From an uncultured Bacteroidales bacterium (lineage in GTDB: Bacteria; Bacteroidota; Bacteroidia; Bacteroidales; Muribaculaceae): a stretch of DNA of 42,796 nt. The position numbers were made by a program, and so were the translations under genes. The notes below the pieces were generated by a model, which was not told where the DNA came from, searched no databases, and worked only from the letters and a program-made list of their open reading frames with translations. The stretch lies in contig CACYCT010000068.1 in assembly GCA_902772965.1 (NCBI GenBank), positions 1 through 42,796 on the forward strand. The letters are read 5' to 3'. Positions 1 to 42,796 of this stretch are shown in pieces (position 1 is the stretch's first letter; every line of letters begins with the position of its first letter).

Positions 1-1085
1 TTGATGACCACGCTGTTCAGCGGAGTGGCTCCCGACAGTGCGACGGCCGTGATTCCCCAGAGGTTGCCTTCGATGTGGTTTCCTTCGAGATAGGCGTTGG
101 CTTTAACGGTGTTGGAAGAACAGGTAATGTTGATGCCTGAGCCGCCTTGGGCCGCGTTTGCGATGTACTTGTTGTTCAGCACGGTGTTGTTGATGATTCT
201 CACGTTACCCGGACCGGTGAGTGTGATGCCGTAGGAGCAGTCTTTCACGAGGTTGTTGCTGATGGTGAGTTGTCCTGTGGGCGGGTTTCCGAGCAGGCAG
301 CTCAGCGCGATACCTCCGGCGCGTGTGGTTTGTGCCGGTCCGCGCACTTCGTTACCGTCGATGGTGATGTCGTAAGATCCGGTGGCGCTGATGTTGATGG
401 GGGGATAGAGGCGATTGCTGGCGCGGGGTTTGTAGAACTTGCAGTTGCTCACGAGGATACCGCAGGGTACGTTCGCGCCGCTGGCGATACTGGAGAGTTC
501 GTTGTCGTTGAAGATGCAGTCGACAATGAGGTTTCCGGTGCTCGTGCTGGTGAAGCTGATGGCTGAGTTGGCGCTTTTGCCGTTGTGTTTGTTGAAGGTG
601 CAGCCCTCGGCTTGGAAGTTGCCGGTTTCGCTTCCGTTGCCGTAGGTGATGCCGACGTATTCGAAGGTGCAGTCTTTAAGTTTCACATCGGAGCCTTCCT
701 TGTAGAGGCGGAATCCGAGCGCGGTGGATTCTGCGCCTTCGGCGGCGGCGAATGTGGCGCCGTCGGCTTCGAGGGTGCCTTCGATCTCAACGCAGGTTTT
801 TCCGGCGAAGCGAACCACTTCCTTGGGATTGACTTTGAGGCCGTTTCCTTCTTTAATGGTGAAGTACTTGGTGGAGAGCACGATGTTGTTGTTGTCGAAG
901 GAGATGCCGGAGTATCCTTCGGGCAGGCTTGCCGGCAGGTTGATGACGTACTCGCCGTTGACTACGGCCACACCGGAGCCGTCTTCCATCACGGGCACGA
1001 GGGTGGCGAGGTCGGCCATGGTGTAGACCTTGGCTGAACTCATCAGTGCGGTGGCCATCAGGCAGAGGGTAAAGAATTTCTTCAT
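1..1085 (-). CDS. Secreted parallel beta-helix protein, C-terminal part cut off by window edge
   Basis: The frame is open from the ATG at 1085 to the window start, giving about 361 residues with no stop, so the gene continues outside. The N-terminus (MKKFFTLCLMATALMSSA) is a typical Sec signal peptide, so the product is exported. The rest is rich in short Asn/Gly/Ser/Val strands with recurring turns such as DCTFEYVG, GCTFNKHN, DCIFNDNE, NCKFYKP, DGNEV and NNTVLNNKY. This is the pattern of a right-handed parallel beta-helix (pectate-lyase-like fold or DUF-type repeat protein). No catalytic residues could be assigned and no substrate is proposed. A good Bacteroidetes promoter lies just upstream. 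It could be a polysaccharide-active enzyme or a surface structural protein; the missing C-terminus would show any sorting domain. Confidence 0.8.
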   Translation of the reverse strand, partial: MKKFFTLCLMATALMSSAKVYTMADLATLVPVMEDGSGVAVVNGEYVINLPASLPEGYSGISFDNNNIVLSTKYFTIKEGNGLKVNPKEVVRFAGKTCVEIEGTLEADGATFAAAEGAESTALGFRLYKEGSDVKLKDCTFEYVGITYGNGSETGNFQAEGCTFNKHNGKSANSAISFTSTSTGNLIVDCIFNDNELSSIASGANVPCGILVSNCKFYKPRASNRLYPPINISATGSYDITIDGNEVRGPAQTTRAGGIALSCLLGNPPTGQLTISNNLVKDCSYGITLTGPGNVRIINNTVLNNKYIANAAQGGSGINITCSSNTVKANAYLEGNHIEGNLWGITAVALSGATPLNSVVI

Positions 1086-1149
1086 AGAAAATTAGGTATT
1101 AGTGAATAAAAAATCGGTCACATCACTGCCGTGGCAGAAAATGTTCGTG

Positions 1150-1180
1150 CAAAGATACGGAATATTTTTCGTTTCCCAAA
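1150..1180 (-). promoter_or_regulatory. Bacteroidetes-type promoter of the beta-helix gene
   Basis: Read on the minus strand, TTTG (1180-1177) is followed after 19 bases by TATCTTTG (1157-1150), matching the primary sigma factor consensus TTTG/TAnnTTTG. The predicted start of transcription is near 1146, giving a leader of about 60 bases. Confidence 0.7.
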
Positions 1181-1237
1181 CTTTTTCTTGGCCGTTGGTG
1201 ACGATGTGACTTGTTTTTAACTGAAAAGGTAGGGACG

Positions 1238-1756
1238 TTAATCGTCAATGGTGACGAGTTGTCCCTGCGGGTTGAACTTGAGGTCGAGTCCGTTGTTGAG
1301 TTCGATTTCGTAGCCGTAGGGTTCTTTGTCGATTTTGGTGATGGCTGCGGCGGGGTAGTTGGCTTTGACGTGTGCGGCGATGGCTTGCGGAATGAACTTG
1401 TCCGGCACGGGATTGACTTTGCAGTCGATTTTGTCCCAGTTGTGGTTGGCGTCAAAGTCGATTTCTGTTCCGTCGGAGAGTGTCGCCTCAAACTGCACGC
1501 CGGCGCGGTTGACATCGTTTTCGATAAAGGAGATGTTGCGTCCGGAGAAGTTTTGCGCCACGAAGTCGGTAATCTGCTGTGGTGCTTGCGCGGCCGGGGC
1601 GGGTGGGTTCATCGGTGTCGGAGCGGTTTGTGCCGTTTGCGTGGTTTCGGGTGCTTGCTGTTGCGCGGGCGCTTGTGCCGCGGGGGTGGGAGAGTTGCCG
1701 CATGCGCTTAGGGCGAGCAGTGCAGTGGCGCAGGCGATTTGTAGAATTGTTTTCAT
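1238..1756 (-). CDS. PepSY-like (DUF2874-type) lipoprotein
   Basis: The 172-residue product starts with a signal peptide ending in a lipobox (LLALSAC, acylated Cys about residue 19), so it is probably an envelope lipoprotein. A Pro/Ala/Gln/Thr-rich linker (about residues 22-60) leads to two PepSY-like alpha/beta units. Unit one contains ITDFVAQNF and LSDGTEIDFD; unit two contains IAAHVKANYP and IELNNGLDLKFNPQG. The family is beta-lactamase-inhibitor-like in fold and is common in Bacteroidetes; its function is not established. It is the third of three tandem paralogs on this strand, and a hairpin with a T-run lies in its leader. Its linker is much longer than in the other two, which suggests it reaches further from the membrane. 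Confidence 0.85.
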   Translation of the reverse strand: MKTILQIACATALLALSACGNSPTPAAQAPAQQQAPETTQTAQTAPTPMNPPAPAAQAPQQITDFVAQNFSGRNISFIENDVNRAGVQFEATLSDGTEIDFDANHNWDKIDCKVNPVPDKFIPQAIAAHVKANYPAAAITKIDKEPYGYEIELNNGLDLKFNPQGQLVTIDD

Positions 1757-1770
1757 AGTTTGGGGTTGGG

Positions 1771-1799
1771 AAATAAAAAATTGCCCCGCTTGGGGGCAA
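1771..1799 (-). terminator. Intrinsic terminator or attenuator between two PepSY-like genes
   Basis: TTGCCCC (1781-1787) and GGGGCAA (1793-1799) form a GC-rich stem with a short loop. On the minus strand it is followed by TTTTTTATTT. It begins 5 bases after the stop codon of the gene at 1804-2235 and sits only about 15-40 bases before the ATG of the next gene, so it probably reduces read-through into the third paralog. Confidence 0.75.
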
Positions 1800-1803
1800 C
1801 ATC

Positions 1804-2235
1804 TTAGTCGTCGATGTCTATTACTTGGAAGGCATGGTTGTATTCGACGCTCAGGCCGTTATTGAGTTTGACCTCGTACCCTCGGCGGTCGCGCTCGAGT
1901 TCGATGATGGTGGTTCCGGGGAAGGATTTCTTGACGTTGGCCTTGATTTGCTCAGGGATGAGCACGTCGGGAACGGACGACATGCGGCAGTTGATGTCTT
2001 TCCAGTTGCCTTGTTTGTCAAATTCGAGTTTCTCTCCGGTTTCGTAGATGATGGTGTAGTCGTCCCAGTCCATAGTTACCACCAGGGGCACTTTCTTGGC
2101 GAAGTGTTGTTTATGGAAGGCCTGTGCCGATTGCGGGAGTTGGGCGAAAGTGATTACGTGGTCGTCGTCGGCTTTGAGGTTGAGGCTGAAAGCCATCGCG
2201 ATAGCCAGCAGGACAAAGATTTTCAGTTTGGTCAT
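1804..2235 (-). CDS. PepSY-like (DUF2874-type) periplasmic protein
   Basis: The 143-residue product has a cleavable signal peptide (MTKLKIFVLLAIAMAFSLNLKA) without a lipobox Cys, unlike its two neighbours, so it is predicted to be soluble in the periplasm. Two PepSY-like units follow: one around FAQLPQSAQAFHKQHF / YETGEKLEFDKQGNW and one around IKANVKKSFPGTTIIELER / KLNNGLSVEYNHAF. It belongs to the same Bacteroidetes family as the flanking genes, whose biochemical role is unknown. The gene ends at a strong terminator, which may make it the main product of the cluster together with the gene at 2278-2718. Confidence 0.85.
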   Translation of the reverse strand: MTKLKIFVLLAIAMAFSLNLKADDDHVITFAQLPQSAQAFHKQHFAKKVPLVVTMDWDDYTIIYETGEKLEFDKQGNWKDINCRMSSVPDVLIPEQIKANVKKSFPGTTIIELERDRRGYEVKLNNGLSVEYNHAFQVIDIDD

Positions 2236-2277
2236 AGTTGTGTGGTTTTTAAGTTAAGATACTGGTTATGATTTTTG

Positions 2278-2718
2278 TCAGTTGTCAACTTCGATAATGG
2301 CGCCTTGCGGGTTGAATTTGAGGTCAAGGTTGTTGTTGAGTTCGATGTCAAATCCGTAGCGTTCCTTGTCGATTTTGACGATGAGCGCGCCCGGGTAGTT
2401 GGTTTGCACTTGTGTGGCGATTGCCTCGGGCACGAGTACAGCGGGCACGGCAGCGATTTTGCAGTCCACCATATCCCACATGTAGTCGGAGTCGAAGTCG
2501 ATTTCTGTCCCGTTGGAGAGAGTGACTTCGTAGGTTGTACCGATCACTTCGGTATCTTTTTTGATAAAGGTGATGGCCTGTGTGGGGAAGTGTTTTGAGA
2601 CGAAGTCGGTGATTTGCGTGGGTGCTTCGGCGGGCGGGATTACCTTGTCGACGCAGCCTGTTAGGCAAATCGTGAGGCAGAACAGCATTGCCGTCAGGAG
2701 GAGTTTTGAACTTTTCAT
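2278..2718 (-). CDS. PepSY-like (DUF2874-type) lipoprotein, first gene of the trio
   Basis: The start at 2718 was chosen because it gives a proper lipoprotein signal (MKSSKLLLTAMLFCLTICLTGC, lipobox LTGC); the upstream in-frame ATG at 2787 would overlap the promoter. The 146-residue product has two PepSY-like units: ITDFVSKHFP with LSNGTEIDFDSDYMW, then IATQVQTNYPGALIVKIDKERYG with IELNNNLDLKFNPQG. It is closest to the third paralog (1238-1756) in the core but lacks its long Pro/Ala linker. Likely an envelope lipoprotein of unknown function. A promoter at 2785-2815 drives this gene and probably the two after it. Confidence 0.85.
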   Translation of the reverse strand: MKSSKLLLTAMLFCLTICLTGCVDKVIPPAEAPTQITDFVSKHFPTQAITFIKKDTEVIGTTYEVTLSNGTEIDFDSDYMWDMVDCKIAAVPAVLVPEAIATQVQTNYPGALIVKIDKERYGFDIELNNNLDLKFNPQGAIIEVDN

Positions 2719-2784
2719 ATTTGTGTCTGTTATGGTTCGTTTTGTTTGGTTATATGTCGAGCCTGCCGTGTCTATTCGGCAATG

Positions 2785-2815
2785 CAAACGTAATTCTTTT
2801 TTTTATATCGGCAAA
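2785..2815 (-). promoter_or_regulatory. Bacteroidetes-type promoter of the PepSY-like trio
   Basis: On the minus strand TTTG (2815-2812), 19 bases, then TACGTTTG (2792-2785). The predicted transcript starts near 2781, about 60 bases before the ATG at 2718. Confidence 0.7.
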
Positions 2816-3075
2816 ATAAAAAAGAAATTTTAATTGTAATGTAATTAAATTTGCATTTTGTTAAGAAATACCCTGTGGTTGGTTATGTTCCAAATCAGGG
2901 TAGGTGGCTGAAGTCCGGAGGTGGATGTCCGGTAGCATTCTTAGCCATAAGATTCTGCGGTATGCATGGAACAGTGGAGCGTGCGGATTCCGGAAAAAGT
3001 CAGATAATTCCGTTTAAATATGTTGTTTGTCAGTTGGTTATAACCCGTTTGATTTGTTGATTTCAACTACTCGTC
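2816..3075. other. Intergenic stretch without a recognised gene
   Basis: This AT-rich stretch lies between the trio promoter and the 3' end of the methyltransferase gene. A 69-codon plus-strand frame (2851-3060) has no family resemblance, no promoter and no ribosome site, and is not called. No clear terminator for the methyltransferase gene was seen. Confidence 0.5.
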
Positions 3076-4296
3076 CTATTCCGCTTTTGTGCAGATAAAG
3101 ATGCGGGTTTGTCCGTCATTCAGGCGGGTGCCGAAGATGTAGTTCTCTCCGCCGTCAGCGAGGTGGAGGCGTTGTCGCAATTCCGGAGCGGTAAGAGGAA
3201 AGTTTCGCACGGCCACGTTGGCGCGGGTAATTCCATTGAGGGCAGTGCGAAGCGCTTTTTTATTCATTGATGTGACCGCGGAAATGTTGAATCTCCGGCC
3301 GGGGAAGTCGGGCACGTCGTTCGGACCAACGAGCAGGTGGCTGTCGCGGGCTATGGTCGTGAGGCCGAACCGCTTGGCCAAGAGTGCCGTCGCGCCGGCT
3401 TTCATCAGTGTGGGGTTGGGTTCGAACAGATGTCGGGCGTCGGTGTCATCGCCGCTCCAGACGGGTGCGGGTTGGTTGGTGTGAGCGAGAGGGAAGTGCA
3501 GTGTCTGATTCGCTGTAGTGGTGATGTGATGGCAGGTGACGGCGATGGATTCGGTGTCAGCGGGTTGGTTTGAGAGGATGGCGAGCAGTTCCTTGCATTC
3601 GCCGCCGGAGCCGATGATGTGTATGGCGTTTACGCCTGGGAGGTGGGTTGCGACGTGTCGCAGGTCGAGCATGGGCGACAGTTTGACGATTACCTGTTTT
3701 GCGAGGTGGAGCAGAGTTGGGGCGAGTTGTGCCACGTCGGGCGTGCAGTCGGAGATGGCGTAGGTTCGCCGTCCCGCGCTGTCGCGCCGTGCGGGGTCGA
3801 GGTAGATCAGGTCGGTGTCGTTGTCGAGCGTGGTGAGGAAATGTTCGGCGGTGTCGTTGACCACTTCGATGTGTCTCAGGCCGAGCGTGGCGAAGTTGTG
3901 CCGGGCGATGGCACACAGGGTTGGGTTTTGCTCCACGTATATGGCGCGGCTGAATCGGGTTGCGATGGCTGCGCAGTCGATGCCGAAACCTCCGGTGAGG
4001 TCAACCATAAGATCTCCGGCCGAGGCGAGCGAGGCTTTGTATCGGGCTGTGGCTTCTCCGGAGCATTGCTCCATGGCCAGCCGGGGTGGATAGATGATGT
4101 TGTCGTGCCCGGCCCAGGAGGGCAGTTTGTCTTTTGCGCGTTGCCGTCCGGCGATTTGGTCGAGTGCGAAGTGTAAATCCACATCCGGCTCGCCTCGCGC
4201 AAGGAGTGCGAGGCGAGCCGTGTCGGATTCTGTTGCGTGGCGGGAAATAAACTCGGCAGTGGCCTGCCACGTGCCGTGCTCGAGCGGGAAGTGCAT
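3076..4296 (-). CDS. Class I SAM-dependent methyltransferase with THUMP-like C-terminal region
   Basis: The 406-residue product has an N-terminal helical region, then a Rossmann methyltransferase core: motif I is VDLTGGFGID (about residues 98-107), the acidic motif II is YVEQNP (120-125), and a DPARR signature sits at 167-171. The C-terminal third carries the ferredoxin-like plus THUMP-like RNA-binding region known from the Bacteroidetes PG_1098-type family (ends FGTRLNDGQTRIFICTKAE). A nucleic-acid, probably RNA, methyltransferase is therefore likely; the target is not known. Its ATG overlaps the gpmI stop codon by one base (TGATG), so the two are translationally coupled and share a promoter. 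The pairing with a glycolytic enzyme probably reflects shared expression rather than a shared pathway. Confidence 0.85.
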   Translation of the reverse strand: MHFPLEHGTWQATAEFISRHATESDTARLALLARGEPDVDLHFALDQIAGRQRAKDKLPSWAGHDNIIYPPRLAMEQCSGEATARYKASLASAGDLMVDLTGGFGIDCAAIATRFSRAIYVEQNPTLCAIARHNFATLGLRHIEVVNDTAEHFLTTLDNDTDLIYLDPARRDSAGRRTYAISDCTPDVAQLAPTLLHLAKQVIVKLSPMLDLRHVATHLPGVNAIHIIGSGGECKELLAILSNQPADTESIAVTCHHITTTANQTLHFPLAHTNQPAPVWSGDDTDARHLFEPNPTLMKAGATALLAKRFGLTTIARDSHLLVGPNDVPDFPGRRFNISAVTSMNKKALRTALNGITRANVAVRNFPLTAPELRQRLHLADGGENYIFGTRLNDGQTRIFICTKAE

Positions 4297-5819
4297 CAGG
4301 CGGGGTCGATGATCAGGTTGTGTCCCGTCATGTTTTCAGGCTGTGGCAGTCCCATGATGTGCAGCACGGTTGGTGCGACGTCGGCGAGTCGTCCGTCTCG
4401 CAGGCGGTATCGCTTGTCGTCGGTGACGTAGATGCAGGGCACGGGGTTGAGCGAGTGTGCGGTGTCGGGTTCGCCGTTGGGTTGGATGGCGCAGTCGGCG
4501 TTGCCGTGGTCGGCGATGATGAGCACTTCGTAGCCCGAAAGTCGCGCGGCCTCAACGGTGTTTTCAAGGCATTGGTCGATGGTTTCGACGGCACCTTGTA
4601 TGGCTGGGTACACGCCCGTGTGTCCGACCATGTCGCCGTTTGCGTAGTTGACCACCACGAAGTCGTAGGTTTGCTTGCACAGCGCGTCCACGAGTTTGGC
4701 GCACACCTCGGGGGCGCTCATTTCGGGTTGGAGGTCGTAGGTGGCCACTTTGGGGCTGGGCACGAGTATACGGTCTTCTCCGTCGAAGGGTTTCTCGCGT
4801 CCGCCGTTGAGGAAGAAGGTGACGTGGGCATATTTCTCTGTTTCGGCGATGTGGAGTTGTTTCAGGCCGAGCGAGGAGATGTATTCCGCGAGTGTTCCGG
4901 TGACGTCTTCTTTCGGGAAGAGGATGTGCATGTTGTTGAACGTGGGGTCGTAGGGTGTCATGCAGCAGTAGTGCAGGTTGGGTACGACGGCCATGTTGTG
5001 CTCGGGGAAGTCGCTTTGTGTGAGTGCGATGGTGATTTCTTTGGCGCGGTCGTTGCGGAAGTTGAAGAAGATCACCACGTCGCCGTCCTTGATTCGTCCG
5101 TCAACGTTGCTGTTCACGATCGGTCGGATAAACTCGTCGGTTACCCCTTCGTCGTAGGAAGCCTTGATTCCTTCTGTGACGCTGTCCACCCGGTTTCCCT
5201 CGCCTCGCACAAGGGCGTTGTAGGCGATGGCGATTCGGTCGAAGTTCTTGTCTCGGTCCATGGCGTAGTAGCGTCCGATGACGGTTGCCACGGCGCCGGT
5301 GTGTGCCTTGCAGTGGTTCTCGATGTCGGTCACGAAGCCGTGTCCGGAGTGCGGGTCGGTGTCGCGTCCGTCCATAAAGCAGTGGACAAAGACGTTGCTC
5401 AGTCCGTATTGGTCGGCGATATTGATAAGGGCTTTGAGGTGTTCGAGCGAACTGTGCACGCCGCCGTTGCTGGTGAGTCCCATGATGTGGAGGTTGCAGC
5501 CGGTTTGCTTGGCGCGGCTGTATGCGGCCTCGATTTCGGGGTTTTGCGTGATGGAGCCGTCGGCGATGGCGCGGTTGATTTTCACCAGGTCCTGATACAC
5601 GACCCGTCCGGCGCCGATGTTGAGGTGTCCCACCTCGGAGTTACCCATCTGTCCGTCGGGCAGGCCGACATCTTCGCCGCAGGCCATGAGTTTGCTTGTG
5701 GCGTAGCGTTGGTTGAGGAAGTCCCAATAGGGCGAGGCGGTGAAATAGATTGCGTTGGTGCGGTTGTGCGGCCCGAGGCCCCAACCGTCGAGAATCATCA
5801 ATAGTACTTTCTTTCCCAT
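4296..5819 (-). CDS. gpmI: 2,3-bisphosphoglycerate-independent phosphoglycerate mutase
   Basis: Interconverts 3- and 2-phosphoglycerate in cytosolic glycolysis and gluconeogenesis, using two Mn ions and a phosphoserine intermediate. The 507-residue product has the family's full length. Metal and nucleophile motifs are visible: LMILDGWG (Asp11), [10 protein letters not shown] (Ser61 is the phosphorylated Ser), the inserted transferase domain (about 75-310) with [11 protein letters not shown] and GRYYAMDRD, and IADHGNAD with TAHSLNPVP near the C-terminus. The start at 5819 ([12 protein letters not shown]) is preferred over an in-frame ATG at 5852 because it matches the family's N-terminus and leaves room for the -7 element. 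It is first in a two-gene unit with the methyltransferase. Confidence 0.97.
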
Positions 5820-5849
5820 TTTTATCGTGTGATGTTTGATTTCAACTTG

Positions 5850-5908
5850 CAAAAGTACAACATTTTTGCCGATGAGTGGCCACGGTTGGGAAAAAGTTTG
5901 TACATTTG
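5850..5908. promoter_or_regulatory. Divergent -7 elements for gpmI and the radical SAM gene
   Basis: TACTTTTG on the minus strand (5857-5850) lies 31 bases before the gpmI ATG. TACATTTG on the plus strand (5901-5908) lies 36 bases before the radical SAM ATG. Both match TAnnTTTG, but neither has a convincing TTTG at -33, so each may be a weaker or regulated promoter. Confidence 0.45.
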
Positions 5909-5944
5909 CGCAATTAGAGACACTTTAGCCTCAACAATCAGTAT

Positions 5945-7018
5945 ATGCCCCAACGTCCTACCGACGCCTCGATAATACTCACCTACCGGTGCCCGATGCA
6001 CTGCGCGATGTGCAACATATGGGACAATCCCACCGACGCCTCGCGCGAGATTCGCGCCGGACATCTGCGCGGCCTGCCCCGGTTGAAGTTCATCAACCTC
6101 ACCGGCGGCGAGCCTTTCGTGCGCGACGACCTCGCCGAGATCGTGGCCGAGTGCTACCGGCACACCGACCGGATTGTCATCTCCACCAGCGGTTGGCTGG
6201 AAGAGCGTGTGGTTGACCTCGCGCGGCGATTTCCCGAAATCGGCATCCGAATCTCCATTGAGGGCCTGTCGCAAAAGAATGATGAGCTGCGCGGTCGTTC
6301 CGGCGGATTCGACCGCGGACTGCGCACGTTGCTTACCCTGCGCCGTATGGGGCTGAGAGACATCGGCTTCGGCTGTACGGTGAGTAACCACAACAGCGGC
6401 GACATGCTCGCGCTTTACCGGCTCAGCCGCGAACTCGGAATGGAGTTTGCCACGGCGGCGTTCCACAACTCGTTCTACTTCCATAAGTATGACAACCGGA
6501 TTGTGAACCGCGACCGTGTGGTGGCTGATTTCAAACAGTTGATAACATGGCAGTTGCAAGAGCGTCATCCAAAGTCATGGTTCCGCGCGTTTTTCAATAT
6601 GGGTCTGATCAACTACATGGAAGGCCGTCGGCGGCTGTTGCCCTGTGAGGCGGGAACGGTGAACTTCTTCATCGACCCCTACGGCGAGGTGTATCCCTGC
6701 AACGGCATTGAGCCGGCTTGCGGAATCGGGTCGATGGGCAACATCATGTCAACGCCCGATTTTATGGCGATATGGCAAAGCGGTCAGGCCGAGCGTGTTC
6801 GAGGCCAGGTGGCGACGTGTCCGAAAAACTGTTGGATGGTGGGCACGGCGGCGCCGGTGATGAAAAAGTATCTCCGCCATCCCGCCGCGTGGGTGGCCCG
6901 CAACAAGTGGCGTAGCATGACCGGGAAAGAGCCTCTATTGGCTGAGCAACCGTATGATGTGGGTCAAGATCCGCGTCAGGGTTGCGGCGTTGACCGAAAT
7001 CAATCCGATTCGCGATGA
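5945..7018 (+). CDS. Radical SAM/SPASM domain protein
   Basis: The 357-residue product has the canonical radical SAM cluster motif CPMHCAMC (Cys16, Cys20, Cys23), a GGEP motif (NLTGGEPFVR) for SAM binding, and a C-terminal SPASM-type region (about 235-300) with LPCEAGTVNFFIDPYGEVYPC, MGNI and CPKNCW cysteines that would hold one auxiliary cluster. It is cytosolic with no signal peptide. Its stop overlaps the ATG of the following glycosyltransferase by 4 bases (ATGA), so the two are made together and probably act on one molecule. Relatives occur in cell-surface polysaccharide loci and in peptide-modifying systems. No precursor peptide gene was seen nearby, so a sugar or lipid-linked substrate seems more likely than a peptide; this is inference. 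The last 25 or so residues are not conserved-looking. Confidence 0.88.
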   Translation: MPQRPTDASIILTYRCPMHCAMCNIWDNPTDASREIRAGHLRGLPRLKFINLTGGEPFVRDDLAEIVAECYRHTDRIVISTSGWLEERVVDLARRFPEIGIRISIEGLSQKNDELRGRSGGFDRGLRTLLTLRRMGLRDIGFGCTVSNHNSGDMLALYRLSRELGMEFATAAFHNSFYFHKYDNRIVNRDRVVADFKQLITWQLQERHPKSWFRAFFNMGLINYMEGRRRLLPCEAGTVNFFIDPYGEVYPCNGIEPACGIGSMGNIMSTPDFMAIWQSGQAERVRGQVATCPKNCWMVGTAAPVMKKYLRHPAAWVARNKWRSMTGKEPLLAEQPYDVGQDPRQGCGVDRNQSDSR

Positions 7019-8103
7019 AAGTGGTTGTGGTCGGCACGCGCGGCATTCCACGCATACAAGGCGGCGTGGAGACGCACTGCGAGCAGTTGTGCCCGCGGTT
7101 GGTGGAGTTGGGGTGCGACGTGACGGTGGTTCGCCGTTCGCCGTATGTTACGCCCGATAACCGCATTCCGGAATACAAAGGTGTGCGTCTGGTTGATGTC
7201 TACGCGCCGCGCCGGAAGTCGGTCGAGGCCTTGATTCACACCCTGCTGGCCGTCGTGAAGGCCAAACGCCTCGGGGCAGATGTGGTGCATATCCACGCCG
7301 TGGGGCCGTCGTTACTCACTCCCGTTGCGCGGCTGTTGGGGCTGAAAGTGGTGTGCACCAACCACGGACCCGACTACAACCGCCTCAAATGGGGGCGCGT
7401 GGCCCGGGCGATAATTCACCTCGGCGAGTGGCTGCAAGTTAAATGCGCCCATCGTATCATCGCCATCAGCCGGCCCATCGCGGACAACCTGGCTCGGAAC
7501 TACGGCCGCACCGATGGTGTGTCCCTTATACCGAACGGCATACCTCACGCAATGCCCACCGAGGCCACCGACTATATCACATCTCTCGGACTGCGACCGG
7601 AGCGCTACGTTGTTGCCCTCGGGCGCATTGTGCCGGAGAAACGCTTTGACCTGCTTATCGAGGCCTTCAGCGAGGCCCAACTCAGCGATTACAAACTCGT
7701 TATCGTCGGTGCCCCCGACCACGAGACGGCTTACGCCCAGCAAATCAAGCGGCTGATCAAAACCCATGACGTGACCGCTACCGGATTTATCCGTGGGGAG
7801 CAGATGATTCAGGTGATGAGCCACGCGGCGCTTTTCTGCCTCCCGAGCACGCATGAGGGATTGCCCATCTCGCTGCTTGAGGCGATGAGTTACGGCCTTG
7901 ATGTGCTTGTTAGCGACATCGAGGCCAACCGCCTGCCGCAACTGGCGGACAGCGATTTCTTCCCGGTTGACAACCGCGCCGCGTTGGTGGCCGCGCTCCG
8001 CCGGAAACTTGCCTCGCCGCAGCGTCGCGCCTATGACCTTTCCGACTACGACTGGGACACCATCGCCGTCCGCACCCTCGAGGTCTACCGCTCCATCGTG
8101 TAG
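7015..8103 (+). CDS. Family 4 glycosyltransferase (GT-B fold)
   Basis: The 362-residue product has a GT-B layout. The N-terminal acceptor domain starts with VVVGTRGIPRIQGGVETHCE, including the glycine-rich loop and the GGVE motif common in GT4 enzymes of surface polysaccharide synthesis. The C-terminal nucleotide-sugar domain has ALGRIVPEKRFDLLIEAF, and the E-x7-E motif EGLPISLLE with a following AMSYG. It has no transmembrane segment and probably works at the inner face of the membrane. It shares 4 bases with the radical SAM gene upstream. The donor sugar and acceptor cannot be told from sequence. It stands alone, with no polymerase, flippase or further transferases in the window, which is unusual for this class. 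Confidence 0.92.
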   Translation: MKVVVVGTRGIPRIQGGVETHCEQLCPRLVELGCDVTVVRRSPYVTPDNRIPEYKGVRLVDVYAPRRKSVEALIHTLLAVVKAKRLGADVVHIHAVGPSLLTPVARLLGLKVVCTNHGPDYNRLKWGRVARAIIHLGEWLQVKCAHRIIAISRPIADNLARNYGRTDGVSLIPNGIPHAMPTEATDYITSLGLRPERYVVALGRIVPEKRFDLLIEAFSEAQLSDYKLVIVGAPDHETAYAQQIKRLIKTHDVTATGFIRGEQMIQVMSHAALFCLPSTHEGLPISLLEAMSYGLDVLVSDIEANRLPQLADSDFFPVDNRAALVAALRRKLASPQRRAYDLSDYDWDTIAVRTLEVYRSIV

Positions 8104-8320
8104 ACTGAAGTTTATCTTATTCTGTTGATTCCCAAAGTTTTTTGTATGATTTTCTGATTATTTCAGCCATGAGGTGCCGGCGCGTCGTCGGAAATATCAA
8201 TGTTGGCATTCGTCTATTGCGCAGTCGTTCATGCCACGGGTGCTAAAACCTTGTCAAACAGGCTCAAGGACATTTCAGAAACTTTAGAATAGGTATGAAA
8301 TTATGGCTGTCCGATAGAGA
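8104..8320. other. Intergenic stretch, no gene seen
   Basis: It lies downstream of the glycosyltransferase and before two tandem hairpin repeats. It is AT-rich, with no open frame of note, no promoter match and no tRNA-like fold recognised. Confidence 0.5.
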
Positions 8321-8447
8321 TTTTGTCTTACAGACAGATGAAAAAACGTGACAAAAGAACCGTCCCCGTGTCACGTTTTTGGTGATATTTTGTCTTGCAG
8401 ACAGATGAAAAACGTGACAAAAGAACCGTCCCCGTGTCACGTTTTTT
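8321..8447. repeat. Two tandem copies of a REP-like hairpin element
   Basis: Two direct repeats about 67 bases apart (from 8321 and from 8388) each consist of TTTTGTCTTrCAGACAGATG followed by a hairpin. The hairpin arms are AAAAACGTGACA and TGTCACGTTTTT, with the identical 15-base loop AAAGAACCGTCCCCG. Arms lie at 8342-8353/8369-8380 and 8408-8419/8435-8446. The same hairpin recurs at 38601-38641. Each copy has an A-run on one side and a T-run on the other, so it would act as a bidirectional terminator, fitting its place between convergent genes. From memory, similar palindromes occur in many bacteria as REP-type elements moved by Y1/RAYT transposases; none is encoded here. Confidence 0.85.
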
Positions 8448-8466
8448 AGGTGGAATCGGGCGGTAT

Positions 8467-9087
8467 CTATATTTCATCAGGGAGGAAGAACTTGCTCAGC
8501 GGGCGCAATGGTGCTTCGGGAATGTCAGACCATTTTGAGCGCTGGGGCACGTTGTCGTCAAATGCGTTGTAGGTGGTGGTGAGTTTCTTGTGCGTGAGGT
8601 GGTTGAAACTGTTCTTCTCGCCTTTCCCGGTGTTGCGGGCGAAGGAGTCGTGCTCATGTCCGATGAGGTAGAAGTCGTCGTTTTGGTACCGGAACACGAA
8701 TGTGTAGTTGTCGCTGCTCCAACTGCCGGCAGAGGCGAACTCGCCGACTTCAATGTGAATCGAACCGCGTTTCACACTGAGTGAGAGGTCGTAACTGATA
8801 AAGTCGTTCAGAGGCACAACGATGGATTTGTCGTAGGTTTTCCACGGCTCGAAATTGCCGTCGCCGTCGCCGCGGAAAGCAACGAGTTTGTAGCAGAGGA
8901 AACCTGCGACGCTGTCTTCGGCGGAGGGTATCGGGGTGAGGGTGACGAGGTCTTCGAGGCCGTCTTTGTTCAAGTCTCCGAAGGCTTGGTGAACGGGTTC
9001 GGATTCGGGGTCATATTCTGAGTCGGTTTGCGCGGCGGCGGAGAGTGTGAGCAGCAGGATGGTGGCTGAGATTAGGATGGATCGCAT
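8467..9087 (-). CDS. Secreted protein of unknown function with Ca-binding-like DxNxDGxxD motif
   Basis: The 206-residue product starts with a Sec signal peptide (MRSILISATILLLTLSAAAQ). Just after it, FGDLNKDGLEDLVTLTP is an FG-GAP/EF-hand-like loop (DLNKDGLED) of the type that binds calcium in beta-propeller repeats, but only this one copy is visible, followed by GDGDGNFEPW, which may be a degenerate second one. The remainder (VFRYQNDDFYLIGHEHDSF and following) resembles lipoprotein-like proteins with a single beta domain. No family is assigned. It lies 18 bases downstream of the small membrane-protein gene and may be cotranscribed with it. Confidence 0.7.
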   Translation of the reverse strand: MRSILISATILLLTLSAAAQTDSEYDPESEPVHQAFGDLNKDGLEDLVTLTPIPSAEDSVAGFLCYKLVAFRGDGDGNFEPWKTYDKSIVVPLNDFISYDLSLSVKRGSIHIEVGEFASAGSWSSDNYTFVFRYQNDDFYLIGHEHDSFARNTGKGEKNSFNHLTHKKLTTTYNAFDDNVPQRSKWSDIPEAPLRPLSKFFLPDEI

Positions 9088-9105
9088 AGTGGGGTGGGTG
9101 AGAGG

Positions 9106-9528
9106 TTAGTGTGTTTTTGTGGTGTCAATTTCGATGGTGTCTGCCGGTTGGACAAGGAGCGAGTCGATTTCGTCAAGCGGTCGGGTCGGTGCTTTCCATT
9201 GTCCGGCAGCGATGGCAATCATGGCGAGGAAGAGGATCCAGAACAGCAGCGCGAGGCAGCCCAGTGCGGGAATCAGCCGCGGCTTGCGGAACAGGCCGAT
9301 GGTGCACATCACGCATGCGGCGATCATCACCGGGAGCCACAGGTTGTTCAGGATCGAGAGCAGCGGCGCATCGTCTCCGTGCATGAAAACGAGCAGAAAC
9401 GACAGCACGGCCAGGGCGGCACCGATGTTTCCCACCAGGTTGCGTTGGAAGTAACTTTTCTCAGGCTTGTCGGGTGGATTGGGTATTTTCGGCGGGGTGG
9501 GTGGCAGGGGATTGTTGTTGCTGTCCAT
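9106..9528 (-). CDS. Small integral membrane protein of unknown function
   Basis: The 140-residue product has a Pro-rich cytosolic N-terminus (about residues 1-28), then three predicted membrane helices: about 33-50 (IGAALAVLSFLLVFM), 58-80 (SILNNLWLPVMIAACVMC) and 86-108 (LIPALGCLALLFWILFLAMIAIAA). The C-terminal tail is acidic. No family is recognised. It follows nqrF by 64 bases on the same strand, so it may lie in the nqr transcript, but a strong hairpin lies in the gap. A role in the Nqr complex is possible only by position. Confidence 0.65.
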   Translation of the reverse strand: MDSNNNPLPPTPPKIPNPPDKPEKSYFQRNLVGNIGAALAVLSFLLVFMHGDDAPLLSILNNLWLPVMIAACVMCTIGLFRKPRLIPALGCLALLFWILFLAMIAIAAGQWKAPTRPLDEIDSLLVQPADTIEIDTTKTH

Positions 9529-9547
9529 AGGTTGTCGTTTTGGATAA

Positions 9548-9586
9548 TGACAGCAAAGGCCAACGCATGGTCAGCCTTTGTTGTCA
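9548..9586 (-). terminator. Stable hairpin after nqrF
   Basis: Arms TGACAGCAAAGGC (9548-9560) and GCCTTTGTTGTCA (9574-9586) pair over 13 positions with one G-T wobble and a 13-base loop. No T-run follows on the minus strand, so it is more likely an RNA-stabilising or processing stem at the end of the nqr message than a strict intrinsic terminator. Confidence 0.5.
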
Positions 9587-9592
9587 CGGGTG

Positions 9593-10879
9593 TTATCCGA
9601 AGTTGTCGTAGTGTATGCTTGACGTGTCAACTCCGAGTGAGTCGAGCAGGTCGTTGACGGTTTTGCTCATCATGGCCGGCCCGCACATGTAGTATTCGCA
9701 GTCTTCGGGTGCTTCGTGGGCGCCGAGGTAGGTGTCCCGCATGACGGGGGCGACGAATCCGGCGGTGTACTTCACGCCTTTCTCGTCGGCGACGGGGTCG
9801 GGTCGGTCGAGCGCGAGGTGGAAGTGGAAGTTGGGGAAGTCTTTCTCGAGTTGGAGGAAGTCGTCGAGGTAGAACACCTCGCTGAGCGAGCGTGCGCCGT
9901 AGAAGTAGTGCATCTCCCGGTCGCGGGTGTTGAGTGTCCGGGTCATGTGCATGATTTGTGCGCGCAGGGGTGCCATACCGGCTCCGCCGCCCACCCAGAT
10001 CATTTCTTTTTTGGAGTCGAAGATGGGGTGGAAGTCGCCGTAGGGGCCGCTCATGATCACTTTATCTCCGGGCTTGAGGGTGAAGATGTAGCTGCTGGCG
10101 ATGCCGGGCATGACGTCTTGGAATCCGCCGCCTTGCTCTTTGGGTTTGAAGGGTGGGGTGGCGATGCGCACGGTGAGCATGAACCGGTCGCCTTCGGCGG
10201 GGTAGTTGGCCATGGAGTAGGCCCGGATGGTTGGCTCGGTGTTGCGGCAGCGCAGGGAGAACATGCCAAACTTCTCCCATGTGGGGAGGTAGTCGCCGAG
10301 CGATTCCTTGTCGATGTCGGCGTCGTAACTCATGTCAAACTCGGGGATCCGGATTTGTGCGTACGAGCCGGGAATGAAGTCCATGTGCTCACCCGGGGGG
10401 AGGGCAACGATGAACTCTTTGATGAACGACGATACGAGGTTGTTGCTCACCACGGTGCATTCGTATTCTTTCACGCTCAGCACCGATTCGGGCACTTGTA
10501 TTTCAAGGTTGTCTTTCACTTTTACCTGGCATCCGAGGCGCCAGTGGTCCTGCTGCTCGCGTCGGGAGAAGTGCACGGTTTCGGTGGGCAGGATTTCGCC
10601 TCCGCCTTGAAGCACCTGCACCTTGCACTGTCCGCAGCTGCCTTTTCCGCCGCATGCGCTCGAGAGCATGACGCCTTCGCTTTGCAGGGTGGAGAGCAGT
10701 GTGGAGCCGGTGTTGACTTCAAGTTCTTTTGTTCCGGCGTTGATGTTGATTTTCACTTTTCCTTGCGGCACGAGGTAGTGACGTGCCGTGAGCAGCACAA
10801 TCACGAGAATCATGGTGATCGCCAGGAAGATGGCCGCGCTTGCGGCAACGGTGGTGAATGTGGTGTTGATTAGTATCAT
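9593..10879 (-). CDS. nqrF: Na+-translocating NADH:quinone reductase subunit F
   Basis: NqrF is the NADH-oxidising entry subunit of the sodium-pumping NADH:quinone oxidoreductase in the inner membrane. The 428-residue protein has one N-terminal membrane helix (about 8-31). A plant-type 2Fe-2S domain follows, with Cys76, Cys82, Cys85 (ACGGKGSCGQC) and Cys117. The FAD domain has RAYSMANYP (219-227) and the NADH domain has GGGAGMAP (297-304) and a late CGPAMM. Length and cofactor residues match the family. It is last in nqrABCDEF, 9 bases after nqrE. All expected ligands are present, so the subunit should be active. Confidence 0.98.
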   Translation of the reverse strand: MILINTTFTTVAASAAIFLAITMILVIVLLTARHYLVPQGKVKININAGTKELEVNTGSTLLSTLQSEGVMLSSACGGKGSCGQCKVQVLQGGGEILPTETVHFSRREQQDHWRLGCQVKVKDNLEIQVPESVLSVKEYECTVVSNNLVSSFIKEFIVALPPGEHMDFIPGSYAQIRIPEFDMSYDADIDKESLGDYLPTWEKFGMFSLRCRNTEPTIRAYSMANYPAEGDRFMLTVRIATPPFKPKEQGGGFQDVMPGIASSYIFTLKPGDKVIMSGPYGDFHPIFDSKKEMIWVGGGAGMAPLRAQIMHMTRTLNTRDREMHYFYGARSLSEVFYLDDFLQLEKDFPNFHFHLALDRPDPVADEKGVKYTAGFVAPVMRDTYLGAHEAPEDCEYYMCGPAMMSKTVNDLLDSLGVDTSSIHYDNFG

Positions 10880-10888
10880 GGCCGATGA

Positions 10889-11506
10889 TTATCCGAGTTT
10901 AATACCGAGGAAACTCATAAAGGCGATGCCCATGAGGCCGGTGATGATGAATGTGATGCCCACTCCGCGCAGTGGCGCGGGTATGTTGGAGTATGCGATT
11001 TTCTCCCGAATGGCGGCGATGCCCACGATGGCCAGCAGCCAGCCGATACCGGAGCCGAGGCCGTAGACGGTGGCGGTCATGGCCGAGGGGAAGTCTTTCT
11101 GCTGCATGAACAGCGCGCCGCCGAGGATGGCGCAGTTGACGGCGATCAGGGGCAGGAAGATGCCGAGTGAGGCATACAGCGAGGGCGAGAATTTCTCGAC
11201 AGCCATTTCCACCAGTTGCGTTCCGGAGGCAATCACGGCGATGAACATGATCAGTCCGAGGAAACTCAGGTCAACGTCTTTGAGGTCTTCGCTGATCCAC
11301 GTGAGGGCGCCCGGCTGGAGCACATAGCGGTCGAGCAGGAAGTTGATCGGCATCGTGACCACGAGCATGAACGTCACGGCCAGGCCCAGTCCGAAGGCTG
11401 TGCTCACGTTTTTCGACACGGCGATGAACGAGCACATTCCCAGGAAGTAGGCGAATATCATGTTGTCGATGAAAATCGACTTGACAAACAGGTTAAGTTC
11501 TTCCAT
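10889..11506 (-). CDS. nqrE: Na+-translocating NADH:quinone reductase subunit E
   Basis: The 205-residue inner-membrane protein has six predicted helices and belongs to the NqrE/RnfA family. Together with NqrD it forms the symmetric core that carries an iron-sulfur centre between inverted half-helices. The two family cysteines are present: Cys25 in FLGMCSFIAVSK and the one in AVNCAILGG. It is spaced 30 bases from nqrD and 9 from nqrF, so it sits in the same transcript. Confidence 0.97.
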   Translation of the reverse strand: MEELNLFVKSIFIDNMIFAYFLGMCSFIAVSKNVSTAFGLGLAVTFMLVVTMPINFLLDRYVLQPGALTWISEDLKDVDLSFLGLIMFIAVIASGTQLVEMAVEKFSPSLYASLGIFLPLIAVNCAILGGALFMQQKDFPSAMTATVYGLGSGIGWLLAIVGIAAIREKIAYSNIPAPLRGVGITFIITGLMGIAFMSFLGIKLG

Positions 11507-11536
11507 TGTAGTGTTGGTTTTAGGGATTCAATGAAA

Positions 11537-12163
11537 TCAGTTGGTTTCTTGCAGTTCGGTGTTCCGTGCGCGGTGGAACCACACGATGCATGCCACGGTG
11601 ATGAGCGCCATCGGGGGCAGGATCATCAGGCCGTTGTCTTCGTATCCGTGGTCGTAGCACCATTGCGGAATCACCTTGAATCCGAGTACGGTGCCCGAGC
11701 CGAGCAGTTCGCGGAAGAAGGCCACAACAACGAGGATAATCGTGTAGCCCAGTCCGTTGCCGATTCCGTCAAGGAACGACGGCCAGGGCTTGTTGGTCAG
11801 CGCGAAGGCCTCGAGGCGGCCCATGAGGATGCAGTTGGTGATGATCAGGCCGATGAAGACCGACAGCTGCTTACTCACCTCGTAGTTGAACGCCACGAGG
11901 AACTGCTGCACGATGATTACGAGGGCGGCCACCACAACGAGCTGGACAATGATGCGTATGGTGGACGGAATCGTGTTTCGGATCAGGGAGATAATCACGT
12001 TGCTGAATGCCAGCACGGCAATCACGGAGATACCCATCACGATGGCGGGCTCGAGCTTGACTGTCACGGCCAGCGTGGAGCAGATGCCCAGAATCTGCAC
12101 CAGCACGGGGTTGTCTTTCGACAGGGGGTTGAACAGGGCTTCTTTGTTTTTCTTGGATAACAT
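11537..12163 (-). CDS. nqrD: Na+-translocating NADH:quinone reductase subunit D
   Basis: The 208-residue inner-membrane protein of the NqrD/RnfE family has about six helices. The paired cysteines that share the membrane iron-sulfur centre with NqrE are present: Cys28 in ILGICSTLAVT and the one in ITNCILMGRLEAFA. It is part of the continuous nqr operon, 17 bases after nqrC. Confidence 0.97.
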   Translation of the reverse strand: MLSKKNKEALFNPLSKDNPVLVQILGICSTLAVTVKLEPAIVMGISVIAVLAFSNVIISLIRNTIPSTIRIIVQLVVVAALVIIVQQFLVAFNYEVSKQLSVFIGLIITNCILMGRLEAFALTNKPWPSFLDGIGNGLGYTIILVVVAFFRELLGSGTVLGFKVIPQWCYDHGYEDNGLMILPPMALITVACIVWFHRARNTELQETN

Positions 12164-12180
12164 AATGTGTGCCGTTTGGA

Positions 12181-12900
12181 TTATTCGGTTCTACTTTGAA
12201 TGGATTTGAAGAAGGGGTCGTAGGCTGCCATGCACTGCTGCATCATCGCTCCCACGCCGCGGCTGGTGATGGTGGCGCCGCTGATGGCGTCAACGTAGTC
12301 GCTGCCGTCGTTGGGCGTCTGGCCTTTCTTGACCACGGTCACGTTTTTGAACGCTCCCTCTTTATACAGGACCTTGTCTTTGAACTGGTCTTGGAAGTCG
12401 GCGTCGGCGATGCGGGCGCCAAGTCCGGGGGTCTCGCTCTCGTGCGAGAAGTAGGCGCCGAAGATGGTGTTGCCGTCATCGTTCACCGCGACGTATCCCC
12501 AAATCGGGCCCCACAGTCCGGCTCCGTAAACGGGGATGACATACTTCGTTTGTCCTTCGACGTCGCACACCAGCACGGGCAGTTTGCGCTCGGCCTCGGG
12601 TAGTTTCATATTTTTCTTCATATCCACGTTGAACGCGCAACCGGCGGCGCTGTCCACCACGGCTCCTTTGGCGTCGACGCAGAGGTCTTTGACCACGAAT
12701 TTCTGGTATGTGGCGGGGATTTCACTCTCGTTGGCGGTGGCCTGGTGAATCGCGCTGAGGATCTGGTTGCGTTTGTCGTTGGCTATGTTCTGCTCCTGAC
12801 GGGGTTTGAGGGCCATATAGATAAAGGCCAGCATGGCACCCACGAGCACCACCATCACGGCGGCGTACAGGATTTGATAGGTGTTACTGTTTTTGTTCAT
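12181..12900 (-). CDS. nqrC: Na+-translocating NADH:quinone reductase subunit C
   Basis: The 239-residue protein has one N-terminal membrane helix (about 10-30) and a periplasmic FMN-binding domain. The flavinylation motif is DAISGATITS with Thr210 as the residue that carries covalently linked FMN. The ligand transfer requires an ApbE flavin transferase, which is not encoded in this window. It lies 16 bases after nqrB. Confidence 0.97.
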   Translation of the reverse strand: MNKNSNTYQILYAAVMVVLVGAMLAFIYMALKPRQEQNIANDKRNQILSAIHQATANESEIPATYQKFVVKDLCVDAKGAVVDSAAGCAFNVDMKKNMKLPEAERKLPVLVCDVEGQTKYVIPVYGAGLWGPIWGYVAVNDDGNTIFGAYFSHESETPGLGARIADADFQDQFKDKVLYKEGAFKNVTVVKKGQTPNDGSDYVDAISGATITSRGVGAMMQQCMAAYDPFFKSIQSRTE

Positions 12901-12916
12901 CTTGTATGTCCTCCTT

Positions 12917-14119
12917 TCATTGTTTTGCGCGCGCGAGACGGCGCTTGATGTTGAACGAAACTACGCAGTGGTCGATCAGCGGGGCGAAGGCGTTCATCAG
13001 CAGCACGGCCAGCATGGCGCCTTCGGGATAGCCGCTGTTGTACACGCGGATCAGGATGGCTATTACACCGATGAGGAATCCGTAGATGTACTGTCCGATG
13101 TGTGTCCGCGCTCCGGTGACGGGGTCGGTGGCCATGAACACGGCCGCGAAGGCGAAGCCTCCGTAGCACAGTTGCGCGAAGGGGGCGAGAAGCGAGGCGG
13201 CGTAGGTCGGGCTGGGGAAGGCGTGCACCAGGCAGGCCATCGCCAGTCCGCCGGCGAACACCGAGCACATGATCCGCCACGAGGCGATACCGGTGCCCAG
13301 CAGGATGACGGCGCCGATCAGTATGGCCACCATCGAGGTCTCGCCGGGACTTCCGGCAATCCAACCCATAAAGGCGTCATAGGTGGTGATCGGATTGCCG
13401 ACAACATCGGTCAGGGCGAGCGTTTCGCCGCCGGCGTGTGTCGCGATTTGTCCGAGCGGGGTGGCGCCGGTGTAGGAGTTCACGACGGTTCCTTCGCCGA
13501 TGCCTAAAATGCCGTCGGTCATCACAAACGGTTTGTCGCCGCTCATGTGCGACGGATAGGCGAAGAACAGGAACGCGCGCGTGATCAGGGCAACGTTGAA
13601 GATGTTCATTCCCGTGCCGCCGAACACTTCTTTGGCGAAAATCACGGCAAAGGCGGTGGCCACGGCCACCATCCACAGTGGTGTGCCGATGGGGACAATC
13701 AGCGGGATCAGGATACCGGAAACGAGGAATCCCTCCTGAATCTCCTTGTGGTGGATCTGCGCGCCGATAAACTCGATTCCGAGGCCGACTGCGTAACTGA
13801 CCACAATGCACGGCAACATCGCTATCAGGCCGAACCAGAACATTTCCAGCCAGGAGGCCTGCTGGCCGATGGCGAGATAGTGCTGATAGCCGATGTTGTA
13901 CATCGCGAACAGCAGGCACGGCATCAGCGCCACCACAACGGTAATCATGGTGCGCTTCAGGTCGTTGCCGTCATGGATATGGGTGCCCGAGTGGGATGTG
14001 GTGTTGGGCGTGAACAAGAACGTCTCCATGCCGTCGAACACCGACTGCAACTTCGCCAGTCGGCCGCCGGGCATGAAGGCCGGTTTGATCTTGTCCATGT
14101 ATTTTCTTAATGCTTTCAT
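12917..14119 (-). CDS. nqrB: Na+-translocating NADH:quinone reductase subunit B
   Basis: NqrB is the large membrane subunit that forms the sodium path, holds covalent FMN and non-covalent riboflavin, and delivers electrons to quinone. The 400-residue protein has about ten helices. The covalent FMN site is NSYTGATPLGQ with Thr220, in which Thr replaces the usual Ser of SGAT without losing the acceptor Thr. The cytosolic N-terminal segment before the first helix (about 1-55) is present, as in Vibrio. It follows nqrA by 52 bases. Confidence 0.97.
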   Translation of the reverse strand: MKALRKYMDKIKPAFMPGGRLAKLQSVFDGMETFLFTPNTTSHSGTHIHDGNDLKRTMITVVVALMPCLLFAMYNIGYQHYLAIGQQASWLEMFWFGLIAMLPCIVVSYAVGLGIEFIGAQIHHKEIQEGFLVSGILIPLIVPIGTPLWMVAVATAFAVIFAKEVFGGTGMNIFNVALITRAFLFFAYPSHMSGDKPFVMTDGILGIGEGTVVNSYTGATPLGQIATHAGGETLALTDVVGNPITTYDAFMGWIAGSPGETSMVAILIGAVILLGTGIASWRIMCSVFAGGLAMACLVHAFPSPTYAASLLAPFAQLCYGGFAFAAVFMATDPVTGARTHIGQYIYGFLIGVIAILIRVYNSGYPEGAMLAVLLMNAFAPLIDHCVVSFNIKRRLARAKQ

Positions 14120-14171
14120 CTTAAAGTGACAATTGAGGTTTTTTATCGAATAACCATTCTTTTATAACGCT

Positions 14172-15488
14172 TTACGACATTTCGGCACGCAAGCGGTCGA
14201 GCCCCTCACGGACAATGCGCTGCAATTCGAGCTTACTCGTGTCGGCATACTCGGCAAGGGCGAAATCCTCAGGCGCAATCTCGTACACGCCGAGACGCTC
14301 CATGTTGTCGATGTTGAACGTAATGATGGCTTTAATCAAAAACTCGGCGTAGATGTCCATCGGGAGCATGCGGTCGTACTCGCCGTCGCGGACAATCGCG
14401 CGCTCGCCGCCCTTCAAACGGGCGTCGAGACTCACCTCGCGCTTGCCGGCAAGCCAACTGGTGAACACCCGGTAGATGCTGAAACGCTTCGGACTGAGCG
14501 AGGCCCAGCCCATGAACTCGTCAGGCTTGGCGTTCTCGGGAATGGCCGTGAGTTGGCGGTAGGGCGCGCGCAGAAATCCGTCAGGGGTGATCTGGCTGCC
14601 CGTGAGCGGATTGCCGCTGATCAGACGCACGTTCTCCGTGGGCGTTTCACCCAATAGTGTGCCAATCTGGCAGCCCATCACGCAGCGCATCAACTTCGGT
14701 TGGGCGACACATTCGCCCACAACGGCAACCGTGGCCGAGAAGTCGACTCGTCCGGTGGTGAACAGTTTGCCGATACGCGCGAGCGTGACCACATCGAGCG
14801 TCCACACGACCTCACCTTTATTAATGGGCTTCACGTTGGCCAGCTGCACGCCCACGTTTCCGGCCGGGTGCGGACCGGCAAAGACGTTGGTCTCGGCGCC
14901 TTCGACCTGGACTTCCTCGTCTTCGCGACAGCCGAGATAGACACGGCCATCGGTCAGTTTGCCGAGCACTTCCACACCTTTATTAATATATTGCTTGTCT
15001 TCGCCGAGAACCGTCATCAGACCCGGAGCCAGCGGAGCGGAGTCAAAGCATGTGACAAAGATGTCGCGCGGCCGCACGTCGGGATTTGGCACCACATCGT
15101 AAGGCCGCTGGCGGAGCATGGCCCACAGACCCGATGCCAAAAGCGTTCTCAGCGGGTCGGCCTTCACATCGTGGCTCACAGGCTCGGTGTCCTTGCCGGC
15201 CTCAATCACGATAGCCTCGATTTTGCGCCGCAGTCCGCGCCTAACTTCCTTCACTGTGCCCGAAACAGGCGAGACAACCACGACACGGTCGTCGTTCTTG
15301 TCGTGGAACAGCGCCTCGCCGGCGGCCACCGGCTCGCCCTCACGCTTGTCCATTCGCGGCACCAGACCCACAAAATCGTCGGGCACCACGGCATAAAGCG
15401 TGCCGGCCGGAGCCTGGCCGATGTCGCCGCCGCTCAGACCTCCCTTCAGGCGGAGGTCTAAACCTTTTTTAAGTTTAATCGTTGCCAT
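14172..15488 (-). CDS. nqrA: Na+-translocating NADH:quinone reductase subunit A
   Basis: NqrA is the cytosolic-face subunit, without bound flavin or iron-sulfur cluster, that docks on NqrB near the quinone site. The 438-residue product matches the usual length. It starts with IKLKKGLDLRLKGG and a barrel-sandwich/RnfC-like N-terminal domain (VVVVSPVSGTVKEVRRG), followed by the Rossmann-like and SLBB-like parts. It is the first gene of the operon and sets its expression. In Bacteroidales the complex couples NADH oxidation to menaquinone and fumarate respiration; that part is knowledge of the group, not visible here. Confidence 0.97.
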   Translation of the reverse strand: MATIKLKKGLDLRLKGGLSGGDIGQAPAGTLYAVVPDDFVGLVPRMDKREGEPVAAGEALFHDKNDDRVVVVSPVSGTVKEVRRGLRRKIEAIVIEAGKDTEPVSHDVKADPLRTLLASGLWAMLRQRPYDVVPNPDVRPRDIFVTCFDSAPLAPGLMTVLGEDKQYINKGVEVLGKLTDGRVYLGCREDEEVQVEGAETNVFAGPHPAGNVGVQLANVKPINKGEVVWTLDVVTLARIGKLFTTGRVDFSATVAVVGECVAQPKLMRCVMGCQIGTLLGETPTENVRLISGNPLTGSQITPDGFLRAPYRQLTAIPENAKPDEFMGWASLSPKRFSIYRVFTSWLAGKREVSLDARLKGGERAIVRDGEYDRMLPMDIYAEFLIKAIITFNIDNMERLGVYEIAPEDFALAEYADTSKLELQRIVREGLDRLRAEMS

Positions 15489-15526
15489 TCGTTATGTCGA
15501 ATTACTGTTGTTTGTGCATTTGGGCA

Positions 15527-15561
15527 CAAAAGTACAAAAAAATGCCGGATTGCCCACCAAT
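15527..15561 (-). promoter_or_regulatory. Probable promoter of the nqr operon
   Basis: On the minus strand TACTTTTG (15534-15527) matches the -7 element 38 bases before the nqrA ATG. A TTGG at the -33 position about 23 bases upstream is a poor match, so confidence is moderate. Confidence 0.5.
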
Positions 15562-15693
15562 AACACCTTAAATAATGTAATAAATTATTATCACCCGCTC
15601 CGCCAACACGGCCGAGCGGCGGAATCATCAGGGCAAACAAAAGCAAAAAAAACTGACAAAACGCAAAAAAAATCCCGAAAAATGCGTTTCGGT

Positions 15694-15725
15694 TTTGTGA
15701 AGTTCAAATAATTGTAATACTTTTG
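15694..15725 (+). promoter_or_regulatory. Promoter of the exbB-exbD-exbD-tonB operon
   Basis: TTTG (15694-15697), 20 bases, then TACTTTTG (15718-15725) is a full match to the Bacteroidetes consensus. Transcription should start near 15729, leaving a leader of about 245 bases before the exbB ATG. Confidence 0.75.
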
Positions 15726-15732
15726 CGTTAAT

Positions 15733-15898
15733 TTTTTAGGCGAATTGTGCCGATTGAGCCCCTGCTTGTTGAGGCAAAACGCCTAAAAATCACTGACTTT
15801 CGCCCCTCAAAGGCGTGCTGGTTACGGCGGTAACACATCCCTTGGGAAGCGAAAATCAGGCCACGAAAAACCCGCCCGGCGTGAAAAAAACGTCACGC
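15733..15898 (+). ncRNA. Structured 5' leader of the Ton operon, unknown RNA class
   Basis: Three stems follow one another. Stem 1 pairs TTTTTAGGCG (15733-15742) with CGCCTAAAAA (15780-15789). Stem 2 pairs CTGACTTTCGC (15793-15803) with GCGAAAATCAG (15849-15859), with one C-A mismatch, and encloses an inner hairpin GTTAC-GGCG-GTAAC (15821-15834 region). Stem 3 pairs GCGTGA (15879-15884) with TCACGC (15893-15898). An alternative pairing TTGAGG (about 15769-15774) with CCTCAA (about 15805-15810) would disrupt stems 1 and 2, as in a switch. It does not match a known riboswitch that I recognise. It could be a regulatory leader, a leader-derived small RNA, or chance structure. Confidence 0.4.
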
Positions 15899-15974
15899 GA
15901 GCGACCAGGACCAAGAAAAAATCAAACAAACTAAATTATTCATTCATTTAACCACTTAATTTTTAAAAAAAATT

Positions 15975-16823
15975 ATGGCTGAACAAACCAACATCCAGAA
16001 GCCTCAGGCTGCTCCCGCGCCCAAAGGCAACAAGGCTGTCAGCAGCAACGTCGGAGGTATCAAAAGTGCCTCGATTGTGATTCTCGTGTGTTTCATCCTC
16101 GCCGTGGTGATCTACCTGTTCGTCTTCGGCTACGGAGGCAACTTCAAGGACGGCAACAACGAAAACGCTCCTCTGAACCTGATCGGTACCATCTACAAGG
16201 GAGGTATCATCGTGCCTGTGCTCCTTACCTGTCTGCTCACCGTGATCGTGCTCACCGTCGAGCGCTGGATTGCCCTGGCCAAAGCCAAAGGCAGCGGTAA
16301 CATCACCACCTTCGTGAAAAACGTCAAAGACGCCCTCGCAGCACGCGACATCAACAAAGCCGAGGAACTCTGCCGCAAACAGAAAGGCACCGTCGGCGCA
16401 GTTGTATACGCAACCCTGCAGAAGTACAAAGAGATGGACAAGGACACCGTTCTCGAAAAAGAGCAGAAACTCACCTCCATCCAGCAGACCCTCGAAGAGG
16501 CAACCGCTCTGGAAATGCCCATGCTTCAGCAGAACCTCCCCATCGTGGCAACGCTGACAACACTCGGTACCCTTATCGGTCTTCTCGGAACTGTGATGGG
16601 TATGATCAAGTCGTTCCAGGCTCTGGCCGCTTCCGGTGCCCCCGACTCAACCGAACTCTCGACCGGTATCTCCGAGGCTCTTGTGAACACCGCCTTCGGT
16701 ATCGCAACCGCCGCACTCGCCCTTATCGCTTACAACTTCTACACCAACAAAATCGATAACATGACCTATGCTATCGACGAACTTGGCTTCTCGATTGTTT
16801 CCACGTTTGCCGCTACGCACTAA
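15975..16823 (+). CDS. exbB: ExbB/TolQ/MotA-family proton channel subunit
   Basis: This is the inner-membrane stator subunit that, with ExbD, uses the ion gradient to energise TonB. The 282-residue product has a charged cytosolic N-terminus, then membrane helices at about 34-56, 76-98 (VPVLLTCLLTVIVLTVERWIA), and 180-205 and 225-250 in the conserved MotA/TolQ/ExbB domain (LTTLGTLIGLLGTVMGMIKSF). A long cytosolic loop lies between the second and third helices. It is first in a four-gene operon with two exbD genes and tonB, and is preceded by a long structured leader and an A-rich ribosome-entry region. The first helix may be an addition relative to the three-helix E. coli ExbB. Confidence 0.95.
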   Translation: MAEQTNIQKPQAAPAPKGNKAVSSNVGGIKSASIVILVCFILAVVIYLFVFGYGGNFKDGNNENAPLNLIGTIYKGGIIVPVLLTCLLTVIVLTVERWIALAKAKGSGNITTFVKNVKDALAARDINKAEELCRKQKGTVGAVVYATLQKYKEMDKDTVLEKEQKLTSIQQTLEEATALEMPMLQQNLPIVATLTTLGTLIGLLGTVMGMIKSFQALAASGAPDSTELSTGISEALVNTAFGIATAALALIAYNFYTNKIDNMTYAIDELGFSIVSTFAATH

Positions 16824-16909
16824 TCAGCACGTGGCACCAAACCAAACCGCTCTCTCCGCAACAACACTCCAACAAACGTAACAATCAAATAAACAAGTTG
16901 TAAACAAAT

Positions 16910-17599
16910 ATGGGAAAAGTCAAAATCAAGAAAAAAGAGACACGCATCGACATGACCGCCATGTCGGATGTGACCGTCCTTCTGTTGACTTTCTTCATGT
17001 TGACCTCCACCTTCCTCCAGAAAGAACCCATCACCGTGATCACACCGCCATCGGTGAGCGAGGAGAAAGTGCCCGACGCCAACCTGCTCTCAGTGCTCGT
17101 TAGCCCCGACGGCAAAGTCTTCCTGGAAGTGCTCGGTGACAAGGATTCAACCCTCAAGAGTGAAACCGTTCGGGCCGACCTGCTCAAAAACATGGCCGCC
17201 GAATACAATAAGCTCCACCCGTCGAATCCCGTCAAATTCACCGCCAAGCAGATCGACGCCTTCTCCAAGCAAAACGCTTTCGGAGTGCCCATGAACCAAA
17301 TGGCAAAATGGCTGGATATGCCCATCGACCAACGCGACAAAGCGCTTGAGAAAGCCGGCATACCCATCAACATGAACGAAGATCCAAACAACCCCAACGA
17401 ATTCCAAATGTGGATTCGCGCAGCCTACAACAGCATGAACGAAAACCTGCAACAGGCTATGGTCAAAGGAAAAGGTATATCAATCAAAGCCGACCAGACG
17501 ACACCGTACTCCGTCGTCAACGTGGTTATGGACAACCTCCAAACCATGAAGATGAACAAGTTCAGTCTCATGACGGCATTAAAAGCAGAGGAGGAATAA
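16910..17599 (+). CDS. exbD: ExbD/TolR-family biopolymer transport protein (first copy)
   Basis: The 229-residue protein has the N-terminal membrane anchor of ExbD with the essential proton-carrying Asp (Asp20 in TAMSDVTVLLLTFFMLTS). A periplasmic domain follows. At 229 residues it is much longer than the 141-residue E. coli ExbD because of a helical insertion (about 80-180) rich in KQIDAFSKQNAF and MNQMAKWLDMP. Only 3 bases separate its stop from the second exbD gene. Two differing ExbD subunits suggest a mixed stator. Confidence 0.93.
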   Translation: MGKVKIKKKETRIDMTAMSDVTVLLLTFFMLTSTFLQKEPITVITPPSVSEEKVPDANLLSVLVSPDGKVFLEVLGDKDSTLKSETVRADLLKNMAAEYNKLHPSNPVKFTAKQIDAFSKQNAFGVPMNQMAKWLDMPIDQRDKALEKAGIPINMNEDPNNPNEFQMWIRAAYNSMNENLQQAMVKGKGISIKADQTTPYSVVNVVMDNLQTMKMNKFSLMTALKAEEE

Positions 17600-17602
17600 G
17601 AT

Positions 17603-18304
17603 ATGGCAAAAAACTTAAGTCGTCAGAAAAAGTTCGACACCCGTATCGACTTCACCCCCATGGTTGATATGAACATGCTTCTGATCACCTTCTTCATGCT
17701 CTGTACCACCATGATTAAGAGCCAGACGCTCCAAATCGCACTCCCCTCCAACGAGAAAGTGGAGCAGGAACAGCAGAACAAAGTGAAACAGTCCGAAGCC
17801 GTCACCATCATCATCGACGGAAAAGTCGACGACAAGGGCCTCTCAAAGCCCGACGAGGGAATGCTTTACTTCTTTGACGGAATGCCCCCGCAAGGCGAAG
17901 AACTCAAAAACCTCGCCACCTCCAACCCGATGAAACAAATCGAGTTCGGAGCGAAGACCGGCGGACCGCTCACGCCCATCCGCGAAATCCTGCAGGAGCG
18001 TAACAAGGAAGTGCTCAAGAAAATCAACGAACTCAAGAAAGACTGGAAAGAGATGAAGTTCGACCCCAAAAACGAAGAACGGAACGACTCCATCTACCAG
18101 GCTAAAGCACGCGTGATCCGTAACGACTCGACACTCAAACGACCCGTGATCATCATCAAGGCAACACCCAACGCCTCGTATGCACACGTCGTGAGCGTGC
18201 TCGACGAGATGGCAATCAACTCCATCTCACGTTACCAGATCGACCGCATCAACGAAGTAGACTCGGCAATGATGATCCTCCTGCAAGGACAGAATGTCAA
18301 GTAA
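17603..18304 (+). CDS. exbD: ExbD/TolR-family biopolymer transport protein (second copy)
   Basis: The 233-residue paralog has the ExbD membrane segment with the key acidic residue kept (Asp22 in FTPMVDMNMLLITFFML). The periplasmic part includes a Lys/Glu-rich helical stretch (about 125-155) and ends in the usual ExbD fold (VIIIKATPNASYAHVVSVLDEM). A purine-rich GAGGAATAAG, formed by the end of the preceding gene, lies just before the ATG at 17603. It is about as long as the first copy but clearly diverged in sequence, so the pair is not a recent duplication. Confidence 0.93.
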   Translation: MAKNLSRQKKFDTRIDFTPMVDMNMLLITFFMLCTTMIKSQTLQIALPSNEKVEQEQQNKVKQSEAVTIIIDGKVDDKGLSKPDEGMLYFFDGMPPQGEELKNLATSNPMKQIEFGAKTGGPLTPIREILQERNKEVLKKINELKKDWKEMKFDPKNEERNDSIYQAKARVIRNDSTLKRPVIIIKATPNASYAHVVSVLDEMAINSISRYQIDRINEVDSAMMILLQGQNVK

Positions 18305-18347
18305 TGTACGATGAACGATTTATTAACCATCTAAGACCGAAACAACT

Positions 18348-19211
18348 ATGGGAAAAGACGTAGATCTTTCATCGCGAGAATGGTGTGACCTTGTGTTTGA
18401 GGGCAAGAACAAAGACTTCGGCGCATACGAAATGCGCACCACCTCAACAGGCCGACACAACAAAGCCGTGCTCTATACCGTAATCGGCGCACTCATCGCA
18501 GTGGCACTCGCCGTGTCAATCGCGAAAGTGCAGGAATACATCACCGAACGCAACCTCGCCGCGCAAGCCGAACAGGAAGAAGTCCTCATCGACATGGGCG
18601 AGGCCGAAGAGCCCGAAGAACAAGAAGAACAACGACTCGAACAGCCCAAACCCGAAGTGCTCCCCGAAGAAGTGCTCAACACCGTGAAAGTGACCGAGCT
18701 CCGAATCGTCGAGGACGAGAAGGTGAAAGCCGAAGACGAGATCAAGACCCAAGACGAGCTTAAAGAGACCACCACCGCTTTCGGACAGAAAGACAACGAC
18801 AAAGGTACCGAAGACCGCAACGTCACCCGTACCCTCAAAGAGGAAGTCGTGGTCGAGAAGAAAGAGCCCGTGGTCGAGAAGAAAGAGGAAATCTTCCGCT
18901 CCGTGGAGCAGATGCCCACCTTCCCCGGTGGTGAGGCCGCGCTGATGAAGTACCTCTCCTCTCACCTGCAATACCCCACCATGGCCGCCGAGAACAACAT
19001 TCAAGGTAGAGTTATTGTGCAGTTCGTTGTCACCAAGACCGGTAAAGTGGGCGAGGTGAAAGTCGTCCGCTCTGTTGACAAAGACCTCGACCGCGAAGCA
19101 ATCCGCGTGTGCAAGTCGCTGCCCAACTTCATCCCCGGCCGCCAGAACGGCCAAGCCGTCTCGGTGTGGTACACCCTGCCCGTCACCTTCAAACTCCAGG
19201 GAACCAACTGA
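18348..19211 (+). CDS. tonB: TonB energy-transducing protein
   Basis: The 287-residue protein has a cytosolic N-terminus of about 40 residues, one membrane anchor (about 43-60, AVLYTVIGALIAVALAV), a long acidic and Pro/Glu/Lys-rich periplasmic spacer (about 70-190, with PEEQEEQ, KPEVLPEE and repeated VVEKKE), and a C-terminal TonB domain (about 190-285) with QMPTFPGGEAALMKYL, LQYPTMAAENNIQGRVIVQF and DREAIRVCKSLPNFIPGRQNG. TonB carries energy from ExbBD to outer-membrane receptors of the SusC and siderophore type. It ends the operon and is followed by an intrinsic terminator. It is distinct from the short E. coli TonB by its longer N-terminal cytosolic part. Confidence 0.95.
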   Translation: MGKDVDLSSREWCDLVFEGKNKDFGAYEMRTTSTGRHNKAVLYTVIGALIAVALAVSIAKVQEYITERNLAAQAEQEEVLIDMGEAEEPEEQEEQRLEQPKPEVLPEEVLNTVKVTELRIVEDEKVKAEDEIKTQDELKETTTAFGQKDNDKGTEDRNVTRTLKEEVVVEKKEPVVEKKEEIFRSVEQMPTFPGGEAALMKYLSSHLQYPTMAAENNIQGRVIVQFVVTKTGKVGEVKVVRSVDKDLDREAIRVCKSLPNFIPGRQNGQAVSVWYTLPVTFKLQGTN

Positions 19212-19247
19212 TCCCCGCCGCGAGTTAGAAGCATAACATCCGCAACG

Positions 19248-19285
19248 CATAGCCGCCGCCCACCACAGCGACGGCTATGTTTTTT
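19248..19285 (+). terminator. Intrinsic terminator of the Ton operon
   Basis: CATAGCCG (19248-19255) and CGGCTATG (19272-19279) form the stem, followed by TTTTTT (19280-19285). Confidence 0.85.
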
Positions 19286-19988
19286 AGGGCCTATCCAGTC
19301 GCCCACTTGGACACAAGAAAGCGCCAGTGGCGTGTGTCTGATACCAGCAAACCGGCGTGTGTCCGACACAGCGACAAGGCATCAGGTGCAACCTCTATCG
19401 AGGTAGCCCCGCACGTCTTCTCCCCATCCCCACTTAGGCCGTACTCGCTGCGCTCGCACGCCCAAAGTGGGGCTAAAGAACTGCAACCTCTATCGAGGTT
19501 TTGCACTGTCTGCCTCTGGGACTAAGTTTGGTCACAACGGCATGATAACCAAATCCGAGTTTTAAGGTTGTCTCTGTTGTTCATGTTGTTCAGGATAAGG
19601 GTGGCGACAATGTGGACAACTTTTCACCCAACCGATTACGGATTATGTCTTTCTGTCCCTCATCGACACGGGTTCTGTCTTTATGTCTAAATGCCAGTGG
19701 ATTATGTCTATTCAAATGTCAAAAAGACAACCGGCAGAAAGACAAAATTCAAGTTTGCCTTTGTTGTCAATAAGCATAACGACAACCGGAACAACTTGGA
19801 CAACATAGACTTAAGGCTTGTGGTGTGGGGTGTCTGCGTCCCCACCATTCAGTTGTTATGGAAGGGCGTTTTTTCGGCATATATGCGTCAACGGCCACGC
19901 CATGGGCTGGCCCTATAGGCTTCCGGAATGTCGCGGCCTTGAATCACGATCTGTCCGGAAATTGCCTCCGACACGACTCGAGCAAAAC
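19286..19988. other. Repeat-rich intergenic region without a supported gene
   Basis: The stretch between the Ton operon and glnS holds no frame resembling a protein. It carries two near-copies of GGCGTGTGTCYGAYAC (19329-19344, 19354-19369), the 18-base direct repeat described separately, and an imperfect palindrome with CCCCACTTAGGCCGT (19428-19442) facing ACGCCCAAAGTGGGG (19458-19472). From 19560 to 19800 it is rich in GTTGTTC and GACAAC words on both strands. It may be decayed or low-constraint DNA, or a family of dispersed intergenic repeats. Confidence 0.5.
19387..19499. repeat. Direct repeat, two copies flanking a palindrome
   Basis: TGCAACCTCTATCGAGGT occurs identically at 19387-19404 and 19482-19499, 95 bases apart. 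The unit itself contains a short palindrome (ACCTC-TATC-GAGGT). Between the copies lies the larger palindrome at 19428-19472. Confidence 0.75.
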
Positions 19989-20030
19989 TTGTGCAAGCCT
20001 CTGCAAATGAGTTTGCTGAGGCTTGCACAA
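19989..20030 (-). terminator. Intrinsic terminator of glnS (long near-perfect hairpin)
   Basis: TTGTGCAAGCCTC (19989-20001) pairs with GAGGCTTGCACAA (20018-20030). Inside, GCAAA and TTTGC continue the stem after one T-T mismatch, leaving a four-base loop. On the minus strand the hairpin is followed by AGTTTTGCT, a short T-run, so it would end the rsfS-ftsH-glnS message. Confidence 0.75.
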
Positions 20031-20069
20031 TATAGAACCCACTTTAGGATATAAAGGCTATGTGGTGGG

Positions 20070-21785
20070 TCAGTTCGCTTTCTTCTGTTCTTTTGCCCAG
20101 GAGTCTTTCAGGCCGATGGTTCGGTTGAAGACGAGGTGTCCGGCGGTGGCGCTGTCGGGGTCGACTGTGAAGTAGCCGATGCGCTGGAACTGGTATTTGT
20201 CCTCGACTTGGGCGGTCTGGGCGAGGAATGGCTCGATTTTCACGCCGGTGAGGGTCTGGAGTGAGTCGGGGTTGAGCAGTTCGCGGAAGTCGGCGTCTTC
20301 GGCGGCGGGGTTCTCGACGGAGAAGAGGCGGTCGTAAAGGCGCACTTCGGCGTCGACGCAGTGGCGGGCGCTGACCCAGTGGAGGGTGCCTTTGACCTTG
20401 CGGCTGGCTCCGGGCATTCCGCTGAGTGTGTCGGGGTCGTAGGTGGCCTGGATTTCGGTGATGTTCCCGTGGGCGTCTTTGGTGCAGCCGGTGCATTGGA
20501 TGATGTAGGCTCCTTTGAGGCGGACTTCTTTTCCGGGTGTGAGGCGGAAGAATTTCTTTGGTGCGTCTTCCATGAAGTCTTCGCGTTCGATGTACAGTTC
20601 GCGGCAGAAGGGCATGTTGTGGCGTCCGGCGTCGGGCTGCTCGGGGTTGTTTTCCATCGACATGGTTTCCTCGCGGTCTTCGGGGTAGTTGGTGATGACG
20701 AGGCGTACGGGGTTGAGCACGGCGCTGACGCGTGTGGCGTTGGCGTTGAGGTCGTCTCGGATGGCGTGTTCGAGCAGGGAGATGTCGTTCAGTGCCTCGT
20801 ATTTGGTGTATCCGATTGCGTTGATGAAGTTTTTGATGGATTGTGGTGTGTATCCGCGCCGGCGGAGTCCGCACAGGGTTGGCATGCGGGGGTCGTCCCA
20901 ACCTGCGACGAGGTTTTCCTTGACGAGTTGGAGCAGTTTGCGCTTGCTCATGACGGTGTAGGTGAGGTTGAGTCGGTTGAACTCGATTTGTCGCGGGCAG
21001 TATTGTTGGGCGGTGTCTCCGGCGAGGAGTCGGACGAAGTAGTCGTACAGGGGGCGGTGTGGCACGAACTCGAGTGTGCAGATGGAGTGTGTGACGCCTT
21101 CGAAGTAGTCGGATTGTCCGTGTGCGAAGTCGTACATGGGGTAGACTTTCCATTTGGTTCCGGTTCGCCAGTGTGGTGTCTTGATGATCCGGTAGATGAT
21201 GGGGTCTCGGAAGTGCATGTTTGATGATGCCATGTCGATTTTGGCGCGCAGGACGTGTGTTCCCTCGTCGAATTCGCCTGCGTTCATGCGCTGGAACAGG
21301 TCGAGGTTCTCTTCGACGGATCGGTTGCGGAAGGGGCTGTCGGTTCCGGGTGTGGTGGGTGTGCCTTTCTGTTGGGCGATTTGCTCTGATGTCTGGTCGT
21401 CGACGTATGCGTGTCCTTCTTTGATGAGCCTGATGGCGAAGTCGTAGAGTTGCTGGAAGTAGTCGGAGGCGTAGTAGAGTCGGTCTTGCCAGTCGTATCC
21501 GAGCCAGTGAATGTCGCGCATGATTGCCTGCTCGTATTCGGTGTCCTCTTTTTGTGGGTTGGTGTCGTCGAATCGCAGGTTGCAGGTTCCTCCGAACAGT
21601 TCGGCGACGCCGAAGTCCATGCATATGGCTTTTGCGTGTCCGATGTGTAGGTATCCGTTGGGTTCGGGCGGGAATCGTGTGTTGAGTCGTCCGCTGTTTT
21701 TTCCGGCTTTGAGGTCGTCGGCTACGATTTGCTCAACGAAGTTGAGGCTTCGTTTTTCTTCGCTGGTTGTGATGGGTTCTGCCAT
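20070..21785 (-). CDS. glnS: Glutamine--tRNA ligase
   Basis: Charges tRNA-Gln with glutamine in the cytosol; class I aminoacyl-tRNA synthetase. The start at 21785 gives 571 residues; an in-frame ATG at 21875 would overlap ftsH and adds a non-conserved basic extension. The HIGH motif is in GYLHIGHAKAI (residues 47-50) and the KMSKS-equivalent is VMSKR (278-282). The FPPEPNG lead-in and RFDDTNP motif identify the Glu/Gln subgroup, and the C-terminal anticodon-binding beta-barrels (from about 340) with DPDSATAGHLVFNRTIGLKD are typical of GlnRS. It lies 16 bases after ftsH. Having glnS at this place, rather than cdsA as in other Bacteroidales from memory, is a local rearrangement. Confidence 0.96.
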   Translation of the reverse strand: MAEPITTSEEKRSLNFVEQIVADDLKAGKNSGRLNTRFPPEPNGYLHIGHAKAICMDFGVAELFGGTCNLRFDDTNPQKEDTEYEQAIMRDIHWLGYDWQDRLYYASDYFQQLYDFAIRLIKEGHAYVDDQTSEQIAQQKGTPTTPGTDSPFRNRSVEENLDLFQRMNAGEFDEGTHVLRAKIDMASSNMHFRDPIIYRIIKTPHWRTGTKWKVYPMYDFAHGQSDYFEGVTHSICTLEFVPHRPLYDYFVRLLAGDTAQQYCPRQIEFNRLNLTYTVMSKRKLLQLVKENLVAGWDDPRMPTLCGLRRRGYTPQSIKNFINAIGYTKYEALNDISLLEHAIRDDLNANATRVSAVLNPVRLVITNYPEDREETMSMENNPEQPDAGRHNMPFCRELYIEREDFMEDAPKKFFRLTPGKEVRLKGAYIIQCTGCTKDAHGNITEIQATYDPDTLSGMPGASRKVKGTLHWVSARHCVDAEVRLYDRLFSVENPAAEDADFRELLNPDSLQTLTGVKIEPFLAQTAQVEDKYQFQRIGYFTVDPDSATAGHLVFNRTIGLKDSWAKEQKKAN

Positions 21786-21801
21786 ATGTGGTGTGTTTAG
21801 A

Positions 21802-23781
21802 TTATTCGGGGTTAAAGGGTGGGGGCGTGTTTTCTTCTTGTTGGGCTGCCTGTGCCTGTTTGCGTTTTTCCTCATCCTGGAGGATTTCCTCGGTTCTGGA
21901 TTTCCATTGTCTGGGGCCGAAGATACGCTCGGCGTCTTCGGTGTAGATCACTTCGCGCTGCAGGAGCAGTTCGGCGAGTTGGTGGTGTCCGTCGGTGTAT
22001 TGGCGGAGTATGTCTTCGGCGCGCTTGTATTGGCTGTCGATGATGGCCTGCACTTCGGCGTCGATTTGCTGTGCGCGTGATTCTGAGTAGGGTTTGGTGA
22101 AGCCGTAGGATTCGCCCGAGGAGTCGTAGTAGGAGATGTTTGGCAGGTTGTCGCTCATGCCGTAGAATGTTACCATGGCGTAGGCGAGTTTTGTGGCTCG
22201 TTCGAGGTCGTTGAGTGCTCCGGTGTCGAGGAATCCGAGGTAGATTTGTTCGGCGACTCGTCCGGCCATGAGTGAGCAGATTTCGTCGAGCAGTGCCTGT
22301 TTGGGCTGCAGTTGGCGTTCTTCGGGCATGTACCATGCTGCTCCGAGTGCTTTTCCTCGCGGCACGATGGTGACTTTGATGAGCGGGTTGGCGTATTGTA
22401 GGTGCCAGCTGACGGTTGCGTGTCCGGCCTCGTGGTAAGCGATGGAGCGGCGCTCGTCTTCTGTGATGACTTTGGATTTCTTCTCGAGTCCGCCGATGAT
22501 TCGGTCGATGGCGTCCATGAAGTCTTGCCGCTGTACGGCCTGTTTTTTCCGTCGCGCTGCGATGAGTGCCGCCTCGTTGCATACGTTTGCGATGTCGGCT
22601 CCGGAGAATCCGGGTGTCTGGCGGGAGAGTTGGTCGATGTCGACCGAGCCGTCGGTTTTGACGTTGCGCAGGTGTACCTGGAAGATTTCTTTGCGGTCGG
22701 AGAGTTCGGGCAGTTCGACGTAGATTTGTCGGTCGAATCGTCCGGCTCGGAGTAGTGCCTTGTCGAGGATGTCGGCGCGGTTGGTTGCGGCGAGTATGAT
22801 TACGCCGCTGTTGGAGCCGAATCCGTCCATTTCGGTGAGGAGTTGGTTGAGTGTTGACTCTCGTTCGTCGTTTCCTCCCATGTTTGAGTTTCGTCCTCGT
22901 GCTCGTCCGACAGCGTAGATTTCGTCGATGAACACGATGCATGGCGCTTTTTCTTTGGCTTGGCGGAAGAGGTCTCGCACGCGGCTGGCTCCCACGCCGA
23001 CAAACATTTCGACGAAGTCGGAGCCGGACATGGAGAAGAACGGCACGTTTGCCTCTCCGGCGACGGCTTTGGCGAGCAGGGTCTTACCTGTTCCCGGCGG
23101 GCCTACGAGGAGTGCGCCTTTTGGAATTTTACCTCCGAGTTCGGTGTAGTGCTCGGGTGATTTGAGGAAGTCGACGATTTCGGCGATTTCGACTTTGGCC
23201 TCGGCGAGGCCTGCCACGTCTTCAAAGGTGACGCGTGTTTTTGCGTTGTCTTTGTCGAAGAGCATGGCTTTTGATTTTCCCACGCTGAAGATTCCTCCTG
23301 AGCCTCCGACACCGCCGCCGCTCATGCGCCGTGTGAAGAATATCCAGAAGGCGATCAGGAGCAGGATGGGTCCGAAGGCCCATATCCATGTGCCGTAGTC
23401 GGTGCCGTTCTCGTATGTGATTTCGCCTTTGAATTTTCCTTCCTGGTGCCAGGCCTCGGCTTTTTCCTCGAACCTGTCGAGCGAGCCGAATTTTGTGATG
23501 ATTTTCGCTTTGTATCCCCGTTTTGGTTCGTAGTGTTGGGCTTTGAAGACTTCGCGGGCGAGGGAGTCGGACAGGACGGCTTCGGCCTCGTTGCTGTTTC
23601 GGAGCACGACGATGTGCGTTACGCCACCCTGCGCGATGGTTTGCTCAAACTCAGACATGGACACCTCTTTGCTCATCGAGTTGTCGCTGAACCAGTACGC
23701 GGCCATCAGTCCGAGGAAGACGAGGGCGTACATCCAGTATAGGTTGAGTTTGAAACCGGTGTTGTTGCTTTTGTTGGCCAT
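21802..23781 (-). CDS. ftsH: ATP-dependent zinc metalloprotease FtsH
   Basis: Membrane-bound AAA+ protease that degrades misassembled membrane proteins and some regulators. The 659-residue product has two membrane helices (about 15-31 and 131-150) around a periplasmic domain, Walker A GPPGTGKT (227-234), Walker B IVFIDE (282-287), second region of homology with [19 protein letters not shown], and zinc site HEAGH (450-454) with a downstream ALNDLERAT Asp ligand. One oddity: the position after the Walker B DEI is Tyr289 (DEIYAVG) where DEIDAVG is usual. The catalytic DE pair is intact, so ATPase activity is still expected. It sits between rsfS and glnS with 17 and 16 base gaps. Confidence 0.96.
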
Positions 23782-23798
23782 TAATTATGTTGTGTGTG

Positions 23799-24170
23799 TT
23801 AGTCAAGGTCGGGTATGTTTTCCACGGGAGCGTCTGCCCAGAGCTGCTCGAGGTTGAAGCGGTCGCGGTAAGCGGGCAGGAAGACGTGTGCGAAGATGGA
23901 ACCGTAGTCGATAATGATCCACTGTGCGTTCTGGTATCCGTCGTAGTTGTATGGTCTGACACCGATTGTCTTCTCGACGTATTCCCTGATGGAGTCGGCG
24001 ATGGCTTCAACTTGAGTGGGCGTGTTGCCGTTTGCGATGACGAAGCCTTGTGTGGGTGCGTATTCGATGTCTTGCAGGTTAACGTGTGTGATGCGGTGCG
24101 CCTTTTTTTCCTGGGCGCCCTCGATGATTGCCTTTACGAGTGTGGCGTTGTCTATTGTGGGATTTTTCAT
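23799..24170 (-). CDS. rsfS: Ribosomal silencing factor RsfS
   Basis: Binds ribosomal protein L14 and blocks 30S-50S joining when nutrients are low. The 123-residue product shows the family core ADSIREYVEKTIGVRP and the signature NAQWIIIDYGSIFAHVF with YRDRFNLEQLW. The start at 24170 (MKNPTIDNATLVKAI) is preferred over an in-frame ATG at 24200 because it matches the family's N-terminus. It leads the rsfS-ftsH-glnS operon, a pairing with ftsH that is common in Bacteroidetes. Confidence 0.94.
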   Translation of the reverse strand: MKNPTIDNATLVKAIIEGAQEKKAHRITHVNLQDIEYAPTQGFVIANGNTPTQVEAIADSIREYVEKTIGVRPYNYDGYQNAQWIIIDYGSIFAHVFLPAYRDRFNLEQLWADAPVENIPDLD

Positions 24171-24204
24171 TAGGGGTTTGTTATGTGTCGTTTTAATCAA
24201 ACGG

Positions 24205-24315
24205 CAAAGTTATATCAAAAAGTTTGATTGTCGAAATCTTTGAGAAAAAAACTTGTTCAGGATTAAATTTTGGTTGGAATGAAGTCAATTTTTCGAAGGA
24301 AAAAGTTTATCTTTG
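24205..24315. promoter_or_regulatory. Divergent promoter region for rsfS and the DUF3127 gene
   Basis: On the minus strand TAACTTTG (24212-24205) is a -7 element 35 bases before the rsfS ATG, with TTTCG at the -33 position after 19 bases. On the plus strand TATCTTTG (24308-24315) is a -7 element 50 bases before the DUF3127 ATG without a clear -33. Confidence 0.5.
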
Positions 24316-24364
24316 CAGACTGAAACCGAATTTACAAACCATATAAAACTCCTACCTGATTCTA

Positions 24365-24799
24365 ATGGAAGTACAAGGAAGAATTATCCATAAGTTGCCG
24401 CTTACCAGTGGTACGTCGGCTGCCGGTCGCGACTGGCAGAAGCAAGAGTATGTTCTTGAGACCGTTGAGGCATATCCGAAGAAGATTCATTTTGATTTCT
24501 TTGGCGAGCGCGTGAGCCAGTATCCTCTTGAGGTCGGCGACTTTATCGAGTTGAGTTTTGACATCGAGAGCCGCGAGTACAACGGCCGTTGGTACACGAA
24601 CATCCGCGGCTGGAAGGCTGAGAAGCGCGACCCGAATCAAACCGGAACCGTTCCCCCGCCGGCGGATCCTTTCGCGGGAAATCCCGCTCCGGTCGGTCAG
24701 CCCGCCGCTCCGGCCCAGCCTGCCGCCCAAGGCCCCGCCCCCGCTGCTCCCGCGACAGACTTCAATACTCCCGACGGCGGCGAGAATCTGCCTTTCTGA
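24365..24799 (+). CDS. DUF3127 protein with SSB-like C-terminal tip
   Basis: The 144-residue product has a compact N-terminal beta domain (about 1-90: EVQGRIIHKLPLTSGTSAAG, KKIHFDFFGERV, VGDFIELSFDIESREYNGRWYTNIRGWK), which is the DUF3127 family found in Bacteroidetes and resembles an OB fold. It is followed by a Pro/Ala/Gln linker (about 98-130) and ends GGENLPF. That layout, OB-like domain, flexible linker and acidic tip ending in Pro-Phe, is the one of bacterial single-stranded DNA-binding protein. The function is not established; a single-strand DNA or RNA-binding role with docking of repair partners is inferred. It is monocistronic between rsfS (divergent) and ackA (convergent). Confidence 0.85.
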   Translation: MEVQGRIIHKLPLTSGTSAAGRDWQKQEYVLETVEAYPKKIHFDFFGERVSQYPLEVGDFIELSFDIESREYNGRWYTNIRGWKAEKRDPNQTGTVPPPADPFAGNPAPVGQPAAPAQPAAQGPAPAAPATDFNTPDGGENLPF

Positions 24800-24817
24800 C
24801 CACTCTTTCCGTTACAT

Positions 24818-24856
24818 AAGAAAACACCTCGGCAATGGTTGTCGAGGTGTTTTCTT
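24818..24856. terminator. Bidirectional terminator between DUF3127 gene and ackA
   Basis: Perfect 14-base arms AAGAAAACACCTCG (24818-24831) and CGAGGTGTTTTCTT (24843-24856) with an 11-base loop. The A-rich and T-rich outer arms let it act for both convergent genes. Confidence 0.85.
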
Positions 24857-24878
24857 GTGCGGGAGGTTTGTCGGCGTT

Positions 24879-26093
24879 TTATTCGGGCTGGCGTCCTTCG
24901 ACGATGGCCTCAGTGTCGCGGGCGATCATGAGTTCCTCGTCGGTGAGCACGACAACGACTTTCACCTTTGAGTCGGGCGTGCTGATGAGGCCTTCTTTTC
25001 CGCGGAAAGTCTCAGCATTGACTTCGGGGTCGATTTTCGCTCCGAGGAATTCGAGGTGACGGCAGACGGCCTCGCGCGTGGAGGCTTGGTTCTCTCCCAC
25101 GCCGCCGGTGAAGGCGATGATGTCGACTCCGTTCATCAACGCGGCATACGCGCCGACGTACTTGATGATCCGGTGTTCGTACATTTCGAGTGCGAGGCGC
25201 GCGTTTTCGTCGCCTTTTTCGATGGCGTCGTTGATTTCGCGCATGTCGCTGGACACTTCCGAGATACCGAGCACGCCCGATTGCTTGTTGATGATGTTGC
25301 TCATCTGGGCCGGTGTGAAGTTGTGCTTCTCCATGATGAACAGCAGCGCTCCGGGGTCGACGTCTCCCACGCGGGTTCCCATCATGAGCCCTTCAACGGG
25401 CGTGAGTCCCATTGTGGTGTCGATGCTCCGTCCGTTTTCCACGGCTGTGATACTGGCTCCGTTGCCGATGTGGCAGCAGATGATTTTCTTGTTTTCGGGT
25501 GTAGTGCCGAGCATTTCACACACGCGGCGTGAGACGAAGCGGTGGCTTGTTCCGTGGAATCCGTACCGGCGCACGTGGTCGTCGCGGTAGAACAGTTGGG
25601 GTAGGGGATACATGAATGCCTTCTTGGGCATGGTCTGGTGGAAGGCGGTGTCGAACACGGCCACTTGCGGCACGTTGGGCAGCACGTGGTCGATGGCTTC
25701 AATGCCCATCATGTTCACGGGATTGTGCAGGGGGGCGATGGGGTAGCACTCCTTGATCATCTGCTTGACCTCGTCGGTGATGAGAACGGATTGGCTGAAC
25801 TTCTCGCCTCCGTGCACCACTCGGTGTCCGACGGCGTTGATCTGCTCGAGCGAGGTGATGCATCCGTGCTCGGGGTGTGTGAGGGTGTCGAGGATGGCTT
25901 TGATTGCGCCGATGTGGTCGTTGATGTCGAGTTCGATGATTTTTTTGGAGCCATCGGTGTCTTTGAACTTGATGAACGCGTCGGGCAGGCCGATTTTCTC
26001 CACGCCCCCTTCTGCGAGGGTGACGTTTTGCTTGATCTCGATGAGTTTGTATTTTGCGGAGCTACTGCCGCAGTTGAGCACTAAGATGTTCAT
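24879..26093 (-). CDS. ackA: Acetate kinase
   Basis: Converts acetyl phosphate and ADP to acetate and ATP in the cytosol, the ATP-yielding step of fermentation. The 404-residue product shows the ASKHA fold signatures: LNCGSSSAKYKLIE at the start, VVHGGEKFSQSV, HQTMPKKAFMYPLPQLFYRD, RYGFHGTSHRFV, HIGNGASITAVENGRSIDTTMGLTP and DIIAFTGGVGENQ. It begins 5 bases after pta on the same strand, so the two are cotranscribed as pta-ackA. Confidence 0.98.
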   Translation of the reverse strand: MNILVLNCGSSSAKYKLIEIKQNVTLAEGGVEKIGLPDAFIKFKDTDGSKKIIELDINDHIGAIKAILDTLTHPEHGCITSLEQINAVGHRVVHGGEKFSQSVLITDEVKQMIKECYPIAPLHNPVNMMGIEAIDHVLPNVPQVAVFDTAFHQTMPKKAFMYPLPQLFYRDDHVRRYGFHGTSHRFVSRRVCEMLGTTPENKKIICCHIGNGASITAVENGRSIDTTMGLTPVEGLMMGTRVGDVDPGALLFIMEKHNFTPAQMSNIINKQSGVLGISEVSSDMREINDAIEKGDENARLALEMYEHRIIKYVGAYAALMNGVDIIAFTGGVGENQASTREAVCRHLEFLGAKIDPEVNAETFRGKEGLISTPDSKVKVVVVLTDEELMIARDTEAIVEGRQPE

Positions 26094-26098
26094 TGTGT

Positions 26099-27112
26099 TT
26101 ATTTCTTTTTTGCGATGGCTTGGTTGCAGGTGAGAATAACGGTTTTGTAGATATCTTCGTCGTCACATCCGCGTGAGAGGTCGTTCACGGGCGCTCCGAG
26201 TCCTTGAAGCACGGGACCGACGGCTGTTGCTCCGGCGAGACGCTGCACGAGTTTGTATGCGATGTTTCCCACTTCGAGGCTGGGGAATACGAGCACGTTG
26301 GCGTGTCCGGCGATGTCGCTGCCCGGTGCTTTGCTTTCTCCGACGGAGGGCACGATGGCGGCGTCGGCCTGGAGTTCGCCGTCGATTTTCATGTCGGGGT
26401 TGAGTTGGCGCGCGATGGCGGTGGCTTGTGTCACCTTGTCGACGCGTTCGTGCTTTGCGCTGCCCTTGGTGGAGAAACTGAGCATGGCCACGCGGGGATT
26501 GATTCCTGCGAGGTCGCGGGCGGTGCGCTCGGTGAGTACGGCGATTTCGGCGAGTTGTTGCGCGTCGGGCTCGGGCACGACGGCGCAGTCGGCAAACACC
26601 ATCATGTCTTTCTCTCCGTAGGGACTTCCCGGAGGCAGGAGCATGATGAACGCTCCGCTGACGGTGCTCACGCCGGGGGCGGTTTTGAGCACTTGGAATG
26701 CGGCGCGGAGCACGTTTCCGGTGGTGTTCTGGGCTCCGGCGACTTGTCCGTCTGCATCACCGTGTTTTATCATCAGGCAGCCGAGGTAAAGCGGGTCGGT
26801 CGCTTTTTTGTGCGCCTCTTCGATTGTGATGCCTTTGCTCTTTCGCAGTTCGTAGAACAGTTGTGCGTACGGCTCGATTTGTCCGGCGTCGGCGGGGTCG
26901 ATGAACGTGGCGTGTTCAACGGCGTCGGCACCCAGTTGTTTGGCTTGTTCCATGATTTGCGCGCGGTTTCCGATGAGCACAACCTCTGCGATGCCCTCGC
27001 TGATGATACGGCCGGCGGCGCGAAGGGTTCTGGGCTCGTTGCTTTCGGGCAGAACAATGCGTTGGCGTTTTGCAACTGCTTGTTTTTTAAGTTGTTCGAA
27101 TAGTGGTTCCAT
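26099..27112 (-). CDS. pta: Phosphate acetyltransferase
   Basis: Converts acetyl-CoA and phosphate to acetyl phosphate, feeding acetate kinase. The 337-residue product is the short form of the enzyme, consisting only of the PTA_PTB catalytic domain: IVLPESNEPRTLRAAGRI, VAGAQNTTGNVLRAAFQVLKT, LPPGSPYGEKDMMVFADCAVVPEP, AMLSFSTKGSAKH and VGPVLQGLGAPVNDLSRGC. The N-terminal BioD-like and DRTGG domains of the long E. coli enzyme are absent, as is usual in Bacteroidetes. It is the first gene of the pta-ackA operon. Confidence 0.97.
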   Translation of the reverse strand: MEPLFEQLKKQAVAKRQRIVLPESNEPRTLRAAGRIISEGIAEVVLIGNRAQIMEQAKQLGADAVEHATFIDPADAGQIEPYAQLFYELRKSKGITIEEAHKKATDPLYLGCLMIKHGDADGQVAGAQNTTGNVLRAAFQVLKTAPGVSTVSGAFIMLLPPGSPYGEKDMMVFADCAVVPEPDAQQLAEIAVLTERTARDLAGINPRVAMLSFSTKGSAKHERVDKVTQATAIARQLNPDMKIDGELQADAAIVPSVGESKAPGSDIAGHANVLVFPSLEVGNIAYKLVQRLAGATAVGPVLQGLGAPVNDLSRGCDDEDIYKTVILTCNQAIAKKK

Positions 27113-27145
27113 GCGTTTGCTAAGTATAGAGGGTTAATTATGCCG

Positions 27146-27226
27146 CAAAATTACGCAAAATTTTGTGCGATATAGCTTTTTTAATGGTTAAAATGGGGTT
27201 AATTCGTAAACCTGTTTGTAATTTTG
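27146..27226. promoter_or_regulatory. Divergent -7 elements for pta and the RyR-domain gene
   Basis: TAATTTTG occurs on the minus strand at 27153-27146, 34 bases before the pta ATG, and on the plus strand at 27219-27226, 30 bases before the ATG at 27256. Neither has a good TTTG at -33. Confidence 0.5.
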
Positions 27227-27255
27227 TGGTCTAAACGACGTAAACCCTAACAGAG

Positions 27256-29316
27256 ATGCGCCTTAGTACTTCTTTCATACGCCAATGGTGGAGCCGTTTG
27301 TTACGGTGGTTCGACCGGCTGTTTGCCCGGGGTTCGATATTGCAAGCGGTCTCGCTGATATCGTTGGTTCTTGTGTTTGTTGTTCTGCTAACGTGCCTGA
27401 GTTATTTTCTTTTCCGGCAGCAGGCTTCGTTCGGCCAGCATTTGCGCAAGATTGTATACCTATTTATATATCCCGACAGTTTCGGCGAGGTGAAAAAACA
27501 ACCACAGGGTTTGTGGTTCTACACCTTCACATTGGTTTCCGGCACGGTGATTGTGGGTGGTCTGCTGATTTCCGTGTTGACGAATATGCTTCAAAACCGT
27601 GTGCGTCGGGTTCGTGGCGGTTACGTTGCCTACCGTCACATGAGCGACCACATTCTCGTGATTGGCTACGATGAGATTGTGCCCCATTTGGTGGCTCGGA
27701 TATGCGCCCAGCACCCCGGCCGCGATGTGCTGGTTCAGAGTGTTGTTCCGGCCCAGCAGGTACGCAACGCCGTTTTCGCCGCCACGCCCGATGGCGATGA
27801 GAAACACATATTCATCTATATCGGCCGTCGGGATTCGCGTGATGACCTGTCGCGTTTGCGTCCGTGGAAAGCCCGCGAGATCTTTGTTATCGGCGACCGC
27901 CATAGCGATGACCACGACGCGCTCAATATGGAGTGTATAAGAATTTTGTCGAAATTGCTTATGCAGCCCGAAAATCGTCCCAAACACAGGATTCCGATGA
28001 ATGTGCTGTTTGAGGACCGCGCCACAACCATCGCCTTTCAAACCACCGACGTTGCCAGAGAGATTCAAAGATACCTCAATCTGTATCCGTTGAATTTCTA
28101 CGAGAATTGGAGCCGTCGCGCTTTGGCCGGTGAATTGATAGGTACCCACTCGTTGGTACAACTTGATCGCGGCGACGATTCCGAAAGAAACGGATTGGAC
28201 GGCCCGCCGGGGATTGTGCGCGGCAGCGAGCGAAGGGCGCAACTGGTGGTGGTCGGAATGTCGCGCATGGGAATCACCCTCGGGATTCAGGCGGCGCATA
28301 TTATGCATTACCCCAACTTCCGCCCCGGCAACGGATTGGCCAGCAAGGTAACCTTCATCGACCTCAACGCCGACACCGAGATGCGGCGGTTCATGTGCCT
28401 GCACCAGCCTTTCTTCGATGTCCAGGACACGTATTACACCGACCTGACCGAATCGGGCGACCACCGGCGGCAGACCATCGCCGCGCGGCGGTTCACGGGC
28501 GAGGACGCCAATTTTGTCGGTGTGCATTTCGAGTTTGTGAAAGGCGACATCTATTCCGATGCCGTGCGCGGGCTGCTCAGCGACTTAGCCTCGGATACCA
28601 ACCTGTCGCTCACCGTTGCCATATGTCTGAACCACTCGCGGCAGAATGCCTCGGCAGCGATGTCGTTGCCGCAAAACCTGTATGACACCGAACGCAGAAT
28701 CCCCATCCTTGTCCAGCAACGCACCTCCGGCGCCATCTTCGACACCCTCGCAGCCGACCAGGACAACCGGTTCTGCAACGTGTTCCCCTTCGGTATGCTT
28801 GAATGCGGCTATGACCTTGACCACAACCTTGAGCGTATGGCCATGCAGATGTACAACACATACCGGCAAGCGCAAATCAACCAATTGGGGCAGTTGTCCG
28901 AGTCCATTGAGCAGTTGTGGAACGAAGGCTCCATCTTGAGGAAATGGTCAAGCATTCACGCCGTCACATACTTCCCCACCAAACTGCGCTCGCTCGGCCT
29001 CCAGAAAACCGGCAAACCAATCAGCCTCACTCCTGAGAACCGCGCCGATGCCTGCGAGATTGAGCACCGCCGCTGGTGTGCCGAACGGTTGCTGCTCGGA
29101 GTTAGCCGTCAGACGGAAGGCGAACCGAAAGCCCCGTTCCGGCACCGTTGCCTCGCTCCGTACGACCAAGTGAAACAACTCCCTCAACCTCATAATGAAG
29201 AAGGCGTGGGACAATACGAACTCAACGATCTGGCCACCCTGCAAGCCATCCCGATGATGCTTGAAGTGATTAACTCCACCCGAAGTCAAACCGCGAAAAA
29301 CAGCAAACAAGTCTGA
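27256..29316 (+). CDS. CASTOR/POLLUX-like membrane protein with tandem TrkA-N (RCK) domains and a C-terminal RyR domain
   Basis: The 686-residue product has a basic N-terminus, two membrane helices (about 28-52 and 88-110) and a pore-loop-like segment between them (KIVYLFIYPDSFGE, 65-78). Next comes LISVLTNMLQNRVRRVRGG, the juxtamembrane stretch seen in CASTOR/POLLUX-type channels. Two Rossmann TrkA-N/RCK-like domains follow: DHILVIGYDEIVPHLVARI (131-149) and AQLVVVGMSRMGITLGIQAA (328-347). The C-terminus (about 595-675) looks like a RyR domain: ACEIEHRRWCAERLLLGV and HRCLAPYDQ. Known families: RCK domains gate ion channels through bound nucleotides or ions; RyR domains are suspected small-molecule sensors. 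Inferred: a ligand-gated ion channel. No K-selective TVGYG filter is present. It is a single-gene unit next to gyrA. Confidence 0.7.
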   Translation: MRLSTSFIRQWWSRLLRWFDRLFARGSILQAVSLISLVLVFVVLLTCLSYFLFRQQASFGQHLRKIVYLFIYPDSFGEVKKQPQGLWFYTFTLVSGTVIVGGLLISVLTNMLQNRVRRVRGGYVAYRHMSDHILVIGYDEIVPHLVARICAQHPGRDVLVQSVVPAQQVRNAVFAATPDGDEKHIFIYIGRRDSRDDLSRLRPWKAREIFVIGDRHSDDHDALNMECIRILSKLLMQPENRPKHRIPMNVLFEDRATTIAFQTTDVAREIQRYLNLYPLNFYENWSRRALAGELIGTHSLVQLDRGDDSERNGLDGPPGIVRGSERRAQLVVVGMSRMGITLGIQAAHIMHYPNFRPGNGLASKVTFIDLNADTEMRRFMCLHQPFFDVQDTYYTDLTESGDHRRQTIAARRFTGEDANFVGVHFEFVKGDIYSDAVRGLLSDLASDTNLSLTVAICLNHSRQNASAAMSLPQNLYDTERRIPILVQQRTSGAIFDTLAADQDNRFCNVFPFGMLECGYDLDHNLERMAMQMYNTYRQAQINQLGQLSESIEQLWNEGSILRKWSSIHAVTYFPTKLRSLGLQKTGKPISLTPENRADACEIEHRRWCAERLLLGVSRQTEGEPKAPFRHRCLAPYDQVKQLPQPHNEEGVGQYELNDLATLQAIPMMLEVINSTRSQTAKNSKQV

Positions 29317-29338
29317 AAAATGTTTACGGAAGTTAAAA

Positions 29339-29371
29339 TTTGGCGGCGTTGCGGAAAAAGTAGTAAATTTG
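29339..29371 (+). promoter_or_regulatory. Promoter of gyrA
   Basis: TTTG (29339-29342), 21 bases, then TAAATTTG (29364-29371). Transcription should start near 29375, about 90 bases before the gyrA ATG. Confidence 0.7.
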
Positions 29372-29463
29372 TACGTTTTAACCGATTGAGCCTTGTGCGA
29401 GACTTGGGCAAAGACTGGCCTGCCGTGCTCGGCTGATGACATTAAACAGAACAAAACCACACA

Positions 29464-32043
29464 ATGGAAAACGATCGAATATTTGAGATTAATATCGAGA
29501 ATGAGATGCGTTCGAGTTACATCGACTACTCCATGTCGGTGATAGTCTCGCGCGCCCTTCCCGATGTTCGCGACGGCTTTAAACCCGTGCACCGGCGCAT
29601 ACTTTTCGGTATGCAGCGACTGCGCAACTTCAACAACCAGCCCTACAAGAAATCAGCACGTATTGTGGGTGACGTGCTCGGTAAGTATCACCCCCACGGC
29701 GACTCGTCGGTCTACTACGCCATGGTGCGCCTCGCCCAGGACTGGGCCATGCGCTACCCCCTCGTTGACGGACACGGAAACTTCGGCTCCGTTGACGGCG
29801 ACAGCCCCGCGGCCATGCGTTACACCGAAACACGACTCGCCAAAATGGGCGAGATGATGATGGACAACCTCGACGAGGACACCGTCGACTTCATGCCCAA
29901 CTTCGACGCCACCCTGACAGAGCCCGAGGTGCTTCCGACACGATTCCCCAACCTGCTCGTCAACGGAGCGTCGGGCATCGCCGTGGGTATGGCGACCAAT
30001 ATGGCCCCGCACAACCTGAGCGAATGTATTGACGGATGTATCGCCCTGCTCGAAAACCCCGAGATGGAAATAGTCGACCTGATGCAATACATCAAAGCCC
30101 CCGACTTCCCAACCGGCGGAATCATCTACGGAACGCAAGGCGTGCGCGACGCGTTCGAAACCGGACGGGGGCGCGTCATTATCCGGGCGCGATATGAAAT
30201 CGAATCCGAGCACGGACACGACCGGATCGTGGTCTCTGAACTGCCGTACAACGTAAACAAACGCGAACTCATCAGCCACATCGCCACACTCGTCGAAGAC
30301 AAGAAAATCGAAGGCATCGCCGACCTCAACGACGAGTCCGACCGCCACGGAATGCGCATCGTGATCGATATCAAGAAAGACCACAATGCCAACGTGGTGA
30401 TGAACAAACTGTTCAAACTCACACAACTGCAATACTCCTTCAGCGTTAACAACGTTTGCATCGTCGACAAATACCCGCAAACCGTTAACCTCAAGCAACT
30501 TCTGCAATACTTCCTCGACCACCGCCACGAAGTGGTCATTCGCCGCACACGCTTCCAACTCAAGAAAGCCGAAGACCGCGCCCACATCGTAAAAGGTCTC
30601 ATCATCGCCAGCGACAACATCGACGAAGTGGTTCGCATCATCCGCTCGAGCAAAACCACCGAAGAGGCATGCCAGCGACTGTGCGAGCGATTCGACCTCG
30701 ACGACATCCAGGCCCGCGCCATCGTGGAGATGCGCCTGCGGCAACTCACCAACCTCGAGCAGAACAAACTTCACGACGAACTCGACCAACTGCTCAAAAC
30801 CATCGAGTTCCTCAACTCCATTCTGAACGACCCCGCCGTGTGCCGGAAAGTGATAGAGGAGGAACTGCTCGAAGTGAAAGAGAAGTTCGGCGACGAGCGC
30901 AGAACAGAAATCTGCCCCGACGACGGCGAGATGAACGCCGAAGACTTCTACTCCGACGACCCGATGATCATCACCATCAGCCACTTCGGATACATCAAGC
31001 GCACGCCCCTGCGCGAATACCGCGCCCAGGCACGCGGCGGAGTAGGCTCGCGCGGAAGCGACACACGCGACGAGGACTTCATCGAATACGTCTATCAGGC
31101 AACCAACCACAACTATATGCTCTTCTTCACCGCCCTCGGACGCTGCTACTGGCTGCGTGTGTTCCAGATACCCGAAGGCTCGAAGAGCAGTAAAGGTAGG
31201 GCCATTCAGAACCTGCTCAACATCGGACCCGAAAACCGGATTATGGCGTTCGTCAGAGCCACACAACTGCTCGACCCCGACTACAACAGCAAGCACTTCA
31301 TCATGTTCGCCACCAAGAACGGCACCGTGAAGCGCACCGCCCTGAGCGAGTTCTCCCGCCCGCGCGCCAACGGTGTGCGCGCGCTCAACATCGCCGACGG
31401 CGACCAACTCGTCGGAGCCGTGATGACCGAAGGCGACAGCGAAATCCTGCTCGCCAACCGCAACGGACGCGCCATCCGGTTCAACGAGACACAAGTGCGC
31501 TCCATGGGACGCACCGCCACCGGTGTGCGCGGTATGACCCTCGACAACGACGAGGATGCCGTAATCGGCATGATCTGCATGCGCGTGACAGCTACCGACG
31601 ATGTGCTCGTGGTGAGCGAGCAAGGTATGGGCAAGCGAAGCCAACTCGCCGACTATCGTGTGACCAATCGCGGCGGTAAAGGTGTTACAACAATTAACAT
31701 TACCGAGCGCACCCGCAAACTTATTGCTATTAAGAATGTAAACGACGATAACGACCTCGTGATCATCAACAAGAGCGGAATCATGATTCGCCTCAACGTG
31801 CGATCGCTCCGCATCGTTGGCCGTGCAACACAAGGCGTGCGACTGATCAACCTCGAAAAGAAAAACGACCAGATCGCCTCTGTCTGCAAGGTCACATCAG
31901 AACCTGAAGCCACCGACGAAACCAACCTCGCCGATGCCTTTAACGAACCCGACGTCGACAACCCCAACATCGACAATCCTACAGACACCGCTGACGACAA
32001 CAACGCCGACGGACAAACCGAACAAGACGAAAACCAAGCATAA
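29464..32043 (+). CDS. gyrA: DNA gyrase subunit A
   Basis: Breaks and rejoins DNA in the gyrase heterotetramer to introduce negative supercoils. The 859-residue product has the winged-helix core with catalytic Tyr120 (AAMRYTETRL), a coiled-coil arm (about 370-470), and a C-terminal six-bladed beta-pinwheel. The GyrA box in the last part appears as VTNRGGKGV, a shortened form of QRRGGKG. The tail (about 815-859) is highly acidic. In the quinolone pocket the sequence is HGDSSVYYAMV: Ser81 corresponds to E. coli Ser83 and Tyr85 to Asp87. It is followed 23 bases later by the TPR gene and may share its transcript. Confidence 0.97.
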   Translation: MENDRIFEINIENEMRSSYIDYSMSVIVSRALPDVRDGFKPVHRRILFGMQRLRNFNNQPYKKSARIVGDVLGKYHPHGDSSVYYAMVRLAQDWAMRYPLVDGHGNFGSVDGDSPAAMRYTETRLAKMGEMMMDNLDEDTVDFMPNFDATLTEPEVLPTRFPNLLVNGASGIAVGMATNMAPHNLSECIDGCIALLENPEMEIVDLMQYIKAPDFPTGGIIYGTQGVRDAFETGRGRVIIRARYEIESEHGHDRIVVSELPYNVNKRELISHIATLVEDKKIEGIADLNDESDRHGMRIVIDIKKDHNANVVMNKLFKLTQLQYSFSVNNVCIVDKYPQTVNLKQLLQYFLDHRHEVVIRRTRFQLKKAEDRAHIVKGLIIASDNIDEVVRIIRSSKTTEEACQRLCERFDLDDIQARAIVEMRLRQLTNLEQNKLHDELDQLLKTIEFLNSILNDPAVCRKVIEEELLEVKEKFGDERRTEICPDDGEMNAEDFYSDDPMIITISHFGYIKRTPLREYRAQARGGVGSRGSDTRDEDFIEYVYQATNHNYMLFFTALGRCYWLRVFQIPEGSKSSKGRAIQNLLNIGPENRIMAFVRATQLLDPDYNSKHFIMFATKNGTVKRTALSEFSRPRANGVRALNIADGDQLVGAVMTEGDSEILLANRNGRAIRFNETQVRSMGRTATGVRGMTLDNDEDAVIGMICMRVTATDDVLVVSEQGMGKRSQLADYRVTNRGGKGVTTINITERTRKLIAIKNVNDDNDLVIINKSGIMIRLNVRSLRIVGRATQGVRLINLEKKNDQIASVCKVTSEPEATDETNLADAFNEPDVDNPNIDNPTDTADDNNADGQTEQDENQA

Positions 32044-32066
32044 ACTTTAACTAAAACCTATAAAAA

Positions 32067-33203
32067 ATGAAAAAAATCGCTCTATTCATCGCTGCCGCCA
32101 CCCTGATGGCAACCGGCGCTATGGCCCAAAAAAGCCTGGTGAAAGACGTCGAGAAAATGGCAGGATCCAACGATGTGGCCACCTTAGCCGGCGCGCTCGA
32201 GAAAATCACCCCCGCGCTGACCAATCCCGAAACCGCAACCAACGCACAGACATGGTTCATTGCCGGTAAAGCGGCTTTCGGCCTCTATGACCAACTTCAA
32301 GGACAAAAAGTCATCGGAGCGACCGTCGACCAAAACATGATGAACCAAGCGCTCAACTCCGGTTTTGAATACCTGCAAAAGGCTCTGCCGCTCGACAGCG
32401 TGAAGGAAACCAACAAAGACGGCTCCTTCAAACTCGACAAGAACGGACAGCCCAAGGTCAAAACCAAATACTCCGACGACATCATCAAAATGCTCACCGG
32501 ACACATCAACGACATCGCCGGTGTGGGCAACGAGTTCCTTGAAGCCTCCGACTGGGCTAACGCCGCAAAGGCCTACAACAAGTACTGCGAAATCGGAACC
32601 TCGCCTTTCGCCAAGAAAAACGGCATCGTCATCGCAGACTCCACCCTCGCGCAAGTACGCTTCTTTGAAGGATACTCCAACTACAACAACAAAAACTTCA
32701 CCGACGCCTTCAAAGCCCTCTCCCTCGCGCGCCAACTCGGCTACACCGAAAACCAGATTGTCGAATATCAGACTTCAGCCCTGGCCAACCTCGTGCAGGA
32801 CATGATCGACAACAAAAACTACGACCAGGCGTACACCTTTATCGACAACGCGCTCAAATCCGACCCGACCAACGCCACGTTGTACGACATGAAAGGATTC
32901 ACCGCCGAAATCGAAAAAGGATTCGAGGCCGCACTGCCGTTCTACAAACAAGCCACCACGACCAACCCCAACTACGCGCAGGGTTTCTTCGACGTGGGCC
33001 GCTGCCTGTATCTCCGCGGACAAGAGTTCATCGAGAAACACACCGAGTTGAACACCAAGCAACTCGCCGAGACTCTCGTACCCCTCTACCGCGAGGCTCT
33101 GCCTTACCTTGAAAAGGCCAAAGCCCTTGACTCGGCCAACACCAAAGCCGGACAAATCATCGACGACATCAACTACAAGATGGAGCAGATGGGCGTGAAA
33201 TAA
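32067..33203 (+). CDS. Secreted tetratricopeptide-repeat protein
   Basis: The 378-residue product starts with a signal peptide (MKKIALFIAAATLMATGAMA) and consists of TPR-like helix pairs. Clear units are ASDWANAAKAYNKYCEIG, NKNFTDAFKALSLARQLG, NKNYDQAYTFIDNALKSDP and GFEAALPFYKQATTTNPNY, with one at the C-terminus (ALPYLEKAKALDSANTKA). It is predicted to be a periplasmic scaffold that binds other proteins. Proteins like this commonly follow gyrA in Bacteroidales, but the partner is unknown. It starts 23 bases after the gyrA stop and ends at a bidirectional terminator. Confidence 0.88.
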   Translation: MKKIALFIAAATLMATGAMAQKSLVKDVEKMAGSNDVATLAGALEKITPALTNPETATNAQTWFIAGKAAFGLYDQLQGQKVIGATVDQNMMNQALNSGFEYLQKALPLDSVKETNKDGSFKLDKNGQPKVKTKYSDDIIKMLTGHINDIAGVGNEFLEASDWANAAKAYNKYCEIGTSPFAKKNGIVIADSTLAQVRFFEGYSNYNNKNFTDAFKALSLARQLGYTENQIVEYQTSALANLVQDMIDNKNYDQAYTFIDNALKSDPTNATLYDMKGFTAEIEKGFEAALPFYKQATTTNPNYAQGFFDVGRCLYLRGQEFIEKHTELNTKQLAETLVPLYREALPYLEKAKALDSANTKAGQIIDDINYKMEQMGVK

Positions 33204-33227
33204 ACACCCCCTGCCTTCAAACGATAA

Positions 33228-33259
33228 AAGCCCCTCTGCCGGAAAGCGCGGAGGGGCTT
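33228..33259. terminator. Bidirectional terminator after the TPR gene
   Basis: AAGCCCCTC (33228-33236) and GAGGGGCTT (33251-33259) form a stem with a 14-base loop. It is followed by GATTTT on plus and by TTTATCG on minus, and lies between convergent transcription units. Confidence 0.8.
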
Positions 33260-33284
33260 GATTTTGTGTCGGTAGGATAGGTGT

Positions 33285-34364
33285 CTATTTCTCGAGGGCG
33301 TTGTAGTGCTCGTCAGTGACAGGCTCGAGCCACTCGTTGGATTGCTCACCGCCGGTGGCGGCATGGGTGGTCAGGTGTTGGAACCATGAGTCACGCTGTG
33401 CGCCGTGCCAGTGCTTCACCTCGGCGGGAATGTCGATTATCATGCCGGGAGCGAGGGCGATGGCGGGTTTTCCCCACTCCTGATACCATCCGCGACCGGA
33501 CACGCAAATCAGTATCTGACGGGCGCCATGGTGAATGTGCCAGTTGTTGCGGCAGCCGGGTTCAAAGGTGACGTTGGCATACTGCGCGGCCGACTGTTCC
33601 CCTGCCGTCAGATTGGCCGGCGTGACGGAAGCCAAGTGGCTGTCGCCGGTGAAGTATTGCGCATAGGCCGAGTTGGGGGCTCCTTTGGGCCACGCTCCGG
33701 CATTGGCGTCGGCGGCGCAATCGGTTTGACTGAGACCATTCTCCGACAGCCATTGGCAGAGTTGGTCCACCTGCTCTTTGGTGTTGCCGAAATTGAGCGC
33801 GCCGGCTTTATGGGCGGCCAACTGGGGCGCCACACCTTTCAGGCCACTGAGGGCTGCCACGGTGACGAGTTCGCGGTCGGCTGCCGAGAGTTGGTCGCCG
33901 GCGAAGATGTCGCCGAAAAGATGCGATTTGAGGTAGAAGTCGTTTTGCGGACAAAAGTCGTAGTTGAACGGTGTCCCTCCGGTGAGTTGGGTTTGCACGC
34001 GGGTGCCCTGCGCCAGTCCCAGTTCGGCATTGTCCCAAACGGCGGGACGGTTGAATGGCTTGCCTTCCGTGTCGTTAATGCCTTTTGCCTTACGTTTGTC
34101 GAGCACTTTTTGCAGCGTTCCGAGGGCATTGAGCGAGCGCGGGAAACCGGTGTAGGCATATAGTTGCGAGAAAGCCTCTTTGAGTTCATTGACAGTGACG
34201 CCGCCGTCAAGTGCCTTGCCGATAGCGTTGTCGAGGCGATTCAGGTCGCCCTGAGCTTCCAGTGCGGCGCAGGCGCATAAGAGGAGTTGACGCTCGGATA
34301 GGGTGTTTTGGGCTGAACTTGTAAGTGCCATGATGATAAGTAGCGTGGAAAGAATCCGCTTCAT
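33285..34364 (-). CDS. Exported carboxymuconolactone decarboxylase/cupin fusion protein
   Basis: The 359-residue product has a Sec signal peptide (MKRILSTLLIIMALTSSAQ). Two carboxymuconolactone decarboxylase/AhpD-like helical domains follow: about 22-110 (LSERQLLLCACAALEAQGDL, VTVNELKEAFSQLYAYTGFPRSL) and about 150-240 (LSAADRELVTVAALSGL, QLAAHKAGALNFG). A cupin closes the protein (about 265-335) with metal-ligand motifs WHIHHGARQ, KHWHG and a late FQHL. The CxxC of AhpD peroxidases is absent from both helical domains. It is the last gene of a four-gene unit, one base after the hydrolase. A role in oxidation or isomerisation of a small aromatic or quinone-type molecule is inferred from the families only. 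Confidence 0.87.
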   Translation of the reverse strand: MKRILSTLLIIMALTSSAQNTLSERQLLLCACAALEAQGDLNRLDNAIGKALDGGVTVNELKEAFSQLYAYTGFPRSLNALGTLQKVLDKRKAKGINDTEGKPFNRPAVWDNAELGLAQGTRVQTQLTGGTPFNYDFCPQNDFYLKSHLFGDIFAGDQLSAADRELVTVAALSGLKGVAPQLAAHKAGALNFGNTKEQVDQLCQWLSENGLSQTDCAADANAGAWPKGAPNSAYAQYFTGDSHLASVTPANLTAGEQSAAQYANVTFEPGCRNNWHIHHGARQILICVSGRGWYQEWGKPAIALAPGMIIDIPAEVKHWHGAQRDSWFQHLTTHAATGGEQSNEWLEPVTDEHYNALEK

Positions 34365-34365
34365 T

Positions 34366-35490
34366 TTATTGGAGGTTCTGATTGAAGAAATCGGCCAGTT
34401 TGTCCCACGGAATCATGTTTTTGGGTTGGCCTTTTGCCTGCAATTCAGTGTATCCGCCGTCATAGAGGTCGCAGTGTGAGGCGTCGGGAATGATGAGCAG
34501 TTGTTTGTTCTCAGGATTGGGATTGGGTTGACGTGTGACGTCATATCCATCCGCTTTTCCGTCAACCATGTAGTGATAGGCCGCCTCGCCCATGTAGCGG
34601 GAGTGTGCCTTCTCGCCGTGCATAATCATAACGGCGGAGCGTATTTCGTTGATGTAGTACAGGAAGCGCGTGTTGGCGTAGGCTTGTGTTCCGATAACGC
34701 GCCAACCGTCGTTTGAGTTGCCGCTCCGGTCGTGGTAGCCGCGCGGGGTCTTGTAGTAATCGAAGTAGTCCTTGATGAATTGGGGCGCGTTGTCGGGCAG
34801 TGGGTCAACCACCCCTCCGGCCATGGCCATAGCGTCGGCAAGGCGTTGTTTTGAGATGGCTTCACGAGCGGCGAAACGGGCGGATTCCATGTCGTCGGTG
34901 TCGTTATAGCCGTTGCCTGAAACGCGCGACATGTCGTACATCGTTGACGCCACGGTGGCTTTTATGCGGGTGTCGGCCGCAGCGGCGTTGAGTGCGATGC
35001 CGCCCCAGCCACAGATACCGATGATGCCGATTTTATTCGGGTCAACGTTTTCCAACTGCGACAGATAGTCGACAGCGGCCATGAAGTCCTCGGTGTTGAT
35101 GTCGGGCGAGGCCGTACGGCGTGGTTGTCCGCTGCTTTCGCCGGTGAATGATGGGTCAAAGGCGAGTGTGACAAATCCGCGTTCGGCCATTTTCATGGCA
35201 TACAGTCCGCTGGACTGCTCTTTGGTGGCGCCGAAAGGACCGCTCACGGCGATGGCTGCCATACGGCCTTGTCCGTCTTTGGGCGTGTACAGGTCGGCGG
35301 CGAGTGTGAAGCCGTATTGTGTGGTGAAAGTCACTTTTTTGTGGTTGACTTTCTCACTGAGTGGGAACACCTTGTCCCATTGCTGTGTAAGTTCAGGCTG
35401 TTTCATATCGTTGTCAGATTGTTTGTCTGTCCCGGTGCAGGCCGTAAGCATGCATCCGAACAGAAGTATTGCTAAGATGGTGTGTTTCAT
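34366..35490 (-). CDS. Alpha/beta hydrolase lipoprotein, dienelactone-hydrolase-like
   Basis: The 374-residue product has a lipoprotein signal (LLFGCMLTAC, acylated Cys18), so it is anchored in the envelope. The hydrolase core has a strand-turn motif GICGWGG in which the nucleophile is Cys160 rather than Ser, as in dienelactone hydrolases. His339 (IPDASHCDLYDGG) is the likely catalytic His, and an acidic residue lies near HGEKAHS (Glu293). The oxyanion region is AVSGPFGATKEQSS. It overlaps the cyclophilin-like gene upstream by 4 bases (ATGA) and precedes the CMD/cupin gene by one base, so all three are translationally coupled. The substrate is unknown. Confidence 0.88.
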   Translation of the reverse strand: MKHTILAILLFGCMLTACTGTDKQSDNDMKQPELTQQWDKVFPLSEKVNHKKVTFTTQYGFTLAADLYTPKDGQGRMAAIAVSGPFGATKEQSSGLYAMKMAERGFVTLAFDPSFTGESSGQPRRTASPDINTEDFMAAVDYLSQLENVDPNKIGIIGICGWGGIALNAAAADTRIKATVASTMYDMSRVSGNGYNDTDDMESARFAAREAISKQRLADAMAMAGGVVDPLPDNAPQFIKDYFDYYKTPRGYHDRSGNSNDGWRVIGTQAYANTRFLYYINEIRSAVMIMHGEKAHSRYMGEAAYHYMVDGKADGYDVTRQPNPNPENKQLLIIPDASHCDLYDGGYTELQAKGQPKNMIPWDKLADFFNQNLQ

Positions 35491-36074
35491 TTGATGTATT
35501 TTTTGCCGTTTTTAATGTAAAATCCAGTTTCGGGTTCCTGTGCGAGTTCATTGCCGCTGAGGTCGTAGATTGTACCGTCGTGTGTGGCGGTTGAGACGGT
35601 TTTGACAACGGTGGCTTGAGGAATCGATAGGGTGACGCTCACCCGGCCTTGCCCGGCTTTGAGGAAGGCTTTGAGTTCGTCAACAGATGTGTATTGGATT
35701 CGGCCCAAGCGCGTGTAACTCCACGTGTTGCTGCCGTAGAAGAGCACGATCTGGTTGCCGTTATAAAGAATCACGTCGCCGGCTTGCGTGGTGATTCGCT
35801 CGTCTGCTGTGGGCAGTGAGCGGTTAAGCGCGCCAACCTTCTCAAAGCCTCCGTAGTCATTGGCCTCGTAGGTGATCGGGCCGGTTTGGAGAGCATTCAG
35901 GAGCGCGCGTGTGGCTTCGTTGTCGACCAGGACAACAGGCAGCGTTGTCTCGCCGATGGTGATGTCGATTTTCATGTCAGATGTTGTCGGTTGTGCCATG
36001 GTCTGATTGTCAGAGCAGGCGGTCAGGAGCAGTATGCAGACTGCCATGAGCAGGCGTGTTGACAGAGTTTTCAT
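35487..36074 (-). CDS. Cyclophilin-like-fold lipoprotein with C-terminal sorting-like tail
   Basis: The 195-residue product has a lipobox signal (LLLTAC, Cys20). Residues about 33-150 match the cyclophilin-like beta-barrel family of Bacteroidetes (DITIGETTLPVVLVDNEATRALLNAL, ITYEANDYGGFEKVG, GDVILYNGNQIVLFYGSNTWSYTRLGRI). Such proteins lack the proline-isomerase catalytic set, so isomerase activity is not implied. The last 30 residues (YDLSG, then GFYIKNGKKYIK) look like the short C-terminal tails of exported proteins in Prevotella-type Bacteroidales. Its ATG follows the frame-corrected end of the AraC gene by 8 bases and its stop overlaps the hydrolase start. Confidence 0.85.
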   Translation of the reverse strand: MKTLSTRLLMAVCILLLTACSDNQTMAQPTTSDMKIDITIGETTLPVVLVDNEATRALLNALQTGPITYEANDYGGFEKVGALNRSLPTADERITTQAGDVILYNGNQIVLFYGSNTWSYTRLGRIQYTSVDELKAFLKAGQGRVSVTLSIPQATVVKTVSTATHDGTIYDLSGNELAQEPETGFYIKNGKKYIK

Positions 36075-36978
36075 AAGGCGTGTTATGCGGTTTGGCGGAA
36101 TTGGGTTGGCGTTTGTCCTGTGTGGGCTTGAACAGGCGTGTGAAGTGGCTCACGCTGCTGAAGCCGAGTTGCTCGCTAATAATAGTAATAGGTGTATCGG
36201 TCGCGCGCAGTTCATGCTTGGCTTTGGCAATGATTTTTCCGATGATGAAATCCTTTGCCGTGCTGCCCAACTCTTTGCGTACAAGGTCGCCGAAATAGTT
36301 GGCCGACAGGCAGAGTTGCGCGGCACACCAGGCAACCGTCGGTTGTCCCGATTGCTGTAAACTCTCGGAAGCGAGGTAGTTGTCAACCAGTTGCTCGAAG
36401 CGGCTGATGAGCGAGGAGTTGGCTCTGTGGCGCGTGATGAATTGACGGTCGTAAAAGCGCAGGCAGTAGTCCAACACGAGTTGGACATAAACCGTGAGTA
36501 ACTGCGACGAGTGTTTGTCGATGGCATGGTCAAGTTCGGCGGCGATGTGGGCAAACGTGTCCTCAATGGTACGTCTCTCCTGGTCGGAAACGTGTAAGGC
36601 CTCGTGCTGGTCGTAACCGAAGAATCCATACTCCCTGATACGGTTGGCCAAAGGCGTGCCGAAAAGCAGGTCGGGGTGAAACAAGAGGGCTTTCCAACTG
36701 CTGTGCTCGCCTTCGATGAACTCGGTTGTCACCACCCGGCCCGGAGCCATGGTTACGATACTTCCGGCCTGATAGTCGTACTGCTCGCGCCCGTAGCGTA
36801 GCCGACATCCGACACCCTGCTTGAGGAAAACGGCATATAGTCCGTATCTCACCGTTTGCGTCAACGCATCGGCGGCGGGAGCATAGTCGCTCACGTCCAC
36901 GACAGAAACCAGTGGGTGTTTGGTCTCAACGCCAAACATGCGGTTGTACTGCTCAATAGTTTCGATTTTTTGAATCAT
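36010..36978 (-). CDS. AraC-family transcriptional regulator, C-terminus frameshifted
   Basis: The open frame of 322 residues has an N-terminal sensor domain (about 1-190) and a C-terminal pair of helix-turn-helix motifs: VAWCAAQLCLSANYFGDLVRK and ITIISEQLGFSSVSHFTRLFK. The frame then runs into a nonsense tail (PTQDKRQ...). In the next frame the sequence reads HTGQTPTQFRQTA followed by TAA at 36085-36083, the normal AraC ending. One base is missing near 36125-36127. The corrected protein would be 298 residues and would end 8 bases before the cyclophilin-like ATG; uncorrected, the genes overlap by 65 bases. It lies upstream of the three exported-protein genes on the same strand and probably controls them. 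Confidence 0.88.
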   Translation of the reverse strand: MIQKIETIEQYNRMFGVETKHPLVSVVDVSDYAPAADALTQTVRYGLYAVFLKQGVGCRLRYGREQYDYQAGSIVTMAPGRVVTTEFIEGEHSSWKALLFHPDLLFGTPLANRIREYGFFGYDQHEALHVSDQERRTIEDTFAHIAAELDHAIDKHSSQLLTVYVQLVLDYCLRFYDRQFITRHRANSSLISRFEQLVDNYLASESLQQSGQPTVAWCAAQLCLSANYFGDLVRKELGSTAKDFIIGKIIAKAKHELRATDTPITIISEQLGFSSVSHFTRLFKPTQDKRQPNSAKPHNTPYENSVNTPAHGSLHTAPDRLL

Positions 36979-37004
36979 ATCTGCGGCTGTTACGTTTTCG
37001 ATTA

Positions 37005-37012
37005 CAAAATTA
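37005..37012 (-). promoter_or_regulatory. -7 element of the AraC-led operon
   Basis: TAATTTTG on the minus strand lies 26 bases before the AraC ATG. No TTTG at -33 was found, which fits a promoter needing an activator. The remaining gap up to 37246 is AT-rich and shows nothing else. Confidence 0.45.
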
Positions 37013-37246
37013 CTGCCTTTCCAGAAAACGCCGGTTGCACATTTTACGGAATCATTTTACCTTTTTACAGAAATCGCTTCTTTAATAAGTCGCTGCTAAT
37101 CACGTGGTTTTATTGGTTTTGTTTTTATATATGTCTGATTTTCAATTAGATGAATATAGTTGGGTCTGAGCGTAAAAAAGTTTTCCCTTTATCCGTGTGT
37201 TTCTTAACGGCTTAGCGAAAACCGACAAAAAAAGATGAAAAAAATA

Positions 37247-37278
37247 TTTGCGAGGAAACAAAAAAAGAAGTAATTTTG
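37247..37278 (+). promoter_or_regulatory. Promoter of the HU/CCDC81-SPOR gene
   Basis: TTTG (37247-37250), 20 bases, then TAATTTTG (37271-37278) matches the consensus fully. The start of transcription falls at about 37282-37285, right at the ATG at 37286. Confidence 0.75.
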
Positions 37279-37285
37279 CCACTGC

Positions 37286-38239
37286 ATGTACACCCTGATT
37301 CAGCATATAGAATATTTAATGATGCGCTATGATTGTGTTGTAGTTCCCGGTTGGGGAGCGCTCGTGGCACAGTATAGCGAGTCGTTCTACAACCCCTCGG
37401 CTGGCGTTGTTGAGCGCCCTCGTCGTTCACTCGGATTCAATGCCGATGTGGACCACAACGACGGTCTGCTCGCGCAGTCAATCGTGCGCCGCGAAGGGGT
37501 GGATTATGAAAGCGCCCTGCGGATGATTGCCGAAGGGGTGGCGGTGTACAAGCGTCAGTTGGCCGACGGTTATGAAGTGCCGCTCGGGCGTCTCGGATTC
37601 TTCCACAGCAACGAAGGCCGGGCCGAATTCATACCTTTCTACCATGAGATGATGGTGGACAATTACTTCGGGTTGCGCAGCGTGAGTTTCCGTCCGCTTG
37701 AAGAGGCGTTGCCCGAAGAACCCGTCCTGCCCAAGCCCACGCCGCGGATTTTCAGCCGACGTGTGTGGAAGGTTGCCGCTTCCGTGGCGGCGTTGATAGG
37801 CTTGTCTGTGTTGCTCACCACGCCCATCACCGTGAATCACAACCAGAACCTCGCCGGGCTGAACTTGCCCGAGATGAAGACCGCCGCCGCTGTTCACGCG
37901 CCGGTGGATTGGAGCGATTTCGAGGCCGACTTGGCCGTCGGGTTGCCCACGTATGAGTTGCGCACCGTCGCGCGGCCCGCCGCGGTTGAGCCTGAAAACG
38001 GATTGCTTCTTGACGATGGCGGCGCGAACCTGCTGATAATAGCCTCCCTTTCATCGCAACGTCAGGCTGAGGGTTACATCGCCGAGCATCCCGACCTCGG
38101 AGCGCATATGCGCGTGCAGCAATCCGGCCCCAAACTTTTCCACGTTTATGTCGCACGCAGCGGCGATTACAACCGACTGCTCGGCATTCGGTCCACCTTG
38201 CCCGCCCGCTACGCCCAGTCGTGGATTCTGGAGAAGTAA
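37286..38239 (+). CDS. HU/CCDC81-type and SPOR domain membrane protein
   Basis: The 317-residue product has an N-terminal bacterial CCDC81-like HU domain (about 1-125: LIQHIEYLMMRYDCVVVPGW, FNADVDHNDGLLAQSIVRREG, YEVPLGRLGFFHSNEGRAEFIP), a basic stretch, one membrane helix (about 157-175, VAASVAALIGLSVLLTT), a low-complexity linker and a C-terminal SPOR domain (about 240-315) that would bind denuded peptidoglycan. The HU part lies on the cytosolic side and SPOR in the periplasm, so it could link nucleoid or cytoskeletal partners with the septal wall. This layout is a Bacteroidetes speciality with unproven function. The ATG at 37286 was chosen because HIEYL is conserved; this leaves almost no leader. 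Confidence 0.85.
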   Translation: MYTLIQHIEYLMMRYDCVVVPGWGALVAQYSESFYNPSAGVVERPRRSLGFNADVDHNDGLLAQSIVRREGVDYESALRMIAEGVAVYKRQLADGYEVPLGRLGFFHSNEGRAEFIPFYHEMMVDNYFGLRSVSFRPLEEALPEEPVLPKPTPRIFSRRVWKVAASVAALIGLSVLLTTPITVNHNQNLAGLNLPEMKTAAAVHAPVDWSDFEADLAVGLPTYELRTVARPAAVEPENGLLLDDGGANLLIIASLSSQRQAEGYIAEHPDLGAHMRVQQSGPKLFHVYVARSGDYNRLLGIRSTLPARYAQSWILEK

Positions 38240-38600
38240 TCAACTTTTTCCCTGACATTCCGAGTAATATTTTTTTCTACTAATCGTGGAAGTTCCTCTA
38301 CGAGGCACGCCCTTGCAGACGTATCTGCTGACCAAGCGGTGACTCTCTCCGAGGCTCTGTTTAGGCGAGTGTTGATGCCCTCGGCACCACGTGCAGAACT
38401 TCGTGGATCATGCGTTTCAACATCGCCTCGACCCCTGTGGGGTTGCATGGTCGTTGGACAAAACGCTCACGCTCGGCCATCAAAGAGCAAGTCCGCATGG
38501 CTCTCGCTTGATCACATTTTTCGCACAAAATCCGACCTTCGCTCCGACGCTTTCCCGAAAAAAACTTTAATTTGCCCATACGATTATGGCTTATAGAACC
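38240..38600. other. Intergenic stretch, no supported gene
   Basis: This lies downstream of the SPOR gene. A 72-codon minus-strand frame (38361-38579) has no recognisable domain and no promoter and is not called. Nothing like a tRNA was recognised. Confidence 0.5.
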
Positions 38601-38641
38601 AAAAAACGTGACAAAAGAACCGTCCCCGTGTCACGTTTTTT
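38601..38641. repeat. Third copy of the REP-like hairpin element
   Basis: Arms AAAAAACGTGACA (38601-38613) and TGTCACGTTTTTT (38629-38641) surround the same 15-base loop AAAGAACCGTCCCCG as the copies at 8321-8447. It again lies between convergent genes (SPOR gene and gdhA) and could terminate both. The TTTTGTCTT...CAGACAGATG part of the tandem copies is missing here. Confidence 0.85.
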
Positions 38642-38656
38642 TCTTACCGAAACAGT

Positions 38657-38694
38657 AAAGGCTGGTGACCGATGTTGCTCGGCGACCAGCCTTT
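38657..38694. terminator. Hairpin downstream of the SPOR gene and gdhA
   Basis: AAAGGCTGGT (38657-38666) pairs with ACCAGCCTTT (38685-38694), with an inner CCGA/TCGG stem. No long T-run follows on either strand, so its role as a terminator is uncertain. Confidence 0.45.
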
Positions 38695-38745
38695 CGCGGT
38701 TAATAAAAATTAGTTAAGCAATCACAAATTTTTATTGCGAAAAGG

Positions 38746-38783
38746 TTTCGGGTGGATTCGCAGTCGCTGCGTTCCACCCGAAA
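38746..38783 (-). terminator. Intrinsic terminator of gdhA
   Basis: TTTCGGGTGGA (38746-38756) pairs with TCCACCCGAAA (38773-38783). On the minus strand it is followed by CCTTTTCGCAATAAAAATTT, a weak T-run, 12 bases after the gdhA stop. Confidence 0.7.
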
Positions 38784-38794
38784 GTAATGTTTCG

Positions 38795-40132
38795 TTAGAT
38801 GATGCCTTGTCCCATCATGGCGTGGGCAACTTTCATGAAGCCGGCGATGTTGGCGCCTTTCATATAGTTCATGTAGTCGCCTTCTTGTCCGTAGGCGCGG
38901 CACTGTTCGAAGATGTCGTTCATGATCTGGTGGAGTTTCTGGTCCACTTCTTCGGCGCTCCAGTAGATGTGTTGCGCGTTCTGGGTCATTTCCAGTCCGG
39001 ACACGGCCACACCGCCAGCGTTGACGGCTTTACCGGGGGCGTAGATCATTTTGTTTTCGAGGAAGAGCGAGATGGCGTCGGCGTGGCAGCCCATGTTGGA
39101 GACTTCGGCCACCATCATGACTTTGTTGTCGCGCATCATCTTGGCGTCTTCGAGGCGCACTTCGTTTTGAGTAGCGCAGGGCATGCAGATGTCAACTTTC
39201 TGTTCCCAGGGTTTCTTGCCGGCGTAGAAGGTGGCGTTGGGGAACTTCTCGGCATAGGGAGCTACGATGTCGTTGCCGCTGGCGCGGAGTTCGAGCATGT
39301 AGTCGATTTTTTCTTGTGTGCTGATGCCGTCGGGGTCGTAGACGTATCCGTCGGGACCGCTGATGGTGACGACTTTAGCGCCGAGTTGGGTGGCTTTAGT
39401 CACGGCGCCCCAAGCGACGTTACCGAAACCGGAGATGGCAACGGTTTTGCCTTTGAAGTCGGTGCCGATGGCTTTGAGCATGTTTTCCACGAAATAGCAA
39501 GCGCCGAAACCGGTTGCTTCGGGACGGATGCGTGAGCCGCCGAATTCGAAGCCTTTTCCGGTAAGTGTTCCGGTGCATTCGCGTTTGAGTTTCTTGTACA
39601 TACCATAGAGGTAGCCGACTTCGCGTCCGCCTACGCCGATGTCACCGGCGGGAACGTCCATGTCGGGGCCGATGTTGCGCCAGAGTTCAAGCATGAAGGC
39701 TTGGCAGAAACGCATGATTTCGGCGTCGCTCTTGCCTTTGGGGCTGAAGTCGGAGCCACCTTTGCCGCCGCCCATGGGGAGGGTGGTGAGGGCGTTTTTG
39801 AACGTTTGCTCGAAGCCGAGGAATTTCAGAATCGAGGGGGTCACCGAAGCGTGGAAGCGCAGGCCGCCTTTGTACGGGCCAATGGCGTTGTTGAACTGAA
39901 CGCGGTAGCCGAGGTTGGTCTGGACATCACCGTTGTCGTCAACCCAAGTGACGCGGAAGGTGAAAATACGGTCGGGCTCAACCATACGTTCGATGATTTT
40001 GTTTTTCTCGAATTCGGGGTGTTTGTTGTACTCGTCTTGGACGGTTTCCAAAACCTCTTTCACAGCCTGCAAGTATTCGGACTCGCCGGGGTGCTTAGCC
40101 TCGAGATTGGCTAAAATTTTCTCAACGTTCAT
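38795..40132 (-). CDS. gdhA: Glutamate dehydrogenase (hexameric, probably NADP-type)
   Basis: Interconverts glutamate with 2-oxoglutarate and ammonia in the cytosol. The 445-residue product has the length of the small hexameric enzymes. The substrate domain has GYRVQFNNAIGPYKGGLRFH, catalytic Lys in LPMGGGKGGSDF and catalytic Asp in VPAGDIGVGGREVGY. The nucleotide domain has AISGFGNVAWGAVTKATQLGA with VTISGPDG at the ribose site. NADP preference is inferred from similarity to the anabolic Bacteroides enzyme and not proven by these residues. A promoter and possible short palindromic operator (TTAGG-TAAG-CCTAA, 40165-40178) lie upstream. Confidence 0.96.
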   Translation of the reverse strand: MNVEKILANLEAKHPGESEYLQAVKEVLETVQDEYNKHPEFEKNKIIERMVEPDRIFTFRVTWVDDNGDVQTNLGYRVQFNNAIGPYKGGLRFHASVTPSILKFLGFEQTFKNALTTLPMGGGKGGSDFSPKGKSDAEIMRFCQAFMLELWRNIGPDMDVPAGDIGVGGREVGYLYGMYKKLKRECTGTLTGKGFEFGGSRIRPEATGFGACYFVENMLKAIGTDFKGKTVAISGFGNVAWGAVTKATQLGAKVVTISGPDGYVYDPDGISTQEKIDYMLELRASGNDIVAPYAEKFPNATFYAGKKPWEQKVDICMPCATQNEVRLEDAKMMRDNKVMMVAEVSNMGCHADAISLFLENKMIYAPGKAVNAGGVAVSGLEMTQNAQHIYWSAEEVDQKLHQIMNDIFEQCRAYGQEGDYMNYMKGANIAGFMKVAHAMMGQGII

Positions 40133-40196
40133 GTCTGTTGTTGTTAAATGAGTGTATTGTTAGGTTAGGTAAGCCTAAGTTTGGTTTTTACGGCAA

Positions 40197-40230
40197 CAAA
40201 TTTACCACCTTTTTTTCTAACGTGAGCAAA
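40197..40230 (-). promoter_or_regulatory. Promoter of gdhA
   Basis: On the minus strand TTTG (40230-40227), 22 bases, then TAAATTTG (40204-40197). The predicted start near 40193 gives a leader of about 60 bases, which contains the small palindrome at 40165-40178. Confidence 0.6.
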
Positions 40231-40448
40231 CTTTGGGTGAGTTTTTTCTCGATTTTCATTTTTTTTCAGTTTTCACCTGTCTGCAGGCGGTTTTTTTGAA
40301 ATTTTCAATTTGTTTACGCGATGGCATTTTTGCGGCATTTTGGGGTGTTGATCGGTGTTTTTGGCATTGTTTTGGCTGATTCGTCCGGCAATCGTGGCAA
40401 TATGCCACTTCCCGAGGTGCCTCTGATGAAAATTCTTTTTGACAAAAA

Positions 40449-40480
40449 TTTCGGCAGTCGGCAAATTATGTGTATCTTTG
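40449..40480 (+). promoter_or_regulatory. Promoter of serC-serA
   Basis: TATCTTTG (40473-40480) is a clear -7 element 50 bases before the serC ATG. The -33 position holds TTTC (40449-40452) at 20 bases, one mismatch from TTTG. The rest of the serC-gdhA gap (40231-40448) shows only a weak CCTG-TCTG-CAGG stem before seven Ts at 40291-40297. Confidence 0.55.
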
Positions 40481-40530
40481 CGACACTGAATAACTTTCTA
40501 TACTAACAATAAATCTATCTCGCTTCAATT

Positions 40531-41598
40531 ATGAAGAAACACAATTTCTATGCCGGTCCGTCGATTCTGAGCCAGTTTACGATTGACCGTTGCGTTGACG
40601 CTATCCGCGACTTCGCCGGAACTGGCCTGTCGATTCTCGAAATCTCTCACCGCAGCAAGGAGTTCCAGGCTGTGATGGATGAGGCTGAGCAACTGTTCAA
40701 GGAACTGCTCGACATTCCCGAAGGATACCGTGTGATTTTCCTCGGCGGTGGTGCCAGCACCCAATTCGCCATGGTGCCGATGAACCTGCTCAAGAGCAAG
40801 GCCGCATATCTCGACACTGGTACGTGGGCTAACAAAGCCATCAAGGAAGCCAAACGCTTCGGCGAGGTTCTCGTGGTCGGCTCCTCGAAAGACGACAACT
40901 ACACCTTTATTCCTAAAGGATATGAGGTTCCCACCGACGTTGACTACTTCCACATCACCACAAACAACACCATCTTCGGAACTGAGATCCGCGAAGACTA
41001 CGACCTGCCCGTGCGCATGGTGGCCGACATGTCGAGCGACATCTTCTCGCGCCCGGTTGACGTGAGCAAGTATGACCTCATCTACGGTGGCGCCCAGAAG
41101 AACATCGCCCCTGCGGGTGTCACTTTCATCATCGTTAAGGAAGAGGTGCTCGGACAGTCGGAGCGCGACCTGCCCACGATGTTCAACTACCGCACCCACG
41201 TTGAGAAAGGCTCGATGTTCAACACGCCCCCCGTGTTCCCGATCTATGCCGCCCTGCAAACGCTGAAATGGTACAAAGAACTCGGCGGCGTGAAGGAACT
41301 GCAACGCATCGACGAGGAGAAGGCCCGCGTGTTGTACGACGCCATCGATGACAGCCGCATGTTCGTCGGAACCGTCAAGCCCGAAGACCGCTCGATCATG
41401 AACGTCTGCTTCGTGATGAAACCCGAATACAAAGAACTTGAGAAAGACTTCCTCGACTTTGCCTCGACCCGTGGCATCGTGGGTATCAAGGGTCACCGTT
41501 CGGTTGGCGGCTTCCGCGCCTCGCTTTACAACGCCCTTCCGCTCGAGAGCGTGAACGTGCTTGTTCAGGCAATGAACGACTTCCAAGCCGCGCATTAA
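40531..41598 (+). CDS. serC: Phosphoserine aminotransferase
   Basis: Converts 3-phosphohydroxypyruvate and glutamate to phosphoserine and 2-oxoglutarate, the second step of serine synthesis; also used for vitamin B6 in some bacteria. The 355-residue product matches family length. The PLP lysine is Lys190 in [12 protein letters not shown]; other class V signatures are [48 protein letters not shown] and [18 protein letters not shown]. It is followed by serA with a 75-base gap that contains a stem-loop. The gene after it supplies its substrate. Confidence 0.97.
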
Positions 41599-41614
41599 TA
41601 AATAATGTATATCT

Positions 41615-41647
41615 TTGGCGCGGGAGTGTCGCATCCCCCCGCGCCAA
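41615..41647 (+). promoter_or_regulatory. Stem-loop between serC and serA
   Basis: TTGGCGCGGG (41615-41624) pairs with CCCGCGCCAA (41638-41647) with a 13-base loop and no T-run after it. It is probably an RNA-processing or stability element that sets the ratio of SerC to SerA. Confidence 0.55.
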
Positions 41648-41673
41648 GTAATTTCATAAAATCAAAAAAGAAA

Positions 41674-42591
41674 ATGAAAATCTTAATTGCTACCGAGAAA
41701 CCCTTTGCCCCCGTAGCCGTGAAGGGAATGAAGGAAGTAATCGAGCAAGGCGGTCACGAACTCGTACTGCTCGAAAAAGGCACCAAAGCCGACATGATTG
41801 CCGCCGTTGCTGACTGCGCCGGACTGATTGTCCGCTCCGACAAAGTTGACAAAGAAGTGTTTGACGCCGCCAAGCAGCTCAAAGTGGTTGTCCGCGCCGG
41901 TGCCGGATACGACAACATCGACCTCGCCGAGGCCACTGCCCACGGCGTGTGTGTGATGAACACTCCCGGACAAAACGCCAACGCCGTGGCCGAACTCGTG
42001 ATGGGTATGCTCGTCACCCTCGTCCGCAACCGCTACAACGGCACTTCGGGAACCGAACTGAAAGACAAGACCCTCGGCATTCACGCTTTCGGCGCTGTCG
42101 GCCGCAACGTGGCCCGTATCGCCAAGGGCTTCGGCATGAAGGTGTGCGCGCTCGACCCCTGGGTGAAAGACGAAGTGATGATCGCCGAAGGCGTCGACCC
42201 CGTCCATAGCCTCGAAGACCTCTATAAGATGAGCCAAATCGTGAGCCTTCACATTCCCGCCACCGACGAGACCCGCGGCTCAGTGGGCAAAGGCCTGATC
42301 GAACTCATGCCCAAAGGCGCAATCCTTGTTAACGCCGCCCGTAAGGAAGTGATTGACGAAGCCGGTCTGGCCGAGGCATTCGAAGCCCGTCCCGACTTCC
42401 GTTACATCGCCGACGTTAAGCCCGACAACGCAGCCGAATTGGAAGAGAAATATCCCGAGCGTGTTCTGTTCTCGCCCAAGAAGATGGGTGCCCAGACCGC
42501 CGAGGCCAACATCAACGCCGGTCTTGCAGCCGCCAACCAGGTTGTGGCTCACCTCAAAGACGGTTTCAACCGCTTCCAGGTCAATAAGTAA
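41674..42591 (+). CDS. serA: D-3-phosphoglycerate dehydrogenase, short Lys-type
   Basis: Oxidises 3-phosphoglycerate to 3-phosphohydroxypyruvate, the first step of serine synthesis. The start at 41674 (MKILIATEKPF) gives 305 residues; an in-frame ATG at 41605 would add 23 non-conserved residues that cover the stem-loop. The nucleotide site is GIHAFGAVGRNVA (135-147) and the active-site region includes LVNAARKEVIDE. Where most family members have TPHxG with a catalytic His, this one has SPKKMGAQ (Lys269, Lys270). There is no ACT or ASB regulatory domain, so it is the shortest class, of the kind with Lys in place of His known from Bacteroides and Entamoeba. Serine feedback through an ACT domain is not possible. 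Confidence 0.95.
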   Translation: MKILIATEKPFAPVAVKGMKEVIEQGGHELVLLEKGTKADMIAAVADCAGLIVRSDKVDKEVFDAAKQLKVVVRAGAGYDNIDLAEATAHGVCVMNTPGQNANAVAELVMGMLVTLVRNRYNGTSGTELKDKTLGIHAFGAVGRNVARIAKGFGMKVCALDPWVKDEVMIAEGVDPVHSLEDLYKMSQIVSLHIPATDETRGSVGKGLIELMPKGAILVNAARKEVIDEAGLAEAFEARPDFRYIADVKPDNAAELEEKYPERVLFSPKKMGAQTAEANINAGLAAANQVVAHLKDGFNRFQVNK

Positions 42592-42613
42592 ATTTCGTTT
42601 GTATTCATAGGAA

Positions 42614-42680
42614 GGGTTCTATATGATTCCGCGCAGAGTTAGATTGTGCCGGAATGTATAGAACCCGCCTTTATTGTTTT
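42614..42680 (+). terminator. Terminator of serC-serA
   Basis: GGGTTCTATA (42614-42623) pairs with TATAGAACCC (42657-42666), and ATTCCG/CGGAAT continue the stem inside. A T-rich stretch (CTTTATTGTTTTC) follows. Confidence 0.7.
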
Positions 42681-42796
42681 CAGAATTTGCAGCCCGCACC
42701 CGAGAATGTTCTGAACTTTCAAGATAGAAATGCATAATCTCATTATTTCATAATCTTGAAAATATAATAATGATGATGTGCTGTTGGAAGACGCAA
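42681..42796. other. AT-rich end of window, nothing recognised
   Basis: The last 116 bases contain no open frame, promoter match or hairpin that I can support. Confidence 0.5.

Follow-up and report, generated by a model that had tools for sequence, protein, structure and literature searches.

A predicted RyR-domain channel of Bacteroidales and the linkage of its relatives to TIR genes

The gene and its surroundings

The window, by which we mean the whole stretch of 42,796 nucleotides of Bacteroidales DNA analysed here, holds an intact open reading frame that begins with an ATG at 27256, encodes 686 amino acids on the forward strand and ends with a stop codon at 29316. On one side lies pta (26099-27112, -), divergent from the channel gene, and on the other gyrA (29464-32043, +). 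The position of the reading frame agrees with the first-pass annotation, which had placed the gene beside gyrA and pta. The other window genes that were tested are also housekeeping genes (Glu/Gln-tRNA synthetase, ExbD, TonB, glutamate dehydrogenase and 2-hydroxyacid dehydrogenase), and the channel gene is similar to the adjoining genes in GC and GC3. Upstream of its ATG is a match to TAnnTTTG, which we take to be the -7 promoter motif of Bacteroidetes. A pattern search found another match ahead of gyrA, and together the two suggest that the channel is transcribed separately, as a single gene. The features discussed below are as follows.

27256..29316, +: whole gene, TM-pore-TM + RCK + Rossmann + RyR, 686 aa (open reading frame, homologs)
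27219..27226, +: TAATTTTG, TAnnTTTG match 30 nt 5' of the ATG (pattern match, no statistics)
27340..27411, +: predicted TM1, about residues 29-52 (sequence, low-confidence AF2 secondary structure, alignment with TM1 of homologs)
27433..27480, +: predicted pore helix and filter region, about residues 60-75, YLFIYPDS (alignment)
27502..27633, +: predicted TM2 and juxtamembrane linker, residues 83-126, with G96, G122 and Y126 invariant in 22 homologs (alignment, AF2)
27637..28155, +: RCK domain 1, about residues 128-300, with invariant G137, G213 and D221 (Pfam, alignment, profile, Foldseek)
28219..28890, +: second Rossmann domain, residues 322-545, with a GMSRMG loop and invariant G334, H351, F512 and G513 (alignment, AF2/Foldseek)
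28981..29295, +: C-terminal RyR domain, about residues 576-680 (Pfam, profile A3, RyR alignment)
29065..29067, +: His604, equivalent to RyDEP His75 (catalytic base), in 21 of 22 homologs (alignment)
29074..29076, +: Trp607, equivalent to RyDEP Trp78 (adenine stacking), invariant (alignment)
29143..29145, +: His630, equivalent to RyDEP His100 (phosphates), invariant in 22 homologs (alignment)
29227..29229, +: Asp658, equivalent to RyDEP Asp117 (catalytic acid), invariant (alignment)

Two further observations concern the same region. An antisense open frame of 355 aa inside the channel gene (27460-28527, -) has no sign of being a gene and is probably a by-product of GC-rich codons. Within a few kb of the channel (21802-24200) are an FtsH-like and an RsfS-like gene, both recognised by eye, and genes of the same two kinds, also recognised by eye, directly adjoin the RyR-channel pair in genome G057 (L039:4815-7551). 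The window and L039 channels are only 28% identical, and the shared proximity may reflect an ancestral site or a coincidence.

Architecture of the predicted channel

The gene product is predicted to be a subunit of a two-TM/RCK-type membrane channel, with its parts in the order TM-pore-TM, RCK1, second Rossmann domain and RyR. Taken alone, the protein has sub-threshold Pfam matches to Slo-like_RCK at residues 129-228 (E = 0.036) and to RyR at residues 600-643 (E = 0.11; 13.2 bits, short of the cut-off of 27.4). It has no Pfam match to PF06241, the CASTOR middle domain, and single-sequence searches of NCBIfam, PADLOC and PHROGs gave no matches. Homologs from the genus and the order, 22-32% identical to the window protein, were aligned (A2, 22 rows), and profiles of separate parts of the protein were run against PDB sequences. 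With the C-terminal profile (A3), 15 of the 16 matches were RyR domains, the best being 6uhi (E = 6.5e-7), followed by 3nrt, 4n05 and RyR1/2/3; the sixteenth was a weak match to hemoglobin. The profile of the TM region and RCK1 (A4) matched GsuK (4gx0, E = 4.6e-5), DMI1 (7vm8, 0.0013), CASTOR (6o6j, 0.0034) and MthK. Relatives outside the order that match the same family profile pass the Pfam cut-offs for both TrkA_N and RyR, at 3.8e-9 and 2.3e-10 in L113 and at 2.6e-12 and 2.7e-15 in L114. The curated RyR score is also reached in L059 (4.5e-7) and L067.

These results bear out much of the first-pass annotation, which had described a two-TM/RCK channel with CASTOR/POLLUX affinity and a RyR domain at its end. 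The channel assignment holds for the N-terminal half, given the A4 matches, and the RyR domain is real, given the A3 matches and the relatives above the Pfam cut-offs. The C-terminal placement of that domain stands, but its limits are better set at about 576-680 than at 595-675. The earlier observation is confirmed, and the interpretation attached to it is partly supported.

The second Rossmann domain found no solved homolog by sequence when its profile was run against the PDB. The one PDB phmmer match of the window protein, to an acetyltransferase over this domain (E = 0.003), is weak and was taken as chance, and matches of its profile to G-alpha subunits (E = 0.007-0.2) were read in the same way. 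The AF2 models were built from an alignment of two sequences only and are of low confidence, with a mean pLDDT of 48 at full length and 51 for residues 320-686. Their Rossmann cores are moderate to confident (pLDDT up to 80-90 in the core of the second), and residues 511-686, including the RyR part, fall below 50 in both models. Foldseek searches with the full low-confidence model placed the CASTOR and DMI1 gating rings on top (E = 3e-8), Slo1 next and TrkA and MthK lower; because the models are poor, we treat these matches as supporting evidence only. The second Rossmann domain matched G6PD and other Rossmann folds, Slo1 and TrkA, and in the model it looks like a dinucleotide-binding Rossmann fold.

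By sequence comparison, the TM pair and RCK1 are of the CASTOR type. Bacterial CASTORs match the family profile over the TM region and RCK1 (its first 237 positions, at about 1e-20), and the linker that follows TM2 in the family is similar to theirs. The true CASTOR homologs of Bacteroidales (L063 and L064) match PF06241 at about 1e-33. In the alignment the filter motif reads xxDPGN in most of the family and xxDPGT in bacterial CASTORs, and the Asp, which is essential for conduction in CASTOR (PMC6697748), is kept at the filter column in most members. The filter of the window protein reads IYPDS, with Tyr72 in the column of the aligned Asp and Asp74 two residues on. A two-residue insertion would align D74-S75 with the ID-S of the sister clade, in which case D74 could be the filter Asp. 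Membership of the window protein in the CASTOR family itself was considered and rejected, as PF06241 is absent and the filter fits neither AD[SA]GNHA nor DPG with its Asp. The K+ filter T-V-G-Y-G is absent from the window sequence.

The RyR domain offers a more specific clue to function. E603, R606, W607, H630 and D658 do not vary among the 22 channel proteins, 21 of which also have H604. An alignment of the window protein with 12 standalone RyR proteins and the Pfam-confirmed RyR domains of L059, L113, L114 and L067 puts H604, W607, H630 and D658 in the pocket columns, with H604, W607 and D658 invariant in all rows. We equate these residues with those of the phage protein RyDEP from the published residue spacing and the RyR family alignment, there being no structure of the window protein, and on this comparison the ligand pocket is conserved in the window protein and throughout the family. 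RyDEP binds and cleaves isomers of cADPR; in its pocket Trp78 stacks against the adenine, the phosphates are held by His100, and the pair His75 and Asp117 makes contact with the terminal ribose and cleaves it (PMC13232231). The equivalent residues of RyR3 also bind ligands, and since the RyR3 pocket takes an ATP analogue as well, its conservation leaves the ligand unfixed (PMC13232231). Another RyR architecture occurs in genomes of genus g262, where proteins of about 880-930 aa (e.g., G597:C2:460439-460867) have a match to the family profile that is confined to its C-terminal end, the RyR part.

Family neighbourhoods and the window copy

Gene neighbourhoods of 22 family loci were surveyed with TIR_2 and RyR searches of the whole genomes. 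At 7 of the 22 loci a TIR_2 gene lies within 5 kb of the channel, against an expectation of 0.20 based on how many TIRs each genome has; for standalone RyR genes and a distance of 2 kb, the figures are 9 of 22 observed and 0.04 expected. The simulation behind these expectations placed genes at random and counted related loci as independent, so that its P values are not literal; the excess is large. About a third of the loci have neither neighbour. Some of the arrangements are operon-like in their spacing: in L042 channel, RyR and TIR genes follow one another on one strand with a 13-nt gap and a 4-nt overlap, channel and TIR overlap by 11 nt in L113, and the TIR precedes the channel by 4 nt in L114 and by 35 nt in L059, each time on the same strand. 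The Glu of a WVxxE-type motif, presumably the catalytic residue of TIR NADases, is retained in each of the 17 neighbouring TIRs that were inspected. Bacteroides TIRs are known to produce cADPR and variant cADPR (PMC9092222). PADLOC gave weak matches to the TIRs and has no model for the channel.

As a control, no TIR was found on the same contig as any of 24 CASTOR-type channels without RyR, in a set where many genomes are fragmented and roughly half of the control genomes lack TIRs altogether. The same set of control genomes contains three RyR-bearing channels with an adjacent TIR (G441, G462 and G644). From these comparisons of gene order, the RyR-channel family is linked both to TIR genes and to genes for standalone RyR proteins. 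The first-pass annotation had pointed to nucleotide-signal and conflict systems, and at the level of the family these neighbours uphold nucleotide signalling and, probably, the link to conflict.

A number of loci show further variation. In G462 (C65:146231-147371) the gene after the RyR-bearing channel is a TIR interrupted by an in-frame stop, possibly a decayed pair. Genome G871 encodes a channel relative of 1377 aa with C-terminal formylglycine-generating-enzyme-like (FGE-sulfatase) domains (L102:6065-10195, -), and the TIR proteins beside the L113 and L114 channels carry WD40 and Fib_succ_major modules. Relatives without TM helices (about 485-530 aa; L055, L065, L066, L105, L106 and L108) sit in a recurrent conserved cluster, whose other members are an FHA-looking protein, a kinase-like protein and large secreted-type proteins, and some of these clusters also have STAND-, SIR2- or TIR-looking genes (apart from partners that were run through Pfam, these labels were assigned by eye). 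SLOG-looking genes, recognised by eye from a GVVGHR/GVTGHR start, adjoin two family loci (L059:9148-11001 and L067:4659-6341) and would represent another nucleotide-linked fold beside the family. The plasmid collection gave no match to the channel, and IMG/VR scans for further homologs gave none. The phage collection gave a single match, 22% identical over residues 84-311 (TM2 and RCK1), at the end of an unannotated fecal record (MT836850.1:32-892).

The window copy itself stands apart from these loci. Its genome (95.8% complete, 198 contigs) has no match to TIR_2 or ThsB_TIR and no other match to RyR. A search of 101 genomes of the genus recovered the full-length form in 5. Where congeners were examined, gyrA and pta were not adjacent, and the junctions read in them contained no channel gene. 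The gene is accessory, not core, contrary to the earlier view that it was probably core and not an island gene. In the tree it is sister (support 94/91, not starred) to a clade that includes the TIR- and RyR-linked L057 and L042, and its branch (1.51) is among the longest in the group. Given this sister clade and the long branch, loss of a partner is the simpler reading. The best reading of the sequence evidence is that the window copy is an orphan of the family, which would either hear an ADP-ribosyl nucleotide from another source or have drifted from its original role. As its own genome has no detectable TIR partner, a role of this copy in stress or defence stays inferential.

Proposed mechanism and comparison with known systems

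We suspect that the members of the family are channels gated by a TIR signal, serving as the effector in a Thoeris-like alarm system of which the window copy is an orphan (probability of roughly 0.55). The family is probably Thoeris-like. In this scenario, four subunits would assemble into a tetramer whose two Rossmann domains form a cytosolic gating ring, and the RyR domains would sit along the rim of this ring. From NAD+, a TIR enzyme would make an isomer of cyclic ADP-ribose or a related nucleotide with an ADP-ribosyl group, which the RyR domain would bind through His604, Trp607, His630 and Asp658. The ring could then move TM2 via the conserved linker and open the pore, resulting in ion flux and depolarisation of the membrane, and the small RyR protein encoded beside many of the channels may be a buffer or a hydrolase of the signal. 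The ligand, the ion, the tetramer, the gating, the ion flux and the defence role are what we infer for the family. More tentatively, and at somewhat less than even odds, the RyR domain of the TIR-coupled channels of Bacteroidota could be a direct receptor for a cADPR-type signal, such that a NAD+ derivative made by the TIR opens a CASTOR-like pore.

A rather unlikely alternative is that the protein serves homeostasis, as a channel whose RCK domains gate it in response to NAD(H), ATP or Ca2+ and which has no TIR link here, the RyR domain binding an ordinary adenine nucleotide. The housekeeping neighbourhood and TIR-free genome of the window copy are consistent with this, as is the ATP analogue in the RyR3 pocket (PMC13232231), but the strong linkage of the family to TIR and RyR genes, its patchy accessory distribution and the presence of TIR operons in distant classes argue against it. 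We consider it less likely still that the RyR domain is an enzyme and not a sensor, hydrolysing cADPR isomers as RyDEP does and either shutting off or resetting the channel or scavenging products of NAD breakdown. The His75/Asp117 dyad of RyDEP is nearly invariant here as H604 and D658; however, members with the RyR fold can be pure binders (PMC13232231), the same residues bind ligands in animal RyRs, and a domain fused to a gating ring is more likely to be regulatory. That the window copy is a drifting relic, its reading frame intact but its pore non-conducting and its signal partner lost, is improbable: the altered filter, the long branch and a genome without TIR or standalone RyR would fit, but the 686-codon frame is intact, GC and GC3 resemble those of the neighbours, the glycine of the linker is kept along with all four residues of the RyR pocket, and D74-S75 could serve the filter.

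The linkage of RyR-channel homologs to TIR and standalone RyR genes appears to be new in the present analysis. A limited literature search found no paper joining RyR-domain channels to TIRs, and an earlier description is possible; PMC7016017 and PMC9503650 contain nothing on a prokaryotic RyR-channel link.

Several known systems share parts of the proposed channel. Like the ligand-gated K+ channels GsuK and MthK, it has two TM helices and a pore followed by Rossmann/RCK domains; unlike them, the window protein lacks the TVGYG K+ filter and has a RyR domain. With CASTOR, POLLUX and DMI1 it has in common an N-terminal FD-x-x-x-S motif, two pore helices, a glycine-bearing linker and RCK1, whereas it is without PF06241, has another second Rossmann domain and an added RyR domain, and differs in the filter motif. 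In the filter region the family has DPGN, bacterial CASTORs DPGT and the plant proteins AD[SA]GNHA.

The RyR domains of PF02026, among them animal RyR R12, 3nrt of B. thetaiotaomicron and phage RyDEP, share the pocket of H-x-x-W, H and D and are similar at the profile level. The window domain differs in having E-H-x-R-W in place of V-H-x-V-W, an insertion before the last Asp, a fusion to a channel and a sub-threshold Pfam score. Whether cADPR acts directly on ryanodine receptors is a long-open and disputed question. In a 2026 preprint the RyR domain of RyDEP, which acts on cADPR isomers, belongs to a phage counter-defence protein (PMC13232231). A bacterial channel with the same pocket and TIR-linked relatives may be a small, tractable system in which RyR turns a cADPR-type signal into ion flux.

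The closest parallel is Thoeris, in which the TIR protein ThsB is paired with ThsA of the SIR2-SLOG or TM-macro type, and TIR systems with these nucleotide-activated effectors are already known (PMC11204291). Relatives of the window protein likewise pair a TIR gene with a protein predicted to bind an ADP-ribosyl nucleotide, and the TM-macro variant also brings membrane helices and an ADPR-binding domain together (PMC11204291). Unlike Thoeris, the sensor would be RyR and the effector an RCK-type channel, the window copy is TIR-free, and the defence role is putative. If this reading is true, a gated ion channel joins the known effectors of TIR signalling, and the family would be a branch of TIR immunity with channels as effectors and would parallel, in prokaryotes, the disputed control of animal RyRs by cADPR.
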